Below are positions 1 to 64,000 of a DNA stretch of 64,000 nt, piece after piece. The position numbers and the translations under genes were made by a program. Below the pieces are notes generated by a model. It was not told the DNA's origin and did not search any database. It saw only the letters and a program-made list of their open reading frames with translations. Within the stretch, counting starts at the first letter, position 1, and each line of letters opens with the position of its first letter. This stretch comes from Reyranellaceae bacterium (GTDB lineage: Bacteria; Pseudomonadota; Alphaproteobacteria; Reyranellales; Reyranellaceae): positions 1-64,000 of the forward strand of contig JALHMM010000003.1 of the NCBI GenBank assembly GCA_022844045.1, given 5' to 3'.

Positions 1-741
1 GGCGCCGCGCAGCGCGTCGCGGGCGCGCTGGCCGAGGTCGCTGGTCTCGCCGACGAGCGCGATCACCCGCCTGAGGTCGGTGTCGGAGCCGGCGCGGTCG
101 TTGCGCAGGCGGCGCGCCAGGCCGCGTTCGAGCAGCGCGTCGGGATAGTCCTTCTCCAGCTTGAGCGCCGCCTCGGCGTCGGCCAGCGCTTTGCCCGCAT
201 CGCCGGCGTTGCGCCAGGCGGCGGCGCGCAGCACCAGCACATCGGACCGGTTGGGCGACAGCTCCAGCGCGCGCGACAGGTCGGAGGCCGCTTCGCGCCA
301 GGCCGAGACGGCGGCGAAGGTGATGCTGCGGTCGACCCAGATATCGGCGTTGCGCGGGTCGAGCAGGATGGCGGCGTTCTGCATCGACATCGCCTTCTCG
401 CCCAGGCGCGCCGCCTGGTAGGCCTGACCGGCCTGGGCGAAGACCTCGGCGCGCAACTGCGCTGTCTGGCCGGTCATTTCCCGACCGAGTTGCTCCAACT
501 GCGTGCCGGCCTCGACGTACTGGCCGGCGCCATAGAGCGCGATGGCGACGCAATGGCGGGCGGCCATGCCGCCGCCTTCCCTGAACCACTCCTGCGCCGC
601 GTTCAGCGCCTTCACCGGCTCGGCGCGGGCCTGGGCCATGCAGGCGCTGTAGCGCCGCCCGGGATCCGTCGCCGGCGACTGCGCCAGGGCGGGCGCGGCG
701 AGCGAGAGAACCACAGCCAGGGGGACGATACGTGCGATCAT
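1..741 (-). CDS. secreted TPR-repeat protein (3' end outside window)
   Basis: Open for 247 codons from an ATG at 741 and still open at base 1, so the C-terminus is missing. The N-terminus is a clear signal peptide: a basic start, a hydrophobic stretch, then an ALAQ cleavage site at about residue 20. From about residue 120 the sequence shows tetratricopeptide patterns (alternating ALELSPN, ALKLEKDYPDALLERG type helices), suggesting a periplasmic protein-interaction scaffold. It is divergent from the SDR gene with only 45 bp between the starts, which must hold both promoters. Export and TPR fold are well supported; the partner and role are unknown. Confidence 0.75.
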   Translation of the reverse strand, partial: MIARIVPLAVVLSLAAPALAQSPATDPGRRYSACMAQARAEPVKALNAAQEWFREGGGMAARHCVAIALYGAGQYVEAGTQLEQLGREMTGQTAQLRAEVFAQAGQAYQAARLGEKAMSMQNAAILLDPRNADIWVDRSITFAAVSAWREAASDLSRALELSPNRSDVLVLRAAAWRNAGDAGKALADAEAALKLEKDYPDALLERGLARRLRNDRAGSDTDLRRVIALVGETSDLGQRARDALRGA

Positions 742-786
742 CGCCGCACACTTGCGCCAGGACATCGCGCCGGGCAAGGGTGACGC

Positions 787-1659
787 ATGACGCACCGCCT
801 CCTCTGCTTCGGCCTCGGCTACAGCGCGCGGTATCTCGCCGAGCGCCTGCGGCGACGCGGCTTCACGATTGTCGGGACCTGCCGCAGGACCGAAGGCGCC
901 GCCGCGCTCAGCGATGCCGGCATCGAACCGCTGATCTTCGACGGGCAACGGCCGCTGGCCGCGGAAGCCTTCGCTGGCGTGACGCATGTGCTGTCCTCGA
1001 TCCCCCCCGACCAGGACGGCGATCCGGCCTGGCGGCCGCATGCCGACTGGTTCGATGCCCATGCGAGCGGTCTCGCCTGGATCGGTTACCTCTCGACCAC
1101 CGGCGTCTACGGCGACACCGGCGGCGGCTGGGTCGACGAGACCGCGCCGACGGCGCCGTCGAGCGACCGCTCTCGATGGCGCGTGGTCGCCGAGCAGCAA
1201 TGGCTGGGATTGTGGCGGCGCCACGGCGCGCCCGCCCATGTCTTCCGCCTGCCTGGCATCTATGGCCCGGGCCGCAGCGCCATCGAGCAGGTGCGATCGG
1301 GCAGCGCGCGGCGCATCGACAAGCCGGGCCAGGTCTTCTCCCGCATCCATGTCGAGGACATCGCCGCGACGCTGGAAGCCTCGATCGACCGGCCGCGCGG
1401 CGGCGCGATCTACAACGTCGCCGACGACGAGCCGGCGGCCAACGCCGACGTGACCGCCTGCGCCTTCGAGCTCTTGGGCCAGCCGGTGCCGCCGGCCATT
1501 CCCTACGACCAGATCGCGCCCACGCTGTCGCCGATGGCGCGCTCGTTCTACGCCGACAATCGACGCGTGCGGAACGCGCTGATCAAGGACGAGCTCGGCG
1601 TGCGCCTCAGCTACCCCACCTATCGCGAGGGTTTGCGCTCAATCCTCGCTGCCCGCTAA
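787..1659 (+). CDS. SDR/NAD-dependent epimerase family protein (YeeZ-like)
   Basis: A 290-residue protein opening with the Rossmann glycine motif GLGYSARYLA at about residues 9-18, as in extended short-chain dehydrogenases and the E. coli YeeZ group. The central STTGVYGDTGGGWVDE segment and the following RLPGIYGPGR are typical of NAD-dependent epimerase/dehydratase proteins, though a classic YxxxK catalytic pair is not obvious. The reaction and sugar or other substrate cannot be told from sequence. Its stop codon overlaps the stop of the convergent hydrolase gene by four bases, so the two genes share their 3' ends with no room for a separate terminator. Confidence 0.85.
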   Translation: MTHRLLCFGLGYSARYLAERLRRRGFTIVGTCRRTEGAAALSDAGIEPLIFDGQRPLAAEAFAGVTHVLSSIPPDQDGDPAWRPHADWFDAHASGLAWIGYLSTTGVYGDTGGGWVDETAPTAPSSDRSRWRVVAEQQWLGLWRRHGAPAHVFRLPGIYGPGRSAIEQVRSGSARRIDKPGQVFSRIHVEDIAATLEASIDRPRGGAIYNVADDEPAANADVTACAFELLGQPVPPAIPYDQIAPTLSPMARSFYADNRRVRNALIKDELGVRLSYPTYREGLRSILAAR

Positions 1660-2423
1660 GCGGCGCGCCGACACATCGCCTCGACCACGGCGAGCAGGCG
1701 ATCGATGTCGGGTGGGGTCGACAGTCGGTGATCGCCGTCGCGCGTCAAGGTGAAGGCGATGTCCGGCGCCTCGATATGCTCGAGCAGGCGCCGCGAGAGG
1801 TCCCACGGCACGTCGGGATCCTTCATGCCGTGGAACAGATGCACCGGGCAGTCGAGCCGCAGCGGTGTGGTCAGCACAAGGTGGTTGCGGCCTTCGTCGA
1901 TCAGCTCGCGCGTCAGGATGGTGGGTTCGGGCGAATACTGGCTGGGCCGCACGAGGCGACCGTCGCGCTCCAGCGCGACGCGGTCGGCTGGTGAGAGGTT
2001 CGCGAGCAGCAGTTTCTCGGTGAAGTCCGGCGCGGCGGCGATGCCGACCCAGCCGGCGACCCGCGCGCCCAGGCGCTTGGCCGCCAGCAGCGACAGCCAG
2101 CCGCCCATGCTTGAGCCGATCAGCACGACCTTGCCGCGCGCCGTTTTTTCAATCACATCAAGCGAATCTTCGAGCCATGCGCCGATCGTGCCGTCGGTGA
2201 ACGCGCCACCCGATTGGCCATGGCCGGAATAGTCGAAGCGCACATAGGACTGGCCGACGCGACGCGCCCAGGCGTCGAGCGACGTCGCCTTGGTGCCGGT
2301 CATGTCGGAGCGGAAGCCGCCGAAGAAAATGACTGTGGGCAACCGACCCTCGACGAGTCGGTACGCGATTGTCGCGCCGCCGGGGCGTGCTAGTGTTCGC
2401 GGATGGTCGCTGCCTGTCGTCAC
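1656..2423 (-). CDS. alpha/beta hydrolase (ABHD10-like)
   Basis: A 255-residue alpha/beta hydrolase. The nucleophile elbow GSSMGGW lies near residue 98. A late Asp (HGMKDPDVPW) and His (RDGDHRLS) complete a plausible Ser-Asp-His triad. The FFGGFRSDMTGTKA oxyanion-loop segment and overall length resemble the ABHD10 / serine-esterase group that removes acyl groups from thioesters or glucuronides; that specific activity is inferred from resemblance only. No signal peptide, so cytoplasmic. The gene is divergent from the glycosyltransferase gene across 44 bp and convergent with the SDR gene. Confidence 0.85.
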   Translation of the reverse strand: MTTGSDHPRTLARPGGATIAYRLVEGRLPTVIFFGGFRSDMTGTKATSLDAWARRVGQSYVRFDYSGHGQSGGAFTDGTIGAWLEDSLDVIEKTARGKVVLIGSSMGGWLSLLAAKRLGARVAGWVGIAAAPDFTEKLLLANLSPADRVALERDGRLVRPSQYSPEPTILTRELIDEGRNHLVLTTPLRLDCPVHLFHGMKDPDVPWDLSRRLLEHIEAPDIAFTLTRDGDHRLSTPPDIDRLLAVVEAMCRRAA

Positions 2424-2467
2424 GGCTTCGTTCTTTCAAGCGATGATCGTAACGGGCGTGCGCGCCC

Positions 2468-3649
2468 GTGAAGGACGTTCCTACCACCTCCGGTGTCGCG
2501 TCGGCGAGCCGTCCGCCCGCTGTGCTGCAGCTCGTGCCGGCGCTCGACCGCGGCGGCATCGCGCGCGCGGCGATCGACACCGCCGCGGCGCTGGTCGCAT
2601 CGGGCGGCAAGGCGCTGATCGCCGGTGGCGGACAGGCGATGGCCGGCGAGTTGCGGCGCTTGAAGATCGTCCATCTCGATGTGGCGCTCGACGTCGACGG
2701 CCTGGTCGCCGCCTATGCCGGCCTCCGCCGCCTGCGCGAGGCGATGATCGGCCACGACATCGACATCGTCCATTCGCGCTCGCCGGCGACGGCCTGGATG
2801 GCGCGGCGGATGGCGCGCGATCTCGACATGCGCTTCGTCGCCACGGCGCATGCGCCCGGCGGCACCGGCGCCTGGTCGCGTCGCCTGTTCGACTCGGCGC
2901 AGGCGGCGGCCGAGCGTGTCATCGCCGTCTCCGACCACATCGCACACGACCTGCGCCAGCGTCATCGGGTGCCCGAGGCGCGGCTGGCGATGATCCGACC
3001 CGGCATACACCTCGACCGCTTCGACCCGGCGACGATCCGGCCCGACCGCGTCATCCGGCTGGCGGCACAGTGGCGGCTGCCCGATGACCGCCGCATCGTC
3101 CTGTTCCCGGCGCGCCTGACCGAGGATCGCGGGCAGGCGCGGCTGGTCGAGGCGCTGCGCGAGCTCAGCCGCGACGACGTCCACTGCCTGTTCGTCGGCG
3201 CCGAGACCCCGGCCACCGCCTTCGAGCGCCGCCTGCAGGCGCTGATCGAGGCCAAGGGCCTGGGCGGCCGCGCCGCCATCGCGCCCTACTGCGAGGATAT
3301 GCCGGCGGCCTACATGCTGGCCGATGTCGTGGTCGCCGGCGGCGACGGCGAGGGCTTCAGCCGCGTCATCGTCGAGGCCCAGGCGATGGGCCGGCCGGCG
3401 GTCTGCGACTCCGCCGGCGGCGCCGTCGAGGCGATGCTCGCCAACATCACCGGCTGGAGCGCGCCGCCCGGCGTGCCCGCCGCCCTGGCCCGCAGCCTCG
3501 AACGGGCGCTGGCGCTCACCGAAGCCGACCGAGAGGCGCTCGCGGCCCGCGCCCGCGTCCATGTCCGCGAACGCTTTACGGTCGAGCGCATGGCACGCGA
3601 GACCCTGGCGCTCTATGCGGAGATGAAGGCCGGCGCCGTTCCGGCCTGA
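2468..3649 (+). CDS. glycosyltransferase family 4 protein
   Basis: A 393-residue GT-B fold enzyme, starting at GTG. The N-terminal Rossmann half contains LVPALDRGGIARA, the usual sugar-acceptor loop. The C-terminal half carries GEGFSRVIVEAQAMGRP near residues 291-310, the E-x7-E nucleotide-sugar motif of GT4 enzymes. These enzymes transfer a sugar from an activated donor to a lipid or glycan acceptor at the inner membrane face, usually for LPS or exopolysaccharide. Acceptor unknown. No other polysaccharide genes are adjacent, so the glycan context is missing. The LRR gene follows after only 6 bp and is probably co-transcribed. Confidence 0.9.
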   Translation: MKDVPTTSGVASASRPPAVLQLVPALDRGGIARAAIDTAAALVASGGKALIAGGGQAMAGELRRLKIVHLDVALDVDGLVAAYAGLRRLREAMIGHDIDIVHSRSPATAWMARRMARDLDMRFVATAHAPGGTGAWSRRLFDSAQAAAERVIAVSDHIAHDLRQRHRVPEARLAMIRPGIHLDRFDPATIRPDRVIRLAAQWRLPDDRRIVLFPARLTEDRGQARLVEALRELSRDDVHCLFVGAETPATAFERRLQALIEAKGLGGRAAIAPYCEDMPAAYMLADVVVAGGDGEGFSRVIVEAQAMGRPAVCDSAGGAVEAMLANITGWSAPPGVPAALARSLERALALTEADREALAARARVHVRERFTVERMARETLALYAEMKAGAVPA

Positions 3650-3655
3650 CCTGCC

Positions 3656-4309
3656 ATGACCGTCGCGCATCTGTCGCTGCGCAAGCAGGGTCTTCGCGAA
3701 GTACCCCGGTCGGTGTGGGACCGCAGCGGCCTCGAGACCCTGGTCTTGTCGGAGAACGAGCTGTCGGAGGTCTCCGCAGGCATCGGTGACCTGAAGCGGC
3801 TGCGCATGCTCGATCTCGGGCACAACAGGCTGACCGCCGTCCCGGAAGCCCTTGGCGATCTCGATGGCCTGACCGACTTCCTCTATCTCCATGACAATCG
3901 CCTGCGCGACCTGCCGCCGTCGCTCGGTCGCCTGACCCGGTTGCGCTACCTCAACATCGGCGAGAACGAATTCGACAGGCTGCCCGAAGCCGTGACCCGC
4001 ATGGCCGGTCTGGTCGAATTGCGGGCGACCGACAATCAACTGACATCGCTGCCTGAATCGATCGGTCGGTTGTCCCGGCTGCGCGAGCTTCACCTGCGCA
4101 ACAACGCGCTGTCGTCATTGCCTGATACGATCGGCGGGTTGCGGGAAATACGGCAGCTCGATCTGCGCGGCAATCCGTTGAGCCGTCTGCCAGCGGCGAT
4201 CGCTGATCTGCCGCGGCTGGAAAAGCTCGATCTACGGTGGGTGACGACGCTCGAACCGCCGGCCTGGTTCACCGATCTCGAGGCGCGCGGCTGCCTGATC
4301 TATCGCTGA
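3656..4309 (+). CDS. leucine-rich repeat protein
   Basis: A 217-residue protein made almost entirely of seven consecutive 23-residue leucine-rich repeats (roughly residues 24-190) of the form LxxLxLxxNxLxxLPxxIgxL. This is the bacterial/plant type with proline after the leucines. There is no signal peptide or membrane segment, so it is predicted cytoplasmic. LRR solenoids bind proteins; no enzymatic domain is present. It starts 6 bp after the glycosyltransferase stop, which implies an operon, but I cannot infer a joint function. Confidence 0.9.
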   Translation: MTVAHLSLRKQGLREVPRSVWDRSGLETLVLSENELSEVSAGIGDLKRLRMLDLGHNRLTAVPEALGDLDGLTDFLYLHDNRLRDLPPSLGRLTRLRYLNIGENEFDRLPEAVTRMAGLVELRATDNQLTSLPESIGRLSRLRELHLRNNALSSLPDTIGGLREIRQLDLRGNPLSRLPAAIADLPRLEKLDLRWVTTLEPPAWFTDLEARGCLIYR

Positions 4310-4566
4310 GACCGGCCTGCGACACCTTGACAGCGCAACGGGCCATCAGTACCTCCATGGCCATGATCGACCACGACCGACCGATCGCGCGCCTGTGGGG
4401 TGCGCACCGTCGAACGTCGACCGTCCGAACTTGAGGCGGCCGGACCCCCTCGCACGTCCGAAGGGAATTCCGGCCTGGCGCGAGCGCTCTTGATGGCGCC
4501 GTGCGTATTCGGGGCACCGCCGTCAGGCGCGCCCTTGTCCTGCCTCCCGTTCCCGAGTCTCAACCC

Positions 4567-6510
4567 ATGATCAATCTTTCTTTGCCTGACGGCAGTGTCA
4601 GGTCGTTCGACAAGCCCGTCACGGGCGCCGAGCTGGCCGCCAGCATCGGTCCCGGCCTCGCCAAGTCCGCCCTGGCCGTGAAGGTCGACGGCGAGATGCG
4701 CGATCTCGCCCGCCCGATCGAGCGCGACGCCAAGGTGTCGATCGTCACGTCGCGCGATCCCGACGCGCTGGAATTGCTGCGCCACGACGCCGCCCATGTG
4801 CTCGCCCAGGCGGTGCAGGAGCTTTACCCCGGCACGCAGATCACCTTCGGTCCGTCGACGGAGTCGGGCTTCTACTACGACTTCGCGCGCGCCGAGCCGT
4901 TCACGCCCGAGGACTTCGAGAAGATCGAGAAGCGGATGGCGGAGATCGTCGACCGCGACCTGCCGATCGAGCGCGAGGTCTGGGACCGCGCCAAGCTGAA
5001 GAAGTTCTTCGTCGACCACGGCGAGAGCTTCAAGGCGCAGTGGTCCGACGAGCTGCCTGAAGGCGAAGAGATCACGGTCTATCGCCAGGGTGCATGGCAG
5101 GACATGTGCAAGGGCCCGCATCTGCCCTCGACGGGCAAGCTCGGCAAGGCGTTCAAGCTGATGCGCGTGTCGGGCGCGTATTGGCGCGGCGACGCCAAGA
5201 ACGCCCAGCTGCAGCGCATCTACGGCACGATCTTCTTCAGCGACAAGGAGCTGAAGGCGTACCTCACGCAGCTCGAGGAAGCGGAGAAGCGCGACCATCG
5301 CCGCATCGGCAAGGAGATGGGTCTCTTCCACCAGCAGGAAGAGGCCGCCGGCATGGTGTTCTGGCATCCCAAGGGATGGCAGCTCTGGCGCACGCTCGAG
5401 GCCTTCCTGCGCCGTCGTCTCGACGCCGGCGGCTATGTCGAGGTCAAGACGCCGCAGCTCGTGGATCGCCGTCTCTGGGAGGCCTCGGGCCACTGGGAGA
5501 AGTTCCGCGAGAACATGTACATCTCGGAGAACGAGGAAGGCCTGCGCGACTACGTGGCCAACCCGGCCGAGCGCATCTTTGCGCTCAAGCCGATGAACTG
5601 CCCGTGCCATGTGCAGATCTTCAATCAGCGCCTGAAGAGCTACCGCGACCTGCCGCTGCGTCTGGCCGAGTTCGGCTCGTGCCATCGCTTCGAGCCGGCT
5701 GGCGCTCTGCACGGCATCATGCGCGTGCGCAGCTTCACGCAGGACGACGCCCACATCTTCTGCACGGAGAAGCAGATCGAGGAAGAGACGATCCGCTTCT
5801 GCGACCTGCTGCGCGGCATCTATCGCGACGTCGGCTTTCCGGAGTTCTTCGTGAAGTTCTCCGATCGGCCGCCGGTGCGTGCCGGCAGCGACGCGGTGTG
5901 GGACCAGGCCGAGGCGGCGCTGCGCGAGGCGTCGAAGGCGGCCGGCATCGACTTGATCCTCAACCCCGGCGAAGGCGCCTTCTACGGGCCCAAGCTGGAG
6001 TTCGTGCTGCGCGATGCCATCGGCCGCGACTGGCAGTGCGGTACCCTGCAGGTCGATTTCGTCCTGCCGGAGCGGCTCGACGCGTCCTATGTCGGCGAGG
6101 ACGGCGCCCGACATCGCCCCGTCATGCTGCATCGCGCCATCTTCGGCTCGATGGAGCGCATGATCGGCATCCTGATCGAGAACTACGCCGGCCGCTTCCC
6201 GCTTTGGATGGCGCCGACGCAAGCGGTGGTATGTACGATCGTCAGCGACGCCGATGGGTATGCCGAGGAAGTCGCCAAGGCGTTGGTCGAGGCGGGGCTG
6301 CGGGTCGAGACCGATCTGCGCAACGAGAAGATCAACTACAAGGTCCGCGAGCATTCGCTGGCCAAGACGCCGGTGCTGATCGCCGTCGGCAATCGCGACG
6401 TCGAGGGCCGCACGGTTTCTATCCGCAGATTGGGCAGCGATCGGCAGGAAACCCTTGCGCTGGCGGATGCCGTCCATAGATTGAAGGAAGAGGCGAGCGC
6501 GCCGCGCTAG
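4567..6510 (+). CDS. thrS: threonyl-tRNA synthetase
   Basis: A 647-residue class II aminoacyl-tRNA synthetase that charges tRNA-Thr. Domains in order: N-terminal TGS domain (residues 1-60), SAD/editing domain with HDAAHVLAQ, class II core with [18 protein letters not shown] (motif 2) and [11 protein letters not shown] (motif 3), then an anticodon-binding domain. The Cys and the two His in these motifs match the catalytic zinc ligands of the family. An upstream in-frame ATG-less extension exists, but MINLSLPDG at 4567 is the standard start. It heads the thrS-infC-rpmI-rplT-pheST translation cluster; infC follows 76 bp later. Confidence 0.98.
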
Positions 6511-6574
6511 CGGCGCGTCCGTCCAAACCTTGTGAGAGCGCTGCCGGCGATATCCGCCGGCGGCAACCAGAGAT

Positions 6575-6589
6575 GGAGATGCAGCGATA
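6575..6589 (+). promoter_or_regulatory. infC ribosome binding site with AUA start codon
   Basis: A GGAG at 6575-6578 lies 8 nt before an in-frame ATA at 6587-6589, ideal Shine-Dalgarno spacing. The first in-frame ATG (6599) is 20 nt away, too far for this site. In E. coli and relatives infC starts with AUU, and IF-3 rejects non-standard starts, giving autorepression. An AUA start would work the same way. Confidence 0.65.
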
Positions 6590-7123
6590 GCCAGGCCGAT
6601 GCAACAATCCGCGCCCACCCGTGACGGGCCGCGCGTGAACCGCGAAATCCGGGCCCTCAGGGTCCGCCTGATCAACGAACTCGGCGAGATGGTGGGCGTT
6701 CTCGACGTCCGCGAAGCCGAGGAAATGGCGGCGGAAGCCGGTCTCGACCTGATCGAGATCTCGCCCAACGCCGATCCGCCGGTATGCAAGATCGGCGACT
6801 ACGGCAAGTACAAGTACGAAGCGCAGAAGAAGGCCAACGAGGCGCGCAAGAAGCAGAAGGTGATCGAGGTCAAGGAGATCAAGCTCCGCCCCGGCATCGA
6901 CGACCACGACTACGACGTCAAGATGCGCCAGATGCGCGGCTTCCTCGAGGAAGGCGACAAGGTCAAGGTCACGCTGCGCTTCCGCGGCCGCGAGATGGCG
7001 CACCAGGATCTCGGTGTGAAGGTGCTCGAGCGCGTGCGCGACGAGCTTGCCGACCTGTCGAAGATCGAAACCTATCCCCGGCTCGAAGGCCGGCAGATGG
7101 TGATGGTGCTGACGACCAAATAG
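6587..7123 (+). CDS. infC: translation initiation factor IF-3
   Basis: A 178-residue IF-3 that binds the 30S subunit and checks initiator tRNA and start codon. The N-domain has the RVNREI...VRLIN and [18 protein letters not shown] signatures. The lysine-rich linker runs through [16 protein letters not shown]. The C-domain ends with [16 protein letters not shown] place the start at ATA 6587 (peptide [10 protein letters not shown]) because of the well-spaced GGAG; the alternative ATG at 6599 would remove four residues. Normally rpmI and rplT follow directly. Here they are about 2.9 kb away, separated by ohr/ohrR and pseudogene debris. Confidence 0.95.
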
Positions 7124-7125
7124 CC

Positions 7126-7791
7126 CTGTGGCGATTGGCTGCCGCGCCGGGCATCGCGTTTTCGTTTCCCGCCCTGGCGCAGCAGCCGCTGACTGGCAGG
7201 CTCGCCGAGAGTTATCGCGCTTATGAGGCCGCCATGCCGCATCGTGCCTTCGCGGTCGGCGCGGGCAGCGCCGCGTTTCGCTGGCTGAGCGGCGGTTCAT
7301 CGCCCGACAAGGTGATCGCCGACGCCCTGGCGGGCTGCGCCAGAAACAACGCCGACAAGCCCTGCCGGCTTCGACCTCTATCGCTTCGATCGGCGGTGCA
7401 TCAACGACTGAGCGGGCGACGCCACATCGCTCTTCGCCCTGGACGCGGTGCGGCGGTCGACAGCGTGATCGCCGTCGCGCCGGCGCATCACGGCGAGACG
7501 CACAGCATGCGCGACGTCAGCGTGGCGCGGTCGGCCTGGCAGCAGATCATCGGCGGCACGAAGCGCGGCCCACGCGTCGCCATCGTGCTGTTCACCGGCG
7601 ACACCTACGTCGTTGTCGGCCGTAGCGCGGACGCCAAGGCGGCGCCGGCCCGCAACGGCGTTGGCCATCTCGTCATCGACCAGCTGCGGAACTTCACCGG
7701 GTACAGCGCCGGGGTCGCTGCGGTGTTCGGCCGGACGTTCGGCGCCTGTCTCTTTAGCTTCGTCGAGACCGGCGCCGCGCCCTGCCAATAG
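7126..7791 (+). pseudogene. degraded secreted-protein gene (frameshifted)
   Basis: Immediately after infC the reading frame from about 7126 encodes a signal-peptide-like start (AAAPGIAFSFPALAQQ) and a domain-like stretch (YRAYEAAMPHRAFAVG, then ALAGCARNNADKPCRL). It lacks a normal start codon: only CTG or TTG is available. Near 7367 the natural continuation appears to move to another frame, GFDLYRFDRRCIND, which stops at 7411. The original frame stays open to 7791 without recognisable content, apart from one hydrophobic run. I read this as a decayed exported protein gene; it could also be two small unrelated ORFs. Confidence 0.35.
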
Positions 7792-7798
7792 GCGATGA

Positions 7799-8215
7799 TC
7801 AGACGAGCTTCAGTCGCACGTCGACGTTGCCGCGGGTGGCGTTCGAGTACGGACAGACCTGATGGGCCTTGTCGACCAGCGCCTGGGCTTCGTCGGCCGG
7901 CAGGCCGGGTAGCGATACCGCGAGATCGATGTCGAGACCGAAGCCGCCCTCGGAGCGCGGGCCGATGCCGACCGTGGCCGTCACCTTGGTGTCTGCCGGC
8001 ACTTTGCGGCCGGCGACGGCCTTCATGGCGCCGATGAAGCAGGCGGCGTAGCCCGCCGCAAAAAGCTGCTCTGGATTGTTGCCCGGCCCGCCAGCGCCGC
8101 CCAGCTCCTTCGGCGTGGCCAGCTTGACGGAGAGGCTGCCGTCCTCGGTGGCGGCTTCGCCATCGCGACCGCCCGTGGCAGAGGCGGTGGTGCGGTACAG
8201 AACCTTGACGGGCAT
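7799..8215 (-). CDS. ohr: organic hydroperoxide resistance protein (Ohr/OsmC family)
   Basis: A 138-residue Ohr peroxidase that reduces organic hydroperoxides with lipoyl-dependent thiol chemistry in the cytoplasm. The two catalytic cysteines are visible: Cys59 in AGYAACF and Cys121 in HQVCPYSNATRGN, the latter being the Ohr signature. Length is standard. The ATG at 8215 begins MPVKVLYRTTA, the family's typical start; the longer upstream frame is spurious. It is divergent from an OhrR-type MarR regulator, the classic arrangement, with palindromic operators between them. Confidence 0.95.
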   Translation of the reverse strand: MPVKVLYRTTASATGGRDGEAATEDGSLSVKLATPKELGGAGGPGNNPEQLFAAGYAACFIGAMKAVAGRKVPADTKVTATVGIGPRSEGGFGLDIDLAVSLPGLPADEAQALVDKAHQVCPYSNATRGNVDVRLKLV

Positions 8216-8266
8216 GGGAAATCTCCTTTCGCGGAAGCAATCGCAGTGTATGTAGTGTGACGATCG

Positions 8267-8321
8267 ATTGTGCACAATTAAATAGAGCGTGATAAATTCG
8301 CGATTGTCATACGCACAATCG
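8267..8321. promoter_or_regulatory. paired palindromic operators between ohr and ohrR
   Basis: Two inverted repeats lie in the 145-bp divergent region. ATTGTGCACAAT (8267-8278) is a perfect 12-bp palindrome. CGATTGT and ACAATCG (8301-8307 and 8315-8321) form a second, with a 7-bp spacer. Both share the ATTGT/ACAAT core expected for OhrR-type MarR operators. The location suggests autoregulation and peroxide-responsive control of ohr. Confidence 0.6.
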
Positions 8322-8360
8322 AATGATGGGCGATTGACTGCAAAGTGATATATTTGCGCA

Positions 8361-8804
8361 ATGACAAACACATCGCTTCTCAATCTCTCCAACCAGATGT
8401 GCTTTGCTGTCTATTCCATGGCCCATGCGCTGGCTCGGACCTACAAGCCCCTGCTCGAGCCGCTGGGCCTGACCTATCCGCAGTACTTGGTGATGCTGGT
8501 GCTTTGGGAGAAGGACGGTCTGACGGTGAAGGAGATCGGCCAGCACTTACGCCTCGACTCCGGGACCTTGACCCCCCTACTCAAGCGGCTGCAGACCGCC
8601 GGGCTCGTACATCGCCAGCGCGACACCAGCGACGAACGCCAGGTCCGCATCAGGCTGACCGATCAGGGCCGGACACTGCGCGAGAAGGCCGAGTCGGTGC
8701 CCTATGGCCTGCTCGAGGCCACGGGTTGCTCGCCCGAGGAGGCGGCCGCACTACGCACCCTGTTCGCCCGGCTGCGCGACCGGCTCGACAAAGCGGGTAG
8801 TTGA
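8361..8804 (+). CDS. ohrR: MarR-family organic peroxide sensor (OhrR)
   Basis: A 147-residue MarR winged-helix repressor. The DNA-binding helices lie around [20 protein letters not shown], followed by the wing ([17 protein letters not shown]). Cys14 in NQMCFAVYS is the conserved peroxide-reactive cysteine of OhrR, and a second Cys in the C-terminal ATGCSPEE fits the 2-Cys subclass. Oxidation would release the protein from the operators upstream and induce ohr. The last ~55 bp of this gene are also found as a decayed copy at about 9464-9516. Confidence 0.92.
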
Positions 8805-8806
8805 TC

Positions 8807-8915
8807 CGTCAAGATGCGCCAGATGCGCTCCTGCCTCGAGGAAGGCGACCTGTCGACGAACGAGACCTATCCCCGGTTCCAAGGCCGGCGAATGGCGATG
8901 GTGCTGACCACCAAA
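8807..8915 (+). pseudogene. infC 3' fragment with internal deletion
   Basis: Starting 3 bp after the ohrR stop, this stretch translates as VKMRQMRSCLEEGDLSTNETYPRF and then QGRRMAMVLTTK. It matches the IF-3 C-domain ([14 protein letters not shown]... and [18 protein letters not shown]) with about 100 bp missing in between. The 22-bp stretch CGTCAAG...ATGCGC (8807-8828) is identical to infC at about 6922-6943. The deletion joins at GGCGAC / GCCGAC, suggesting short-repeat recombination. No start codon or full domain remains, so it is gene debris. Confidence 0.85.
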
Positions 8916-8936
8916 GGGGCCGTCGGGCGGCTAGCT

Positions 8937-9086
8937 TCAGCGACGGTTGCGGTTGACAGCCTGCAGTACCGTCCGCTCGACGCTGATGGCCGCATCCAGC
9001 GTCCAGGTGCGCACCTGATAGCTGTTGTTGCTCATCACGAAACAGATGAGCGCCGGCACGGCAATCAGCAGAATCTTTGTAAGCAC
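8937..9086 (-). CDS. possible 49-residue membrane protein
   Basis: A short ORF from GTG 9086 with a hydrophobic N-terminus (LTKILLIAVPALICFV) followed by a polar tail ending in VNRNRR. It could be a small inner-membrane or exported peptide. There is no convincing Shine-Dalgarno and no family I recognise, and it lies in a region of gene debris. Low confidence. Confidence 0.25.
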   Translation of the reverse strand: MLTKILLIAVPALICFVMSNNSYQVRTWTLDAAISVERTVLQAVNRNRR

Positions 9087-9390
9087 GACGCAGCAACCCG
9101 TGACTAATCAATGAATTTGATGATTATTTGACGATAATTTACTCCGCTTTCAGCCGAATGCAAGCGCCCAAATCGATGCTACACACCTGATTTATAAGAT
9201 TTTTATTCTAGCCTTTTGGAATGGTTCGGCTTTCTGGCGGCGCGCCTGATTCTTGATTGTATTTCACGATGCCTGAGCAGCCGCTTTGAGGTCGACTCAA
9301 ACCAACCTGGTCCCCAAGAAACGCCCGGGTCAACATGAGCATCGCTCGGCATTGGCGGTGGCCAAGCGTCCGATGACGTCGAGATCGAGC

Positions 9391-9462
9391 GAGGCGCCAA
9401 TGCCCAAAATGACGACCAGAGAGCGCCGCCAAGAAGCGCTTCTCGCTGGCGGCGACCGGAGT
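9391..9462 (+). pseudogene. rpmI 5' fragment (decayed duplicate)
   Basis: The sequence around ATGCCCAAAATGA at 9400 followed by GCCAAGAAGCGCTTCTCGCT reproduces the rpmI start (10018 onward), including several upstream bases. It has single-base changes and ends after about 20 codons. It is out of any complete reading frame. This is debris from a former extra copy of the start of the L35 gene, 620 bp before the intact one. Confidence 0.8.
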
Positions 9463-9463
9463 A

Positions 9464-9516
9464 GCCACCTTGCGCACCCTGTTCGTCAGAATGCGCGACC
9501 GGCTCGACAAAGCGAG
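9464..9516 (+). pseudogene. ohrR 3' fragment (decayed duplicate)
   Basis: GCGCACCCTGTTCG and then GCGCGACCGGCTCGACAAAG reproduce the end of ohrR (about 8750-8800), with small substitutions. It is fused directly downstream of the rpmI fragment, so the two neighbours' ends have been brought together in an unnatural order. No function is expected. The rest of 8916-9589 holds nothing else I recognise. Confidence 0.75.
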
Positions 9517-9589
9517 CAGACGATCATTTTTCCGGGGATGGGCGGAAATCGCGCACCGTAATACTCTTCGCAATTGGGGAGACTAGACC

Positions 9590-9844
9590 ATGCGCAAGAT
9601 CACCATCATCGGCTTCGTCTTGATCGCGTTCTGTGGCTCGGCTGCCGCCCAGGTACCCGTCGATACCGACAATCGCGTCGGCCAACCCCGCCCGACAAAG
9701 GGCACCGGTCCAGCCAAGTCACCGTTCTTTGACGAGTACGAGACCGGTGGCAACGTGAAGTCTCCGCGTGGCGCCAGCGGATCGCCGGCCGGCGTCCAGT
9801 CGCCGCGCGACCCTGCGTCGAATCTGCCGACCGGAAAGCGCTGA
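9590..9844 (+). CDS. small secreted protein of unknown function
   Basis: An 84-residue protein with a good Shine-Dalgarno (GGGGAG, 8 nt before ATG 9590). The clear signal peptide (MRKITIIGFVLIAFCGSAAAQ) is cleaved after about residue 20. The mature part is short, polar and rich in Gly, Pro and Ser, without recognisable domain, so it is probably a disordered periplasmic protein. It sits between debris and rpmI, inside what is normally a contiguous translation operon, so it is an insertion relative to the usual order. Confidence 0.7.
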   Translation: MRKITIIGFVLIAFCGSAAAQVPVDTDNRVGQPRPTKGTGPAKSPFFDEYETGGNVKSPRGASGSPAGVQSPRDPASNLPTGKR

Positions 9845-10017
9845 GACGCAAGGGCGGTCGGGGCGCCTTGCGCCCCTCCCCCCGCCTCTGTATAACCCCG
9901 CGTCCTTTCGGGCGGCCTGGCGTACAGGGCATGCCATGGCGGTCCCGAAAACATCCTGCCGGCGAACACGTCGGCTGCGCCCCTCCGGGGGCGCTAACTA
10001 CTTGAACGAGGATGCAA

Positions 10018-10218
10018 ATGCCCAAAATGAAGACGAAGAGCGCTGCCAAGAAGCGCTTCTCGCTGACGGCTACGGGTAAGGTGAAAATCCCCGTCGCCGG
10101 CAAGCGTCACGGCATGCGCAAGCGGGGTAACCGCTTCCTGCGCCAGGCCAGCGGCACGGTGATCGCCTTCGAAGGCGACGCGCGCAAGATCAAGCGCAAC
10201 TTCCTGCCCAACGGCTGA
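10018..10218 (+). CDS. rpmI: 50S ribosomal protein L35
   Basis: A 66-residue, highly basic L35, starting [20 protein letters not shown] and ending [14 protein letters not shown], of standard length and composition. A second ATG lies six bases upstream (10012), but MPKMKT is the conserved start. It sits in the large ribosomal subunit. It is 16 bp upstream of rplT and surely co-transcribed. A shortened decayed duplicate of its 5' end lies at 9391-9462. Confidence 0.97.
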
Positions 10219-10234
10219 GCGGAGGACACCGACC

Positions 10235-10588
10235 ATGGCACGCGTCAAACGGGGCGTCACCGCCCGCGCCGCTCACAAGAAGGTTCTCGATCTCGCCAAG
10301 GGCTATCGGGGCCGCTCCAAGAACGTCTTCCGCGCCGCCGTCGAGAAGGTCGAGAAGGGCCTTCAGTACGCGTATCGCGACCGCCGCGCGAAGAAGCGGA
10401 ACTTCCGCGCGCTGTGGATCCAGCGCATCAACGCCGCGGTGCGCGAGCACGGCCTGACCTATTCCGAGTTCATGCACGGCGCCCAGAAGGCCGGCATCGT
10501 GCTCGACCGCAAGGTGATGTCCGACATCGCCGCGCAGGAGCCTGAGGCGTTTAAGGCCCTGGTCGAACAAGCCCGGGCCGCGCTCTAG
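10235..10588 (+). CDS. rplT: 50S ribosomal protein L20
   Basis: A 117-residue L20, starting [18 protein letters not shown] with the basic N-terminal extension that threads through 23S rRNA, then the helical domain ending in [12 protein letters not shown]. It is essential for early 50S assembly. In enterobacteria L20 also represses its own operon, but I see no clear L20-binding pseudoknot here. It follows rpmI by 16 bp and precedes a hairpin before pheS. Confidence 0.97.
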
Positions 10589-10628
10589 TCCTCGTTCCCG
10601 GCATCGCGCCGGGCCCATCCGAAGCGAA

Positions 10629-10664
10629 GGGGAGCGCCGGGCGACCGGCCTCCCCTTTTGTTGT
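10629..10664 (+). terminator. hairpin and T-rich tract between rplT and pheS
   Basis: GGGGAG (10629-10634) pairs with CTCCCC (10650-10655) around a GC-rich loop, followed by TTTTGTTGT. It is a plausible Rho-independent terminator for rpmI-rplT, or a partial one regulating read-through into pheS 30 bp downstream. No Phe-rich leader peptide is visible. Confidence 0.6.
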
Positions 10665-10693
10665 CCTGACCTCATCGCCTTGAGGACTGTTCA

Positions 10694-11794
10694 ATGGACG
10701 ATCTCCAGACCATCCGCGAGGAGACGCTGGCCGCCATCGGCGCCGCCGGCGATCTGCGCGCGCTCGATGCGGTACGCGTCGCCGCTTTGGGCAAGAGCGG
10801 ACGCGTCACCGGCCAGATGAAGACCCTGGGCGGGCTGGCGCCGGATCAACGCAAGGAGTTCGGCGCGCGCATCAACACGCTGAAGGGCGAGATCGAGGGC
10901 GCGCTGTCGGCGCGCAAGGTCGAGCTCGACCGCGTGGCGCTTTCCGCCAAGCTCGAGAACGAGCGCATCGATGTCAGCCTGCCGGCGCGGCCCGAGCGCG
11001 TCGGTCACATCCATCCGCTGAGCCAGACCATGGACGAGGTCTGCGCCGTGTTCGGCGAGATGGGCTTCGCCTGGGCCGAGGGTCCGGACATCGAGGACGA
11101 CTGGCACAATTTCGAATCGTTGAACTTCCCGCCTGATCATCCGGCGCGCCAGATGCAGGACACGTTCTTCCTGCCGCCGCGCGCCGACGGCATGCCGATG
11201 GTGCTGCGTACCCACACCTCGCCGGTGCAGGCGCGCACGCTGCTCGATCCCGCGACCCAGAAGATGCTGAAGGCCGGCGGCTCGCTGCGCGTGATCGTGC
11301 CGGGCCGCACCTATCGCGTCGACAGCGACCAGACGCATTCGCCGATGTTCCACCAGGTCGAGGGCCTGGTGATCGATCGCGTGACACACATGGGGCACCT
11401 CAAGGGCTGCCTCACGGATTTCTGTCGCGCCTTCTTCGAGATCGACGATCTGCCGCTGCGTTTCCGGCCGTCCTACTTCCCGTTCACGGAGCCGTCGGCC
11501 GAGGTCGATATCGGCTGCTCGTGGAAGGGCGGCGAGCTGCGCATCGGCGCGGGCGACTCGTGGCTCGAGATCCTGGGCTGCGGCATGGTGCATCCCAACG
11601 TGCTGAGCAATTGCGGCGTCGATCCCAACGAGTTCCAGGGCTTCGCCTTCGGCATGGGCATCGAGCGCATCGCGATGCTGAAATACGGCATCCCCGATCT
11701 GCGCACGTTCTACGAAAGCGACCTGCGCTGGCTGCGCCACTACGGCTTCAACCCGCTCGACGTGCCGAGCCTCACCGGAGGGCTGGGACGATGA
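10694..11794 (+). CDS. pheS: phenylalanyl-tRNA synthetase alpha subunit
   Basis: A 366-residue catalytic subunit of the alpha2-beta2 enzyme that charges tRNA-Phe. An N-terminal coiled-coil arm (about residues 1-85) precedes the class II core. Core features are [10 protein letters not shown], the motif 2 region [18 protein letters not shown], and the C-terminal motif 3 [18 protein letters not shown]. The length is usual. pheT follows, but the two are separated by 196 bp carrying a 132-bp palindromic repeat, not the usual short gap. Confidence 0.98.
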
Positions 11795-11829
11795 TGATTG
11801 ACTTGTCCCCCTCTCCCGCAATGGCCGGA

Positions 11830-11961
11830 CTTACCTTCCCCCGGAGGGGGAAGGTGGCGCGCGCAGCGCGACGGATGGGGGATGTTTCAACGCGCTCCGA
11901 GTCCGTCTTCGACATCCCCCATCCGCCCTTCGGGCACCTTCCCCCTCCGGGGGAAGGTAAG
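11830..11961. repeat. family A palindromic repeat, copy 1
   Basis: About 132 bp bounded by inverted copies of CTTACCTTCCCCC / GGGGGAAGGTAAG. Each end is itself a hairpin (CCCCCGGAGGGGGA type). An inner inverted pair is GATGGGGGATGT / ACATCCCCCATC. Other copies are at 23732-23862, 34885-35012 and 46424-46550, with a half copy at 61251. This one lies inside the pheS-pheT operon and would fold strongly in the mRNA. Confidence 0.9.
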
Positions 11962-11990
11962 ACCAAGTCGACAAGACAGGGAGACGCGCC

Positions 11991-14390
11991 ATGAAGTTCA
12001 CGCTCTCCTGGCTGCGCGAGCATCTCGACACCCGGGCCTCGCTTGACGAGATCACCAAGTCGCTCACCATGCTCGGCCTCGAGGTCGAGCAAGTGATCGA
12101 CCGCGCCGCGACGCTCAAGGGTTTCGTCACGGCCTACGTCGTCGAGGCTGTGCGGCATCCCAACGCCGACAAGCTCCGGGTCTGCAAGGTCGATGCCGGT
12201 AACGGTGTCGTGCAGGTCGTCTGCGGCGCGCCCAACGCCAGGACCGGCATGAAAGGCATCTTCGCCGCGCCCGGCCTCTACATCCCCGGCACCAAGCTCG
12301 ATCTGAAGCCCGGCAAGATCCGCGGCGAGGAGAGCAATGGCATGCTCGTCTCCGAGCGCGAGCTGGAGCTGAGCGACAATCACGACGGCATCATCGACCT
12401 GCCCGAGGACACGCCGATCGGCCTGCCGGCGGCGCAGGTGCTGGGCCTCGACGATCCGGTGATCGAGATCAAGGCCACGCCCAACCACGCCGAGGCGCTG
12501 GGCGTGATCGGCATCGCGCGCGATCTGGAAGCCGCCGGCATCGGCCGCCGCAAGCTTCCGGATACGCGCAAGATCGCCGGCGGCTATGCCAGCCCTGTGA
12601 AGTGGACGCATGGCTACGAGGTGAAGCCCGGCGCGCCCTGCCCGATCGTCGTCGGCCGCTATTTCCGCGGCGTGAAGAACGGCCCGAGCCCCGCCTGGCT
12701 GCAGAAGCGGCTGCGCGACATCGGCTTGCGGCCGATCTCGGCGCTGGTCGACATCACCAACCTGGTGACCTTCGACCTCAACCGCCCGCTGCACGTCTTC
12801 GACGCCGCCAAGCTCTCGGGCGACCTGGTGATGCGTCAGGCGCGCGACGGCGAGAGCATCGTCGCGCTCGACGGCAAGACCTATACGCTCGACTCGACGA
12901 TGGCGGTGATCGCCGACTCCAAGGCCGTGCACGGCATCGGCGGCATCATGGGCGGCGAGCATTCGGGCGTGTCGGAGACCACGACCGACGTGTTCCTCGA
13001 GGTCGCCTACTTCGATCCCAAGAGCATCGCCACGACAGGCCGCAGGCTCGGCGTGATGTCCGATGCGCGCTATCGCTTCGAGCGCGGCATCGATCCCGAG
13101 TCGGTGTGGTGGGGCGCCGAGGTCGCGGCGCGGTTGATCCTCGAGCTGTGCGGCGGCGAGACCAGCGAGCTCACGTCGAGCGGCACGATGCCTAGATGGC
13201 AGCGCAGCTACACCTTGCGGCCCGATCGCATCACTAGCCTGGGTGGGCTGGTGGTCGAGCCGGCGGCGCAGGTCGAGATCCTGCGCCGACTGGGCTTCGA
13301 GGCCACCGGCAGCGGCCCGTGGACCGTCTCGGTGCCATCGTGGCGCAGCGATGTCGCGGGCGAGGCCGATCTGGTCGAGGAAATCGCGCGCGTCCATGGC
13401 TTCGATCATCTGCCGGCGGTGTCGATGCCCAAGGTCTCGACCATGCCCAAGCCGGTGCGCGACGCGATGCAGCGCCGCGTGCCGCAGGCCAAGCGCGCGT
13501 TGGCGATGCGCGGCATGGAGGAGGCGATGACCTTCTCGTTCATGTCGGGGACGCTGGCGGCGAAGTTCGGCGGCGTGCCTGACACGTTGAAGCTGCTCAA
13601 CCCGATCGCCTCTGATCTCGACGTGATGCGTCCGTCGATCCTGCCCAACCTGCTGCAGGCTTGCGCCCGCAACGAGGCGCGCGGCCTGAAGGACGCGGCG
13701 TTGTTCGAGGTCGGCCCGACCTATCAGAACCCGACGCCGACGGGTCAGCGCTTCGTCGCGACAGGCGTACGCTACGGCAAGACCGTCGCGCGCGGCTGGA
13801 CCGCGCCCGAGCGCGCCGCCGACGCCTTCGATGCCAAGGCCGACGCGCTGGCCGCGCTGGCGGCGATCGGCGCGCCGGTCGAGAACCTGCAGACCAAAGC
13901 GACGGCACCCGCCTGGTATCACCCCGGCCGCAGCGGCACGCTGATCCTGGGCGATCGGCCCTACGCGATCTTCGGCGAGATCCATCCGGAGATCCTGGCC
14001 GCGCTCGACCTGCGCGGCGCGGTCGCCGCTTTCGAGGTCTTCATCGACGCGCCACCGCCGCCTAAGGCCAAGGGCAGCAAAGCGCGCACGATGCTGAAGC
14101 TCGCGGCGTTGCAGCCGCTGGAACGCGACTTCGCCTTCATCGTCGATGCGACGGTGGCGGCCGAGACCCTGACCCGCGCCGCGCGCGCCGCCGACCGGCA
14201 GATGATCGTGGGTGCGCAGGTCTTCGACGTCTATGCCGGCACGGGCGTGCCCGAGGGCAAGAAGTCGGTGGCGCTGTCGGTCACCATCCAGCCGACCGAA
14301 AAGACGCTCACCGACGCCGAGATCGAGGCGATCAGCCAGAAGGTCGTGGCCCAGGTGGCGAAGCAGGCCGGCGGAACGCTGCGCGGATAG
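11991..14390 (+). CDS. pheT: phenylalanyl-tRNA synthetase beta subunit
   Basis: A 799-residue beta subunit that recognises and edits tRNA-Phe. Domains in order: N-terminal EMAP/OB tRNA-binding domain (about residues 40-150, VCKVDAGNGVVQVVCGAPN), B3/B4 editing domain (DITNLVTFDLNRPLHVFDA, HGIGGIMGGEHSGV), B5 domain, catalytic-like core, and C-terminal anticodon-binding FDX-ACB domain beginning LQPLERDFAFIVD. The Shine-Dalgarno is AGGGAG, 8 nt before the ATG. The upstream family A repeat separates it from pheS, but co-transcription is expected because the subunits are made together. Confidence 0.98.
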   Translation: MKFTLSWLREHLDTRASLDEITKSLTMLGLEVEQVIDRAATLKGFVTAYVVEAVRHPNADKLRVCKVDAGNGVVQVVCGAPNARTGMKGIFAAPGLYIPGTKLDLKPGKIRGEESNGMLVSERELELSDNHDGIIDLPEDTPIGLPAAQVLGLDDPVIEIKATPNHAEALGVIGIARDLEAAGIGRRKLPDTRKIAGGYASPVKWTHGYEVKPGAPCPIVVGRYFRGVKNGPSPAWLQKRLRDIGLRPISALVDITNLVTFDLNRPLHVFDAAKLSGDLVMRQARDGESIVALDGKTYTLDSTMAVIADSKAVHGIGGIMGGEHSGVSETTTDVFLEVAYFDPKSIATTGRRLGVMSDARYRFERGIDPESVWWGAEVAARLILELCGGETSELTSSGTMPRWQRSYTLRPDRITSLGGLVVEPAAQVEILRRLGFEATGSGPWTVSVPSWRSDVAGEADLVEEIARVHGFDHLPAVSMPKVSTMPKPVRDAMQRRVPQAKRALAMRGMEEAMTFSFMSGTLAAKFGGVPDTLKLLNPIASDLDVMRPSILPNLLQACARNEARGLKDAALFEVGPTYQNPTPTGQRFVATGVRYGKTVARGWTAPERAADAFDAKADALAALAAIGAPVENLQTKATAPAWYHPGRSGTLILGDRPYAIFGEIHPEILAALDLRGAVAAFEVFIDAPPPPKAKGSKARTMLKLAALQPLERDFAFIVDATVAAETLTRAARAADRQMIVGAQVFDVYAGTGVPEGKKSVALSVTIQPTEKTLTDAEIEAISQKVVAQVAKQAGGTLRG

Positions 14391-14446
14391 ACGTGCGCGA
14401 TCGAGTGGCGCTCGTGACGGGAGTGCGCGGAGCAGGGAGGCAGGCG

Positions 14447-14929
14447 TTGAACAGGTTCACACGCGTTTGGAGAGTTGCCTCGGTCGTCGGCGTCCTGATC
14501 GGCCTCAGTGCCGCCATGCCGGCGCTCGCCCAGGACAAGCCTGTCGAGTGGAAGGCCACGTGCCTCTGCGAGAGTGGACTGAACCCGAATACCATCACCG
14601 CGATCGTCGAGATCAACGACCAGAATCGCGAAGCCTACGGCAAGCAGATCCTCGGCGGCGGAGCGGAACTGCGGGCAACCGTCACATTGGTTGGTGGCGC
14701 CTGTACCTGGCCCAGAGGCTGCGGCAAGACCTCGTCGCGAACGCCGAAGGGCGACGGCACGTTCATCAACGAGAGCTTCGACAACAAGGAAATCCAGGGC
14801 AGCTTCCGCGTCCGGATCATCGCCACCGGTGACATTCCCCGCAAGACCGTCGACGGCAAGCGCGTGTTGGATGACGAGCGCTGGAAGACGGCCAAGGTCG
14901 TCACCATCATGGGCACCAAGCAGCCCTGA
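14447..14929 (+). CDS. secreted protein of unknown function
   Basis: I choose the TTG at 14447 because GGGAGG lies 6 nt upstream and it places the signal peptide (VASVVGVLIGLSAAMPALAQD) right at the N-terminus; a longer ATG version from 14393 would bury it. The protein is then 160 residues. The mature protein has two cysteines in an N-terminal CLCESG and two more in ACTWPRGCGK, probably disulphide-bonded. I recognise no family. It is 57 bp after pheT on the same strand but is unlikely to be functionally related. Confidence 0.7.
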   Translation: MNRFTRVWRVASVVGVLIGLSAAMPALAQDKPVEWKATCLCESGLNPNTITAIVEINDQNREAYGKQILGGGAELRATVTLVGGACTWPRGCGKTSSRTPKGDGTFINESFDNKEIQGSFRVRIIATGDIPRKTVDGKRVLDDERWKTAKVVTIMGTKQP

Positions 14930-14949
14930 TTGAACGGTTGGGAAAGCGG

Positions 14950-15711
14950 TTAACCGTCCCAGACGTTCTGCGGCATCGGCAGCTTGGCGAAATCTGCGTC
15001 GACCAGCGGCCGGTTATGCGTCACGCCCTCGCGTTCGAGCAGCATCATCCATTGCCGGACGTGCTGACCGCAGTGCCACGTCGTGCGCTCGAACAGGTCG
15101 TGCATGCTTTGCGGGCCGTAGTAAGTGTCGAGCGTGCCGGTACCGTCGCGGTCCGAGGTCTTGGCCCACCAGGCGTCGAGCCGCTGTTTCACCTGGGCGC
15201 CATAGTCAGCCACCGATTCCATCGTGGCGTCGTCGGCCGGCACTTCGCGGAAGGCGTCCTGCACCAGGGTGATGCCGTCGACGGCGTCGAGGAACGCCGC
15301 CACAACCCGGAACATGTGGAACGACAGGTGCCGGTAGCTGCGCGGCCGGCCCGGGACGTGGACGTCCAGTCGGTCGGCCGGCATCAGCGGCAGGAGCGCT
15401 ATGGCCGCGTCCATGAACTTGTCGAGCCGCGCGTGCAGCTCGGCCGGCGTCAGATCAGGCGTGGTCTTCTCGTTCAGGCCGACGAAGTCGACGATCGCCT
15501 TCAGGCTCTGCGCGTAGGTGTAGTCCTTGCCACGCGACAGCACTGGCACCGAACGGGCACCCATGGCTTGCAACTCGGCCAGCCCCTCGGGCTCGGCCAG
15601 CACATTGACGGATACGTAGTCGACCGCACGGGCCGATAGAAACTCCTTGAGTCTCAGGCAGCTGGTTCAACCAGGCTGCCAGAAGACCTTGAGCGGCGGC
15701 TGCATCGCCAT
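14950..15711 (-). CDS. glutaredoxin-DinB fusion with in-frame UGA (candidate selenoprotein)
   Basis: Starting at ATG 15711 behind a strong GGAGG, the frame reads MAMQPPLKVFWQPG, then TGA (15669-15667), then TSCLRLKEFLSARAVDY. It continues open to 14950, 253 residues if the UGA is read. The N-terminal ~75 residues are glutaredoxin-like (CLRLKEFL, cis-Pro ARSVPVLSRG), and the UGA sits where the first Cys of the WQPG-C-TSC motif is expected. The rest is DinB-like, with His residues in SYRHLSFHMF and TTWHCGQHVRQW. A 7-bp hairpin starts 11 nt after the UGA. Either the codon is selenocysteine, or this is a nonsense mutant; translation from an internal ATG (15603) would give DinB alone. Confidence 0.6.
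15632..15659 (-). promoter_or_regulatory. candidate bacterial SECIS hairpin downstream of the UGA
   Basis: On the mRNA, GAGACUC (15655-15649) pairs fully with GAGUUUC (15645-15639), leaving a 3-nt AAG loop. GCCU (15659-15656) can extend the stem with A and GGC (15637 and 15634-15632) around small bulges. The loop is about 19-21 nt after the UGA, within the range of bacterial SECIS elements. The loop sequence is not the E. coli GGUC type. Confidence 0.35.
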
Positions 15712-15899
15712 CGTTTCCTCCCGGGCCATCCGCTCGTCAGCGGACATCCGCCGAGGTTCGCCCGCCCCGTCGCCGCTGGCAAGCCGCAGGGAACGCCCCT
15801 TGACCCAAATCATGGTGCCACCCGCCCCACCCCGCCATAGCAGACCGTCCCCGCAGCGGTGGACGCAGGCTCGCCGCGCGCGGACACGGAGACGGATCG

Positions 15900-17129
15900 T
15901 TGCGCAATACCGGTGCGATCGGGCGCTTGCGCCGCCAGGGGTGGCTGCTGGCGCTCGCCTTGCCGCTGGCCGGCGTGATCGGCTGGTTCGCGCCTACCCT
16001 GCTGCTGGGACCGCGCGTGCCCGTTCACCTCGCGACGCACCGCGACATCGTACAGTCGGTCGTGGCGAGCGGCCGAGTCGAAACGCTCTACCGGGTCGAT
16101 GTCGCCGCCCAGATCACCGCGGTGGTGCTCGACGTGCCGGTCGACGAGGGCCAGATCGTCGCCGCGGGCCAGGTGCTGGTGCGCCTCGACGACGAGGAAG
16201 CACGCGCCAATTTCGATCAGGCGACGGCCTCGGTGCGGCAGGCGGAGGCGAAGCTGCGCCAGCTTCGCGAGATGTCGCGCCCGGTGGCCGAGGAGACGCT
16301 GGCCCAGGCCCGCGCCACGCTGCTCAACATGCAGCAGAACTTCGAGCGCATCGAAGGCCTGTTCGGCCGCGGCGTGGTCGCGCGTTCCCAGCTCGACGAG
16401 GCGCGCAAGGCGCTCGACGTCGCCGCCGCGCAGGTGCGCGCCGCCGAGCTTCAGGCGGTCAATCTGCGGCCCGGCGGCAGCGACGAGCTGCTCGCCAGCG
16501 CCGCCCTGGCGCAGGCACAGGCCGCCCTGCGCTCCGCGCACGTGAAACTCGACTACACCGTGATCCGCGCGCCCAGGGCCGGCACGCTGATCAGCCGCTC
16601 GATCGAGCGCGGCGACGTCGCCCAGCCTGGCAAGGTGCTGATGGTCCTGGCGCCGGCCGGCGAGACCTGGATCGACGTACAGATCGACGAAAAGAATTTG
16701 GGTCTTCTGGCGGAGGGCCAGAAGGCCCTCGTGTCGGCCGACGCCTATCCGCGCCGGACATTCGACGCCGTGCTCAGCTACATCAATCCATCGGTCGACG
16801 CGCAACGCGGCGCCGTGACGGTCCGACTGCGTGTCCCCGCGCCGCCGGAATACCTGCGACAAGACATGACGGTGTCGGTCGACATCGAGGTGGCGCGTCG
16901 CGACGGCGCGCTGGTCGTGCCGGCCGACAGCGTGCGCGACGCCGACAACGCCCAGCCCTGGGTGCTCAAGGTCGACGATGGCCGCACCCGGCGGACACCG
17001 GTGCGGCTCGGCGCGCGCTCATCGTCCCTGGTCGAGATCCTCGACGGCCTGGCGGAAGGCGATCAGGTGGTGCCAGCGACGCGCGCCGACATCGTCGCCG
17101 GCCGCCGCGTGCGCGCGATCACCCGATGA
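15900..17129 (+). CDS. periplasmic adaptor subunit of an ABC exporter (HlyD/MacA/DevB-like)
   Basis: A 409-residue membrane fusion protein with a TTG start. One N-terminal membrane anchor (GWLLALALPLAGVIGWF) precedes a barrel-sandwich/lipoyl half (ITAVVLDVPVDEGQIVAAGQ). A long alpha-helical hairpin spans about residues 95-200, followed by the second lipoyl half (VIRAPRAGTLISRSIERGD) and a beta-barrel domain. It links an inner-membrane transporter to the outer membrane. The permease start overlaps its stop (ATGA), and the ATPase overlaps the permease, so the three genes form a translationally coupled DevBCA-like exporter. Confidence 0.9.
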   Translation: MRNTGAIGRLRRQGWLLALALPLAGVIGWFAPTLLLGPRVPVHLATHRDIVQSVVASGRVETLYRVDVAAQITAVVLDVPVDEGQIVAAGQVLVRLDDEEARANFDQATASVRQAEAKLRQLREMSRPVAEETLAQARATLLNMQQNFERIEGLFGRGVVARSQLDEARKALDVAAAQVRAAELQAVNLRPGGSDELLASAALAQAQAALRSAHVKLDYTVIRAPRAGTLISRSIERGDVAQPGKVLMVLAPAGETWIDVQIDEKNLGLLAEGQKALVSADAYPRRTFDAVLSYINPSVDAQRGAVTVRLRVPAPPEYLRQDMTVSVDIEVARRDGALVVPADSVRDADNAQPWVLKVDDGRTRRTPVRLGARSSSLVEILDGLAEGDQVVPATRADIVAGRRVRAITR

Positions 17130-18344
17130 ACCGCCTGCTGCCCTTCGAGTGGATCGCGGCCGTCCGGTTCCTTTACGAGGGCCGCGTGCAATCCGCCCTG
17201 ATCGTGACCGGCGTGGCGATCGGCGTGTCGGTGATCGTATTCATGTCGGCGCTGCTGAGCGCCGTGCAGGGCAACGTCGTCCGCCGTACGCTCACGGCCC
17301 AGGCGCACGTCGTGGTGCTGCCTCGCGAGGAACTGGCTCGGCCGCTGAGGCACGAGCCCGGCCGCGTCGCCATCGCCACGGTCCAGCGCCAGGCGCAGCG
17401 TCTGCGCTCGATCGACCAGTGGCAGACCATCGTCGAGCAGGCGCGCGTCATGCCCGGCGTCGTCGCTGTCTCGCCGGTCGCCGCCGGACCGGCCTCTGCC
17501 GTTCGCGGCAACGCCACCAAGCAGGTGACCCTCTACGGCGTCGATCCCGCGCACCACTTCCGGGTCGTGCTGATGGACGACAAGATCGTCGCCGGCGGCA
17601 CGGCGCTGACCGGCGGCGACATCCTGATCGGCACGGAACTCGCCGCCGATCTCGGCCTGGCGCTGGGCGACAAGCTGCGCATCACGACGACCGCCGGCCT
17701 CGCCGCGACGTTGCGGGTGGTGGGCGTCTTCGACCTCGGCAACAAGGCGGCGAACCAGCGCAACACCTATGTCGCCTTGCGTACCGCGCAGCCGCTGCTC
17801 GGGCTGACCGGCGGCGTCTCCAACATCGATATCGCGCTGGCCGACGTCTACGCCGCCGAGACCGTCGCCCATTCCATCGCCGCGAGAACCGGCCTGAAGG
17901 TCGACAGCTGGATCAAGACCAACGCGCAATTCTTCGCCGCCATGAACGCGCAGACGCTCTCGAGCATGATCATCCGCCTCAGCGTCGCGCTCTCCGTCGC
18001 CTTCGGCATCGCCAGCGTGCTGGTGGTGTCGGTGGTGCAGCGCTCCAAGGAGATCGGCATCCTGCGGGCCATGGGAACGTCGCGCGGCCAGATCCTGCGC
18101 GTGTTCCTGATCCAGGGCGGCATCGTCGGCCTGAGCGGCTCCCTGCTCGGCGCGGCGATGGGCGCGGCCTTCGTGCAGATCTGGCGCGCCGTCGCGCTCA
18201 ATCCCGACGGCACGCCGCTGTTCGTCATCACCCTCGACCCCTGGCTGTTCGTCGCCGCCGCCGTGATCGCCACCTTGAGCGGCGTGCTGGCGGCGGTCAC
18301 GCCGGCCCTGCGCGCCGCGCGCCTCGACCCTGTGGTGGCGATCC

Positions 18345-18352
<8 letters not shown>
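17126..18352 (+). CDS. ABC exporter permease (FtsX/MacB/DevC-like)
   Basis: A 408-residue permease from ATG 17126. The topology is FtsX-type: one TM near the N-terminus ([21 protein letters not shown]), a large periplasmic MacB-core domain (about residues 45-270), then three C-terminal TM helices ([59 protein letters not shown]). [16 protein letters not shown] is the conserved cytoplasmic loop of this family. The stand-alone permease with separate adaptor and ATPase matches DevBCA or LolCDE-type mechanotransmission exporters. Substrate unknown. The longer reading frame upstream of 17126 is a shadow of the adaptor gene. Confidence 0.9.
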
Positions 18353-19088
<736 letters not shown>

Positions 19089-19253
19089 CCGGCGCCCGCT
19101 GGCGGCTTTGTCGCGCATGGCATACCAGACCTTGTGTTTTCCGCCCCCTTGGCCCACCTCCAAGGCAGGCGCGCGGTTGCGGCGGCGGCCCGATCCCGCT
19201 ACACCCCGCCCGCCCCCTTAGTTCTGAACCCGGCCACGGAACCCCAGCCCGCG

Positions 19254-21053
<1,800 letters not shown>

Positions 21054-21059
21054 TTCCCC

Positions 21060-21115
21060 TGTCATCCTGAGCGAAGCGAAGGATCTCTAGATTCCTCGCT
21101 GCGCTCGGAATGACA
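21060..21115. repeat. family D inverted repeat downstream of lepA
   Basis: TGTCATCCTGAGCGAAGCGA and an inverted, imperfect copy ending TCGGAATGACA form a hairpin 7 bp after the lepA stop. Related copies lie at 22414-22514 and 36376-36445. It may serve as the lepA 3' end, and as that of the convergent gene. Confidence 0.7.
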
Positions 21116-21122
21116 GCGAGGC

Positions 21123-21458
21123 TTACCGCTTGCGGTGATAGAAGATGCGGGCGAGTCCGTCCTTCTGCTTGCGCCGACGGAAGCCGAGCCACAGGCAGAT
21201 CAGCGCGGGCATCGCGAACAACAGCGCGCTTGGCGCCATGAAGACGGGCTCGACGACCCAGGCGACCGCATTGTCGGGCAGGTTGTCGCGCAGGAGATGC
21301 TGGGCCGACGCGAAAGTGCCGGGGCTTATCGCGAACCATGATTCGGAGAGCGACGAGAGCCGAAACTCGCCACTTTGCGTCTTGTTGAAGAAATCCGCGC
21401 CCAGTGCGCCCAGCGCCACGACGACGAAGGCGAGCCCGAGCAGCCGCCAGGTCCACAT
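21123..21458 (-). CDS. small two-TM membrane protein of unknown function
   Basis: A 111-residue protein with an N-terminal TM segment (LLGLAFVVVALGALGADFF, about residues 6-24). A short periplasmic loop follows (about 25-70), then a second TM segment (FMAPSALLFAMPALICLWLG) and a very basic C-terminal tail (FRRRKQKDG...YHRKR), which places both ends in the cytoplasm. No family recognised. Convergent with lepA across a family D repeat. Confidence 0.65.
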   Translation of the reverse strand: MWTWRLLGLAFVVVALGALGADFFNKTQSGEFRLSSLSESWFAISPGTFASAQHLLRDNLPDNAVAWVVEPVFMAPSALLFAMPALICLWLGFRRRKQKDGLARIFYHRKR

Positions 21459-21517
21459 GGCGCCCTCCGCTCGGGGCGGAGTCTAGCAGCCGGAGCCGGG
21501 CGGGCGATACGGCCCCC

Positions 21518-22390
21518 TCAGCGGACCCGCGCCAGCAGGCGCCGGGCGCGCTCGGCGACCGGCAGGTCGATCATCGCGCCCTCGAAGGCCACGGCGCCCT
21601 GCCCCGCCGCGACCGCCGCATCGAAGGCTACCAGCAGACGGCGTGCACGATCGGCCTCGGCGGCGCTCACGCCGTACTCCTCGTTGATGATCGGCACGTG
21701 CAGCGGATGGATGCAGGCGGTGCAGGCGAAGCCCAGGCCGCGCGAGCGCTTCAGGCTCTCGCGATAGCCCTCGAGGTCGGAGAAATCGGCGAAGCGGCCG
21801 ACCGAGCCCAGCGGCAGGATGCCGGCGCCGCGCGCCGCGGCGACCACCAGCATGGCGTAGACATAGAGCGCATCGCCGGTCGGCGCGCCGCCCAGCTCCG
21901 TCGACAGATCCTCCGCGCCGATGCCCAGGGCCACGACGCGCGGATCGGCCGAGGCGATGGCGCCCAGCGCCGGCAGCGACTCCGGCGTCTCGACGATGGC
22001 GATGAAGCGCGTATGGCCCGGCCTCAAGCCGAGCGCCGCCTCGCGCACGGCGACGATTTCCGACAGCAGCTTGACGTGCTCCGGGCCCATCACCTTGGGC
22101 AGCATCAGCGCGCGCACGCCGGGCATGATCGCGGCGGCGATGTCGGGCACCGACATCTCCATCGGCCGGTTGATGCGCACGACGACGTCGGCACCAGCCT
22201 GCGACACAGTCTTCGCGGCATCGGCCAACGCTTGGCGTGCGATCTCCTTCTCGTTGGGCGCGACCGAATCCTCGAGGTCGAGGATGATGGCGTCGGCGCC
22301 GCGCGTGTGCGCCTTGGCGATGAAGTTCGGCTTGGTCGCCGGCACGAACATCAGCGAGCGCCAGGTCGGCAGGTCGGAGCGAGGCTGCAT
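21518..22390 (-). CDS. CitE-like HpcH/HpaI lyase (citramalyl/malyl-CoA lyase type)
   Basis: A 290-residue TIM-barrel lyase of the CitE/HpcH family. DLEDSVAPNEK near residue 38 and ETPESLPALGAI near residue 155 supply the acidic metal ligands that bind Mg and the acyl-CoA enolate. LGIGAEDL and CIHPLHVPIINEEYG are also diagnostic. Family members cleave citramalyl-CoA, malyl-CoA or hydroxymethylglutaryl-type CoA esters. Together with the CoA-transferase and MaoC-type hydratase downstream to 24743, it could split (S)-citramalyl-CoA to pyruvate and acetyl-CoA; this is inferred from context. Confidence 0.88.
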   Translation of the reverse strand: MQPRSDLPTWRSLMFVPATKPNFIAKAHTRGADAIILDLEDSVAPNEKEIARQALADAAKTVSQAGADVVVRINRPMEMSVPDIAAAIMPGVRALMLPKVMGPEHVKLLSEIVAVREAALGLRPGHTRFIAIVETPESLPALGAIASADPRVVALGIGAEDLSTELGGAPTGDALYVYAMLVVAAARGAGILPLGSVGRFADFSDLEGYRESLKRSRGLGFACTACIHPLHVPIINEEYGVSAAEADRARRLLVAFDAAVAAGQGAVAFEGAMIDLPVAERARRLLARVR

Positions 22391-22413
22391 TCTAAAGCTC
22401 CTAAAAGGCAGTC

Positions 22414-22514
22414 GTCATCCTGAGCGCAGCGAAGGACCTCGCGGTGTCGCGGTCACATTGAATCGCAGTGTCCGTTCGCGCCACCGCGAGGTCCTTCGCT
22501 GCGCTCAGGACGAC
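22414..22514. repeat. family D inverted repeat, long copy
   Basis: GTCATCCTGAGCGCAGCGAA...CCTCGCGGTG and its inverted copy CACCGCGAGGTCC...GCTCAGGACGAC enclose about 40 bp. The right arm overlaps the last codons and stop of the CoA-transferase gene ending at 22505, so the repeat supplies the C-terminal residues of that protein. Confidence 0.85.
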
Positions 22515-23713
22515 GGGGTGGCGTGCGCCGCGCCTGATGCGATCATCGTGTCGATCTCATCGCGCGTGTAGCCGATCTCGGCCAGCACATCGGCGGTGTG
22601 CTCGCCCATCGTGGGCGCATGGCGTTCGTCGCTGCGCGCGCCGCCGGAGAAGGCGTTGGGCACCTTGGTGCGGCGGATCGTGCCCTGGCTGGGATGCTCC
22701 TCGCGGCGGAAGAAGCCGACATCTTGAAGATGCGGATCCTCCAGCAGGTCGTCGATCGAATTGTAGCGCGCGGCGGGCACGTCGAGCTTCTCGAAGATCT
22801 CCAGCCACGCCGCCGTGGTCTTCTGCGCCAGCCCCGCCATGCGCACCTTGAAGTACGCGTCGGCGTTGGCGGTGCGCGCGGCGGCGCTGTCGAAGCGCGG
22901 ATCGGTCTTCAGTTCCGGACGGCCGATGGCGTCGAAGAAGGCGAAGGCCTGCGGATTGGTGTTGGGGCCGACGGTGATATAGCCGTCCTGGGTCGGCAGC
23001 GGCCGGTAGTCGGGGCTGAGCAGGCGGCCGTCGCCGGTCGGGCCGACAGGCGGATCGAAGGTCGCGGCACCGAGATGCTCGCTCATCACGAAGGAGGCCA
23101 TGTTCTCGAACATCGGCACGTCGATCGCCTCGCCGACGCCGGTCTTCTCCCGGCGATAGAGCGCGAAGCCGATGCACTGCGCGGCGATCAGGCCGGTGGT
23201 GTGATCGGTCATCACCATGGGCACGAAGCGTGGCTCGCCGATGGCGCGCTCGAAGGTGCCGGCGACACCCGACAGCGACTGCACGATGGGATCGTAGGCG
23301 GGGCGGTTGTAGTAGCGGCCGCCGCGACCGAAGGCGAGGATCGAGCAATGGATCAGGCGCGGGTTGTCCTTCGACAGGCTCGCGTGATCGAGCCCGGCGC
23401 GGGTGAGGCCCTCGGGCCGCACGTTGCTGACGAAGACATCGGCGCCCGAGATCAGGCGGCGCATCGCGGCGATGCCCTGTGCGTGCTTGAGGTCGAGGCA
23501 GATCGAACGCTTGTTGCGATTGAAGTTCATGAACTTGCCGGACATGCCGGGATTGCGGCTGCCATGCGCCATGGTGCGCAGCAGATCGCCGCCCGGCGCC
23601 TCGACCTTGATCACGTCGGCGCCCTGGTCGGCAAGCGTGCGCGTGCAGATCGGGCCAACGACCACCGTGGTGAGATCGATGACCCTTACCCCCTCGAGCG
23701 GACCGCCGGTCAT
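22505..23713 (-). CDS. class III (CaiB/BaiF) CoA-transferase
   Basis: A 402-residue family III CoA-transferase. The start is MTGGPLEGVRVIDLTTVVVG, with GADVIKVEAPGGD and FNRNKRSICLDLK (the CoA-binding region). RPAYDPIVQSLSG follows; its Asp is at the position expected for the catalytic aspartate that carries the acyl group. It moves CoA between carboxylic acids in the cytoplasm. The adjacent hydratase and lyase genes make mesaconate, itaconate or citramalate plausible substrates (inference). The last few residues come from a repeat element. A family A repeat separates it from the hydratase gene. Confidence 0.92.
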   Translation of the reverse strand: MTGGPLEGVRVIDLTTVVVGPICTRTLADQGADVIKVEAPGGDLLRTMAHGSRNPGMSGKFMNFNRNKRSICLDLKHAQGIAAMRRLISGADVFVSNVRPEGLTRAGLDHASLSKDNPRLIHCSILAFGRGGRYYNRPAYDPIVQSLSGVAGTFERAIGEPRFVPMVMTDHTTGLIAAQCIGFALYRREKTGVGEAIDVPMFENMASFVMSEHLGAATFDPPVGPTGDGRLLSPDYRPLPTQDGYITVGPNTNPQAFAFFDAIGRPELKTDPRFDSAAARTANADAYFKVRMAGLAQKTTAAWLEIFEKLDVPAARYNSIDDLLEDPHLQDVGFFRREEHPSQGTIRRTKVPNAFSGGARSDERHAPTMGEHTADVLAEIGYTRDEIDTMIASGAAHATPSS

Positions 23714-23731
23714 GGCCGTTCCTTGTGCCTT

Positions 23732-23862
23732 TTACCTTCCCCCGGAGGGGGAAGGTGCCCGAAGGGCGGAAGGGGGATGTCGAAGACGGACATCGATTTC
23801 GTTGAAACATCCCCCATCCGTCGCGCTGCGCGCGCCACCTTCCCCCTCCGGGGGAAGGTAAG
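23732..23862. repeat. family A palindromic repeat, copy 2
   Basis: A 131-bp element, inverted in orientation relative to the copy at 11830. TTACCTTCCCCCGGAGGGGG at one end mirrors CCCCCTCCGGGGGAAGGTAA at the other. It sits between the CoA-transferase and hydratase genes, which are otherwise co-oriented. Confidence 0.9.
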
Positions 23863-23876
23863 AACCGGAACCTCCA

Positions 23877-24743
23877 TCACGCGAACTCCAGATCCATCTC
23901 GCCGCACAGCGTGCCGTTCTTGTCGGCGAGGAAGACGCGCATCTTGCCGTCCTTCGCGGCGTAGCCGCGGATGCTCACGCTGTCGCCGACGAACAGCGGT
24001 GAGGTCAGCCGCGCGGTCAGTCCACGCAACGTGCCCGGCGCGCGCTTGAGGGCGGCGTCGATCATCAGATGCATGGTCAACCCGCCGTTCTGCACCGTAT
24101 GTGGATAGCCCTCGACCTCACGCGAGTAGATCGAGTCGTAGTGGATACGGTGCGCGTTCCAGGTGATCGCCGAGTAGCGGAAGTTCAGCGTCTCCGACAG
24201 CAGCACGGTGTCGGCCCATGCCTGATCGGTCGGCGCCCGCACCGGCACGGTGGCGGTGGTCTTCTGGCCGGGCGGTGTCGCCTCGCGATAGATCGCGTCG
24301 AACTCGTCGATGCCCAGCACCCGGCCGCCCTGCTCGTAGGTGTTGCGCAGGGTGAGCACGTAGATGCTGCCCGAGCGGCCGGTCTTCGGGACAATGTCGA
24401 CGACCTCCGACTTGCGCACCGCCGTCTCGCCGGCGCGCAGCCGCGCCATCAGCTTCAGCCGCCGCCCCGCGCCCATGCGGCGCGGCATCGGGATTGGCGG
24501 CAGCACCACGCCGCCCTGCGCATGGCCGTCCTCGCGCAGCTGGTTCTGCCGGGCGATGTCGGCGAAGAACATCGTGAACCAGTGCGGCGGCAGCTCCGCG
24601 CCCGCCTTGATGGACTCCGGATCAACATCGAACGTCGCCGCCACGCGCCGCACCATCGGCAGCGCGATATCGTCCTCGATCACCCGCATGCTGCCGATCC
24701 ACGGCCGCAGCGTGGTCATGGCCTTCTCGATCTCGTCGGACAT
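23877..24743 (-). CDS. MaoC-family hydratase (mesaconyl/itaconyl-CoA hydratase-like)
   Basis: A 288-residue double hot-dog protein: an N-terminal FAS1-type dehydratase half and a C-terminal MaoC half with RYSAITWNAHRIHYD, the region holding the catalytic acid/His in this subfamily. The arrangement and NAHRIHYD form resemble mesaconyl-C4-CoA hydratase. The usual VHGPL segment reads QNGGL here, a deviation. I start at ATG 24743 (MSDEIEKAM) because GAGGG lies 7 nt upstream; an ATG two codons earlier abuts it. Likely hydrates an unsaturated C5 acyl-CoA to citramalyl-CoA for the downstream lyase (inference). Confidence 0.85.
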   Translation of the reverse strand: MSDEIEKAMTTLRPWIGSMRVIEDDIALPMVRRVAATFDVDPESIKAGAELPPHWFTMFFADIARQNQLREDGHAQGGVVLPPIPMPRRMGAGRRLKLMARLRAGETAVRKSEVVDIVPKTGRSGSIYVLTLRNTYEQGGRVLGIDEFDAIYREATPPGQKTTATVPVRAPTDQAWADTVLLSETLNFRYSAITWNAHRIHYDSIYSREVEGYPHTVQNGGLTMHLMIDAALKRAPGTLRGLTARLTSPLFVGDSVSIRGYAAKDGKMRVFLADKNGTLCGEMDLEFA

Positions 24744-24874
24744 TCCCATCCCTCGTTGGTCGGCCAAAACTAGCAGGCGCCCAGCCGTCCCGGCACGCGA
24801 AACATCGTCGACGATGGTGTTGCCTGCCTTGCACGATCGCCCGACTCTCGCGTCGGCACCGAGGGAGGGAGCGC

Positions 24875-26053
24875 ATGCAAGTCGGCGTGATGGTCACGAG
24901 CTACAACCACCGTGACTGGGACCGCATGCTCGCCGGCGACTACAGCAAGCCGCCCGCCATGAGCGACATCGCGATCCACGAGGAGACGATGAAGCTCGGC
25001 GCCATGGTCGAGCCGCTGGGCTTCAACGCCATCTGGTGCGCCGAGCATTACGGCTCGCCCTATTCGATGCAGGGCAATCCGCTGCAGTGGCTGGCCTACT
25101 GGGCCGGCCGCACGCAACGCGTCGACATGGGCACGGCGGTGATCGTCGCACCGTGGTGGCAGCCGGTGAAGCTGGCGCACGAGATCGCCATGCTCGACCT
25201 GCTGCTGGGCGGGCGGCGCCTGCATATCGGCATCGGCCGCGGCATCTCCAGCCACGAATACGCCGGCTTCAACGTGGCGCGCGAGGAGTCCCGCGAGCGC
25301 TTCTCCGAGATGATCCAGATCCTCAAGCGATCGGATGCCGACCGCTTCGAGTTCAAGGGCAAGCACTACACCGTGCCGCCGACCACTGTGCGGCCCTCGG
25401 CGCGCCATCGCGGCTCGCTATTCAGCGATGTCAGGGGCGCCTTCAACACGCCGTCCTCGATGCAGGTCGCGGCCGAGCTCGGGCTGGGCCAGATGTTCGT
25501 CACCGCGACGTCGCTGGAGGTCATGGCCAAGGGCGTCTCACGCTTCAATGGCATTCGCCGCAAGAACGGCCTGCCGCCCAACCAGCCGACGGTGATGATG
25601 TACCTGCACTGCTCGACCGACAAAGCCGAGATCGCCCGCGCCCGCACCTATGCCGCCGAGCAGGGCTGGGCGGCGCGCAATCACTACGCGGTGTGGAACG
25701 CCGAGGCGTTCGAGAACGTGCCGGGCTACGAGGACTACGCCAAGGCGTTCCGGCAAGGCCGTGAGCTGGCCGAGAACGAAAGCATCCTCAGCGAGGATTC
25801 ACACCTGATCGGCACGCCGGACGAGATCCTCGAGAAGATCGCGCGCGTGCAGGAGCGCATCAGCCTGGAGTACCTGATCCTGCATCCGCAGCACGGCTCC
25901 AAGCCGGCGGCCGAAGCGCGCGCCAGCCTGGAGCTGTTCGCCAAGGCGGTGCTGCCGAAGGTGCAGGCGATGGCGACGCCGCTGCATGCGCACTCGCTGG
26001 GCACCGTCGAGACGGCGCCGAGCGAAGGCGTGATGGGTGGCGCGGTCGGCTAG
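24875..26053 (+). CDS. LLM-class flavin-dependent oxidoreductase
   Basis: A 392-residue bacterial luciferase-like monooxygenase (TIM barrel, uses reduced FMN or F420). Features include LGFNAIWCAEHYGSPYSM near residue 48, MGTAVIVAPWWQPVKLAHE (the flavin-phosphate side), and LHIGIGRGISSHEYAGF. The C-terminal SHLIGTPDEILEKI is also common in the family. Substrate unknown. It is divergent from the hydratase operon with 131 bp between the starts. It may participate in the same organic acid or xenobiotic catabolism, but there is no direct evidence. Confidence 0.9.
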   Translation: MQVGVMVTSYNHRDWDRMLAGDYSKPPAMSDIAIHEETMKLGAMVEPLGFNAIWCAEHYGSPYSMQGNPLQWLAYWAGRTQRVDMGTAVIVAPWWQPVKLAHEIAMLDLLLGGRRLHIGIGRGISSHEYAGFNVAREESRERFSEMIQILKRSDADRFEFKGKHYTVPPTTVRPSARHRGSLFSDVRGAFNTPSSMQVAAELGLGQMFVTATSLEVMAKGVSRFNGIRRKNGLPPNQPTVMMYLHCSTDKAEIARARTYAAEQGWAARNHYAVWNAEAFENVPGYEDYAKAFRQGRELAENESILSEDSHLIGTPDEILEKIARVQERISLEYLILHPQHGSKPAAEARASLELFAKAVLPKVQAMATPLHAHSLGTVETAPSEGVMGGAVG

Positions 26054-26054
26054 A

Positions 26055-26315
26055 TCAGAACGGCGAGCCGAACCCGCGGCGGCGCGGGCGCTGGGTCTCG
26101 CGGGCGGGCGCTGAAACTGGCGCGGCATAGGCTACGTCCTGGGAGACCCGCTGATACTCGACCTGCGGCGGCGCCATGGACGACGTGGTGGTCGACTTCA
26201 AGCAGGCGCCGCGAGGGACCATTCCGTAGCTCTGACCGAATGCTGGTGCTGCCAATACGCCGGAAAGAACAATACCAGTAAACAATACCGACACTGTAAA
26301 TGAGCGCTTGATCAT
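26055..26315 (-). CDS. small secreted protein of unknown function
   Basis: An 86-residue protein with a clear signal peptide (VSVLFTGIVLSGVLAAPAFGQ, cleaved at about residue 28) and a Shine-Dalgarno (AAGGAG, 8 nt from the start). The mature part contains one cysteine, and a basic, Arg-rich C-terminus (RETQRPRRRGFGSPF). No family recognised. Convergent with the flavin oxidoreductase gene with 1 bp between them. The next 320 bp (26316-26635) contain no gene, only a terminator hairpin. Confidence 0.7.
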   Translation of the reverse strand: MIKRSFTVSVLFTGIVLSGVLAAPAFGQSYGMVPRGACLKSTTTSSMAPPQVEYQRVSQDVAYAAPVSAPARETQRPRRRGFGSPF

Positions 26316-26586
26316 TTACTTTCTCCTTCCAACGTACCGTGTTGGAAGCTTGTTGGTGGCTGAGGCGACAATAAGGCAGCATAAAGGATTCCGAGAGGCC
26401 GTTAAAGTTCACTGTGAGGCGCGCGCATGCCGTTTGTGAGCGTCCGCTCCTGCCGCGATCTTTCATCGCCTCGTTCTTCATAAGTGGGAGCGCCACGGCG
26501 CGGCCGTGGCCTGAGCGCTTCGGACGGTTGGCGCTCTCTCTGTCGGCGCGCCATGAAGTTCCAGCGGTCGTCGCTTCAAAGCGAAC

Positions 26587-26613
26587 GGGGCGGACGGTCT
26601 GGCCGTCCGCCCC
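26587..26613 (-). terminator. GC-rich hairpin downstream of the binding-protein gene
   Basis: GGGGCGGACGG and CCGTCCGCCCC form an 11-bp perfect stem with a 5-nt loop, 22 bp beyond the stop of the gene at 26636. There is no strong T-run, so it may be a weak or Rho-aided terminator. The remaining gene-free bases of 26316-26635 show nothing else. Confidence 0.6.
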
Positions 26614-26635
26614 GCTGCGTTTGTGGGTCCAGGTG

Positions 26636-27850
26636 CTACTTCTTCACCAGCGGGCAGTCGCCCTGCTCCATCGGCCGGAAGGCCTCGGCGCCCGGGATGG
26701 TCCGGACCAGCTTGTAGTAATCCCACGGCCCCTTGGATTCGGCCGGCGACTTCACCTCGAAGAGGTAGACGTCGTGGACCTTGCGGCCATCGGCGCGGAT
26801 GACCGACTTGCCGAACAGCGGATCGTCGGCCGGGGTCGACTTGAAGCGCGCCATCACCTTGTCGGCGTCGTCGGTGCCCAGCGCCTTGACCTGCTCGAGA
26901 TAGGCCTTGGCCGCGGTGTAGAAGCCGGCCTGGATGCTGGTCGGCATCTTGCCGCCGTGGCGCGCGGCGAAGCGCTTGGCGAAGGCGCGGCTTTCGTCGT
27001 TGCGATCCCAGTAGAACGCCTCGGTGAGCTGCAGGCCCTGCGCCAAGTTGAGCGTCAGGCTATGCACGTCGGTGACGAAGACCAGCAGGCCGGCGAGCTT
27101 CTGGCCGCCTTTGACGATGCCGAACTCGGCCGCCTGCTTGATCGAGTTGATCGTGTCGCCGCCCGCGTTGGCCAAACCGATGATCTTCGCCTTCGAGGCC
27201 TGCGCCTGGAGCATGAAGGACGAGAAATCCGACGTATTGAGCGGCGCGCGCACGCCGCCGATCACCTTGCCGCCATTGGCCTTGACGACGGTGCTGACGT
27301 CGCGCTCCAGCGCGTGGCCGAAGGCGTAGTCGGCGGTGATGAAGAACCACGAATCGCCGCCCGACTTGACCACCGCCGAGCCGGTGCCGTTGGCCAGCAC
27401 CACGGTGTCGTAGACCCAGTGCACGGTGTAGGCGTTGCACGACTTGCCCGTGATGTCGGACGACGCCGGGTCGACGGCGAGGAAGACGCGCTTCTTGTCG
27501 CCGGCGACGCGCTGGGTGGCCAGCGAGGAGGCCGAGCCGCCGGTGCCCAGGATCACGTCGACACCCTCGACGTCGAACCAGCGGCCGGAGATGTTAGCGG
27601 CGACGTCGGCCTTGTTCTGCACGTCGGCCTGCACGAGCTCGATCTTCTTGCCGGCGACCGTGCCGCCAAAATCCTCGATCGCCATCTGCACGGCGATCAC
27701 CGCGCCCGGCCCGTTGATGTCGGAATAGAGGCTCGACATGTCGGTCAGCACGCCGAGCTTGACGACATCGCCGGAGATCTGCGCGTTCGCCGGTTGGGCG
27801 GCGAGTCCCAGACCCAACAGCATGGCGCCAACGATTGCTGATTTGCCCAT
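26636..27850 (-). CDS. ABC transporter substrate-binding protein (Leu/Ile/Val family)
   Basis: A 404-residue periplasmic binding protein of the branched-chain amino acid/amide family (type I fold). Signal peptide MGKSAIVGAMLLGLGLAAQP with cleavage at ANAQ, then VKLGVLTDMSSLYSDINGPG, the usual ligand-cleft start. AGGAGG lies 9 nt before ATG 27850; two GTG codons just upstream are alternatives. No permease or ATPase genes are nearby, so it is an orphan that probably serves a transporter encoded elsewhere. Such orphans in alphaproteobacteria often bind aromatic or carboxylic acids. Confidence 0.92.
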   Translation of the reverse strand: MGKSAIVGAMLLGLGLAAQPANAQISGDVVKLGVLTDMSSLYSDINGPGAVIAVQMAIEDFGGTVAGKKIELVQADVQNKADVAANISGRWFDVEGVDVILGTGGSASSLATQRVAGDKKRVFLAVDPASSDITGKSCNAYTVHWVYDTVVLANGTGSAVVKSGGDSWFFITADYAFGHALERDVSTVVKANGGKVIGGVRAPLNTSDFSSFMLQAQASKAKIIGLANAGGDTINSIKQAAEFGIVKGGQKLAGLLVFVTDVHSLTLNLAQGLQLTEAFYWDRNDESRAFAKRFAARHGGKMPTSIQAGFYTAAKAYLEQVKALGTDDADKVMARFKSTPADDPLFGKSVIRADGRKVHDVYLFEVKSPAESKGPWDYYKLVRTIPGAEAFRPMEQGDCPLVKK

Positions 27851-27998
27851 CACCACGTTCCTCCTGCCACTCCGGGGCGGTCTGTTGCGATTCCACCGCC
27901 CCTTTGGCGCGCAGCCTATGCCGGAACCGCCCGACCGGCCAATCCCGCCGCGGCCGCTTGGCAGAACAGAACATGCTGTGTAGGTTGCGCCCGCCTCA

Positions 27999-28088
27999 GG
28001 ACAGGTGGCCGAGTGGTTTAAGGCACACGCTTGGAAAGCGTGCGTGGTGTAACAGCCACCGCGGGTTCGAATCCCGCCCTGTCCGCCA
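27999..28088 (+). tRNA. tRNA-Ser (anticodon GGA)
   Basis: A 90-nt type II tRNA. Acceptor stem GGACAGG pairs with CCTGTCC, then discriminator G and an encoded CCA. The D arm is TGGCCGAGTGGTTTAAGGCA. The anticodon stem CACGC/GCGTG closes loop TTGGAAA with GGA at 28033-28035. A long variable arm (GTGGTGTAACAGCCACC) and the T arm GGGTTCGAATCCC follow. The long variable arm fits serine, reading UCC and UCU. It is not a selenocysteine tRNA (no UCA anticodon). Confidence 0.98.
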
Positions 28089-28178
28089 TCGCCGCTGATC
28101 GTAAGCTATCGGGCGCTACCGGACGCGAAAGCGACCTGATTGCCGCCGATTTCCCGACATGACCATAGCGCGGCCCTT

Positions 28179-28841
28179 CTACGCCGTGGCGCCTCGTGGC
28201 GTCTGTCGCGGCCGACCGCGTCGGTTCACGACGGGCCAACCCGCCATCGCCACTTCAGCAACGCGCAACAGCTTGTCGCTCGACGCACCGTCGCGGGCGA
28301 GTGTCGACATGCCCTGGATCACCGCCATCACATGCGCCGCGAGAGCGTCCGCATCGGTCGTACCGGGGAGTTCGTCAGCCTCGATGTCCTTGATAATGCG
28401 ATTCCTCAATCGGACTTCGATACTTTGTCGAATGGCACCGAGTTCGCGCTGGACGTCGGCCGCCGCCTCCGAGCAGCTGATTGCCGCGCTGGCCAGAAGG
28501 CAACCAGCCGGCGTATCGGCGCCCGTGAAGCCCGCCGCGGAGGCTTTCAGCAGGTTCGACGCCGCGTCTCGTGCGGAACTCGCTTCGGCAATGATGGTTT
28601 CGGGCGTGACCGATCCAGAAAGATATCGGCCGACCGCTTCGAGGAAGAGCCGCTTCTTGTTGCCGAACGCCGTGTAGATGCTCGGTGGCGTCACGCCCAT
28701 CGCCGCGGTGAGGTCGCCAAGCGATGTCCCCTCATACCCGTGCCGCCAGAACAGCAGCATCGCCTGATGCAGCGCGAAGTCGCGGTCGAACGACAGCGGT
28801 CGCCCCGTCTTGCGTCGGGATGGTGACGTTTCCTGTTTCAT
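28179..28841 (-). CDS. TetR-family transcriptional regulator
   Basis: A 220-residue TetR repressor. N-terminal helix-turn-helix: FWRHGYEGTSLGDLTAAMGV then TPPSIYTAFGNKKRLF, about residues 30-70. The C-terminal ligand-binding domain has TPAGCLLASAAI, seen in AcrR/TetR relatives controlling reductases. I use ATG 28841 (MKQETSPSRRK) rather than the GTG nine bases upstream. Divergent from an aldo-keto reductase gene, with matching inverted half-sites near both starts, so it probably represses the reductase and itself until a small molecule binds. Confidence 0.9.
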   Translation of the reverse strand: MKQETSPSRRKTGRPLSFDRDFALHQAMLLFWRHGYEGTSLGDLTAAMGVTPPSIYTAFGNKKRLFLEAVGRYLSGSVTPETIIAEASSARDAASNLLKASAAGFTGADTPAGCLLASAAISCSEAAADVQRELGAIRQSIEVRLRNRIIKDIEADELPGTTDADALAAHVMAVIQGMSTLARDGASSDKLLRVAEVAMAGWPVVNRRGRPRQTPRGATA

Positions 28842-28906
28842 ATTGATCACTATAAAATTGTTGACGGCCCACCGCGACCGTGAGCTAGTGTTTCATAGTG
28901 AACAAT
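28842..28906. promoter_or_regulatory. inverted operator half-sites for the divergent TetR regulator
   Basis: ATTGATCACTAT (28842-28853) and ATAGTGAACAAT (28895-28906) are inverted copies matching at 11 of 12 positions. One lies next to the TetR gene start and the other 14 bp before the reductase ATG. They bracket the AT-rich core promoter region. Likely operators for the adjacent regulator. Confidence 0.55.
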
Positions 28907-28920
28907 AGGAAACAACCGTT

Positions 28921-30030
28921 ATGCCGCTCAACGACTATCGAACACTTGGCCGTTCAGGCCTTGTTATCAGCCCGCTGGCTCTTGGCACCATGACGTTCGG
29001 CACCGCTCGTTGGGGCCAGGGCGAGGAGGCCTCGCGCGACATCTTCCACACCTATGTCGACGCGGGCGGCAACTTCGTCGACACGGCCGATGTCTATTCC
29101 GGCGGACGCAGCGAGGAGATGGTCGGCACTTTCATCAAGGAACGCCGACTTCGGGACGAGATCGTCCTTGCGACCAAGTCGGGCTTCGCGACGGGCAAAG
29201 GCCTGCTGACCGGCGGCAATGGCAGCAAGCACATCCATGCATCGCTTGATGGATCGCTCCGCCGCCTGCGAACAGACCATGTCGACCTGTTGTGGCTGCA
29301 TGTGTGGGACTCGGTCACCCCGGCGGAAGAGCTGCTGGAGACAATGCTGGCGCTCGTTCGATCCGGCAAGATCCGTTACTGGGGCGTGTCGAACGCGCCC
29401 GCCTGGCTGGTCGCGAAGCTCGCGACTCTCGCCGCCGTGCGCGGCGTGCCGGGGCCGATCGCGCTCCAGTACTTCTACTCGCTCGCCAATCGCGACATCG
29501 AGGATGAGCACGTACCTCTTGCCGGCGAGTTCGGGTTGGGTATCCAACCGTGGAGTCCACTGGCTTATGGCCTGCTGACTGGAAAATACGATCGAGCGGC
29601 CGTCGAAGCGTCCGCGCCGAGAGCTGCCGGCCTGCCCCGGGATTCCGCCGCCGATGGCGGGATCCGATCCGATGACGACAAGCGGCTGGACGGCGCCAAT
29701 CCGTTTGGCGACAGCCTGTTTACCGAACGGAACTGGGCGATCGTGGATACGCTGCGTCGGGTCGCCGGCGAGGCCGGCGAGACGCCCGCACGGATCGCGC
29801 TCGCCTGGGTGGCCGGCCGCCCGGGAGTCTGTTCAACGCTGATGGGCGTGAGCCGCGCACAGCAAGTGGCTGACAATATCGCCGCCGTCGATCTTGCTTT
29901 GTCCGCCGAGCACCGGGCGGCGCTCGATGAGATAAGCCAGGGCGAGCGGCGCATGCTCTACAGCCTGTTCACGCCAGCTCTTCGGCGGAACGCCGTCTTT
30001 GGCGGCAATGCCGTCCACGCATGGCGATAG
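28921..30030 (+). CDS. aldo/keto reductase
   Basis: A 369-residue NADPH-dependent aldo/keto reductase (TIM barrel). The catalytic tetrad is visible: Asp and Tyr in FVDTADVYSGGRSEE, Lys in LATKSGFATG, and His in LLWLHVWD. The NADP-binding end has LMGVSRAQQVADNIAAVD. Reduces aldehydes or ketones to alcohols in the cytoplasm; substrate unknown. Divergent from and probably controlled by the TetR regulator. Somewhat longer than the 320-340 typical, with the extra loop in the ADGGIRSDDDKRLDGANPF region. Confidence 0.93.
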   Translation: MPLNDYRTLGRSGLVISPLALGTMTFGTARWGQGEEASRDIFHTYVDAGGNFVDTADVYSGGRSEEMVGTFIKERRLRDEIVLATKSGFATGKGLLTGGNGSKHIHASLDGSLRRLRTDHVDLLWLHVWDSVTPAEELLETMLALVRSGKIRYWGVSNAPAWLVAKLATLAAVRGVPGPIALQYFYSLANRDIEDEHVPLAGEFGLGIQPWSPLAYGLLTGKYDRAAVEASAPRAAGLPRDSAADGGIRSDDDKRLDGANPFGDSLFTERNWAIVDTLRRVAGEAGETPARIALAWVAGRPGVCSTLMGVSRAQQVADNIAAVDLALSAEHRAALDEISQGERRMLYSLFTPALRRNAVFGGNAVHAWR

Positions 30031-30071
30031 TCTCCGCGGCGATCGAACCTGATGCGCCGGCGTTGCCCAGC

Positions 30072-31502
30072 CTAGGCACCGCGGCGGATCGCCGGCGGGT
30101 TCCACATGCCGTTCAGCGCCTCCGGGCGCGGCGCGTAGAGGCGCAGCACCAGCGAGATCTGGCCGGCGGCGGGAGACGGCAGCCAGTTCGCCTCGCGATC
30201 GGGCGCCGGGCGTTCATGCTGCACGTAGATCTCGAGCGAGCCATCGCTGCCGAATGTCAACTTGTCCCGGTCGCCGATGGCGAACCGGTTCAGCGGGTTC
30301 GCGACGTGAAACCCCTCTTCGTCGTACAGGGTCAGCGACCAGAACGCGTCGGTCGGCGGAATCTGCGCCTTCTCGAAGCGCAGCGTGTAGCGGTTCTTCG
30401 CCGTCAGGGGCTGCCCGTCCGCGTCCCGAACGGCGGCGGGATAGATCGCTTCCTCGGGCGGGTTCATGCCTAGTCCACCAAGCGCCAGGATGGCGCGCTT
30501 GAAGTAGGCGTTGCCGAAAACGCCGCCGTCCAGCGTGGTCGACCAGCCGTTCACGATCGGCGCCGTCGTCGCCATGCCGGCCCGCATCAGCGCCTGCGCC
30601 TCGGCGGGCAGTTGCCGCAGCATCGCCGCGTCGAGCCGCGACGGGTCGAACCGGCCAGGCTCGATACCGATGCGCCGCATGCGCGCCACCACGGACCAGT
30701 CGGAGTGATGCGGCTTGTGGAGGCGCATCAGCTCGGCGCCGCGCCGGAAATAGTCCTCCGCCGACATCGCGTTGACGAGGCGCGCCGGCTCCGTCCTGGT
30801 GTCGACCGCCGGATCGATCTTCTGGTCGATCGCGCGCGGCGTCTTTCCCCAATCCGACAGAAGCGTGAGCGTGAAGCCGTCCTGGATGCGGTGGACGGCC
30901 GCGTAATCGGCCGGTCCGTTCGTCTGGGTACGACCGATGACCCAGATATGCGGCGTCGGTGCGTCGATGCGCTGGACCTGCGGCGGCAACGTCCCGCTCC
31001 AGCCCGACGGCACGATGGCGAAATGCCCCACGCCGGTTCCCGTCGACCGCCGGCCGGGCACGGCGAAGACGTCGGTCCACATGTCCAGCAGGGGCATCTG
31101 GTAGTAGCGCCCGGCCGCGTCCGGCACGGACAGGATCACCGGCTCCGCGGTGATGTCGAGCCACGCCGAGGAATAGAGCGTATCGAAATTCGGCCGGACG
31201 ACGACGCGCATGTCGGCGGTGGGGAAAGCGCGGGCATGCAGGAACACATTGGATGGCGCGCCGCCAAACGCGCCGCCCCGCGGCCGGTTGATGAGCTGCA
31301 GCCGTGTCAGCTCCATGCTCAGCAGCGGATAGAGATAGTAATAGGCCTCCAGCGCGATCGACTTGGCCTCGCCGGCGCTCACGGGCGCGGGCGTGGACCC
31401 GGACGCGGCTGGCGGGGTTTGGGCTGTCGCCGGCGCGGTACCGGCCAAGACCAGAGGCACGGCCGCGGCGGCCACCAGCGTTTCACGTCTGGTCAAGGTC
31501 AT
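30072..31502 (-). CDS. exported DUF1254/DUF1214 protein
   Basis: A 476-residue exported protein. Twin-arginine-type signal: TRRETLVAAAAVPLVLAG then ATAQ, from ATG 31502. The N-terminal half carries the DUF1254 pattern (EAYYYLYPLLSMELTR, RPNFDTLYSSAWLDI, YQMPLLDMWTDVF). The C-terminal half matches DUF1214 (FWSLTLYDEEGFHVANPLNR). The pair is common in soil proteobacteria, often annotated as a cell envelope or lipoprotein of unknown function. Divergent from a second exported protein gene at 31741, with 238 bp between them. Confidence 0.88.
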   Translation of the reverse strand: MTLTRRETLVAAAAVPLVLAGTAPATAQTPPAASGSTPAPVSAGEAKSIALEAYYYLYPLLSMELTRLQLINRPRGGAFGGAPSNVFLHARAFPTADMRVVVRPNFDTLYSSAWLDITAEPVILSVPDAAGRYYQMPLLDMWTDVFAVPGRRSTGTGVGHFAIVPSGWSGTLPPQVQRIDAPTPHIWVIGRTQTNGPADYAAVHRIQDGFTLTLLSDWGKTPRAIDQKIDPAVDTRTEPARLVNAMSAEDYFRRGAELMRLHKPHHSDWSVVARMRRIGIEPGRFDPSRLDAAMLRQLPAEAQALMRAGMATTAPIVNGWSTTLDGGVFGNAYFKRAILALGGLGMNPPEEAIYPAAVRDADGQPLTAKNRYTLRFEKAQIPPTDAFWSLTLYDEEGFHVANPLNRFAIGDRDKLTFGSDGSLEIYVQHERPAPDREANWLPSPAAGQISLVLRLYAPRPEALNGMWNPPAIRRGA

Positions 31503-31740
31503 CTGCTTCACTCCCCACGCGCCGCGCCGACGTTCAAGGCCTTCCAGCATGTACGCGCCAATCGCAACGCGCCAGCCGACTGACGAGAGCCAATCTCGTC
31601 GGCACCGACATCATGTGTGCCGGACCGGCCGCTGCGCGTTGACCGGCGGCCGTCGCGTCGGCTAGGCCATCCACGATCACCGATCGATGTCCGCCCGCTC
31701 GAGGTGCGCGACCGGCTGTGTTGCTGAGAGGCCATGTCAG

Positions 31741-32259
31741 ATGCCGACACGTCGACCCCCAAACAGTTCCGCGCCGCGGCGAACCATGCTGGCGGCGGGT
31801 CTCGGCGCCCTCCTGGCCTACACGGCGACGGCGCAGCAGCCCGCCACCGCTCAGGCCTTGCTCGAGAGCGTCTATCGTCCTTACCTGCGCAAAGGCCACG
31901 ACGGGCCATCCGCCGCGCAATACCCGCAGATACTCGTGCCCGAGCTGGTTCGCGCCATCGACGAGGACTTCAAGCAAGCCGAGCGCAGGAAAGAAGTCCC
32001 GACGCTCAGTGGCGACGCCTTCCTCGATGCCGGTGGCCCCGATCTGATCACCGACCTGACCGTCACGGTGAGCGTGAACGGCGACAAAGCGACGGGCGCC
32101 GTCGGCTTCGTCATTCAGTCGCCGGCCCATGGCGTCGACCGCCGGCAGCTCACCATCGATCTCGTCCAAACACCAGGCGGGTGGCGAATCTACGATATCG
32201 CCTCGAAACGCGACTTCCCCAACGAGACCCTGCGCGGCCTCTTCAAGTTGCGCCGCTAA
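31741..32259 (+). CDS. exported protein, DUF3828-like
   Basis: A 172-residue protein. ATG 31741 puts a twin-arginine-like leader (SSAPRRTMLAAGLGALLAYT) at the N-terminus. The mature part (LLESVYRPYLRKGHDGPSAA, then FLDAGGPDLITDLTVTVSVN and GWRIYDIASK) has the look of DUF3828 or lumazine-like small periplasmic proteins that end in a YDI strand. Function unknown. An earlier in-frame start at 31687 gives a non-signal extension, and a second-frame ATG lies 7 bp upstream. Divergent from the DUF1254 gene. Confidence 0.75.
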   Translation: MPTRRPPNSSAPRRTMLAAGLGALLAYTATAQQPATAQALLESVYRPYLRKGHDGPSAAQYPQILVPELVRAIDEDFKQAERRKEVPTLSGDAFLDAGGPDLITDLTVTVSVNGDKATGAVGFVIQSPAHGVDRRQLTIDLVQTPGGWRIYDIASKRDFPNETLRGLFKLRR

Positions 32260-32376
32260 CCCGCCCGCGTGCCGTCGGCGCGCAATCTCTAGAGCATCGA
32301 GCGAGGCTTCAAGCGTCTTTGGGAGCGCCGGCGTCCCGCCGGCGCCCCCAGGAAAACGAAACAATGCAGCCAGGAC

Positions 32377-33123
32377 TCACGCCGGCAGGTGCGCCTTGAG
32401 GAATGTGCGAACGCGGTTGATCGTGCGGGCCTTGAGTTCCGGCGGATCGCGCCATGGGAAGACGGTGATCTCGGCATTGGGCGCCAGCGACGCGACGTCG
32501 ATCGACGTTTGCAGCGGATGCGAGATCGTGTCGTCCGGCAGGACCAGCATCGGTGTCGGGCAGTCGCCGATGAACGCGCGCGGCACGCTGTAGAGGAAAT
32601 CGGGCTGCGCGCGCCACAGGCTATGGAAATACTTGTCGATGGTCTCAGTCGACACGTCGGGGCGTCGCTCCCGGAAGCCCGGCAGCCAATTGTCCCGGCT
32701 GTGCCGAACCAGGACTTCAGGGTCTTCGGGCCGATGGCCGACGGTCTGGCAGTAGACGGCGGCGACGACACGCTGTGGCGCCCGCTGCAGCAGCTTGCCG
32801 GCGAAGCAGCCACCGATGCAGTAGCCCATGAAGAAGAAATCGCGGATCCCGAGATGGTCCATCAGCCCGAGCTGATCATCGGCGAACGCCTCCCACGCGT
32901 CCTCGACCGGCACGGGACCGGTCGACTCGCCGCCATTGGCGTTGCGCTGGTCCATGGTGATGCAGCGGAAGTCGTGCTTGAACTCCTCCATCGCGTTGAT
33001 CACCGCGGTCTGCCAGTTGGCGATGCGCGAGTTCAATCCGCCGCCGGGGACGACCAGCAGCGGGCAGCCCGAGCCGACCTCCTCGTAGCGGATGCGAACC
33101 TCACCTCTTTGGTAGAACGGCAT
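32377..33123 (-). CDS. alpha/beta hydrolase with Cys at the nucleophile position
   Basis: A 248-residue alpha/beta hydrolase (VVPGGGLNSRIANWQ oxyanion loop, TMDQRNANGGES). The elbow reads FMGYCIGGCFAG near residue 113, so a cysteine takes the place of the usual serine (G-x-C-x-G-G). The acid may be Asp in LVLPDDTISHPLQ; no clear terminal catalytic His motif is seen after FPWRDPPELKA. Could be a dienelactone-hydrolase-like or non-hydrolytic member. Cytoplasmic. Followed upstream by a 478-bp gene-free region holding a MITE. Confidence 0.85.
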   Translation of the reverse strand: MPFYQRGEVRIRYEEVGSGCPLLVVPGGGLNSRIANWQTAVINAMEEFKHDFRCITMDQRNANGGESTGPVPVEDAWEAFADDQLGLMDHLGIRDFFFMGYCIGGCFAGKLLQRAPQRVVAAVYCQTVGHRPEDPEVLVRHSRDNWLPGFRERRPDVSTETIDKYFHSLWRAQPDFLYSVPRAFIGDCPTPMLVLPDDTISHPLQTSIDVASLAPNAEITVFPWRDPPELKARTINRVRTFLKAHLPA

Positions 33124-33253
33124 TCAACCCTCCCGCGAACGACGCGACCCCATATCCTCGAGTACACGTGGTCTTGTCCAACAGCCAGACTTTCAGGACA
33201 ATGGTTCGCGCCCGACCGCTGGCGTCGCCAGGTCGATCAAAAGCCGTTCGAGG

Positions 33254-33462
33254 CAGGGCGATCGCACATGGCTTTCAAGCGGCTGGGGACGCGACACTCC
33301 AGTGGCGCGGCGGACGAACGACAAGACGCGCCACTGGAGTGGCGCGCCCCGACCAGGCAACGGCTTTCAATATCTTCGGGCCGCGTCGCTCCAGCGACGC
33401 ATCGTGAGCGCCGCTGGAGCGGCGCGGCCCGAAGACCGCCAACGAACCATAGGCGATAGCCT
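33254..33462. mobile_element. 209-bp MITE (family C), copy 1
   Basis: The left end CAGGGCGATCGCACATGG mirrors the right end CCATAGGCGATAGCCTG. It is flanked by CCGTTCGAGG (33244-33253) and CCGTTCGAGA (33463-33472), a 10-bp target duplication with one change. Inside are two nested palindromes around CCACTGGAGTGGCGCG and CGCTCCAGCGACGC. No coding capacity. Identical length to the copy at 61328. The rest of 33124-33600 has no gene. Confidence 0.8.
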
Positions 33463-33600
33463 GCCGTTCGAGAGGCAGATCGCCTGACATCCGGCTCTGG
33501 CCACGCCTTCGCCTTGGAGCTGCTCTGACAGAAGGCCAACCCTCGAGCTCGTCGCCTGCGCTACCATGGCCCCCGCAATAGCCGTGGGACCCCGTACGCA

Positions 33601-34797
33601 ATGAGCAAACCGACCGGCCCGCTTCAGGGCATCCGCATTCTCGACCTCACCTCGATCCTGTTCGGCCCCTTCGCCACGCAGGCGCTGGGCGATTGGGGTG
33701 CCGAGGTGATCAAGGTTGAATCGCTGACAGGCGATGGCTGGCGCTTCAGCGGCCAGTTCCGCAATCGCGGCATGAGCGGCCAGTTCATGGCGGCCAATCG
33801 CAACAAGCGCAGCCTGGCGCTGGACCTCAAGCATCCTGACGGCGCGGCGGTGCTGCGCCGCCTGATCCCGACCGTCGACGCGCTGGTCACCAACGTGCGG
33901 CCCGCCGCCATGGCGCGGCTGGGCTTCGGCTACGAGGCCTGCCGCGCGATCAATCCCCGGCTGGTCTACGCCGCCGCCACCGGCTTCGGACAGGACGGTC
34001 CGTGGGCGGCGCGGCCGGCCTTCGACGAGATCATCCAGGCGGCGTCGGGCTTCGCCTCGGCGATCGGCAGCGACGAGGAGCCGGAGTTCGTGCCCAGCCT
34101 CATCGGCGACAAGCTGTGCGGCCTGGCGCTTACGGCGGCCGTCGCGGCGGCGCTGGTGCATCGCGAGCGCTCCGGCGTCGGCCAGCTGGTCGAGGTGCCG
34201 ATGCTCGAGACCGTCGCCGCCTTCAACAGCATCGAGATGCTGGGCGGCCACGCCTTCGTGCCGCCGATCGGACCGTCGGGCTACAAGCGGGTGAAGGAAC
34301 GCCGCCCGATCCGCACCAAGGATGGCTGGATCACCATGCTGCCCTACTCGGGCGACAACTGGTGCGCGTTCTTCCAGACCGTCGGCCATCCGGAATGCAT
34401 CGAGGAGTTCTCGGTGCGCGATCCGGTCATGCGCGCGACCAACATCGATAAGATCTACGACCGCATGGCCGAGATCGCCGTGAAGCGTACGACGGCGGAG
34501 TGGGAGACGCTGCTGCTGTCGATCGACGTGCCGCATACCGCCTTCGCCAAGCTCACCGAGGTGGCCGAGCAGCCGCATCTGAAAGGCGTCGGCCTGTTCG
34601 TCGACATCGACCATCCGACAGAAGGCAAGATCCGCCAGGCGCGTCCCTACGCCCGCTTCTCCGAGACGCCCGCGAGCATTCACCGGCTGACGCCGCAACT
34701 CGGCGAACACACCCGGGAGGTGCTGGGCGAAGCCGGCTACGGCGAGGCGGAGATCACCGCGCTGATCGAGAGCAAGGCGGTCGCCGCGCCGAGTTGA
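33601..34797 (+). CDS. class III (CaiB/BaiF) CoA-transferase
   Basis: A 398-residue family III CoA-transferase paralogous to the gene at 22505-23713. Begins MSKPTGPLQGIRILDLTSIL, then WGAEVIKVESLTGDGW, NRNKRSLALDLKHPDG and RPAFDEIIQAASGF, whose Asp is expected to be catalytic. Transfers CoA between carboxylates. Substrate unknown; the hydrolase and gamma-lyase-like neighbours do not point to one pathway. The MITE lies 138 bp upstream and a family A repeat 87 bp downstream, so it is probably transcribed alone. Confidence 0.92.
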   Translation: MSKPTGPLQGIRILDLTSILFGPFATQALGDWGAEVIKVESLTGDGWRFSGQFRNRGMSGQFMAANRNKRSLALDLKHPDGAAVLRRLIPTVDALVTNVRPAAMARLGFGYEACRAINPRLVYAAATGFGQDGPWAARPAFDEIIQAASGFASAIGSDEEPEFVPSLIGDKLCGLALTAAVAAALVHRERSGVGQLVEVPMLETVAAFNSIEMLGGHAFVPPIGPSGYKRVKERRPIRTKDGWITMLPYSGDNWCAFFQTVGHPECIEEFSVRDPVMRATNIDKIYDRMAEIAVKRTTAEWETLLLSIDVPHTAFAKLTEVAEQPHLKGVGLFVDIDHPTEGKIRQARPYARFSETPASIHRLTPQLGEHTREVLGEAGYGEAEITALIESKAVAAPS

Positions 34798-34884
34798 TTC
34801 GCAAATCCCCGCCTCGCGGCCTACATCTCCTGCGTCACCACCCGTGACGCAGCAAGGCGATCGCAATACCCGGTTTGACTTGAT

Positions 34885-35012
34885 CTTCCCTTCCCCCGGA
34901 GGGGGAAGGTGCCCGAAGGGCGGAAGGGGGATGTCGAAGACGGACTCCCGTGTTCGTCTTCGACATCCCCCATCTGTCGCTGCGCGCCACCTTCCCCCTC
35001 CGGGGGAAGGGA
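34885..35012. repeat. family A palindromic repeat, copy 3
   Basis: A 128-bp element. Unlike the other copies, both inner arms read GATGTCGAAGACGGA / TCGTCTTCGACATC, so its middle is a more perfect palindrome. It is enclosed in an outer imperfect inverted repeat (CTCCTGCGTCA near 34828 and TGACGCAGGAG near 35041), giving a structure of about 220 bp between two genes. Confidence 0.85.
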
Positions 35013-35059
35013 GATCGGAAGTCCCATGCGATCGCCCTGCATGACGCAGGAGATCCGCC

Positions 35060-36346
35060 ATGGTCGCGCCCCGCCCCTCCAAGACTCGCATCGGCAATCA
35101 CGTGCTGAAGCCCGAGACGCTGATGCTGAGCTACGGCTACGACCCGGCGCTGTCGGAGGGCGCGGTGAAGCCGCCGGTGTTCCTCACCTCGACCTTCGTC
35201 TTTCGCTCGGCCGAGGAGGGTCGCGACTTCTTCGACTATGCGTCGGGGCGCAAGAAGCCACCCGAGGGCACCGGCGCCGGCCTGGTCTATTCGCGCTTCA
35301 ATCATCCCAACAGCGAGATCGTCGAGGACAGGCTGGCGGTCTACGAGGGCGCCGAATCCTGCGTGCTGTTCTCATCAGGGATGTCGGCGATCGCCACGAC
35401 CATCCTCGCTTTCGCCCGCCCCGGCGACGTGATCCTGCACTCGCAGCCGCTCTACGGCGGCACCGAAACCTTGCTGGCGAACACCATGTCGGGCTTCGGC
35501 ATCGGCGCCGTCGGTTTCGTCGACGGCGTCAGCGAGCCTGCTATTCGTGCCGCGGTTCAGGAAGCGCGCGGCAAGGGACGCATCTCGGTGATCATGACCG
35601 AGACGCCAGCCAATCCGACCAACACGCTGGTCGACATCAAGCTGCTACGGCGCATCGCCGAGGAGATCGGCGCGGCCCAGGGCTTGCGACCCATGCTGGT
35701 CTGCGACAACACCCTGCTCGGCCCGGTGTTCCAGCGCCCGCTCGACCACGGCGCCGACGTCTCGGTCTACTCGCTGACCAAGTATGTCGGCGGCCATTCC
35801 GACCTGATCGCCGGCGCCGCGTCGGGCGCGCGCGCGACCATCGGGCCGATCAAGGCGCTGCGCGGCAGCCTCGGCACCCAGCTCGATCCGCATTCCTGCT
35901 GGATGCTGGGCCGCTCGCTGGAGACGCTCGGGATCAGGATGGAGCGCGCGGAGTCCAACGCCCTGAAGGTCGCCGAATATCTGCGCGATCACCCCAAGGT
36001 CGCCAAGGTCCACTACCTGGCGTTCCTCGAGCAAGGCTCCCCGGCGCAAGCCGTTTTCGCGCGGCAATGCACGGGCGCCGGTTCGACTTTCTCCTTCGAC
36101 ATCAGGGGCGGGCAGAAAGAAGCCTTCGCCTTCCTCAACGCGCTGCAGATCTTCAAGCTGGCGGTCAGCCTCGGTGGCACCGAGTCGCTGGCGAGCCATC
36201 CCGCCGCCATGACGCATTCCGGCGTGCCCGTCGCGGTGCGCGATCGCATCGGCGTGCTCGACACCACGATCCGCCTGTCGGTCGGCATCGAGCACCCCGA
36301 CGACCTGATCGCCGATCTGACGCAGGCGTTGGCGGCGACTGCATGA
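35060..36346 (+). CDS. PLP-dependent cystathionine gamma-synthase/methionine gamma-lyase family enzyme
   Basis: A 428-residue Cys/Met-metabolism PLP enzyme. [30 protein letters not shown] (PLP phosphate loop), [13 protein letters not shown] and [15 protein letters not shown] are the family motifs. The PLP lysine is in [12 protein letters not shown] near residue 238. The C-terminal [19 protein letters not shown] binds the substrate carboxylate. Adds or removes groups at the gamma-carbon of sulphur amino acids. The inserted [13 protein letters not shown] near residue 60 is typical of the alphaproteobacterial 'cystathionine gamma-synthase family' subgroup, whose exact reaction I cannot assign. 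Confidence 0.92.
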
Positions 36347-36375
36347 GCCGACGCCGCCTGGCAATCGGCGCAACT

Positions 36376-36445
36376 GTCACTCCGAGCGCAGCGAGGTATG
36401 CAGGGCCGGCCCTGGATCCCGCTCGCTGCGCTCGAGATGCCAGAT
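36376..36445. repeat. family D inverted repeat, third copy
   Basis: TCACTCCGAGCGCAGCGAGG and an inverted GCTCGCTGCGCTCGAGATG enclose GGGCCGGCCC. It lies between convergent genes and could serve as a bidirectional terminator. Confidence 0.6.
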
Positions 36446-36469
36446 AGGCTTGTTCGATCAGAACGGGGT

Positions 36470-37606
36470 CTACCGCCGCTCCGACGACCAGGGAAAGTTC
36501 ACGTAGCGGTCGCGGCTGTCGTGGCAGATGTTGCCATACATCCTTAGGTACCCGGCCCGCCGCATGGCGTCGCGCCAGACGTCGCCCGGATCGGCGAGGT
36601 CGGCCTCGTAGCGCGCGAGATTGGCTCTTGAGAGGGCGATGGGCAGGATGTCCATGGCCTGCGGAACGCTCTTGCCCTCGAGCCAGTCGGCGGCGTGCTG
36701 ACCCATGGCGTAGGCGAAGACCGGCGAGTTCAGGCTGACACTGGCCTTGTAGGGACCGCCGCGCCTGATCTCGGCCACAGCCTCCGGCTCGCCGTCGATG
36801 CCGCCCAGAAACTGCTCGTCGCGCGCCTTGCCGGCCTCGCGCAGCGCTTGCAGGGCGCCGAGCACGACCGTGTCGGCGCCCAGCACGACGTCGACATTCG
36901 GATGCGCCAGCAGGACCGTGCGCATCGCGGCGTAGCCGCCTTCCTTGTTCACCGTCCGCGGCGAGATGTCGGCGACCACGGTCACGCCCGGCATGCCCTT
37001 CAGCGCGTCGCGCATGGCGGCGAAGCGGGCCGCCAGATACTGCAGGCTGTCGTGGGTCAGCAAGACGACGTTGGCGCGTCCCTGCAGCCGGTCGCGAATA
37101 TAGGCGGCCGCGGCGTCGCCCAGCACCTTGCCGGTCTCGTACTGCGGCGCGTTGAGCAGTTGCGTCGCCGGTGGCGCCACCACGGTGCCGACAAACGCGC
37201 CCGACCAGATCACCTGCTGAAGGCTGCGTCGCAGCGACGGCGCATCGACCGGCGCGACGACCACAGCGCCCGCCCGGCCGGCCCTGATCCCCTCCACCTG
37301 CTGGATCATCAGCGCCGCGTCGTTGCGCGCGTGGGCGACCCGATACTCCAACCCGCGATCGCGCGCGGCCAAGGCCAGCCCGCGTGAGACGCCCTGCATG
37401 AACTCGCGCTCGTTGTCCTGGGCGAAGACCAGCACCTTCGTCAGGCCGGACGGCGGCGTGCAAGGCGGCGCGCTCGCATCGAACGGCGCGAAGACCATGG
37501 GCGCCGTGATACCGGGAGGACCGTCCTGAGCGACGGCCGGGCTACCACCGAAAGCCATCAGGCCCAATGAGACCGTCAGCGCTCCCCGCAGCCTGCCTCT
37601 CGCCAT
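36470..37606 (-). CDS. periplasmic sugar-type binding protein (LacI/ribose-binding fold)
   Basis: A 378-residue type I periplasmic binding protein with a signal peptide (GALTVSLGLMAFGGSPAVAQ). KVLVFAQDNEREFMQGVSRGL begins the binding fold. AGAVVVAPVDAPSLRRSLQQ, VVLLTHDSLQYLAARFAAM and DVVLGADTVVLGALQALREAG follow the ribose/xylose-binding pattern. The C-terminal ~50 residues (GNICHDSRDRYVNFPW) are an extension. There are no ABC permease or ATPase genes around it. Instead the gene follows a CHASE3 histidine kinase by 68 bp on the same strand, so it may present a ligand to that kinase (inference). Confidence 0.85.
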   Translation of the reverse strand: MARGRLRGALTVSLGLMAFGGSPAVAQDGPPGITAPMVFAPFDASAPPCTPPSGLTKVLVFAQDNEREFMQGVSRGLALAARDRGLEYRVAHARNDAALMIQQVEGIRAGRAGAVVVAPVDAPSLRRSLQQVIWSGAFVGTVVAPPATQLLNAPQYETGKVLGDAAAAYIRDRLQGRANVVLLTHDSLQYLAARFAAMRDALKGMPGVTVVADISPRTVNKEGGYAAMRTVLLAHPNVDVVLGADTVVLGALQALREAGKARDEQFLGGIDGEPEAVAEIRRGGPYKASVSLNSPVFAYAMGQHAADWLEGKSVPQAMDILPIALSRANLARYEADLADPGDVWRDAMRRAGYLRMYGNICHDSRDRYVNFPWSSERR

Positions 37607-37674
37607 GCCCGCATTCCTCGATAGTCGTTGTGTTACCGAACGAATCTATCGCACGGCCGTTCCCTGAATGCCAA

Positions 37675-39018
37675 TCAGGCGGCCGGCAGCGGGAAGACCA
37701 GTCGCGCCGTCGTCCCGGGCGTACGGTTCAAGTAGTCGACCTCGGCCCGCATGCCGGCGGCGATGCCTCTCACCAAGCGGGTTCCCAGGCCGGTGCCCTT
37801 GGCTTGGCCGGGCTCGCCTCGGCCGACGCCGTCGTCCTCGACCACCAGTTCGCCGCGCCCGTCGGGCAACCGCTTCAGCCGCACGCGCACGTCGCCACGG
37901 CTCCCCGGATAGGCGTACTTGAAGGCGTTGGTGACCCACTCCGTGACCACCACGCCGAGATTGACGCTGGCGTCCGTGCCCATCCGCAGCGGCTCCAGCT
38001 CGTGCCGGAGAGACGCGCCCACATGACCTTCGGCGCCTATCGACGTCTCGAGATGCTCCAGCAGGCCCGACAGGTACTCGTCGAGCTGCACGAAGCGCAC
38101 ATCGCCGGAGGTGTAGAGCCGCTTGTGGACCAGAGAGATCGCGAAGACGCGCGCATGGGTGTCTTCCAGCGCCCGCCGGGCGGCGGGGTCGCTCAACCCG
38201 TTGGCCTGCAGCTTCACCAACGAGGCCACCAGCGCCAGGCTGTTGGCGACCCGATGGTTGACCTCGGCCAGCAGCACCTCGGCGCGGTCGCGCGCCTGGG
38301 CGAGGTCGGTGGTGCGCCTCTCGACCCGCGCCTCGAGGTCGCTCGCCAGCGTGCGGACCTCGTCGCGCGCCTGGACCAACTCGTAGGCGTAGCGCAGCAC
38401 GGTGAAGGTGACGCCGCCGACCACCACGATGATCACGATGCCGCCGATGATCGATACCCAGCGCAGCATCGAGGCGTTGGCCCGCTGCTCGCGGACGCCG
38501 TCGGCCAGACGCTCGTCGGCCACGCGCACCACGCCCGAGAGGAAGACATTGGCCTCGTCCATCAGCGCCTTGCCGCGATTGGTGCGCACCAGGGCGATCG
38601 CCTCCTCTTCCTTGCGGTCGCGGGCCAGCGTGATGCTGTCGTCCATCTCCCGCAGCTTCTCGCCCACCACCTGCGTCAAGCGCCGCAGCATGGGCTGGAC
38701 CGTCTCGTCCGCCGCGAGCCCACGCTTCAACACATCGAGCTGCCGCTCGGCCGCCGCCTTGGCCATGTCGTATGGCGCGAGATAGATCTCGTTGCTGGTG
38801 ACGATGTAGCCGCGCTGGCTCGACTCGGCGGTTTGCAGCGCACTGCGCAGTTCGACGGCGGCGGTCCGGGTGCCGCGCGCCTCGCTGCTGATGGCGAAGA
38901 TGACCTGCGCGCGCTCACCCAGCCACATCGTCATGGCGACGATGGCCAGCACCGCCAGCAGGCCAATGCCGAGCAGGATGATCGTCGAACGGACGACAAA
39001 GCGGCTTGTTATGGGCAT
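37675..39018 (-). CDS. CHASE3-domain sensor histidine kinase (HisKA_2 type)
   Basis: A 447-residue membrane kinase from ATG 39018. TM1 is at about residues 11-33. A periplasmic CHASE3 domain spans about 38-175 (LRSALQTAESSQRGYIVTSN is diagnostic), TM2 about 186-205, then a coiled-coil. The HisKA_2 dimerisation/H-box AEVNHRVANSLALV puts the phospho-acceptor at His255. The HATPase domain contains VVTEWVTNAFKYAYPG (N-box) and DDGVGRG (G1). Autophosphorylates and signals to an unknown response regulator; none is encoded nearby. Kinases of this type often act in the alphaproteobacterial general stress pathway. Confidence 0.92.
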   Translation of the reverse strand: MPITSRFVVRSTIILLGIGLLAVLAIVAMTMWLGERAQVIFAISSEARGTRTAAVELRSALQTAESSQRGYIVTSNEIYLAPYDMAKAAAERQLDVLKRGLAADETVQPMLRRLTQVVGEKLREMDDSITLARDRKEEEAIALVRTNRGKALMDEANVFLSGVVRVADERLADGVREQRANASMLRWVSIIGGIVIIVVVGGVTFTVLRYAYELVQARDEVRTLASDLEARVERRTTDLAQARDRAEVLLAEVNHRVANSLALVASLVKLQANGLSDPAARRALEDTHARVFAISLVHKRLYTSGDVRFVQLDEYLSGLLEHLETSIGAEGHVGASLRHELEPLRMGTDASVNLGVVVTEWVTNAFKYAYPGSRGDVRVRLKRLPDGRGELVVEDDGVGRGEPGQAKGTGLGTRLVRGIAAGMRAEVDYLNRTPGTTARLVFPLPAA

Positions 39019-39190
39019 CACTACACGCCCTGCCCGATCTTCTTGGCCCGCGCAAGCCCCGATACGGGCGACCGCACTCGAGCGGCGTCGTCTCGTCCGG
39101 GTTCTGGCGCCGGGCGTTCCCGGCTCATGATCAGAATTCTCGCACCTCGGTCGCCTGGCCACGTGTGAGGGCGGCAGTCCGCCTTCTGTC

Positions 39191-39325
39191 GTGCGCGCTA
39201 CCCTGACAGGGTTGTCGCTCGGAGCGCATGCGCAGGGCTCGCCGGCGCCAATCGGCCTTTGGCAAGGCCTGAACAGTGGCGACTACATCCAGGTTCGCGC
39301 GGCGCGGCTGAGAGCGCGGCGGTGA
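39191..39325 (+). pseudogene. possible remnant of a secreted-protein gene
   Basis: A 44-codon ORF from GTG 39191 encodes a signal-like LTGLSLGAHAQG followed by SPAPIGLWQGLNSGDYIQVR and an Arg-rich end. The start of a small exported protein is suggested, but the body is missing. It lies in the 308-bp space between the kinase and aminotransferase genes, where I see nothing else. Weak evidence only. Confidence 0.25.
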
Positions 39326-39326
39326 C

Positions 39327-40226
39327 TCAATCGTAATCGACCGGCGTCGTCTCGCCCGGGTTGTGGTGCCAGGCCCAGTAGAGCTCGCGGATTCGGCTGG
39401 TCAGTGCGCCGGGCGCGCCGTTGCCGAGGATGCGGCCGTCGATCCGCGTCACCGGCATCACACCGCCTGCTGTCGAGGTGGCGAAGATCTCATCGGCGTC
39501 GCGTAGCGCCTCGACCGTCACCGGCCGCACCTCGATGGGCATCCCCTCGCGCCGGCACAGATCGATCACCGCGCCGCGGGTGATGCCTTCGAGCACGCCG
39601 CTGTCGGGCGTCAGCACCACGCCGTCGCGCACCGCGAAGACGTTGAAGCCCGGGCCTTCGGTGATGGTGCCCTCGATGCTAGGTAGGATCACCGTGTCGG
39701 CGCCGACGTCATAGGCCTCGAACAGGGCGCATTCCATGTCGAGCCAGTGATAGTTCTTCACCGTGGGATCGACCGAGGCGGCGGGGATGCGCGGCCGCGA
39801 GGCGATCATGGCGGAGAGGCCGGTGCGCTGCTTCTCCTCATTGGCGATCCAGACGAAGGGAATCGCGTAGGCCATGAAGCGGTTGCGGCATTGCCGGATG
39901 TCGCGCACGCCGGGCGGCGGCCGGCCGCGCGTGCAGACCATCGCGACATAGGCCTCGCGCAGCCCGGTGCGGCGCACGCATTCCATCAGGATGGCGCGCA
40001 GGCCGTCGCGGTCGTGGCCGGGATCCATGCGCAGCGTCGCCATCGAGGCGGCGAAGCGATCGAGGTGATGCTCGAGCCGGAAGAAGCGGCCGTTCCAGAC
40101 ATGCACCACGTCGTAGGTCACGTCGGAGCGGGTGAAGCCGTAATCGAGCGCCGAGACGGTGAGCTGCTCGACCGGCATATAGGCGCCGTCGGCGAAGGCG
40201 ACGCCTGTGGGGGTCACATCGGACAT
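39327..40226 (-). CDS. class IV PLP aminotransferase (branched-chain / D-amino acid type)
   Basis: A 299-residue fold-type IV aminotransferase. SALDYGFTRSDVTYDVVHVW is the N-terminal signature. VKNYHWLDMECALFEAYD holds the PLP lysine (Lys in VKNYHW). EGTITEGPGFNVFAVRDG and SGVLEGITRGAVIDLC are cofactor-binding loops. Interconverts amino acids and 2-oxo acids with PLP. I start at ATG 40226 (MSDVTPTGVAF); the longer frame upstream is non-coding. Substrate could be branched-chain amino acids, D-amino acids or an aryl amine. Divergent from the next gene by 36 bp. Confidence 0.92.
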   Translation of the reverse strand: MSDVTPTGVAFADGAYMPVEQLTVSALDYGFTRSDVTYDVVHVWNGRFFRLEHHLDRFAASMATLRMDPGHDRDGLRAILMECVRRTGLREAYVAMVCTRGRPPPGVRDIRQCRNRFMAYAIPFVWIANEEKQRTGLSAMIASRPRIPAASVDPTVKNYHWLDMECALFEAYDVGADTVILPSIEGTITEGPGFNVFAVRDGVVLTPDSGVLEGITRGAVIDLCRREGMPIEVRPVTVEALRDADEIFATSTAGGVMPVTRIDGRILGNGAPGALTSRIRELYWAWHHNPGETTPVDYD

Positions 40227-40262
40227 GCTGGCGATATTGGCCGGGTCCTGTAGTGTCCGTCC

Positions 40263-40817
40263 ATGCTCGAGACGGGTTGGGTGATCCGCGTGCGCCGGCT
40301 GGCGCAGCAGCACCGCGAAGAAAAATCGCGCACCTATGGTCGCTACGAGACCTTCATCAACGGTCGCGCGAGCAACCGGCTGCGCGGTTTCGTCTGCGAG
40401 GCGATCGGGCCGGGCGACAACAAGACGCTCAACAACGGCAAGCGCATCGAGCCCGGCCGCTATCCGCTCTACACCCATTGGCATGGCGCGAAGTACGCCT
40501 CGGTAGGTTACGCGCTCGACACCGAGACAGCGGGCGCGCTGAAGATGCCGGCGATCCGCGTCGGCGACACCGAGGCGCGTACCGACATCCTGATCCATCC
40601 CGGACATCCGCCGACGCCGTACCTGTCGAGCGTCGGCTGCTTCAACCTCACCGCGAAGCTGGAGCCCACGCAGGAGATGGATTTCTGGGAATCACGGGCG
40701 CGCGTCATCGCCCTGCTCGACAGCCTGCGCGCGTTCGCGCCGGCGGCTTTCGCGACCGAAGACATCACACGCATCCCTGACGCCTGGCTGATCGTCGAAG
40801 GCGAGCCGCGCGACTAA
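40263..40817 (+). CDS. conserved hypothetical protein, DUF5675-like
   Basis: A 184-residue cytoplasmic protein. Residues 60-135 (GKRIEPGRYPLYTHW, then DILIHPGHPPTPYLSSVGCF) resemble the DUF5675 pattern of IPAGTY...ILIHPGN...GC, a fold related to L,D-transpeptidase-like catalytic Cys proteins. The His-Pro-Gly and later Cys are conserved-looking. No signal peptide, so peptidoglycan activity is doubtful. The call rests on motif resemblance only. Transcribed divergently from the aminotransferase. Confidence 0.6.
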   Translation: MLETGWVIRVRRLAQQHREEKSRTYGRYETFINGRASNRLRGFVCEAIGPGDNKTLNNGKRIEPGRYPLYTHWHGAKYASVGYALDTETAGALKMPAIRVGDTEARTDILIHPGHPPTPYLSSVGCFNLTAKLEPTQEMDFWESRARVIALLDSLRAFAPAAFATEDITRIPDAWLIVEGEPRD

Positions 40818-40826
40818 TCAACTCTC

Positions 40827-40897
40827 CTGGGGGCGCGCCACTCCAGTGGCGCGTCTTGTTGTTCGGCCGCCGCGCCACTGGAGTGGCGCGCCCCCAG
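40827..40897. repeat. family C solo palindrome
   Basis: A 71-bp perfect-looking inverted repeat: CTGGGGGCGCGCCACTCCAG to CTGGAGTGGCGCGCCCCCAG. It is the same inner palindrome as in the 209-bp MITEs at 33254 and 61328 but lacks their terminal repeats, so it is either a shorter element or a MITE core. It lies between two co-oriented genes. Confidence 0.85.
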
Positions 40898-40972
40898 CTG
40901 AAGGCTTCCGAGCGGACACATCAGCCGCTACATAGGCCGGTCCGCTCGCGGCAAGGATTCGGAGGAAACGCC

Positions 40973-42427
40973 ATGGGAGCACGCACGGGTCGGCAGTTCC
41001 TCGACGGGCTGCGGCGCACGCAGCGCGAGATCTGGGTCGATGGCGAGCGCATCGCCGACGTCACGGCGCACCCGAAGCTCGCCGGCGGGGCCGCGAGCCT
41101 GGCGGCGATCTTCGACCGCCAGCATGCCTACGCCGCCGAGTGCCTCTACACCGATCCCGAGAGCGGCGAGCCGACCAATGTCAGCCACATGATCCCGCGC
41201 ACGCGCGAGGATCTGTGGCGCCGGCACGCCGGGCTGGTGCGGTTGTCGGAAGGCTCGATGGGCATCATGGGCCGCACGCCCGACTACATGAACATGAAGT
41301 TCGCGGCCTTTGCCTCCGCGCCCGCCGTGTGGGCCGGCGCCGACGGACGCAACGCGCGGGGCGCGCGCAACCTCGTGAACTTCCAGCGCCACCTCGGCAA
41401 GGCCGACGCCGCGCTGACCCACACCATCATCCAGCCGACGATCGACAAGCGCAGCGACAGCCAGTTCGTCGGCAACAAGGTCATGGTGCGCAAGGTCGGC
41501 CAGACCGACAAAGGCATCATCGTCAGGGGCGCGCGGGTGCTGGCCACATTGGCGCCCTATGCCGACGAGCAGACGGTGTATCCCAGCATTCCGCTACCGC
41601 CGGAGGCCACCGACCACGCGATCGCCTTCGCCATCCCGCTCGACACGCCGGGCCTGATCTTCCTGTGCCGCGATTCGGCGGCCGCGCCCGGCGCCGATGC
41701 CTTCGACAAGCCGCTGTCCTCGCGCTTCGACGAGCAGGACGCCTTCTGCATCTTCGACGACGTGCTGGTGCCGTGGGAGCGCGTGTTCATCGACGGCGAC
41801 GTGCCGATCTACAATTCGCTGCGCGAGACCGGCTACGCGATCAGCATGACGAGCCAGTCGACTGTGCGCGCACTCACCAAGCTCGAATTCGCCTATGGCC
41901 TGGCCAGCCGCATGGCCGAGCTGATCGGCGATCGCTCGCCGGCGACGACGGAGATGCTGGGCGAGATGGCCTGCTACGTGCGCCTGACGGCCAACGCGCT
42001 GGAGCTGTCGCTGGAGAAGGCCTGGCGGCGCGCCGACGGCGTCTGGTTCCCCGACGGCGCCGTGCTCGATCCGATGCGCGCCATGCTCGCGGTGTGGATG
42101 CCGCGCGTGGCCGAGATCATCACCATGATCGGCAGCCACAACCTCCTGACCACGCCGAGCCGCGCGCAGTTCCACGACGCCAAGCTGCGGCCGCTGATCG
42201 AGGAGATGCTGCACGGCGCCGATGGTGCCGCCGCCGCCGAGCGCGCCCAGGTGTTCCGCATGGCCTGGGATTTCGTCGGCTCGGCGCTGGGCGGGCGCGG
42301 CTTCCTCTATGAGCGCTTCTATCTGACCTCGGCGGCGCGCAACAAGCAGATGCTGCACGAACGCTTCTTCGACCGCCGCCGCTCGCGCGCTTTGCTCGAC
42401 GACATGCTGTCGCGCGCCGCGCGCTGA
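40973..42427 (+). CDS. HpaB-family flavin-dependent aromatic/acyl monooxygenase
   Basis: A 484-residue member of the 4-hydroxyphenylacetate 3-monooxygenase (HpaB) family, acyl-CoA-dehydrogenase fold. RTGRQFLDGLRRTQREIW is the standard start. RLSEGSMGIMGRTPDYMN and HTIIQPTIDKRSDSQF follow, then FDDVLVPWERVFIDGDV. It uses FADH2 from a separate reductase to hydroxylate phenolic substrates, or acts as a related hydroxylase; no HpaC reductase is next to it. GGAGG lies 8 nt before ATG 40973. Confidence 0.93.
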   Translation: MGARTGRQFLDGLRRTQREIWVDGERIADVTAHPKLAGGAASLAAIFDRQHAYAAECLYTDPESGEPTNVSHMIPRTREDLWRRHAGLVRLSEGSMGIMGRTPDYMNMKFAAFASAPAVWAGADGRNARGARNLVNFQRHLGKADAALTHTIIQPTIDKRSDSQFVGNKVMVRKVGQTDKGIIVRGARVLATLAPYADEQTVYPSIPLPPEATDHAIAFAIPLDTPGLIFLCRDSAAAPGADAFDKPLSSRFDEQDAFCIFDDVLVPWERVFIDGDVPIYNSLRETGYAISMTSQSTVRALTKLEFAYGLASRMAELIGDRSPATTEMLGEMACYVRLTANALELSLEKAWRRADGVWFPDGAVLDPMRAMLAVWMPRVAEIITMIGSHNLLTTPSRAQFHDAKLRPLIEEMLHGADGAAAAERAQVFRMAWDFVGSALGGRGFLYERFYLTSAARNKQMLHERFFDRRRSRALLDDMLSRAAR

Positions 42428-42453
42428 ACACCCCACGGCGCCGCCGTCGCGTC

Positions 42454-43476
42454 CTACGGCGTCGTGCCGAGCGTCTTCAGCCAGGCGACCGATCGGGACA
42501 GCGCGAGCTTGCCGGCGGCGCCGTCGAGATTGAACTGGTACTCGTGCGACAGCTTCGGCTGGTGATTCGCCGAAAAAAACAGGCTCTCCACCGCTACGCC
42601 CCGCGCGCGCAGCGCGCGCTCCATGAGCAGCGATTGCGGCAGCAGCGGATCGGCATTACCCGCGCTGATGAAGGTGGGCGGAAAGGCGGCCGTCACATGA
42701 CGCGCCACCGACATGCGGTCGAAGCCGGCGACATCGCGCCAGTCGCGGCTGCCGCTATACGACCAGGTCACGGTGCTCATGAACCAGCCGAGGATGCCGC
42801 CCTTGCCTTGGTCGAGGTCGGCGATGTCGAAGACGCCGCAATGCAGCAGCGTGCCCTTCAGCTGGTCGGGGCGGATCGGCGCGGCGATTCCGACGTCGCG
42901 CGCATAGGCCGGTGCGGTGATCAGGTTGGCGACCTGCGCCGCGATCTGCGCGCCGGCGGAGTCGCCGGCGAGAACCAGCGCCGCGCGGTTGACGCCCAGT
43001 TCGCTCGCGGCGCCATCGAGGTAGCGCAGCGCCTGCGTCACCTGGCGGATCGGCGTCGGATAGGTGGCGCCCGGCGCGATCGTGTAGTCGACGTTGACGA
43101 CCGTGAAGCCCTCGCCCGCAAGGACCTTGAGATAGTTGGCGATGTCGCCGCGCCGGCCCGACACGAAGCCGCCGCCATGGATCCAGACGATGCTCGGCGC
43201 GCCGGGCGCGAGGGTCGCGGGGCGGTAGATGTCGAGCAGTGCGTCGGGATCGGCCGGATCGTAGCGAAGCGCCTCGCGCACGACGAGGCCGGCGGGCACA
43301 TGCTTCTCAAGGGCCGCCGACGCGACGGCCGCGCCCTCGTCGAAGATCGCCCGGATCACGAGCACGCTGGGCCAGGGCGAGACGAAAAACGACCCGACGA
43401 CCACCACGAGGATCGCCGTGATGCCGAGCAGGACGCGCCGGACGGCCTTTCGCCACCCCGCCGCCACCGACGTCAC
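42454..43476 (-). CDS. membrane-anchored alpha/beta hydrolase (HSL/esterase type)
   Basis: A 340-residue esterase. GTG 43476 overlaps the upstream gene's TGA (GTGA). A single N-terminal TM helix (VLLGITAILVVVVGSFFVSP) anchors it, then the hormone-sensitive lipase/carboxylesterase domain: HGGGFVSGR oxyanion motif near residue 112, GDSAGAQ nucleophile near 182, an Asp in SAGNADPLLPQS, and a His in KLSHEYQF. Hydrolyses esters, probably facing the periplasm. Third gene of a tightly overlapping operon with two exported proteins. Confidence 0.9.
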   Translation of the reverse strand: MTSVAAGWRKAVRRVLLGITAILVVVVGSFFVSPWPSVLVIRAIFDEGAAVASAALEKHVPAGLVVREALRYDPADPDALLDIYRPATLAPGAPSIVWIHGGGFVSGRRGDIANYLKVLAGEGFTVVNVDYTIAPGATYPTPIRQVTQALRYLDGAASELGVNRAALVLAGDSAGAQIAAQVANLITAPAYARDVGIAAPIRPDQLKGTLLHCGVFDIADLDQGKGGILGWFMSTVTWSYSGSRDWRDVAGFDRMSVARHVTAAFPPTFISAGNADPLLPQSLLMERALRARGVAVESLFFSANHQPKLSHEYQFNLDGAAGKLALSRSVAWLKTLGTTP

Positions 43477-44207
43477 CGGTCGCCCGGCGCGGGCGCCCAG
43501 AGATAAATGCCGGCATCGGCTTCGAGCGCGATGGCGAGGCGGCCGCCGCTCAGCGTGTAGGAACGCATGGAGGTGAGGTCGCGCGCGATGCGCGTGTCCA
43601 TCGCGCCGGGTCCGCACATGGCCCGGGTCATGGCGCCCGCCGTCATCGTCAGCGCACCGCCCGACGATGACGACGGCTTCGCCTCCCAGCGCGCCATCGC
43701 GCGGTTGCAGTCGAGTTGCAGGGCGGCCGAGCCATCGGCGGCGAACCGCAGGGTGTAGCGCTCCACATTGGGCGGGACGACCTTGCCGATGCTGTCGTCG
43801 GACGACTGGAAGTGGACCAGCGTCCACGACGTGCCGGCCAGGCCCGTGACAGGCTCCTGGATCCGCGGCTGGCGCATCGCCCACTCCTGGTCGCGGCAAG
43901 TGCGGGTGGCGGTGTCGGGTCCGGTCCAGGCGATCTCGGGGCCGGCACCGCGCAACTCGTGCCCGTCACCTTTGTAGTGGATGCCGGAGGCGACCGGCTG
44001 ACGTTCGAGCCGCGCGACCTTGTCGCCGGCCGACAGGGTCGCCGTGCCGCCGTCGAACGACACGGTGATCGTCTGTCCGCGATCGCAAAGAAAGACGACA
44101 CGCCGCGGAGGCTCGACGCTCGCCGGTGCTTGAGCGACGGCCGGCCCCATCACGCCGCTACCGAGCAGCGCCACGATCAGGCCGGTGGCGGCGACGACCA
44201 TCTTCAT
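43473..44207 (-). CDS. exported MliC-META two-domain protein
   Basis: A 244-residue protein with a signal peptide (VVAATGLIVALLGSGVMGPAVAQ, split here for length as residues 4-26). An MliC-type lysozyme-inhibitor domain (VVFLCDRGQTITVSF ... LERQPVASGIHYKGDGHELR, about residues 37-95) is followed by a META/HslJ domain (about 118-240: GTSWTLVHFQ, LRFAADGSAALQLDCNRA, AMCGPGAMD). MliC domains inhibit C-type lysozymes; META domains occur in stress-related envelope proteins. It overlaps both neighbours by 4 bp, so it is translationally coupled. Envelope protection is the likely role. Confidence 0.88.
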   Translation of the reverse strand: MKMVVAATGLIVALLGSGVMGPAVAQAPASVEPPRRVVFLCDRGQTITVSFDGGTATLSAGDKVARLERQPVASGIHYKGDGHELRGAGPEIAWTGPDTATRTCRDQEWAMRQPRIQEPVTGLAGTSWTLVHFQSSDDSIGKVVPPNVERYTLRFAADGSAALQLDCNRAMARWEAKPSSSSGGALTMTAGAMTRAMCGPGAMDTRIARDLTSMRSYTLSGGRLAIALEADAGIYLWAPAPGDR

Positions 44208-44614
44208 CGCGGCTGCACGACTGGCTTGGCGCGCACCACGACGGTGCCGCGCGCGACGCCCGGCGACCACGCCTCATAGTCGAAGCGCACCGCCCTGATC
44301 TGCCGGCCAGCGCCGAGCAGATCGATTCCCTTCGAGCATTCTCCCGGCGAGAGGGCGAGCGGCAGGAACAGCCGCTGCCAGCCGCCATCGTCGAGCTGCA
44401 CCTCGGCCCGCCGGATGCGGATGGCCTGGCGCTCGCCGCACACCATGATCTCGCTGTAGCGGCCGGCATCGGCGATCCGGGCGGTATCCTGATCGGCGCG
44501 GTCGTTGACCGTGAGACGGGCAAGCTCGACCCACGGCGTCTGCGCCAGGCCGACTGGCGCGAAGGCGGGTCCCGTGACAATGGCCATCAAGACTGCAACA
44601 ACAACACAACGCAT
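44204..44614 (-). CDS. secreted protein, DUF2541-like
   Basis: A 136-residue protein with a signal peptide (VVVAVLMAIVTGPAFAPVGLAQ region, residues 4-25). The mature part, ELARLTVNDRADQDTARI then YSEIMVCGERQAIRIRRAEV and IRAVRFDYEAWSPG, resembles small beta-sandwich envelope proteins of the DUF2541 kind. One Cys in MVCGERQ and another in PGECSKGI may pair. First gene of a three-gene overlapping operon leading into the MliC-META protein and esterase. Function unknown. Confidence 0.7.
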   Translation of the reverse strand: MRCVVVAVLMAIVTGPAFAPVGLAQTPWVELARLTVNDRADQDTARIADAGRYSEIMVCGERQAIRIRRAEVQLDDGGWQRLFLPLALSPGECSKGIDLLGAGRQIRAVRFDYEAWSPGVARGTVVVRAKPVVQPR

Positions 44615-44731
44615 CGGCTGGCTCTCTCGCTGTGAAAAAGCGCAGAAAAGCTACCATGAGCTGCGCGCGATCGATCAAGAGAGAGCTCGTCGCGGCCGGA
44701 TGCACAGCACAGCAAGGGCGATCGCCGGGCG

Positions 44732-46351
44732 TCAGGCGGCGTCGGCGAGCACCATATCGGCGGCCTTCTCGCCGATCATGATCGCGGGCGCGTTGGTGTT
44801 GCCGGAGGTCAGCGTCGGCATGATCGAGGCGTCGGCGATGCGCAGGCCTTCGATGCCGTGCACGCGCAGACGGTCGTCGACCACGGCCATGGAATCGTGG
44901 CCCATCTTGCAGGTGCCGACCGGGTGATAGGTGGTTTCGGCGGCGCGCTTGACCCAGTCGATGATCTCCTCGTCGGTCCGCGCCTCGGGACCGGGCGCCA
45001 GCTCGGCGAGACGCAGCGGCGCCATCGCCTTGGCGTACATGATCGAGCGCGCGATGCGGATGGCGCGCACGGTGAGCTCCGCATCGATCGGCGCGGAGAG
45101 GAAGTTGAAGTGGATCGCCGGCGGCCGGCGCGGATCGCTCGACGTGATGTGGATCGTGCCCTTGCTCTCGGGCCGCATCGGATGGGCGTAGCAGGTCATG
45201 CCCGATTGCTTGCTGAGACGCGGGCCCTTCGGCCCCGGCTCCATCAGCATCGACACCCAGCCCAGCAGCAGATCAGGCGCCGCTAGCCCCTCGCGCGAGC
45301 GCACGAAGGCGCGCATCGGCGCGCCGACAGAGGCCAGCAGGCCCTGGTTGAGGAAAGCGAACTTCAGGCCCTGCGTGATCCAGCCCAGACCGCGCGCGGC
45401 GTCGTTGTAGGTGTAGCCTTTGGCGCCGACCGCCCAGCGCGTGCGCGGCGCGTAGTGGTCGCGCAGGTTCTCGCCGACGCCGGGCAACGCTTTGCGCACG
45501 GCGATGCCCAGCGCCTGCAGGCGGTCGGGCTGGCCGATGCCGCTCAGCTCCAAGAGCTGCGGCGAGTTGATCGTGCCGCCGCACACCACGACCTCGCGCG
45601 CCGCCTTGGCTTCGCGAGTCTCGCTGCCTACAGCGTAACGCACGCCCATGCAGCGCGTACCGTCGAACAGCAAGCCCTCGGCCAGCGCGTCGGTCTCGAT
45701 GCGCAGGTTGGCGCGGTTGCGGATCGGATCGAGATAGGTGCGCGCGGTGCTCATGCGCCAGCCGCGCGAGATCGACGCCTGGCTCATGGCGATGCCGTCC
45801 TGCGTGGCACCATTGTAGTCGGGGTTGTGCGCGATGCCGACTTCGGCGGCGGCCTTGATCAGCGCCTGGAAGACCGGCTCGCGCGGCTTGGGATTGGTGA
45901 CCGGGATCGGACCCGAGCGGCCGCGGAACTGGTCGTCTCCCTCGCCGCCTTCATACGCCTCCATGCGCTTGAAGAACGGCAGCACGTCCTCGTAGGCCCA
46001 GCCCTGGTTGCCCATCTGCGCCCAGGTGTCGAAGTCCTCTGCCTGGCCGCGCACGAAGGCCATGCCGTTGATCGAGCTCGAGCCGCCCAGCAGCTTGCCG
46101 CGCGGCACCGGAATGCGCCGGCCGTTGGTGTTGGCCTCAGGCTCGGCGCTGTAGAGCCAGTTGGCCTCGGGATTCTGGATCAGCCGCGCCGAGCCGACGG
46201 GAATGCGCGACCACGGATGGCTGGCGCGGCCGGCCTCCAGCAGCAACACGCGATGGCGTGGATCGGCGGAGAGGCGGTGTGCAACCGCGGCGCCGGCCGA
46301 TCCGGCGCCGATGACGATGAAATCGAACGAAGAGGAGGCGACGGCGGACAC
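44732..46351 (-). CDS. GMC-family FAD oxidoreductase (choline dehydrogenase-like)
   Basis: A 539-residue flavoenzyme starting at GTG 46351. FDFIVIGAGSAGAAVAHRL is the FAD-binding GxGxxG, then LLGGSSSINGMAFVRG and VVCGGTINSPQLLELSGIG, the two GMC PROSITE-type signatures. The catalytic His pair is expected at YHPVGTCKMG and GNTNAPAIMIGEKAA. Oxidises alcohols such as choline or polyols; exact substrate unknown. No signal peptide. A longer frame upstream runs through a family A repeat and is not the real start. Divergent from an MFS transporter that could import its substrate. Confidence 0.93.
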   Translation of the reverse strand: MSAVASSSFDFIVIGAGSAGAAVAHRLSADPRHRVLLLEAGRASHPWSRIPVGSARLIQNPEANWLYSAEPEANTNGRRIPVPRGKLLGGSSSINGMAFVRGQAEDFDTWAQMGNQGWAYEDVLPFFKRMEAYEGGEGDDQFRGRSGPIPVTNPKPREPVFQALIKAAAEVGIAHNPDYNGATQDGIAMSQASISRGWRMSTARTYLDPIRNRANLRIETDALAEGLLFDGTRCMGVRYAVGSETREAKAAREVVVCGGTINSPQLLELSGIGQPDRLQALGIAVRKALPGVGENLRDHYAPRTRWAVGAKGYTYNDAARGLGWITQGLKFAFLNQGLLASVGAPMRAFVRSREGLAAPDLLLGWVSMLMEPGPKGPRLSKQSGMTCYAHPMRPESKGTIHITSSDPRRPPAIHFNFLSAPIDAELTVRAIRIARSIMYAKAMAPLRLAELAPGPEARTDEEIIDWVKRAAETTYHPVGTCKMGHDSMAVVDDRLRVHGIEGLRIADASIMPTLTSGNTNAPAIMIGEKAADMVLADAA

Positions 46352-46423
46352 GATGACCCTGGACGTAGTTGTGCGGCGGCGAAGGCGTGCCGATAGTGCA
46401 TGCCCATGAACGGATCGCAAATC

Positions 46424-46550
46424 ATACCTTCCCCCGGAGGGGGAAGGTGGCGCGCAGCGACGGATGGGGGATGTTTCAACGACATCGCTATCCGTCTTCG
46501 ACATCCCCCTTCCGCCCTTCGGGCACCTTCCCCCTCCGGGGGAAGGTAAG
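46424..46550. repeat. family A palindromic repeat, copy 4
   Basis: A 127-bp copy, same orientation as the one at 11830 (CTTCCCCCGGAGGGGGAAGG at the left, CCTTCCCCCTCCGGGGGAAGG type at the right). It fills most of the space between divergent GMC and MFS genes and ends 9 bp before the MFS ATG, so it is transcribed in the 5' leader of one or both. Confidence 0.9.
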
Positions 46551-46559
46551 GTGCTCGGC

Positions 46560-47867
46560 ATGACAGCAGCGCACTGGTCCCACCGCCTGCCGTTCTATTA
46601 CGGCTGGCTGATCATCTTCGTCGCCTTCGTCACCATGGCGATCGCGGTCAGCGCGCGTACCTCGTTCTCGCTGCTGGTGCCGCCGCTGATCGACGAATAC
46701 GGCTGGGATCGCGGGCTGGTCGCCGGCGCCTTCTCCTTCGGCTTTCTCGTGTCGGCGGTGATCGGCCCCGTCGTCGGCCCGATCATGCAGAAGCACGGCC
46801 CGCGGCTGGTCATCGAATGCGGCGTGGTGCTGGTGGCGCTCGGCCTGCTGGGCGCGACGCTCGTGTCCAATCCCTGGCAGTTCTACATCGCGCTCGGCCT
46901 GGCGGTGGGCGCCGGCGCCAATCTGATGTCGTTCACCGCCCATTCGCTGTTCCTGCCCAACTGGTTCCTGCGCAAGCGCGCCATGGCGATCGGCATCGCC
47001 TTCTCCGGCGTCGGCGTCGGCGCCATCGTCGTGCTGCCCTGGCTACAGTCGATCATCCTCGAGCGCGGCTGGCGCGAGGCGTGCTGGGCGATGGGCCTCT
47101 TGGTGCTCTGCGTGCTGGGGCCGCTCAACCTGCTGACGCGCCACCGGCCGCAAGACGTCGGCCTGCTGCCCGACGGCGACACGCAGGCGCAGGTGGCGGC
47201 GGCGGCCAAGCGCGACGGCTCGACCATCGTCGACGCCGCCTGGGCCAGCACCGCGTGGACCGTGCGCAGCGCGGCCCGCACCGCGCGCTTCTGGTGGATC
47301 GCGCTGGGTTTCTTCTGCGCGCTGATCGTCTGGTACATGATCCAGGTGCATCAGACCAAGTACCTGGTCGAGATCGGCTTCAGCCCGTCGATGGCGGCGT
47401 GGAGCCTGGGCATCGTCAGCGTCGTGGCGATCCCCGGCCAGATCGGCCTGGGCGCGCTGTCCGATCGCATCGGCCGCGAATGGGTGTGGAGCGCGGCCTG
47501 CGCCGGCTTCGCCATCTGCTATGTCGCGCTGATCGCCATGGAGCACGCGCCCTCGCCCGCGCTGCTCTACCTGATGATCGTCAGCCAGGGCTTCCTCGGC
47601 TATGCGCTGACCTCGGTGATGGGGCCGATCGTGCTGGAGATCTTCGAGGGCCCGCAATACGGCGCGATCTTCGGCATGCTGACCCTGCCGTCGATCGCCG
47701 GCGGCGCCGTCGGGCCATGGCTCGGCGGCGTGATCCACGACGCGTCCGGCAGCTATCGCTGGGCCTTCATCCTGGCGCTGGTCTGCTGCGCGATCTCCGC
47801 CGCCGCGATCTGGCTCGCCAGCCCCGGCAAGGTGCGCGTGGTGCCGGGGAAATTGCGGCGCTCATGA
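46560..47867 (+). CDS. MFS transporter (oxalate/formate antiporter-like)
   Basis: A 435-residue major facilitator with 12 hydrophobic helices. FYYGWLIIFVAFVTMAIAVS begins helix 1. The cytoplasmic loop 2-3 is reduced, and WFLRKRAMAIGIAFSGVGVG is the loop 4-5 region typical of the monocarboxylate/oxalate-formate branch. A central cytoplasmic loop lies at about 195-235 (LTRHRPQDVGLLPDGD). Likely carries an organic acid. ATG 46560 directly follows the family A repeat; no clear Shine-Dalgarno is present. Divergent from the GMC oxidoreductase. Confidence 0.9.
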   Translation: MTAAHWSHRLPFYYGWLIIFVAFVTMAIAVSARTSFSLLVPPLIDEYGWDRGLVAGAFSFGFLVSAVIGPVVGPIMQKHGPRLVIECGVVLVALGLLGATLVSNPWQFYIALGLAVGAGANLMSFTAHSLFLPNWFLRKRAMAIGIAFSGVGVGAIVVLPWLQSIILERGWREACWAMGLLVLCVLGPLNLLTRHRPQDVGLLPDGDTQAQVAAAAKRDGSTIVDAAWASTAWTVRSAARTARFWWIALGFFCALIVWYMIQVHQTKYLVEIGFSPSMAAWSLGIVSVVAIPGQIGLGALSDRIGREWVWSAACAGFAICYVALIAMEHAPSPALLYLMIVSQGFLGYALTSVMGPIVLEIFEGPQYGAIFGMLTLPSIAGGAVGPWLGGVIHDASGSYRWAFILALVCCAISAAAIWLASPGKVRVVPGKLRRS

Positions 47868-47869
47868 TT

Positions 47870-47899
47870 CCCTCTCCCCGCGAGCGGGGAGAGGGAGGG
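47870..47899. repeat. family B palindrome
   Basis: CCCTCTCCCCGCGAGCGGGGAGAGGG, a 26-bp inverted repeat 3 bp after the MFS stop. Other copies are at 60313-60340 and around 61309-61652. It may end the MFS transcript. Confidence 0.8.
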
Positions 47900-47905
47900 A
47901 AGAGT

Positions 47906-47953
47906 TAGGCGGGTCCGACTTTGACGAGATTGGTGTCGTAGGTTGTGGCGCTG
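47906..47953 (-). pseudogene. duplicate 3' tail of the molybdopterin oxidoreductase gene
   Basis: The reverse strand reads SATTYDTNLVKVGPA-stop, matching the end of the gene at 48754 (GATTYNTNLVEVEPA-stop). Only these 16 codons remain. The GST gene lies between this scrap and the intact gene, so an extra copy of the gene, or just its end, was once here. Confidence 0.75.
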
Positions 47954-48028
47954 GTCATTGTCTTCGTCCCCGATCCGGCGAAAGGTTTCGCGGAGATAAA
48001 CAAATTCGCGTCGTCGGTCCGGGCGCCA

Positions 48029-48661
48029 TCACGACGGCTGCGCGTCGGGCCAGGGGATCAGCCCCTCCGCGTTCATCGCGGAGCGAACGGCGGGACGCGC
48101 GGCAATGCGTTCGCGGTATGCCTTCACATTGCCGTAGGACGACAAGTCGAAGTTGACCCAAGGGGCCCAGTTCGACACGACGAACAGGTGCGCGTCCGCG
48201 ACTGAATACTGGCGCCCCAGGAGGTATGCGTTGCTAGCAAGGTATGCGTCGAGGTGGGCGAAGCGCGCTGCGAGCCGCGCACGAAACACGTCCTTTCCCT
48301 GCTCCGGCACACCTTTATAGAAAAGCGGCGAGAAGCCGCCTTTATGAAGTTCGCTGGAACAGAAATTCAGCCATGACTGAAGTCTGGTTCGCTCAAGCGT
48401 ACCGTTGGGTGGGGCGAGAGCCTTGGAGGGAACCTGGTCGGCGATGTACTGCACAATCGCCGCGCCTTCGGTCAGCAGCGCGCCGCCGTCAAGCACGAGG
48501 GCCGGCACGTACCCCAATGGATTTACGGTCCGATAGTCACCGCCCCCTTCGACGTCCTTGGTGTGCTCATCGACCTTGATGGCCGTGAACGGCAACCCCG
48601 CCTCATAGAGTACGATGTGCGGCAAGAGAGAGGACGAACCAGGAGCGTAGAACAGCTTCAT
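48029..48661 (-). CDS. glutathione S-transferase (beta-class-like)
   Basis: A 210-residue GST. The thioredoxin-like N-domain MKLFYAPGSSSLLPHIVL contains Ser at the position where beta-class GSTs usually have their active Cys (PGACSL). NPLGYVPALVLDGGALLTEG carries the cis-Pro and Ser/Glu glutathione contacts. The C-terminal helical domain has YSVADAHLFVVSNW, the N-capping box region. Conjugates or reduces electrophiles with glutathione. I use ATG 48661; the in-frame start 30 bases upstream is not GST-like. Confidence 0.92.
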   Translation of the reverse strand: MKLFYAPGSSSLLPHIVLYEAGLPFTAIKVDEHTKDVEGGGDYRTVNPLGYVPALVLDGGALLTEGAAIVQYIADQVPSKALAPPNGTLERTRLQSWLNFCSSELHKGGFSPLFYKGVPEQGKDVFRARLAARFAHLDAYLASNAYLLGRQYSVADAHLFVVSNWAPWVNFDLSSYGNVKAYRERIAARPAVRSAMNAEGLIPWPDAQPS

Positions 48662-48753
48662 CGATAGCCCCGAGCTGACGCGGTCCGGCACAGCCTAGCA
48701 AGTCGCTGTCGCCGAGTCCGCTTACCGCGTGACGTCGCCGCCGGCGGACGGAA

Positions 48754-50964
48754 TCAGGCGGGTTCGACCTCGACGAGGTTGGTGTTGTAGGTCGTGGCGC
48801 CGCTGGGGGCGGAGCGGTCTTCGGCCAAGACGTTGGCGCAGCCCTTGGTGTCGACGCCGTTGCCGTTGGGGGTGAACCAGGCGCCTTCCTTGATCGAGAC
48901 GACGCCGCGCGCGATGCGCTTCGTCACTTTCGCCGGAAGAAGCGTCGCGCCGCGGTCGTTGTAGATGCGCACGGTCTGGCCGTTGCGGATGCCGCGGGCG
49001 GCGGCGTCCTCGGTGTTGATCCAGACGTCGTCGGGATCGACCTTGGCGAGTTGCTCCTGGTTGCCGTGGATCGAGTGGGTGCGGGCGCGGGATTTGGGGC
49101 TGCACAGCATCAGGGGGTGGCGGGCGTCGGCGGCAACCGGCTCGATCCAGGTTGGAATCGGCGGGATGGCGCCGAGGCCGTAGGGGTCGGGTTTCGCCGC
49201 CAACGTCGTCGAGTAGAGCTCGATCTTGCCACTCGGCGTGTTGAACCGGTGAGTCTCGGGGTCGCGGATCTGTGCGGCGAAGGCGACCGCGTCGGCCGGC
49301 GGTGCGAAACGTGCGACGCCCTTCTCCTTGAACTGCTCGAAATCGTCGACCGCGTCCTTGGTCAGCTCGCGCAGCCACGCCATCTCGCTCTTGTCGTTGT
49401 AATCCGCGATGCCGAGCCGCGCCGCGAGATCGGCGAAGATGTCCATGTCGTTGCGGCACTCGTACATCGGCGCGATCGCCTGCTTCATGAAGATCGCGTA
49501 GTGCCCGGCGCCGGCCCAGGGCGTGTGCACGTCGTTGCGCTCCCAGAAGGTCGTCGCCGGCAGCACGATGTCGGCGTGGCGCGCCGTCGGCGTCAGGAAG
49601 TGGTCCTGGGCGACGATGAACTCCACGCCGTCCAGCGAGGCCGCCATCTTGTTGGCGTTGGGGCACTGGTTGAACAGATCGCCGCCGGCCGAATAGATCA
49701 TCTTGATGTCGGCGGGATAGCCGCCGCCGCGGCCGCGCGCCAGCAGGTCGGCGAGCAGCGGCGTCGAGACGCGCGCGTTGAGCGGATTGGTGCCCGCCGG
49801 GAAGCTGTTGATGCCGGCGCGGCCGGTGGCGCCGTTGCTGACACCCGAGTTGCCGCCGACGACGCCGACATTGCCGGTGATCGCGGCGAGCGCATAGGCC
49901 GCGCGATGGAACTGCTCGCCAAACGCGGTGCGTCCCGGTGCGTAGCCGCATTGCAGCGCCGCCGGCTTGGTGGTGGCGAACTCGATCGCCAGCCGGCGGA
50001 TCGTCTCGGCCGGGATGCCGCAAATCGCCGCCGCCCATTCCGGCGTCTTGGGCACGCCGTCGCCACCCTCGCCCATGAGATACGCGCGGTACGACGCGCC
50101 CGAAGGCGCGCCGGCAGGCAGATGCGCCTCGTCGAAGCCCAGCACGTGGCGATCGCAATAGGCCTGGTCGTGCAGCCCTTCGCTGACGATGACATAGGCC
50201 ATCGCGATCAGCGCCGCGGCATCGGTCGAGGGCTTGATGAAGATGTGCTCGTCGGCGAAGGCGGCCGACGTCCTGGTGCGGCGCGGATCGACGCAGACGA
50301 TGCGCACGCCGGCCTTCTTGGCCTCGCGCAGATACTCGCGCGTGCCGGTGCCGAAGGTGCCGTCGGCCGGGCTCCAGCCCCACATCACGATCAGCTTCGA
50401 GTTCACGTAGTCCGTGGGCTCGCGGCCGGCGCTCTTGTAGTCGCCGCCATAGGTCACGCGCACCGCGAAGATCTCGGCCTCGGCCGACATGTTCGACCAC
50501 AACAGCGTGCAGCCCCCGAACTTGTTGAACAGGCGCTTGGCGCCGGCCGAGCTGTGCAGCATCGACAGATTGCCCGAGCGCGAGGCGTCGAGGAACGCGG
50601 CGTTGCCGTGCGTGGCGCGCACGCGCAGCATCTCGCGCGCGACGGTGTCGAGCGCCTCATCCCAGGTGATGCGCTCGAACTGTCCGGCGCCGCGCGGGCC
50701 GGTGCGTCGCACAGGATAGCGCAGCCGGTCCGGATGATAGACGCGCTCGATCTGCCCCACGCCGCGCGCGCAGGCATGCAGCGGCGGCAGCTCCGGCCGC
50801 CAGCGCGCCGGATCGGTCGAGATCTTGACGATGCGGTCGTCGACGACATGCGCGTTCACCACGCAGCGCCCGCCGCAGTTATGCCCGCAGGTGCTGGTGA
50901 CCACAGTCTCGCCCGGCCGCGCCGCGCGGCGCGGGGATTGGTAGATGGTGTGGGGGGTGGGCAT
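48754..50964 (-). CDS. molybdopterin-dependent oxidoreductase (DMSO reductase family)
   Basis: A 736-residue bis-MGD enzyme. STCGHNCGGRCVVNAHV plus HACARGV supply the four cysteines of an N-terminal [4Fe-4S] cluster (C-x3-C-x3-C...C). DYVNSKLIVMWGWSPADG and VRIVCVDPRRTRTSAA bind the pterin, and the C-terminal LMLCSPKSRARTHSIHGNQ is the MopB-type domain. It lacks a twin-arginine leader, so it is cytoplasmic or exported with a partner. No electron-transfer or membrane subunit is encoded nearby. Substrate unknown; DmsA/BisC-type oxides are possible. Its 3' tail is duplicated at 47906. Confidence 0.93.
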   Translation of the reverse strand: MPTPHTIYQSPRRAARPGETVVTSTCGHNCGGRCVVNAHVVDDRIVKISTDPARWRPELPPLHACARGVGQIERVYHPDRLRYPVRRTGPRGAGQFERITWDEALDTVAREMLRVRATHGNAAFLDASRSGNLSMLHSSAGAKRLFNKFGGCTLLWSNMSAEAEIFAVRVTYGGDYKSAGREPTDYVNSKLIVMWGWSPADGTFGTGTREYLREAKKAGVRIVCVDPRRTRTSAAFADEHIFIKPSTDAAALIAMAYVIVSEGLHDQAYCDRHVLGFDEAHLPAGAPSGASYRAYLMGEGGDGVPKTPEWAAAICGIPAETIRRLAIEFATTKPAALQCGYAPGRTAFGEQFHRAAYALAAITGNVGVVGGNSGVSNGATGRAGINSFPAGTNPLNARVSTPLLADLLARGRGGGYPADIKMIYSAGGDLFNQCPNANKMAASLDGVEFIVAQDHFLTPTARHADIVLPATTFWERNDVHTPWAGAGHYAIFMKQAIAPMYECRNDMDIFADLAARLGIADYNDKSEMAWLRELTKDAVDDFEQFKEKGVARFAPPADAVAFAAQIRDPETHRFNTPSGKIELYSTTLAAKPDPYGLGAIPPIPTWIEPVAADARHPLMLCSPKSRARTHSIHGNQEQLAKVDPDDVWINTEDAAARGIRNGQTVRIYNDRGATLLPAKVTKRIARGVVSIKEGAWFTPNGNGVDTKGCANVLAEDRSAPSGATTYNTNLVEVEPA

Positions 50965-51075
50965 GGGTACTCCGCTGCGGTGAGCCGAGAGAGACTAGCG
51001 GCTCGCTCGTAAGGTGGCCACGGTTCGCCAAAGAGCCGACCGCGTGGTCAGCGCGGTCGGCAAGAGCGGAGATGA

Positions 51076-51108
51076 GGGGCGCCGTCGCGTTACGCCTGAC
51101 GGCGCCCC
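51076..51108 (-). terminator. strong hairpin downstream of the 28-residue ORF
   Basis: GGGGCGCCGTC (51076-51086) pairs perfectly with GACGGCGCCCC (51098-51108) around an 11-nt loop. It is 20 bp beyond the stop of the small ORF at 51129. There is no T-tract. It may be a 3' end for that transcript or for the molybdoenzyme promoter region's upstream neighbour. Confidence 0.45.
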
Positions 51109-51128
51109 AGGTTCTACACTCACCCTAG

Positions 51129-51215
51129 CTAGGTGAGAGGGTAACGGCGCAGGTGGGCACACACGTGCTCCAACCGACCGTACCGATAGCGAACGTACGA
51201 GCGCACGTGCACCAT
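51129..51215 (-). CDS. 28-residue basic small protein
   Basis: ATG 51215 is preceded by AAAGGAGG with a 5-nt spacer (the best Shine-Dalgarno I see in this region). It encodes a 28-residue peptide, MVHVRSYVRYRYGRLEHVC followed by AHLRRYPLT. Composition is extreme: seven Arg, five Tyr, four His, net positive. A CTCACC/GGGTGAG stem overlaps the stop, and another hairpin follows. This looks like a deliberately translated mini-gene, perhaps phage- or island-borne. Function unknown; a DNA/RNA-binding or regulatory peptide is only a guess. Confidence 0.5.
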   Translation of the reverse strand: MVHVRSYVRYRYGRLEHVCAHLRRYPLT

Positions 51216-51323
51216 CTCGGCCTCCTTTCTGCGTCGAAACGGACGCTTGAAAGTCGGCGCGGGCGATGCGATCTTATCCTTGCGAGTGGAAGCCGCAGGC
51301 GCACCGCGCCGAGGTTTTCGGGA

Positions 51324-51363
51324 CGGCCACTTGAAACCGGTTTCAAAACCAGTTTCGGTGGCC
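51324..51363. repeat. inverted repeat with GAAACCGGTTTC core
   Basis: GGCCAC...GAAACCGGTTTC then AAAACCAGTTTC...GTGGCC forms a nested palindrome: a 12-bp perfect core and an outer GGCCAC/GTGGCC pair. It may be an operator or a terminator. The gene-free parts of 50965-51463 hold only this, the two hairpins and the small ORF. Confidence 0.45.
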
Positions 51364-51463
51364 GTTCTTGTTTCAGATCTTCGCCCACTGGACGGAATTG
51401 CTCGCCTGTCTGAGAACCTCCCTTTCTGACCTTTCTATTGTTCCATCCTATTTGGCGTCGACC

Positions 51464-52195
51464 TCACGCAGTCCTCGAGCCGTCTGGCCCTTCTTCATCA
51501 TCGGTCTCGTCGTGGATGGGATAGCTGTAGTCCAGCACGGTGGCGAACATTGCGACGAACTTGTCTCGCGCCTGCTGTGTCCATCCCTGGCCCTGTAGCG
51601 GTAGCCCCGCGAGAAGGGCCGACAACATTGGTGGAAGTGGGCCAACAACGCTGTTCAGCGGCCGCGTCTCGACCTTCCTACTGAACGCGGGCGCACGCCC
51701 CGCCGGCTTCTCCGTGAGACGCGGCCGAGGCGTCATAGGCTTGGGAGGGCGCGGCTGCGACACCTTTTCCGGACGCGCATCAGCTGAGGCGTAAAGGCCG
51801 ACAAACAGCGACACCATGCGAGGCTGCTGGCCGACGGGCACGTAGTTGCGGAAGGCGTCGCGAATCTCGGTCTCGGTTGCTGTCGCCGGATCAACGAACT
51901 GCAACACGTCGGCATAGGCGCCGTTAAGCCATTCGACGATCCGCTGCTTGTACTCCGCCTCAGGCGCCTTCCGGATGCCCTCGAAAGTTGGAGTGGGCTC
52001 GCCCTTGTCGTTGATCAAATCCAAGGTTTGCATGGCTTGGAGAGTTCGGGCCAACAGGCTGTCGGGAACGCCCGCGCGCCCGAGGGTCTCCCCAGTGATC
52101 GGAGCCGGAAGCCCCCGCTGCCGGTGGCGCTCGATCACCTGTAAGAGCGTGCCAGGGGGTGCGTAGGGGGCGGGCTTGTCTGCCGTAACGGCCAT
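51464..52195 (-). CDS. DUF5343-domain protein
   Basis: A 243-residue protein. The N-terminal ~150 residues fit the DUF5343 pattern: YAPPGTLLQVIERHRQRGLP, LQAMQTLDLINDKGEPTPTF, YADVLQFVDPATATETEIRD and YVPVGQQPRMVSLFVGL, a winged-helix-like module. A proline-rich linker and an unrelated C-terminal ~75 residues follow (LAGLPLQGQGWTQQARDKF). DUF5343 proteins are frequent on mobile islands and in defence-associated loci; function unknown. Divergent from the HicB-like small gene across an AT-rich 165-bp region that lowers local GC sharply. Confidence 0.8.
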   Translation of the reverse strand: MAVTADKPAPYAPPGTLLQVIERHRQRGLPAPITGETLGRAGVPDSLLARTLQAMQTLDLINDKGEPTPTFEGIRKAPEAEYKQRIVEWLNGAYADVLQFVDPATATETEIRDAFRNYVPVGQQPRMVSLFVGLYASADARPEKVSQPRPPKPMTPRPRLTEKPAGRAPAFSRKVETRPLNSVVGPLPPMLSALLAGLPLQGQGWTQQARDKFVAMFATVLDYSYPIHDETDDEEGPDGSRTA

Positions 52196-52360
52196 AAAAG
52201 ATGATCTCCTGTTCTGGACGTAACATAGTTCGTTTTCGTTTTCGGTTCAAGGAGAATCTGGTACGGACAGAAAACGTGGTATTGAACCACTTTAAATTAT
52301 TGAAATATATGGATTTTTCACCTAAACAGTATATCATTCGCCCAGTGACAGGAGACCAAG

Positions 52361-52567
52361 ATGAATTGTGCGCTCCAGAAATTCGGTGAACTACAACCCA
52401 GGATGACCCCTAGGATGTGCGGCGGATGGCTAGCTATCGCGCCGGACGCGTCTCCTATTCGGATCGGCGTTACCGGCCAAACCCAGGAGGAAACCCGAGA
52501 CGCGTTCAAACGCGCCTTGGCTCAATGGGAAGCCAACCTATTGAAGGAAAACGATTTTATTGCGTAG
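52361..52567 (+). CDS. small HicB-like protein
   Basis: A 68-residue protein with GGAG 6 nt before ATG 52361. MCGGWLAIAPDASPIRIGVT then GQTQEETRDAFKRALAQWEA resembles the beta-beta-alpha core of HicB/UPF0150 antitoxins (GDTxEEAxxxxxxA). The helix-turn-helix tail found in full HicB is missing, and no HicA partner is adjacent. It may be a solo HicB-fold protein or an island-borne antitoxin. The upstream 160 bp are AT-rich and carry the promoter shared with the divergent DUF5343 gene. Confidence 0.5.
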   Translation: MNCALQKFGELQPRMTPRMCGGWLAIAPDASPIRIGVTGQTQEETRDAFKRALAQWEANLLKENDFIA

Positions 52568-52672
52568 GATGCTGAAGCCGGGCCGGCGTGCCTATCACAC
52601 CGCAGGTAGCACGCTTTCCAGACCTATTCGTCGCTACACGCCGGAAATCCAGGGATTTGAAGGGGTGCGGAA

Positions 52673-52708
52673 TTATACGAATCTCGCGGAATTTCGTGTT
52701 TCGTATAA
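52673..52708. repeat. TTATACGAA inverted repeat
   Basis: TTATACGAA (52673-52681) and TTCGTATAA (52700-52708) are exact inverted copies 18 bp apart. They are strikingly AT-rich for this genome, and a smaller AAATC...GATTT hairpin lies just upstream. Location: between the HicB-like gene and the HNH gene. Could be a terminator, a repressor operator, or a recombinase site at the island edge. Confidence 0.5.
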
Positions 52709-52734
52709 AGCCAAGTGAGCGCGGCGTTGCTCCG

Positions 52735-53367
52735 CTAGCCCGCTCCCGGCAGAGCCTTTCCATGGCGTGCTGCCTCCTCATCATCGCCCAACCATCGCGC
52801 TGCCACGCACACCGCCGTCGGCCGCCAGTCCGTGGTGTCGTGGGCGCCTTTGCCGAGGTTGCAGGCGCGGCAGAGGATCTGGAGGTTGGCGGGGTCGAGG
52901 GCCAGTTCGGGGTAGTCGCGGCGCGGCAGGATGTGGTCGACCTGGACGATCGCCTCGGGGAAGGCGACGCCGCAGCATTGGCAGCGCGCGCCGTGGTGGC
53001 TCAGCATCGCGTGGCGCAGCTTCAGCCAGCGCGGCGAGGCGTAGAAGCCGCTGCCCATGGTGGCGAAGCGCAGCGGCGGCAGCGGCGCGTCGCAGGGTGG
53101 CGAGAGTTCGGTGATGGTGAGGCCGTTGTGGCCGCCGAGCAGGTGGTAGAACGTGTCGTCGAGCAGGCGGTCCAGACCTTCGACCCAGTGGCCGGGCTTC
53201 ACGTCGATGGTGTAGTCGGCGCAGGCTTTGGAGTCGCAGAAGATCGACACCAGGCGGCGCTGCACATCCGAAGGCAACGCCGCGAGCACGCGGGTCATGT
53301 CGTCGATCTCGCGTTGCAGGCTGCCGCGGCTCGACAGCGCCACGCCGTTGACCGTCACCTCAAGCAT
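52735..53367 (-). CDS. HNH endonuclease, copy A
   Basis: A 210-residue HNH nuclease. The C-terminal zinc-bound HNH module has CQCCGVAF, VDHILPRRDYPELALDP and NLQILCRACNLGKG: two CxxC pairs and the catalytic DH. The N-terminal half is specific to this phage family. About 93-95% identical by eye to copy B at 54832. The ATG at 53367 overlaps the truncated helicase stop by 8 bp, as in copy B. The last 25 residues diverge from copy B, marking the duplication edge near 52770. Confidence 0.9.
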   Translation of the reverse strand: MLEVTVNGVALSSRGSLQREIDDMTRVLAALPSDVQRRLVSIFCDSKACADYTIDVKPGHWVEGLDRLLDDTFYHLLGGHNGLTITELSPPCDAPLPPLRFATMGSGFYASPRWLKLRHAMLSHHGARCQCCGVAFPEAIVQVDHILPRRDYPELALDPANLQILCRACNLGKGAHDTTDWRPTAVCVAARWLGDDEEAARHGKALPGAG

Positions 53368-53844
53368 CGTCCGTCTCCTTTCGCTCGTAGCGTGTCGCCT
53401 CGCGGTTCCAGCGCAGCCCCGTCACCTCGCCCGGACTGCCGATCACGCCGCAGTAGCGGGCCTTCGCGACCTTGATCGTCGTCGTGCCGTCGGGGCCCAG
53501 GCTCTCGCGGTGGATGACCACGCCGATGTCCGGCTTGTTGGCCCAATGCGCGCTGTCGCTGATGTCGTAGAGAGATGGCGTCGGGTAGCGGCCGGTCTCG
53601 CGGCTGCGTTGCAGCTTGGCAGGATGCGCCACGACGATCAGGTGGACGCGGTGCTTGCGCGCGAATTTCTTGAATTGTTTGATGGCGAAGCCGGTGTACT
53701 CGGTGAGGTTCATGTCTGATGGACGCACGTGGTCCATCTCGTTCCAGGGGTCGATCACCAGCACGTCGGCCTCGAAGCGGCGCACGGCGGCGGCGCGCTC
53801 GAGCGCCCAAGCGGGATCGACGTCCTCGTGCGGCACCACGAAAG
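52770..53844. repeat. segmental duplication, copy A
   Basis: About 1.08 kb matching 54841-55926 base for base except for scattered substitutions and a few in-frame indels. It covers the HNH gene and the C-terminal third of the helicase gene. Homology stops at GCACCACGAAAG (near 53844), where copy B continues with the rest of the helicase. Confidence 0.85.
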
Positions 53845-53872
53845 CGGCCGCAGCCCTCCTACCCGCTACCAA
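53360..53872 (-). pseudogene. truncated helicase C-terminus, copy A
   Basis: A 170-codon ORF equal to the last ~157 residues of the full helicase at 55433: RRFEADVLVIDPWNEMDHVR, then IKQFKKFARKHRVHLIVVAH (Walker B and the following motif). The Walker A, Toprim and zinc regions are missing. Its first ~11 residues (MVAGRRAAAAF) come from unrelated DNA overlapping the end of the toxin gene, so the ORF could be translated by coupling but cannot be an active helicase. Confidence 0.85.
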
Positions 53873-54230
53873 GCGCCGCCTTGATCGCGGCCTTGTCCGC
53901 GGGCGTCAGGTCCTTCGCCTCATCCACCACAGCGCAGATCGCCGCCACATGGCGACGCGCGATCTTGCCGATGATGCCGCGCCGCCGAAGCGACTGCTCG
54001 ATCACGTAGTCGTCCAGCTCCATGGGCAGGCCGCATTCGATGTGGCTGTCGTGTTTCAGGAACGGATGATCGATCTGGCGGATCCTGATCGGCGTCTGCC
54101 ATTTCGGATCGGTGTTGATACGAAAGAACAGGCCGAGCTTCGGCTCGACGCAGATGACCATCTTGGGTCCTGGCGGCCGGATGGTGTCGTCATCGATCCA
54201 GATGATATCGAGCGGCGCCAGCAGCGGCAT
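53859..54230 (-). CDS. candidate toxin partner of the Panacea antitoxin
   Basis: A 123-residue protein starting 3 bp after the Panacea gene's stop, same strand. KMVICVEPKLGLFFRINTDP, then IDHPFLKHDSHIECG, then MELDDYVIEQSLRRRGIIGK: a beta-rich N-terminal part with a conserved-looking HDSHIECG motif, reminiscent of MazF/PemK-like small barrels. The C-terminal ~35 residues are helical (AAICAVVDEAKDLTPADKAA). No signal peptide. Panacea (PanA) antitoxins are known to neutralise many unrelated toxins encoded next to them, so this is predicted to be the toxin; the mechanism is not established. Confidence 0.65.
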   Translation of the reverse strand: MPLLAPLDIIWIDDDTIRPPGPKMVICVEPKLGLFFRINTDPKWQTPIRIRQIDHPFLKHDSHIECGLPMELDDYVIEQSLRRRGIIGKIARRHVAAICAVVDEAKDLTPADKAAIKAALGSG

Positions 54231-54233
54231 GCG

Positions 54234-54773
54234 TCACAGGCGAAGGAAGCGCGACGTCTCCCGCAGATAGGCGACCTGCTCGGCCTTGCGCGGCGACTCC
54301 TCGATCATGTCCTCGTAGCGCATGGTGCCAAGATCGGCGGCCTGCCAGTCGGGGCCGTGCGTGGCCGCCGTGCGCTCGTCGAACGACATGCCCGCCGAGG
54401 TGCGCAAGCCGTAGTCGAGCGCATCGCGATCGGACTCCGACAGCACGTTCATGTCGGGCGGCGTGTTGGCCGGCCCCGGCCGCAGTCGAAAGCCGTCGAC
54501 CAGCGTCCAGGGATAACGGTCGGCGCCGAGGTCGGCGAGCCAGAGTGGATCGCCCTTGGCCATCTCGTAGATCTCGAGCGGCACCGGGCCGAAGCGCATG
54601 GCGCGATAGGTCGCGCCGAACACGGGACGCCCGTGCTCATTGAGGTGGCGCTTGTCGGCGAAGTAGCAGGCCTTGAGCACCGCGTGCAGATCGATGCCGG
54701 GCTGCTCGCAAACCATCCAATGGACGGCGGCCCGCGCTTTCGTCGGCGAGAACTTGAAACGGATCGGCCGCAT
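54234..54773 (-). CDS. Panacea-domain (DUF4065/SocA-like) antitoxin
   Basis: A 179-residue Panacea-domain protein. FSPTKARAAVHWMVCEQPGI, DLHAVLKACYFADKRHLNEH, GRPVFGATYRAMRFGPVPLE and IYEMAKGD are the diagnostic segments (LLKLLYFADKxH...GPVP). The C-terminal half with TAATHGPDWQAA and TMRYEDMIEESP is also typical. These domains act as antitoxins or proteolysis adaptors (SocA). I start at ATG 54773; the TTG three codons upstream overlaps the -10 region. First gene of a two-gene operon with the candidate toxin. The pair sits exactly between the two copies of a 1.08-kb duplication. Confidence 0.85.
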   Translation of the reverse strand: MRPIRFKFSPTKARAAVHWMVCEQPGIDLHAVLKACYFADKRHLNEHGRPVFGATYRAMRFGPVPLEIYEMAKGDPLWLADLGADRYPWTLVDGFRLRPGPANTPPDMNVLSESDRDALDYGLRTSAGMSFDERTAATHGPDWQAADLGTMRYEDMIEESPRKAEQVAYLRETSRFLRL

Positions 54774-54780
54774 GTCGATC

Positions 54781-54808
54781 AATATAGTAAATTCAGCGGG
54801 TTTCTCAA
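54781..54808 (-). promoter_or_regulatory. sigma70-like promoter giving a probable leaderless transcript
   Basis: On the minus strand, TTGAGA (54808-54803) and TATATT (54786-54781) are 16 bp apart. Only 7 bases separate the -10 from ATG 54773, so transcription would start at or next to the A of the start codon. It is the only consensus-like promoter adjacent to the antitoxin. Confidence 0.55.
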
Positions 54809-54831
54809 CCGGTTGGAAAAGCCGAGTCGTT

Positions 54832-55443
54832 TCAAGGGCTTGCCTCCTCGATATCGTCCCCCAACCAGCGCGCGTCCACCCACACCGCCCTCGGCCGCCA
54901 GTCCGTCGTGTCGTCGGCGCCTTTGCCGAGGTTGCAGGCGCGGCAGAGGATCTGGAGGTTGGCGGGGTCGAGCGCCAGTTCGGGGTAGTCGCGGCGCGGC
55001 AGGATGTGGTCGACCTGGACGATCGCCTCGGGGAAGGCGACGCCGCAGCATTGGCAGCGCGCGCCGTGGTGGCTCAGCATCGCGTGGCGCAGCTTGAGCC
55101 AGCGCGGCGAGGCGTAGAAGCCGGTGCCCATGGTGGCGAAGCGCAGCGGCGGTAGCGGCGCGTCGCAGGGTGGCGAGAGTTCGGTGATGGTGAGGCCGTT
55201 GTGGCCGCCGAGCAGGTGATAGAACGTGTCGTCGAGCAGGCGGTCCAGGCCGTCGACCCAGTGGCCCGGCTTCACGTCGATGCTGTAGTCGGCGCAGGCT
55301 TTGCTGTCGCAGAAGATCGAGGCGAGGCGGCCCCGCACATCCAAAGGCAACGCCGCGAGCACGCGGGTCATGGCGTCGATCTCGCGTTGCAGGCCGCTGC
55401 GGCTCGACAGCGCCACGCCGTTGATCGTCACCTCAAGCATCAT
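54832..55443 (-). CDS. HNH endonuclease, copy B
   Basis: A 203-residue HNH nuclease, near-identical to copy A: CQCCGVAF, VDHILPRRDYPELALDP, NLQILCRACNLGKG. It starts at ATG 55443, overlapping the helicase stop by 11 bp, the natural operon order (helicase then HNH). The C-terminal end (DARWLGDDIEEASP) differs from copy A. In phages such HNH genes often sit next to replication genes and may nick DNA for replication or act as homing nucleases. Confidence 0.9.
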   Translation of the reverse strand: MMLEVTINGVALSSRSGLQREIDAMTRVLAALPLDVRGRLASIFCDSKACADYSIDVKPGHWVDGLDRLLDDTFYHLLGGHNGLTITELSPPCDAPLPPLRFATMGTGFYASPRWLKLRHAMLSHHGARCQCCGVAFPEAIVQVDHILPRRDYPELALDPANLQILCRACNLGKGADDTTDWRPRAVWVDARWLGDDIEEASP

Positions 55444-55926
55444 TCGTCTCCTTGCGTTCGTAGCGTGTCGCCTCGCGGTTCCACTTCAGGCCCGTCACCT
55501 CGCCCGGGCTGCCGATCACGCCGCAGTAGCGGGCCTTCGCGACCTTGATCGTCGTCGTGCCGTCGGGGCCCAGGCTCTCGCGATGCACGACGATGCCGAT
55601 ATCCGGCTTGTTGGCCCAATGCGCGCTGTCGCTGATGTCGTAGAGACTTGGCGTCGGGTAGCGGCCGGTCTCGCGGCTGCGTTGCAGCTTGGCGGGATGG
55701 GCCACGACGATCAGGTGGACGCGGTGCTTGCGCGCGAATTTCTTGAACTGCTTGATGGCGAAGCCGGTGTACTCGGTGAGGTTCATGTCCGGGGGACGCA
55801 CGTGGTCCATCTCGTTCCACGGATCGATCACCAGCACGTCGGCCTCGAAGCGGCGCACGGCGGCGGCGGCGCGTTCGAGCACCCAGGCGAGATCGACGTC
55901 GTCGTCCTCGTGCGGCACCATGAAAG
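54841..55926. repeat. segmental duplication, copy B
   Basis: The copy embedded in the complete helicase-HNH operon, hence probably the source. Matching partner is 52770-53844. Direct orientation with about 1 kb between copies, occupied by the toxin-antitoxin pair. Confidence 0.85.
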
Positions 55927-56890
55927 AGAAGCGTTTGTCGATCCACGCATCGGCCGACGCGATCTGCTCCTCGGTCATGTCGCGTTCCGCTATCCCTGCG
56001 TGGAACGAGCGCAGCGCGCGGCGGTGGTCGAGCTGCGGCATCTGCTCGAAGCTGGCGAAGCAGGTGTTCCAGCCGTGCCGCCAGGCCAGCCGGCAGCACA
56101 CCTCGTTGACGAAGCTCGACTTGCCGTGGCCGGGAATACCGGTGACCACCACGAGATCGCCGCGGCGCGCGCGGTAGTGATCGTCGAGGCCCTCGACGCC
56201 GATCGGCAGCGCCGGCGAGACATCGGCCGGCGGCAGCTCGGACAGACGATGGATGCCCGGTACCGGATACCAGGGCGCGTCACGCAGCGCCTCGCGCACG
56301 CCGCGCTCGCCGTAGCGCATCAGCACATCGTTGAGGTCCTTGGCGGCCGGCGGATAGCGCAGCCAGCGGCAGCGTGATTTGCCGAGGCGCAGCGCCAGGT
56401 CGGCCAGCAGATTGGCGCCGGGCTGATCGCCGTCGACCGCGAGGATGATCTGGCGCACCGACGACAGCGCCTGCTCGGCGGCGTCGAGATAGGCGTACTT
56501 GCGGCCGGCACCGTCGTCGTCGCCGAGCGCTTCCATCGGCGCGCCGCCGGGCACGCTGACCACGCGCGGGAAGCCGCATTGCAGCGCGACCATCGCGTCG
56601 AGCTCGCCCTCGGTGATGATCAGCGGCTCGTCGGCGAGCGTCGGATCGGCGAGGCAGTCCAGATTCCACAGGATCTGCTTGCCGCCCTTGTCCTGGCTGA
56701 AGCGCTTGGTGGTGCCCACGGTGCGGTACTTGTGGTTCACCACCGCGCCGTTCTCGACATAGGGGATGGCGATCCAGTCAGCGCCCAGCCGCGCGCAGGC
56801 GCCCACGCCAAGCCTCGCCAGCAGCTCGACGTCGAGCTGCCGGTCCTCGAGCAGCGCCTGGAGATGCTCGGTCAACGGCTCGGACGCCAC
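55433..56890 (-). CDS. phage primase-helicase (Toprim + RecA/DnaB-like helicase)
   Basis: T7 gp4/Twinkle-like replication protein. A Toprim domain (IITEGELDAMVALQCG, with SVPGGAPMEALG, then ILAVDGDQPGANLLADLALR) is followed by a KaiC/DnaB-type helicase: Walker A TGIPGHGKSSFVNE, Walker B DVLVIDPWNEMDH, then LIVVAHPAKLQRS. Unwinds DNA and directs priming. The cognate N-terminal zinc-finger is encoded just upstream in another frame (56778-57074), so the gene is split by a +1 frameshift near 56890; GTG 56890 is a possible internal start, abutted by GGAAGG. The ORF itself stays open to 57034. Confidence 0.8.
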   Translation of the reverse strand: MASEPLTEHLQALLEDRQLDVELLARLGVGACARLGADWIAIPYVENGAVVNHKYRTVGTTKRFSQDKGGKQILWNLDCLADPTLADEPLIITEGELDAMVALQCGFPRVVSVPGGAPMEALGDDDGAGRKYAYLDAAEQALSSVRQIILAVDGDQPGANLLADLALRLGKSRCRWLRYPPAAKDLNDVLMRYGERGVREALRDAPWYPVPGIHRLSELPPADVSPALPIGVEGLDDHYRARRGDLVVVTGIPGHGKSSFVNEVCCRLAWRHGWNTCFASFEQMPQLDHRRALRSFHAGIAERDMTEEQIASADAWIDKRFSFMVPHEDDDVDLAWVLERAAAAVRRFEADVLVIDPWNEMDHVRPPDMNLTEYTGFAIKQFKKFARKHRVHLIVVAHPAKLQRSRETGRYPTPSLYDISDSAHWANKPDIGIVVHRESLGPDGTTTIKVAKARYCGVIGSPGEVTGLKWNREATRYERKETNDA

Positions 56891-57074
56891 CCTTCCATCC
56901 GCAGTGGTGGCAGAGCCAGACGGCCCCGTCGTGTTCGAGCGTGACGCTGAGGCATCGCTCCTTGCGCTGGCGTCGGGTGTGGCTGCATCGCGGGCATGGT
57001 GTGCGCTGCGTGCCCTCGCGTTGGTGGCGGACATGGATACCCTCGCGGATCAGGCGGTCGATGAAATCGGTCAC
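56778..57074 (-). CDS. primase zinc-finger domain, out of frame with the helicase
   Basis: GTG 57074 overlaps the previous gene's TGA (GTGA). The first ~70 residues read VTDFIDRLIREGIHVRHQ, TPCPRCSHTRRQRKERCLSV and AVWLCHHCGWKGG: a CHC2/DnaG-type zinc ribbon (CPRC...CHHC) found at the N-terminus of phage primase-helicases. After GWKGGVR the frame runs into a shadow of the helicase gene and stops at 56778. A +1 shift here would restore one ~550-residue protein. Either a sequencing or real frameshift, or a programmed event. Confidence 0.6.
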   Translation of the reverse strand: MTDFIDRLIREGIHVRHQREGTQRTPCPRCSHTRRQRKERCLSVTLEHDGAVWLCHHCGWKGGVRAVDRASPGAARGPAARRRAAGEAWRGRLRAAGR

Positions 57075-57745
57075 AGGTTGAAGCCCTGATGGGCGTCGGC
57101 GGGCGAGGCGCGCGCTTTCTGCCGCAACGCCGCCTCGAGCCATTGCACCGCGTCGATCGGGCCGGCCCGTTGCGCGGCGCCCAGCGCCTCGATCAGCCGG
57201 GCATCGCCATGGTCGCGCCGCCACTTGCCGAGCAGGCCGCGACACCGATCCTCGGACTTGCCGGTCGCCCGCTGCAGCCAGTCTCGCCCCTGGTTGAAAA
57301 CCACCGTCGCCGCGTCGACCGCGGCCGTCTCCGACGGAACGCCGTTCCCTTCCCCGTTCCCTTCCTTTCCGCTCTGACTCGACGCCGGTTCGACGCATGC
57401 CTGACGCTGCGTCGGCGCCGGCAAGGACGATTCCTTCTCGCGGCTGTTGAAGACCTGGTGCTGCGCGAGGCTCGGTACGACGCCGTACTCGATATCCTCC
57501 ACGGTGTAGCGCTGCACGAACCCGTGCTCGACCAGCGCGTCGAGCACGGCGGCGAAGTCGATGTCGTCGTAGGGCAGCACCTGGATCTTGATCTCGGCCG
57601 GCCGCCACTTGAAACGGCCGGCACGGTCGGCGACGCACCACATCCCGACATAGGCCACGCGCAGCGGCAGGCCGCTTTCGCGCTCGGCGGTCCACAGATC
57701 GTGGTGGCGGAAGAATTCGGGCTTGATCGTGCGGATGCGGGCCAT
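57071..57745 (-). CDS. phage replication protein O-like
   Basis: A 224-residue protein beginning MARIRTIKPEFFRHHDLWTA, the hallmark start of phage RepO/DnaT-like winged-helix proteins in alphaproteobacterial prophages. A winged-helix domain spans about residues 1-95 (VAYVGMWCVADRAGRFKWRP, VLDALVEHGFVQRYTVEDI). A low-complexity linker and a C-terminal domain follow (RCRGLLGKWRRDHGDARLIE) that probably contacts the helicase. Initiates phage DNA replication. Overlaps the zinc-finger ORF by 4 bp, so translation is coupled. Confidence 0.8.
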   Translation of the reverse strand: MARIRTIKPEFFRHHDLWTAERESGLPLRVAYVGMWCVADRAGRFKWRPAEIKIQVLPYDDIDFAAVLDALVEHGFVQRYTVEDIEYGVVPSLAQHQVFNSREKESSLPAPTQRQACVEPASSQSGKEGNGEGNGVPSETAAVDAATVVFNQGRDWLQRATGKSEDRCRGLLGKWRRDHGDARLIEALGAAQRAGPIDAVQWLEAALRQKARASPADAHQGFNL

Positions 57746-57830
57746 CGGCCACCTCGCGTCGTTGCGGACGCGGGGGACTCAGCGCCGAACGACGGCGGCC
57801 GTCAGCCGGAAAGGTCGGAAACTCGGTGTA

Positions 57831-58424
57831 TCAGGGTTTCCGGCCAAATTCGCAGGCCGCGTAGAATCGGTTCAGCCGCTCCTTGAGCACGCTCTCGGAC
57901 GGCTCGTGGCCCTGCGTGTCGGCGAACCATTGCTGCGCCTTGCGCAGGAACTGGGCCTTGGTTTTGGGGAAACCATCCTTGTAGACCGTGGCGCCGAGCC
58001 AGATCGCGAAGGCCTCCCAGTCATACTCCGCCGGCCGGCCGCCGGCGCCGCGCGGCGCCCGCTCGACCGGCGCGACACGGCTGATCGCCACCGCGTCGAA
58101 GCGCAACCGTGCGCCGACCAACGCGTTGTCGGCCAGGTCGATGTCGAGCACGGCGAGATCGTCCCGTGTCGCCGTTCGCCGCTCACCCTCGACGACGCCC
58201 GTGACCGTATGGCCACCGTTCATCAGAACGCGCTTCACGAGAGCCGGGATAACCACCTCGCGCCGGATCACCGCCGCGCGACGCAGCCGACGCGCCCTGG
58301 CGCCGTATCGCTCAGCGTCGACCAGCAGATAGCGGCCCAGTCCGGCGACCTTGCGCGCGACGGCCGGGCCGGCGTGACGGCGGGCGAAATCCCACAGGCT
58401 CCAGGGTCCGGTATCGTCGGCCAT
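57831..58424 (-). CDS. phage-associated protein of unknown function
   Basis: A 197-residue protein from ATG 58424 (MADDTGPWSLWDFARRHAGP). RPAEYDWEAFAIWLGATVYK, then PKTKAQFLRKAQQWFADTQG and EPSESVLKERLNRFYAACEF look like a helical, winged-helix-type region as seen in phage regulators upstream of replication genes. No catalytic motif. First gene of the minus-strand replication operon. The region 58425-58759 upstream shows no convincing gene, only a low-complexity GC-rich stretch where the promoter should be. Confidence 0.65.
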   Translation of the reverse strand: MADDTGPWSLWDFARRHAGPAVARKVAGLGRYLLVDAERYGARARRLRRAAVIRREVVIPALVKRVLMNGGHTVTGVVEGERRTATRDDLAVLDIDLADNALVGARLRFDAVAISRVAPVERAPRGAGGRPAEYDWEAFAIWLGATVYKDGFPKTKAQFLRKAQQWFADTQGHEPSESVLKERLNRFYAACEFGRKP

Positions 58425-58759
58425 GCCGGATGTTCGGCAACGGCGGCGCTGGCCGCAAGCCGGATCGAACGATCGCCGCCATTGCAATCGCCGCCGCCGC
58501 CCCCCACATGATCATGACGGCGAGGGATGCCCCGCCACCCGACGTCCCGCACGAACACCCTGAAGGTCCCGTGATCGCGTTGGCGCCAGCCAGGTTGTCC
58601 TGGGGTGGCCATCCCTGATCGCGGTGACGTGCGTGGTCCGCGTCCCCTCGATCAGCGCCCCCGCGTTTTTTGCTGAACGACGATCGCCTGGCGTCGCCTG
58701 CCCGGGATGCCGCGCCCGTCCGCATCCAGCCCAACCCGTTCCATCGGTGAGAGAGATCC

Positions 58760-58945
58760 ATGAAAGAGCACAAGTACAAGGTCGGCGCCTATGTGCGCGT
58801 CGCGTCGCGCACGGTCGCGGCGGTGCCCGTGGGCCGCTACCAGATCATCCGGCTGATGCCGCCGGAAGGCTTCCAGAACCAGTACCGCGTCCGCTTCGTC
58901 GACGACGGCCATGAACGCATGGTCAAGGAGAGCGACCTCACGTGA
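58760..58945 (+). CDS. conserved small protein of unknown function
   Basis: A 61-residue protein with GAGAGAGA ahead of ATG 58760. MKEHKYKVGAYVRVASRTVA, then VGRYQIIRLMPPEGFQNQYR, VRFVDDGHERMVKESDLT: a small beta-barrel (KOW/SH3-like) pattern that I recognise from many alphaproteobacterial hypothetical proteins. Its TGA overlaps the GTG start of the desaturase gene (GTGA), so the two are translationally coupled. Possibly a nucleic-acid-binding or regulatory protein. Confidence 0.75.
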   Translation: MKEHKYKVGAYVRVASRTVAAVPVGRYQIIRLMPPEGFQNQYRVRFVDDGHERMVKESDLT

Positions 58946-59988
58946 GCGCCACCGACACCACCACGCCGGCGGCGGCGAGCATCGCTTCGATCCGCCAGAC
59001 GCTCAGCGCGCACCAGCAGCCGCATGCCGGGCGCAGCACGTGGCAGATCGCGGTCTCGTTCGTCTCCTTCATCGCGCTGTGCGCCCTGATGTACGTCACG
59101 CTCGATATCTCGATCTGGCTCACGCTCGCGCTGGCGGTGCCGGCCGCCGGCTTCGTCGTGCGCATCTTCATCCTGCAGCACGATTGCGGGCACGGCGCCC
59201 TGTTCCGCTCGAAGGCGCTCAACGACTGGGTCGGCCGGCTGTGCGGTCTGGTGACGCTCACGCCCTACGCCAACTGGCGGCGCCAGCACGCGCTGCACCA
59301 CGCCAACTGGAACAATCTCGATCGCCGCGAGAGCGGCGCCGACATCTACTCGACCTGCCTGACGACGGCCGAGTATCGCGCGCTGCCACGACGAGAGCGC
59401 TTCCTCTACCGCCTGCTGCGCCATCCGCTGATTGCGCTGGTGCTGCTGCCGCCGCTGGTCTTCCTCGCGCTCTATCGCTTGCCGTTCGACACGCCTGAAA
59501 CCTGGCGGCGCGAGCGCCTGTCGGTGCATGGCACCAATCTGGCGCTGATCGCGCTGTTCACGACGTTGGGCCTGACGCTCGGCTTCGGCGCCGTGGCGCT
59601 GGTCCAGCTGCCGATCATGGTCGTGGCCGCGATCGTCGGCGTGTGGCTGTTCTCGGTGCAGCATCGCTTCGAGGGCACGCAGTGGTTCCGGCGCGACGGC
59701 TGGAGCGCGCCGTCGGCGTCGCTGCAGGGCACGTCCTTCCTGCGGCTGCCCGGGTTGCTGCGCTGGTTCACCGGCAATATCGGCTACCACCATGTCCATC
59801 ACCTCAACGCGCGCATCGCCAACTACCGGCTCGCCGAATGTCACGACGCCAACCCGGCGCTGCGCCAGGTGCCGACGCTCAGCCTGGGCGCCGCGTTGCG
59901 CTCCAGCGCGCTGTGGCTGTGGGACGAGGAACGCGGGCGCATGGTGAGCTTCGCCGAGGCCAGGGCCGCCGCCGGGAGCCGGCGATGA
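58942..59988 (+). CDS. fatty acid desaturase
   Basis: A 348-residue membrane di-iron desaturase starting at GTG 58942. The three histidine boxes are HDCGH (about residue 79), HALHH (about 115) and HHVHH (about 280), the non-heme di-iron ligands. Hydrophobic segments at about 36-76, 155-172 and 190-230 give the usual four-TM hairpin topology. Introduces a double bond into membrane lipid acyl chains, or hydroxylates a related lipid. Coupled by 4-bp overlaps to a 61-residue gene upstream and a 101-residue gene downstream. Confidence 0.94.
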   Translation: MSATDTTTPAAASIASIRQTLSAHQQPHAGRSTWQIAVSFVSFIALCALMYVTLDISIWLTLALAVPAAGFVVRIFILQHDCGHGALFRSKALNDWVGRLCGLVTLTPYANWRRQHALHHANWNNLDRRESGADIYSTCLTTAEYRALPRRERFLYRLLRHPLIALVLLPPLVFLALYRLPFDTPETWRRERLSVHGTNLALIALFTTLGLTLGFGAVALVQLPIMVVAAIVGVWLFSVQHRFEGTQWFRRDGWSAPSASLQGTSFLRLPGLLRWFTGNIGYHHVHHLNARIANYRLAECHDANPALRQVPTLSLGAALRSSALWLWDEERGRMVSFAEARAAAGSRR

Positions 59989-60290
59989 AGTATCTCGGCG
60001 CGCTGCGCGGCAGCGGCACGCTGATCGCGGCCGACGAGGAACTGGGCGCCGCCACCTTCGAGATCGACGGCTATACCCTCAGACCCGGCGAGGTCGTCGC
60101 CTCGGGCGAGCTCAGCATGGCGCCCGAGGACCTGGCGCGCGCCTTCGGGCAGCGCCAGTTGCGGCTGCGCACCAGCGAGGGACGCGAGTTCACGGTGCGC
60201 TTCTCGGCGCGCAAGCTGGCGGCGGCGAGCACCAGCGCGCACGCCGATTTCGGCGGCGACCTGCCGCCCGCCAGCGCCTGGGCGCATTGA
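59985..60290 (+). CDS. conserved hypothetical protein in the desaturase operon
   Basis: A 101-residue protein whose ATG overlaps the desaturase TGA (ATGA at 59985). MKYLGALRGSGTLIAADEEL, then EIDGYTLRPGEVVASGELSM, AFGQRQLRLRTSEGREFTV: an all-beta domain, no signal peptide or TM. I recognise no family with certainty. Tight coupling with the desaturase suggests a function linked to lipid modification or to regulation of the enzyme. Confidence 0.75.
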   Translation: MKYLGALRGSGTLIAADEELGAATFEIDGYTLRPGEVVASGELSMAPEDLARAFGQRQLRLRTSEGREFTVRFSARKLAAASTSAHADFGGDLPPASAWAH

Positions 60291-60312
60291 CCACGCTACT
60301 GTTATCGTCCTT

Positions 60313-60340
60313 CTCCCTCTCCCCGCTTGCGGGGAGAGTG
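60313..60340. repeat. family B palindrome
   Basis: CTCCCTCTCCCCGCTTGCGG then GGAGAGTGAG, an inverted repeat 23 bp after the end of the desaturase operon and before the convergent SDR gene. Possible bidirectional terminator. Confidence 0.75.
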
Positions 60341-60368
60341 AGACGAAGGCCATACGCGATGCGCCCGC

Positions 60369-61217
60369 TCAACGCCTCGGCGTCCGCCCGCGAATCCGGT
60401 CGAAGCCCTGCTTGATGGCGGCGAAGCGCGCCTCGACGTAGTGCTCGAATTCGGTGTCGGTGAAGATATAGGGCCAGTTGTTCTCGATGCCCTCGCGCAC
60501 CAGCTCGCCGACATAGCGTGGATCGGCGCCGCGCTCGACGCCGTCGCGGATCGCCTGGAAGCGCTCGGCCATGGCCCCGGTGGGCGGCGTCGGCACCAGC
60601 TTGCCGGCCAGCCGCGGCGGCAGGTTGCGCTGCGAGGTGAGAATTTTGGTGCGCACGAAGCTCGGGCACAGCACCGACACGCCGATGCCGCGCGGCGCCA
60701 GCTCGATGCGCAGGCCTTCGCTCAGCGCCACGACGCCGTACTTGGAGACGTTGTAGGGAATGCTGCCGCTGGAGACCAGGCCGGCCATCGAGGCGGTCGA
60801 GACGATGTGGCCGCCCTCGCCGTGGCCTTCGATCAGCGGGCCGAAGATCTCGATGCCCCAGACGACGGCGTTGAGGTTCACGCCCATCGTCCAGTCCCAC
60901 GCCGCGTCGGTCCAGGTGCCGTAGGGCCCGCCGCCGCCGACGCCGGCGTTGTTGATCAGGATATGGACCTTGCCATAGCGCGCGATGGTGGCGTCGGCCG
61001 CCGCCTTCAGTTCAGCCTTCAGTGAAACGTCGGCGCGCACGCAATCGACATCGGCGTTGGTGCTCGCGAGTTCGGCCCGCGCCTTCTTCAGCGCCTCCTC
61101 CTCGATATCGCACAGCATGACCTTGGCGCCGGCCTGCGACAGCGCCGTGGCGATGCCGAGACCAATGCCCGACGCCGCGCCGGTCACGAACGCGGTCTTG
61201 CCTGCGATGTCCTTCAT
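60369..61217 (-). CDS. short-chain dehydrogenase/reductase (classical SDR)
   Basis: A 282-residue classical SDR. TGAASGIGLGIA is the NAD(P) glycine motif (TGxxxGIG), then NNAG in ILINNAGVGGG. The catalytic Ser is in STASMAGL and YNVSK contains the Tyr-Lys pair. Oxidises or reduces a hydroxyl/carbonyl group. The C-terminal 40 residues with EGIENNWPYIFTDTEFEHYV are typical of the 'SDR family NAD(P)-dependent oxidoreductase' of soil alphaproteobacteria. ATG 61217 is the conserved start. Substrate unknown. Confidence 0.93.
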   Translation of the reverse strand: MKDIAGKTAFVTGAASGIGLGIATALSQAGAKVMLCDIEEEALKKARAELASTNADVDCVRADVSLKAELKAAADATIARYGKVHILINNAGVGGGGPYGTWTDAAWDWTMGVNLNAVVWGIEIFGPLIEGHGEGGHIVSTASMAGLVSSGSIPYNVSKYGVVALSEGLRIELAPRGIGVSVLCPSFVRTKILTSQRNLPPRLAGKLVPTPPTGAMAERFQAIRDGVERGADPRYVGELVREGIENNWPYIFTDTEFEHYVEARFAAIKQGFDRIRGRTPRR

Positions 61218-61250
61218 CTCGGTCTTTCCCCTACCTCGGTTCGACCCGAT

Positions 61251-61327
61251 CTTACCTTCCCCCAGAGGTGGAAGGTGCCCGCAGGGCGGAAGAGAGATCG
61301 CATATGGCTCCCTCTCCCCGCTTGCGG
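61251..61327. repeat. half family A repeat plus left half of a family B palindrome
   Basis: CTTACCTTCCCCCAGAGGTGG and GGTGCCCGCAGGGCGGAAG (61251-61290) are the left half of a family A element. It is followed by ATCGCATATGG, a family C end fragment, and CCCTCTCCCCGCTTGCGG, the left half of a family B palindrome. Three families are nested or juxtaposed. The gene-free interval 61218-61668 holds only repeats. Confidence 0.75.
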
Positions 61328-61536
61328 CAGGGCCATCGCATATGGCCTCAAGATGCTGGGGGCGCGCCACTCCAGTGGCGCGTCTTGTCGTCCCACCGCC
61401 GCGCCACTGGAGTGGCGCGCCCCGACCGGGCAGCGACTTTCAAGGCGTTCGGGCCGCGTCGCTCCAGCGACGCATCTTGAGCGCCGCTGGAGCGGCGCGG
61501 CCCCAAGACAATCCAAATCCATATGCGATAGCCCTG
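61328..61536. mobile_element. 209-bp MITE (family C), copy 2, inserted in a family B palindrome
   Basis: Ends CAGGGCCATCGCATATGG and CCATATGCGATAGCCCTG are inverted repeats matching at 17 of 18 positions. CCGCTTGCGG flanks both sides (61318-61327 and 61537-61546), a perfect 10-bp target duplication. Joining the flanks restores a family B palindrome CTCTCCCCGCTTGCGGGGAG. Internal palindromes are as in copy 1. No transposase encoded. Confidence 0.85.
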
Positions 61537-61652
61537 CCGCTTGCGGGGAGAGGGTTGGGGTGAGGGGGAGTCTCAAGTTGCGCACGAGCGCCGTGCGTCA
61601 CCTGACTCAGCCCCTCACCCCGACCCTCTCCCCGCAAGCGGGGAGAGGGAGG
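61537..61652. repeat. inverted pair of family B units
   Basis: CCGCTTGCGGGGAGAGGG followed by TTGGGGTGAGGGGG, and about 45 bp later the inverted CCCCTCACCCC and CCCTCTCCCCGCAAGCGG. The whole forms a 116-bp palindrome just downstream of the minus-strand MFS gene and could terminate it. Confidence 0.8.
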
Positions 61653-61668
61653 AAAACGCTACACGCGA

Positions 61669-62814
61669 TCACCGCTCGCCGTGTCGGGCCGAGGCGAGCG
61701 CGACTGCCCCAGTGGCGATGATCATGAGGCTCGCGACAAGCATCAACGCCAGGGACAGCGACACCACGGTCAGCGCCGCGCTGGCGAAGATGACGCCCGT
61801 CGCGTTGGCGGTGCGTTGCAGGGCGAAGACTTCGGCGCGTCGTTGCGGCGGCGCCAGCGTGTCGAGCACGAGCGAGTAGTAGGTCGACAGCGGCGCCAGC
61901 ACCGCGCCGATCAGGATGGTCGCGATGATGGTCGTGACGGCGGACAGATTGAGCGCCGCGAGGCCGGCGCCCGACGCCATGATGAAAAGCTGTGCCACCA
62001 CCACCCAGCGCGACGCCATGCGGTTGCGCACGCTGACCCAGATCCCGCCGGCGACGGAGGCCACGCACAGCGGCACGGTGAACAGGATGGCGAGCGCCGG
62101 CTGGTAGCCGAAGTTGAGCGCCAGCGCGACGGCGCCGATCTCGATCGAGGCGACGGTGGCGCCGCCCGCCATCGCGCACAGCAACCACAGCAGCATCGAG
62201 CGGCCGAGAACCGAGCCTTCGGCGCGGCGAAGGCCGTCGCCCGGCATCGCATCGACATGCGGGATCAGCACGGCCGGCACGGCGCCGAGCGCGGCGAGCG
62301 CGAGGATGGCGAAGACCGGCGAGACGGTGCCCAGACCGGACGCCGCGACGGGCGCCAGCACGAAGGTCGTCTCGTTGACCGTGGCGGCGATGCCCAGCGC
62401 GCGCGGCAGGCGCTCGGCCGGCGCGAGCTGGCTGAGCAAGGCGCGCATGTAGCCGAAGGCCGCGCCGTTCACCGATCCGGCGATCGCCGCCGACACGACG
62501 AGCCAGGCGAAGGGCGCTTCGGTGGTCGCGAGCAGGGCGATGCCCACCAGCGCCACCGTGCGCAGGACCACCAGCAGCTTCAACGCCGTCGCGACGCGCA
62601 GCCCGCCGGTGAGCCGCACGATGGGGATGGCGCCGATCACCTGCGCCAGGGTCATGGCGAGCATCATGGCCGCGCCGCCGCGCGCGTCGCCGGTGAGGCT
62701 GAGCGCGACCAGCGCGAAGGCGATGGGTCCCGCCGCCTGCGGTACGCCGAACGTGCCGGAGGCGATGAACCAGCGCAGCAACGGCCATCTACCGGCGGAC
62801 GACAAGCTTGGCAC
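61669..62814 (-). CDS. MFS transporter
   Basis: A 381-residue major facilitator with 12 predicted helices (for example FGVPQAAGPIAFALVALSL, TVALVGIALLATTEAPFAWL, AILFTVPLCVASVAGGIWV). LSQLAPAERLPRALGIAATV lies at the helix 4-5 region, and RRAEVFALQRTANATGV in the second half. Compact loops and no substrate-binding motif I recognise; drug or small-solute efflux is a generic guess. No transcription regulator adjacent. A 160-bp gap without a gene separates it from the binding-protein gene. Confidence 0.88.
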   Translation of the reverse strand: MPSLSSAGRWPLLRWFIASGTFGVPQAAGPIAFALVALSLTGDARGGAAMMLAMTLAQVIGAIPIVRLTGGLRVATALKLLVVLRTVALVGIALLATTEAPFAWLVVSAAIAGSVNGAAFGYMRALLSQLAPAERLPRALGIAATVNETTFVLAPVAASGLGTVSPVFAILALAALGAVPAVLIPHVDAMPGDGLRRAEGSVLGRSMLLWLLCAMAGGATVASIEIGAVALALNFGYQPALAILFTVPLCVASVAGGIWVSVRNRMASRWVVVAQLFIMASGAGLAALNLSAVTTIIATILIGAVLAPLSTYYSLVLDTLAPPQRRAEVFALQRTANATGVIFASAALTVVSLSLALMLVASLMIIATGAVALASARHGER

Positions 62815-62974
62815 GGACGGTATGCTGGCGATGGCGGCGACGCGTCACAAGGGGCGCGTTGCGCGGGCCTGGCGCGATGACCGCGCCATGCGCCCGCGTC
62901 GAAGGACGGCGTGCGTTAGAGCATCGAGCGGTTAATCAGACGCGCCTGTCATCCTCGGGGCCGTCCGCCGCCGC

Positions 62975-63922
62975 TCACTCGATCACCTCGTCGGCGCGCA
63001 CCAGCACCGACAGCGGGATCTCGAAGCCCAGCGCGCGGGCGGCCTTGAGGTTGACGATCAGCGTGTAGTCGGTCGGCTGCTGCACCGGCAGGTCGGCCGG
63101 CTTGGCGCCCTTGAGGATGCGGTCGATATACGCCGCGAGGTTGCGCTCGATCTCGCTTCGGCTGGCGGCGTAGGTGATCACGCCACCTTCCGCCGCGAAG
63201 GCTTCCCACGGCGACGCCGTGGCGATGCGGCGCTGGTTGGCCATCTCGATCGCGCGGTCGCGGCGCATGCTGGGCTGCACGATCAGCGCCCGCACGCCTT
63301 GCCGCTCGAAGGCGGCGAAGGCGGCCTGGTAATCGTCGGCCGCCGGCACGCGCTCGACATGCAAGGTCACGCCGGTCGCGCGCTGCGCCGTGTCGAGCAG
63401 CTCGAGGAAGGGCACGGTGAACGGATCGCCGGCGTTGGCCAGCACGCCGAAGCGCCCGGCGCCGGGGAACGCCTCGCGCAGCAGGGCGAGCAGCTTGGTG
63501 CCGAGCTCGGATGTGGTACCGGACACGCCGGTGATGTTGCCGCCGGGGCGCGACAGCGAGGAGACGAGGCCGGTGCGCACCGGATCGCCCGCCGACATGA
63601 CGATCGGGATGGTGCTGGTGGCGGCGCGCGCGGCGTGGACCGTCGGCGTCTGCGTCGCCACGATCACATCGACCTCCAGCCGCACCAGCTCGGCGGCCAG
63701 CGCCGGCAGTCGATCGGGCTGGCCCATGGCGGAGCGCACCTCGAAGGCGACGGTGCGGCCCTCGACATAGCCCAGCCGGCGCAGCTCGTTGCGCATGGCG
63801 CCCAGGATCGGCTCGGGATTGGCCTGGAACAGGAAGCCGATGCGCGGCAGCTTCGCGCCCTGCGCGCGCCCGGAGCCGGGCAGTGCGGCGAGCGATGCGA
63901 GGAGAAGAACGCGACGCTTCAT
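62975..63922 (-). CDS. ABC transporter substrate-binding protein (ABC_sub_bind/DUF534 family)
   Basis: A 315-residue exported binding protein with a signal peptide (MKRRVLLLASLAALPGSGRA). PRIGFLFQANPEPILGAMRN, LRRLGYVEGRTVAFEVRSA, ELVRLEVDVIVATQTPTVHA and SLSRPGGNITGVSGTTSELG are the family's characteristic blocks. The C-terminal IDRILKGAKPADLPVQQPTD and ALGFEIPLSVLVRADEVIE also match. This family is expanded in Bradyrhizobium-like and other alphaproteobacteria, usually as orphans. Ligand unknown; no permease is nearby. Nothing recognisable lies between 63923 and 64000. Confidence 0.94.
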   Translation of the reverse strand: MKRRVLLLASLAALPGSGRAQGAKLPRIGFLFQANPEPILGAMRNELRRLGYVEGRTVAFEVRSAMGQPDRLPALAAELVRLEVDVIVATQTPTVHAARAATSTIPIVMSAGDPVRTGLVSSLSRPGGNITGVSGTTSELGTKLLALLREAFPGAGRFGVLANAGDPFTVPFLELLDTAQRATGVTLHVERVPAADDYQAAFAAFERQGVRALIVQPSMRRDRAIEMANQRRIATASPWEAFAAEGGVITYAASRSEIERNLAAYIDRILKGAKPADLPVQQPTDYTLIVNLKAARALGFEIPLSVLVRADEVIE

Positions 63923-64000
63923 GGGTCGGCAACGCTGATCGGGGGAGCCCGCCGTGTCAATCGGCAGTGGTCGATCGGCCGTGCTATCGTCGGCGACGCT

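Follow-up and report, generated by a model that had tools for sequence, protein, structure and literature searches.

The locus analyzed here raises the question of whether a TGA at the 15th codon of an otherwise open reading frame ends translation or encodes selenocysteine (Sec). It lies in a 64,000-nucleotide stretch of DNA from a Reyranellaceae bacterium (assembly GCA_022844045.1, contig JALHMM010000003.1, positions 1 to 64,000; hereafter the window), and all features described below are on its minus strand. The coding sequence (14950..15711) comprises 254 codons, from an ATG at 15711 to a TAA at 14950-14952, with a Shine-Dalgarno GGAGG (15717..15721) located 5 nt 5' of the ATG. Fourteen codons, a TGA at 15667-15669 as the sole interruption, and then no stop until the terminal TAA were read directly in the sequence, confirming the GGAGG-ATG start, the 14 codons, the TGA, and the long open frame described in an earlier note on this DNA. 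A standard open reading frame listing yields, instead of the whole gene, a truncated 217-amino-acid piece starting from an internal GTG (14950..15603).

When the TGA was translated as U, the product was MAMQPPLKVFWQPG-U-TSCLRL..., with 253 amino acids, and both domains of the previously proposed glutaredoxin-DinB (Grx-DinB) fusion scored above their Pfam cut-offs. The glutaredoxin domain, also seen in the AlphaFold model, covers residues 8-58 (15538..15690; PF00462, 37.4 bits versus a cut-off of 22.9). The DinB, or S-transferase-like, helical domain lies C-terminal to it at residues ∼89-241 (14989..15447), as delimited by the model, Foldseek, and the DinB_2 match at residues 158-220 (PF12867, 26.7 bits versus a cut-off of 24.8). 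The TGA occupies the position of the first Cys of the glutaredoxin CxxC motif (WQPG-U-TSC), as the earlier note had read it and as the sequence and the Pfam domain jointly confirmed, and the codon of the resolving Cys18 of the U-T-S-C motif follows at 15658..15660.

Among 101 genomes searched with the protein, a set that includes the window's own, 55 were found to carry the gene interrupted by a single in-frame TGA, and 54 of these 55 belonged to the window's own family (Reyranella-type). In the alignment of this family, the column was TGA in all 53 full-length rows, a set that excludes one further TGA locus (L067 of genome G072), a Cys row (L068), a fragment (L074), and duplicate loci. In a species-level GTDB collection, a relative was encoded in 144 stretches, and TGA was present in all of the best 80 of these 144 (59 Reyranella-type and 21 others, mostly Acetobacteraceae). 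The TGA carriers include isolates as well as metagenome-assembled genomes, namely, Reyranella massiliensis 521, R. soli, R. aquatilis, Enhydrobacter aerosaccus ATCC 27094, Vineibacter terrae, Desertibaculum subflavum, and Acidisphaera sp. S103 among the isolates. A sample of the class contained a full-length relative (E below 1e-70) in 32 of 385 genomes, 19 with TGA and 13 with Cys only, and the gene was rare in the phylum sample because 2 of 398 genomes (that of the window and another from its family) matched at an E value of 1e-20. Among 72,556 plasmid records, 13 also matched, with large Caballeronia, Variovorax, Roseomonas, and Rhizobium leguminosarum plasmids carrying the gene, and the four plasmid loci fetched (L208-L211) all had Cys at the Sec column. 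Over 110 partly redundant loci (the best 80 of 144 GTDB loci plus the class-sample loci), the codon at this column was TGA in 99, TGC in 8, and TGT in 3, with no other codon; the Cys/UGA variation that had been proposed as a check among homologues was thus present (99 TGA and 11 Cys). Bacterial selenoproteins are recognized by a UGA within the frame at a redox-active position for which homologues have Cys, and this pattern was found here. A second candidate UGA glutaredoxin, in genome G416, was rejected, its TGA being that gene's own stop.

A lone early in-frame stop is the usual sign of decay, and the assembly of the window's genome is fragmented and 5.79% contaminated, both of which would suit a TGA that arose by nonsense mutation or as a miscall of TGC. 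This explanation is nevertheless extremely unlikely, considering that the same single TGA recurs across the 55 genomes and the best 80 GTDB loci, isolates included, and that the frame behind it is maintained. In six pairwise comparisons, codons 33-253 showed dN values of 0.03-0.07 versus dS values of 0.33-0.76, showing that the frame after the UGA is under purifying selection, and no other stop was found in the orthologues, where additional stops had been named as the mark of a decayed gene.

The Sec machinery was then considered. In the window's genome, the tRNA-Sec gene (G000:C85:23175-23266) scored 72.3 bits and carried the anticodon TCA (UCA) according to ARAGORN, and the next four matches of the search, at 45-49 bits, were tRNA-Ser or tRNA-Leu. 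SelB (648 amino acids) scored 466 bits versus a cut-off of 242, and its gene lies 3.4 kb from the tRNA-Sec gene on contig C85. Thus, among the sel genes that the earlier note had listed for checking, selC and selB were found, but selA and selD were not, neither SelA nor SelD being above cut-off in this assembly (91.9% complete). In the simplest reading, this absence is likely an assembly gap. On contig C85, just 160 bp of sequence lie upstream of selB before the contig ends. In both relatives in which the neighbor of selB was scanned (G003 and G005), this neighbor is selA; in the sister genome G003, where selA scored 562 bits, its end is 172 nt upstream of selB. The 160 bp on C85 gave no clear alignment with the selA-selB spacer of the sisters. 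SelD was above cut-off in 11 of the 12 genomes examined, the exception being the window's own. Across the 55 UGA genomes, SelB was above cut-off in 53 and a tRNA-Sec of at least 68 bits was detected in 53, and two genomes with the UGA gene, G033 (89% complete) and G072 (77% complete), had neither SelB above cut-off nor a strong tRNA-Sec. Among the 27 class-sample carriers, which are mostly more distant (G072 is in both sets), SelB was present in 13 of 14 UGA genomes versus 3 of 13 Cys-only genomes (Fisher p 0.0003) and tRNA-Sec in 12 of 14 versus 3 of 13 (Fisher p 0.002), these p-values being optimistic because the genomes are related and not independent. Genome G423 had SelB without a strong tRNA-Sec match.

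Some family members without the full-length gene (G001, G011, G016, G049, G054, and G060) also had a strong tRNA-Sec, as did G027, which showed a weak glutaredoxin-only match, and SelB was above cut-off in all of these except G054. In such genomes, other selenoproteins probably keep the Sec trait, or the assemblies miss the gene. In addition, the open frames that encode SelD spanned 744-968 codons in all SelD-bearing genomes but one (10 of 11; L198-L207), the exception being G005 with 385 codons; the long frames suggest a SelD fused to a second domain, and Ndh-SelD fusions are known (PMC2398784).

Across the 53 rows, mean synonymous codon diversity was 0.054 in codons 19-32 (15616..15657) versus 0.378 in codons 33-250; none of 100,000 random draws was as low, and the lowest stretch beyond codon 33 reached 0.192. 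The frozen codons include the rare AGA, TTT, CTA, and CGT, which account for 0-4% of the codons for the respective amino acids in three long window genes, taken by us, by eye, to be pheS, pheT, and lepA. This 14-codon block contains a hairpin at 15620..15636 with a 6-bp stem and the loop CGUGC (15626-15630), which was analyzed after 66 distinct UGA sequences had been aligned without gaps over 57 nt. As given in a published figure legend, the bacterial SECIS model has a loop of 3-9 nt, a stem of 4-16 bp, a G within the first two loop positions, 16-37 nt from the UGA to the loop, and an energy of at most -7.5 kcal/mol (PMC13188914, Fig. 2 legend). The hairpin was within these limits for loop, stem, loop G, and spacing, with a 5-nt loop that read CGUGN in all 66 sequences and lay 36 nt after the UGA. 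All six pairs were formed in 64 of the 66 UGA sequences and in none of the 11 Cys sequences, in which the S-V-R-G-I type peptide accompanying the hairpin was replaced by varied residues. In the stem, 99.5% of cells were paired, versus 8-59% for slid controls. Covariation was observed as U-A to C-G at one pair in four sequences and U-A to G-C or G-U at another pair in two sequences; the six cells with two-sided change exceeded all 500 shuffles, and the number of pairs with such change (two) was reached by 17 of 500 shuffles.

The folding energy of this hairpin was at most -7.5 kcal/mol in 49 of the 66 sequences and missed the limit in 17, and the window's own was borderline (-7.6 with flanks and -7.0 bare). 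The 55-nt fold of the window sequence contained both this hairpin, exactly at 15620-15636, and the one proposed in the earlier note; other pairings replaced 15620-15636 in the 70-nt and 54-nt folds, the outcome varying with the length folded, and fold z-scores were about 0. Moreover, of the 1,397 TGA triplets on both strands of the window, 179 were followed by a hairpin that had a stem of at least 6 and satisfied the published limits, so in GC-rich DNA a hairpin in a single sequence is weak evidence, and the case rests on conservation, not on the single sequence. A search of 15300-15800 against Rfam gave two matches, both far under their gathering scores.

The hairpin named in the earlier note as lying in the SECIS range (15639..15655; 7 bp, loop AAG at 15646-15648) was also present in the window, but it was not the best conserved one. 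As the main SECIS it was rejected: its loop was AAA or AAG, with no G, in all 66 sequences, all seven pairs were formed in just 52 of 66 (14 of 66 not fully paired), its energy was at most -7.5 kcal/mol in none of the 66, and its covariation score was 0.093 versus a shuffled mean of 0.101. With 88.7% of its cells paired, it exceeded all 500 shuffles, and it may play a supporting part in the mRNAs of the Reyranella-type group and the Acetobacteraceae because its codons are frozen in Reyranella-type rows too. Comparison of the aligned sequences indicates that the SECIS is probably the hairpin at 15620-15636 rather than that at 15639-15655.

Hairpins near the UGA, together with the listed frame from the internal GTG at 15603, would also suit a true stop, at which a leader peptide or attenuator ends before a separately started DinB protein. 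The pattern in orthologues makes this very unlikely. Codon 37 is not a conserved start because it was GTG in just 17 of 53 orthologues and GTC, GTT, or GTA in the others, whereas codons 16-36, from the UGA to the GTG, kept their commonest residue in 42-53 of the 53 rows. The UGA column alternates with Cys only, and the Cys forms are single uninterrupted proteins, so annotated on the four plasmids examined. The palindrome around the UGA, described earlier as perfect and as leaving room for an attenuator, proved to be imperfect in the window, where a bulged C is required, and was not conserved across 55 distinct sequences, in which the third base of codon 13 was T in 26, C in 17, and G in 12 and position +5 was C in 27, G in 23, and A in 5.

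Conservation indicates read-through, in which a residue other than Sec might be inserted by code reassignment or a near-cognate tRNA. However, the 54 complete UGA orthologues ended in TGA (37), TAG (11), or TAA (6), and UGA is therefore not reassigned. Furthermore, Cys was the sole alternative residue at the column, the UGA form of the gene tracked SelB and tRNA-Sec, and the conserved hairpin fitted the bacterial SECIS model, which together leave read-through by another residue highly improbable.

The Sec machinery, the Sec/Cys exchange, the conserved UGA, and the covarying hairpin thus supported the selenoprotein reading of the earlier note, and the gene is almost certainly a real selenoprotein gene in which the UGA is recoded as Sec. 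Sec insertion itself, and which hairpin SelB binds, are what we infer from sequence. On arrival of the ribosome at codon 15, SelB with Sec-tRNA-Sec would be positioned on the hairpin 36 nt downstream of the UGA, Sec would be delivered at this codon, and translation would proceed to the TAA. In the predicted 253-residue product, an N-terminal dithiol-type glutaredoxin with Sec as its catalytic residue (U-T-S-C) would be joined to the helical DinB (S-transferase-like) domain, in which three His are invariant. This explanation as a whole, including Sec insertion, the SECIS, and a Grx-DinB enzyme, is very probably correct.

An AlphaFold model, built from 31 sequences with Sec as Cys, had a mean pLDDT of 91.7 and a pTM of 0.86. 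Its top Foldseek matches were the DinB proteins 6iz2 and 2f22 (best PDB E value, 4e-4), followed lower down by the mycothiol-dependent maleylpyruvate isomerase 2nsf, YfiT/BstA 1rxq, and the mycothiol S-transferase 8f5v; 3di5 was also listed among the DinB-fold matches, and glutathione S-transferases matched too, with poor superposition. In a viral fold library, the one match at an E value of 0.001 or better was a phage glutaredoxin, with lower ones mostly glutaredoxins, and among viral contigs 53 stretches fitted a pattern and none was a relative. His132 (15316..15318), the His213-x3-His217 pair (15061..15075), and Cys18 were kept in all 49 Sec and Cys rows. Members of the superfamily in Bacillus subtilis are described as metal-dependent bacillithiol transferases with three conserved His, which in BstA are H67, H160, and H164 (PMC5815605). 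By analogy, H132, H213, and H217 are putative metal ligands, matched to those of BstA by spacing rather than by superposition.

On this basis, glutathione-linked thiol transfer or reduction may be tentatively proposed as the function, with the DinB metal site and the glutaredoxin selenol acting on the same thiol adduct. It is somewhat more doubtful that the protein is a selenium-dependent low-molecular-weight-thiol enzyme, the first of the DinB/S-transferase-like proteins to contain its own selenol glutaredoxin, in which the metal site would make or break the adduct, probably of glutathione, and the Sec would reduce it in cis. Operon context was discarded as a clue to function. Within 5 kb of the best 80 of 144 GTDB loci, no neighbor cluster was general in both groups; among the 25 largest clusters, four mixed Reyranella-type and other loci (41+1, 25+6, 7+1, and 1+2), the underlying open reading frame calls being heuristic and some of them spurious. 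The four Cys forms on plasmids had differing flanks. The gene neighborhood thus neither supports nor contradicts a thiol-transferase or reductase role.

Whether this true selenoprotein is simply one more known, catalogued Sec glutaredoxin was also considered. A 2026 review lists 119 selenoprotein families, with a plain UxxC glutaredoxin (PF00462) among them (PMC13188914, Table 1), and this entry shares with the window protein the glutaredoxin fold, Sec at the first place of the redox motif, and the resolving Cys. Among solved structures, the glutaredoxins 7c10 and 7c12 are nearest to the first domain, and selenoprotein fusions of the thioredoxin fold have precedents, e.g., Prx with a PP2C-type phosphatase (PMC2398784). 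Such an assignment is nevertheless unlikely, since the listed entry is plain whereas the window protein is fused to a DinB domain that is named in no entry of the 119-family table, "DinB" occurring nowhere in that review, and the carriers seen for the window family are almost all Alphaproteobacteria. No NCBIfam model (June 2026) was above cut-off. The UXX-star models NF041212, NF047338, and NF041211, which describe glutaredoxin-like (seleno)proteins, matched the first domain weakly (20-28 bits versus cut-offs of 66-100), and the window motif is UxxC. "DinB" was likewise absent from the main texts of a 2022 review and of the deep-Sep, Sargasso Sea, and GOS papers. Literature combining selenoproteins with DinB concerned other matters, judging by its listings; the listings, in which subscription journals are mostly uncovered, contained nothing suggestive of this protein for selenoproteins with DinB, Reyranella, or Acetobacteraceae, or for a glutaredoxin-DinB fusion.

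Relative to the 119-family inventory and NCBIfam, the protein therefore represents a new selenoprotein family or architecture. It shares the helical fold, the three invariant His, and the HxxxH motif with the DinB superfamily (BstA/YfiT, mycothiol S-transferase, and maleylpyruvate isomerase) but differs in its N-terminal Sec glutaredoxin, and its metal binding and transferase activity are predicted. The plasmid Cys homologues, annotated as "glutaredoxin domain-containing" or "DinB family protein," have the same two-domain architecture at 31-42% identity, with Cys where the window protein has Sec.

These findings illustrate a well-supported selenoprotein family across many Reyranella-type and Acetobacteraceae species, which are soil and water bacteria, in a gene that is split at the UGA by ordinary open reading frame prediction. 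A 2006 survey reported the neighboring fdhA as the only selenoprotein gene in Sec-decoding Alphaproteobacteria, Betaproteobacteria, and Pseudomonadales (PMC1794560), and a later count gave three selenoproteins in the alphaproteobacterium Afipia carboxidovorans (PMC12013277). The present family would add a redox selenoenzyme to the Alphaproteobacteria, a class once credited with the fdhA product only, and, if the thiol-enzyme reading is true, these bacteria would have a reason besides formate dehydrogenase for keeping Sec. Moreover, the Sec and Cys forms of one architecture offer a natural test of the benefit of selenium, and the Cys forms, which lack the hairpin, provide a clean comparison for identifying the SelB target in this lineage.

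In a tree of 49 rows (33 Sec and 16 Cys), the Sec/Cys state required two changes, and one to three in bootstrap trees, the tree being rooted at the midpoint and having weak basal branches. This distribution fits a single origin of the Sec form from a Cys ancestor, perhaps with one reversal. One Cys form (L068, on the 3.4-kb contig G053:C372), from a genome in which the UGA form occurs as well, sat on a long branch and is possibly contamination. In G364, one of the 19 TGA-bearing genomes of the class sample, the two-domain protein is encoded twice, once with UGA and once, separately, with TGC (L213 and L214, on contigs C24 and C25).
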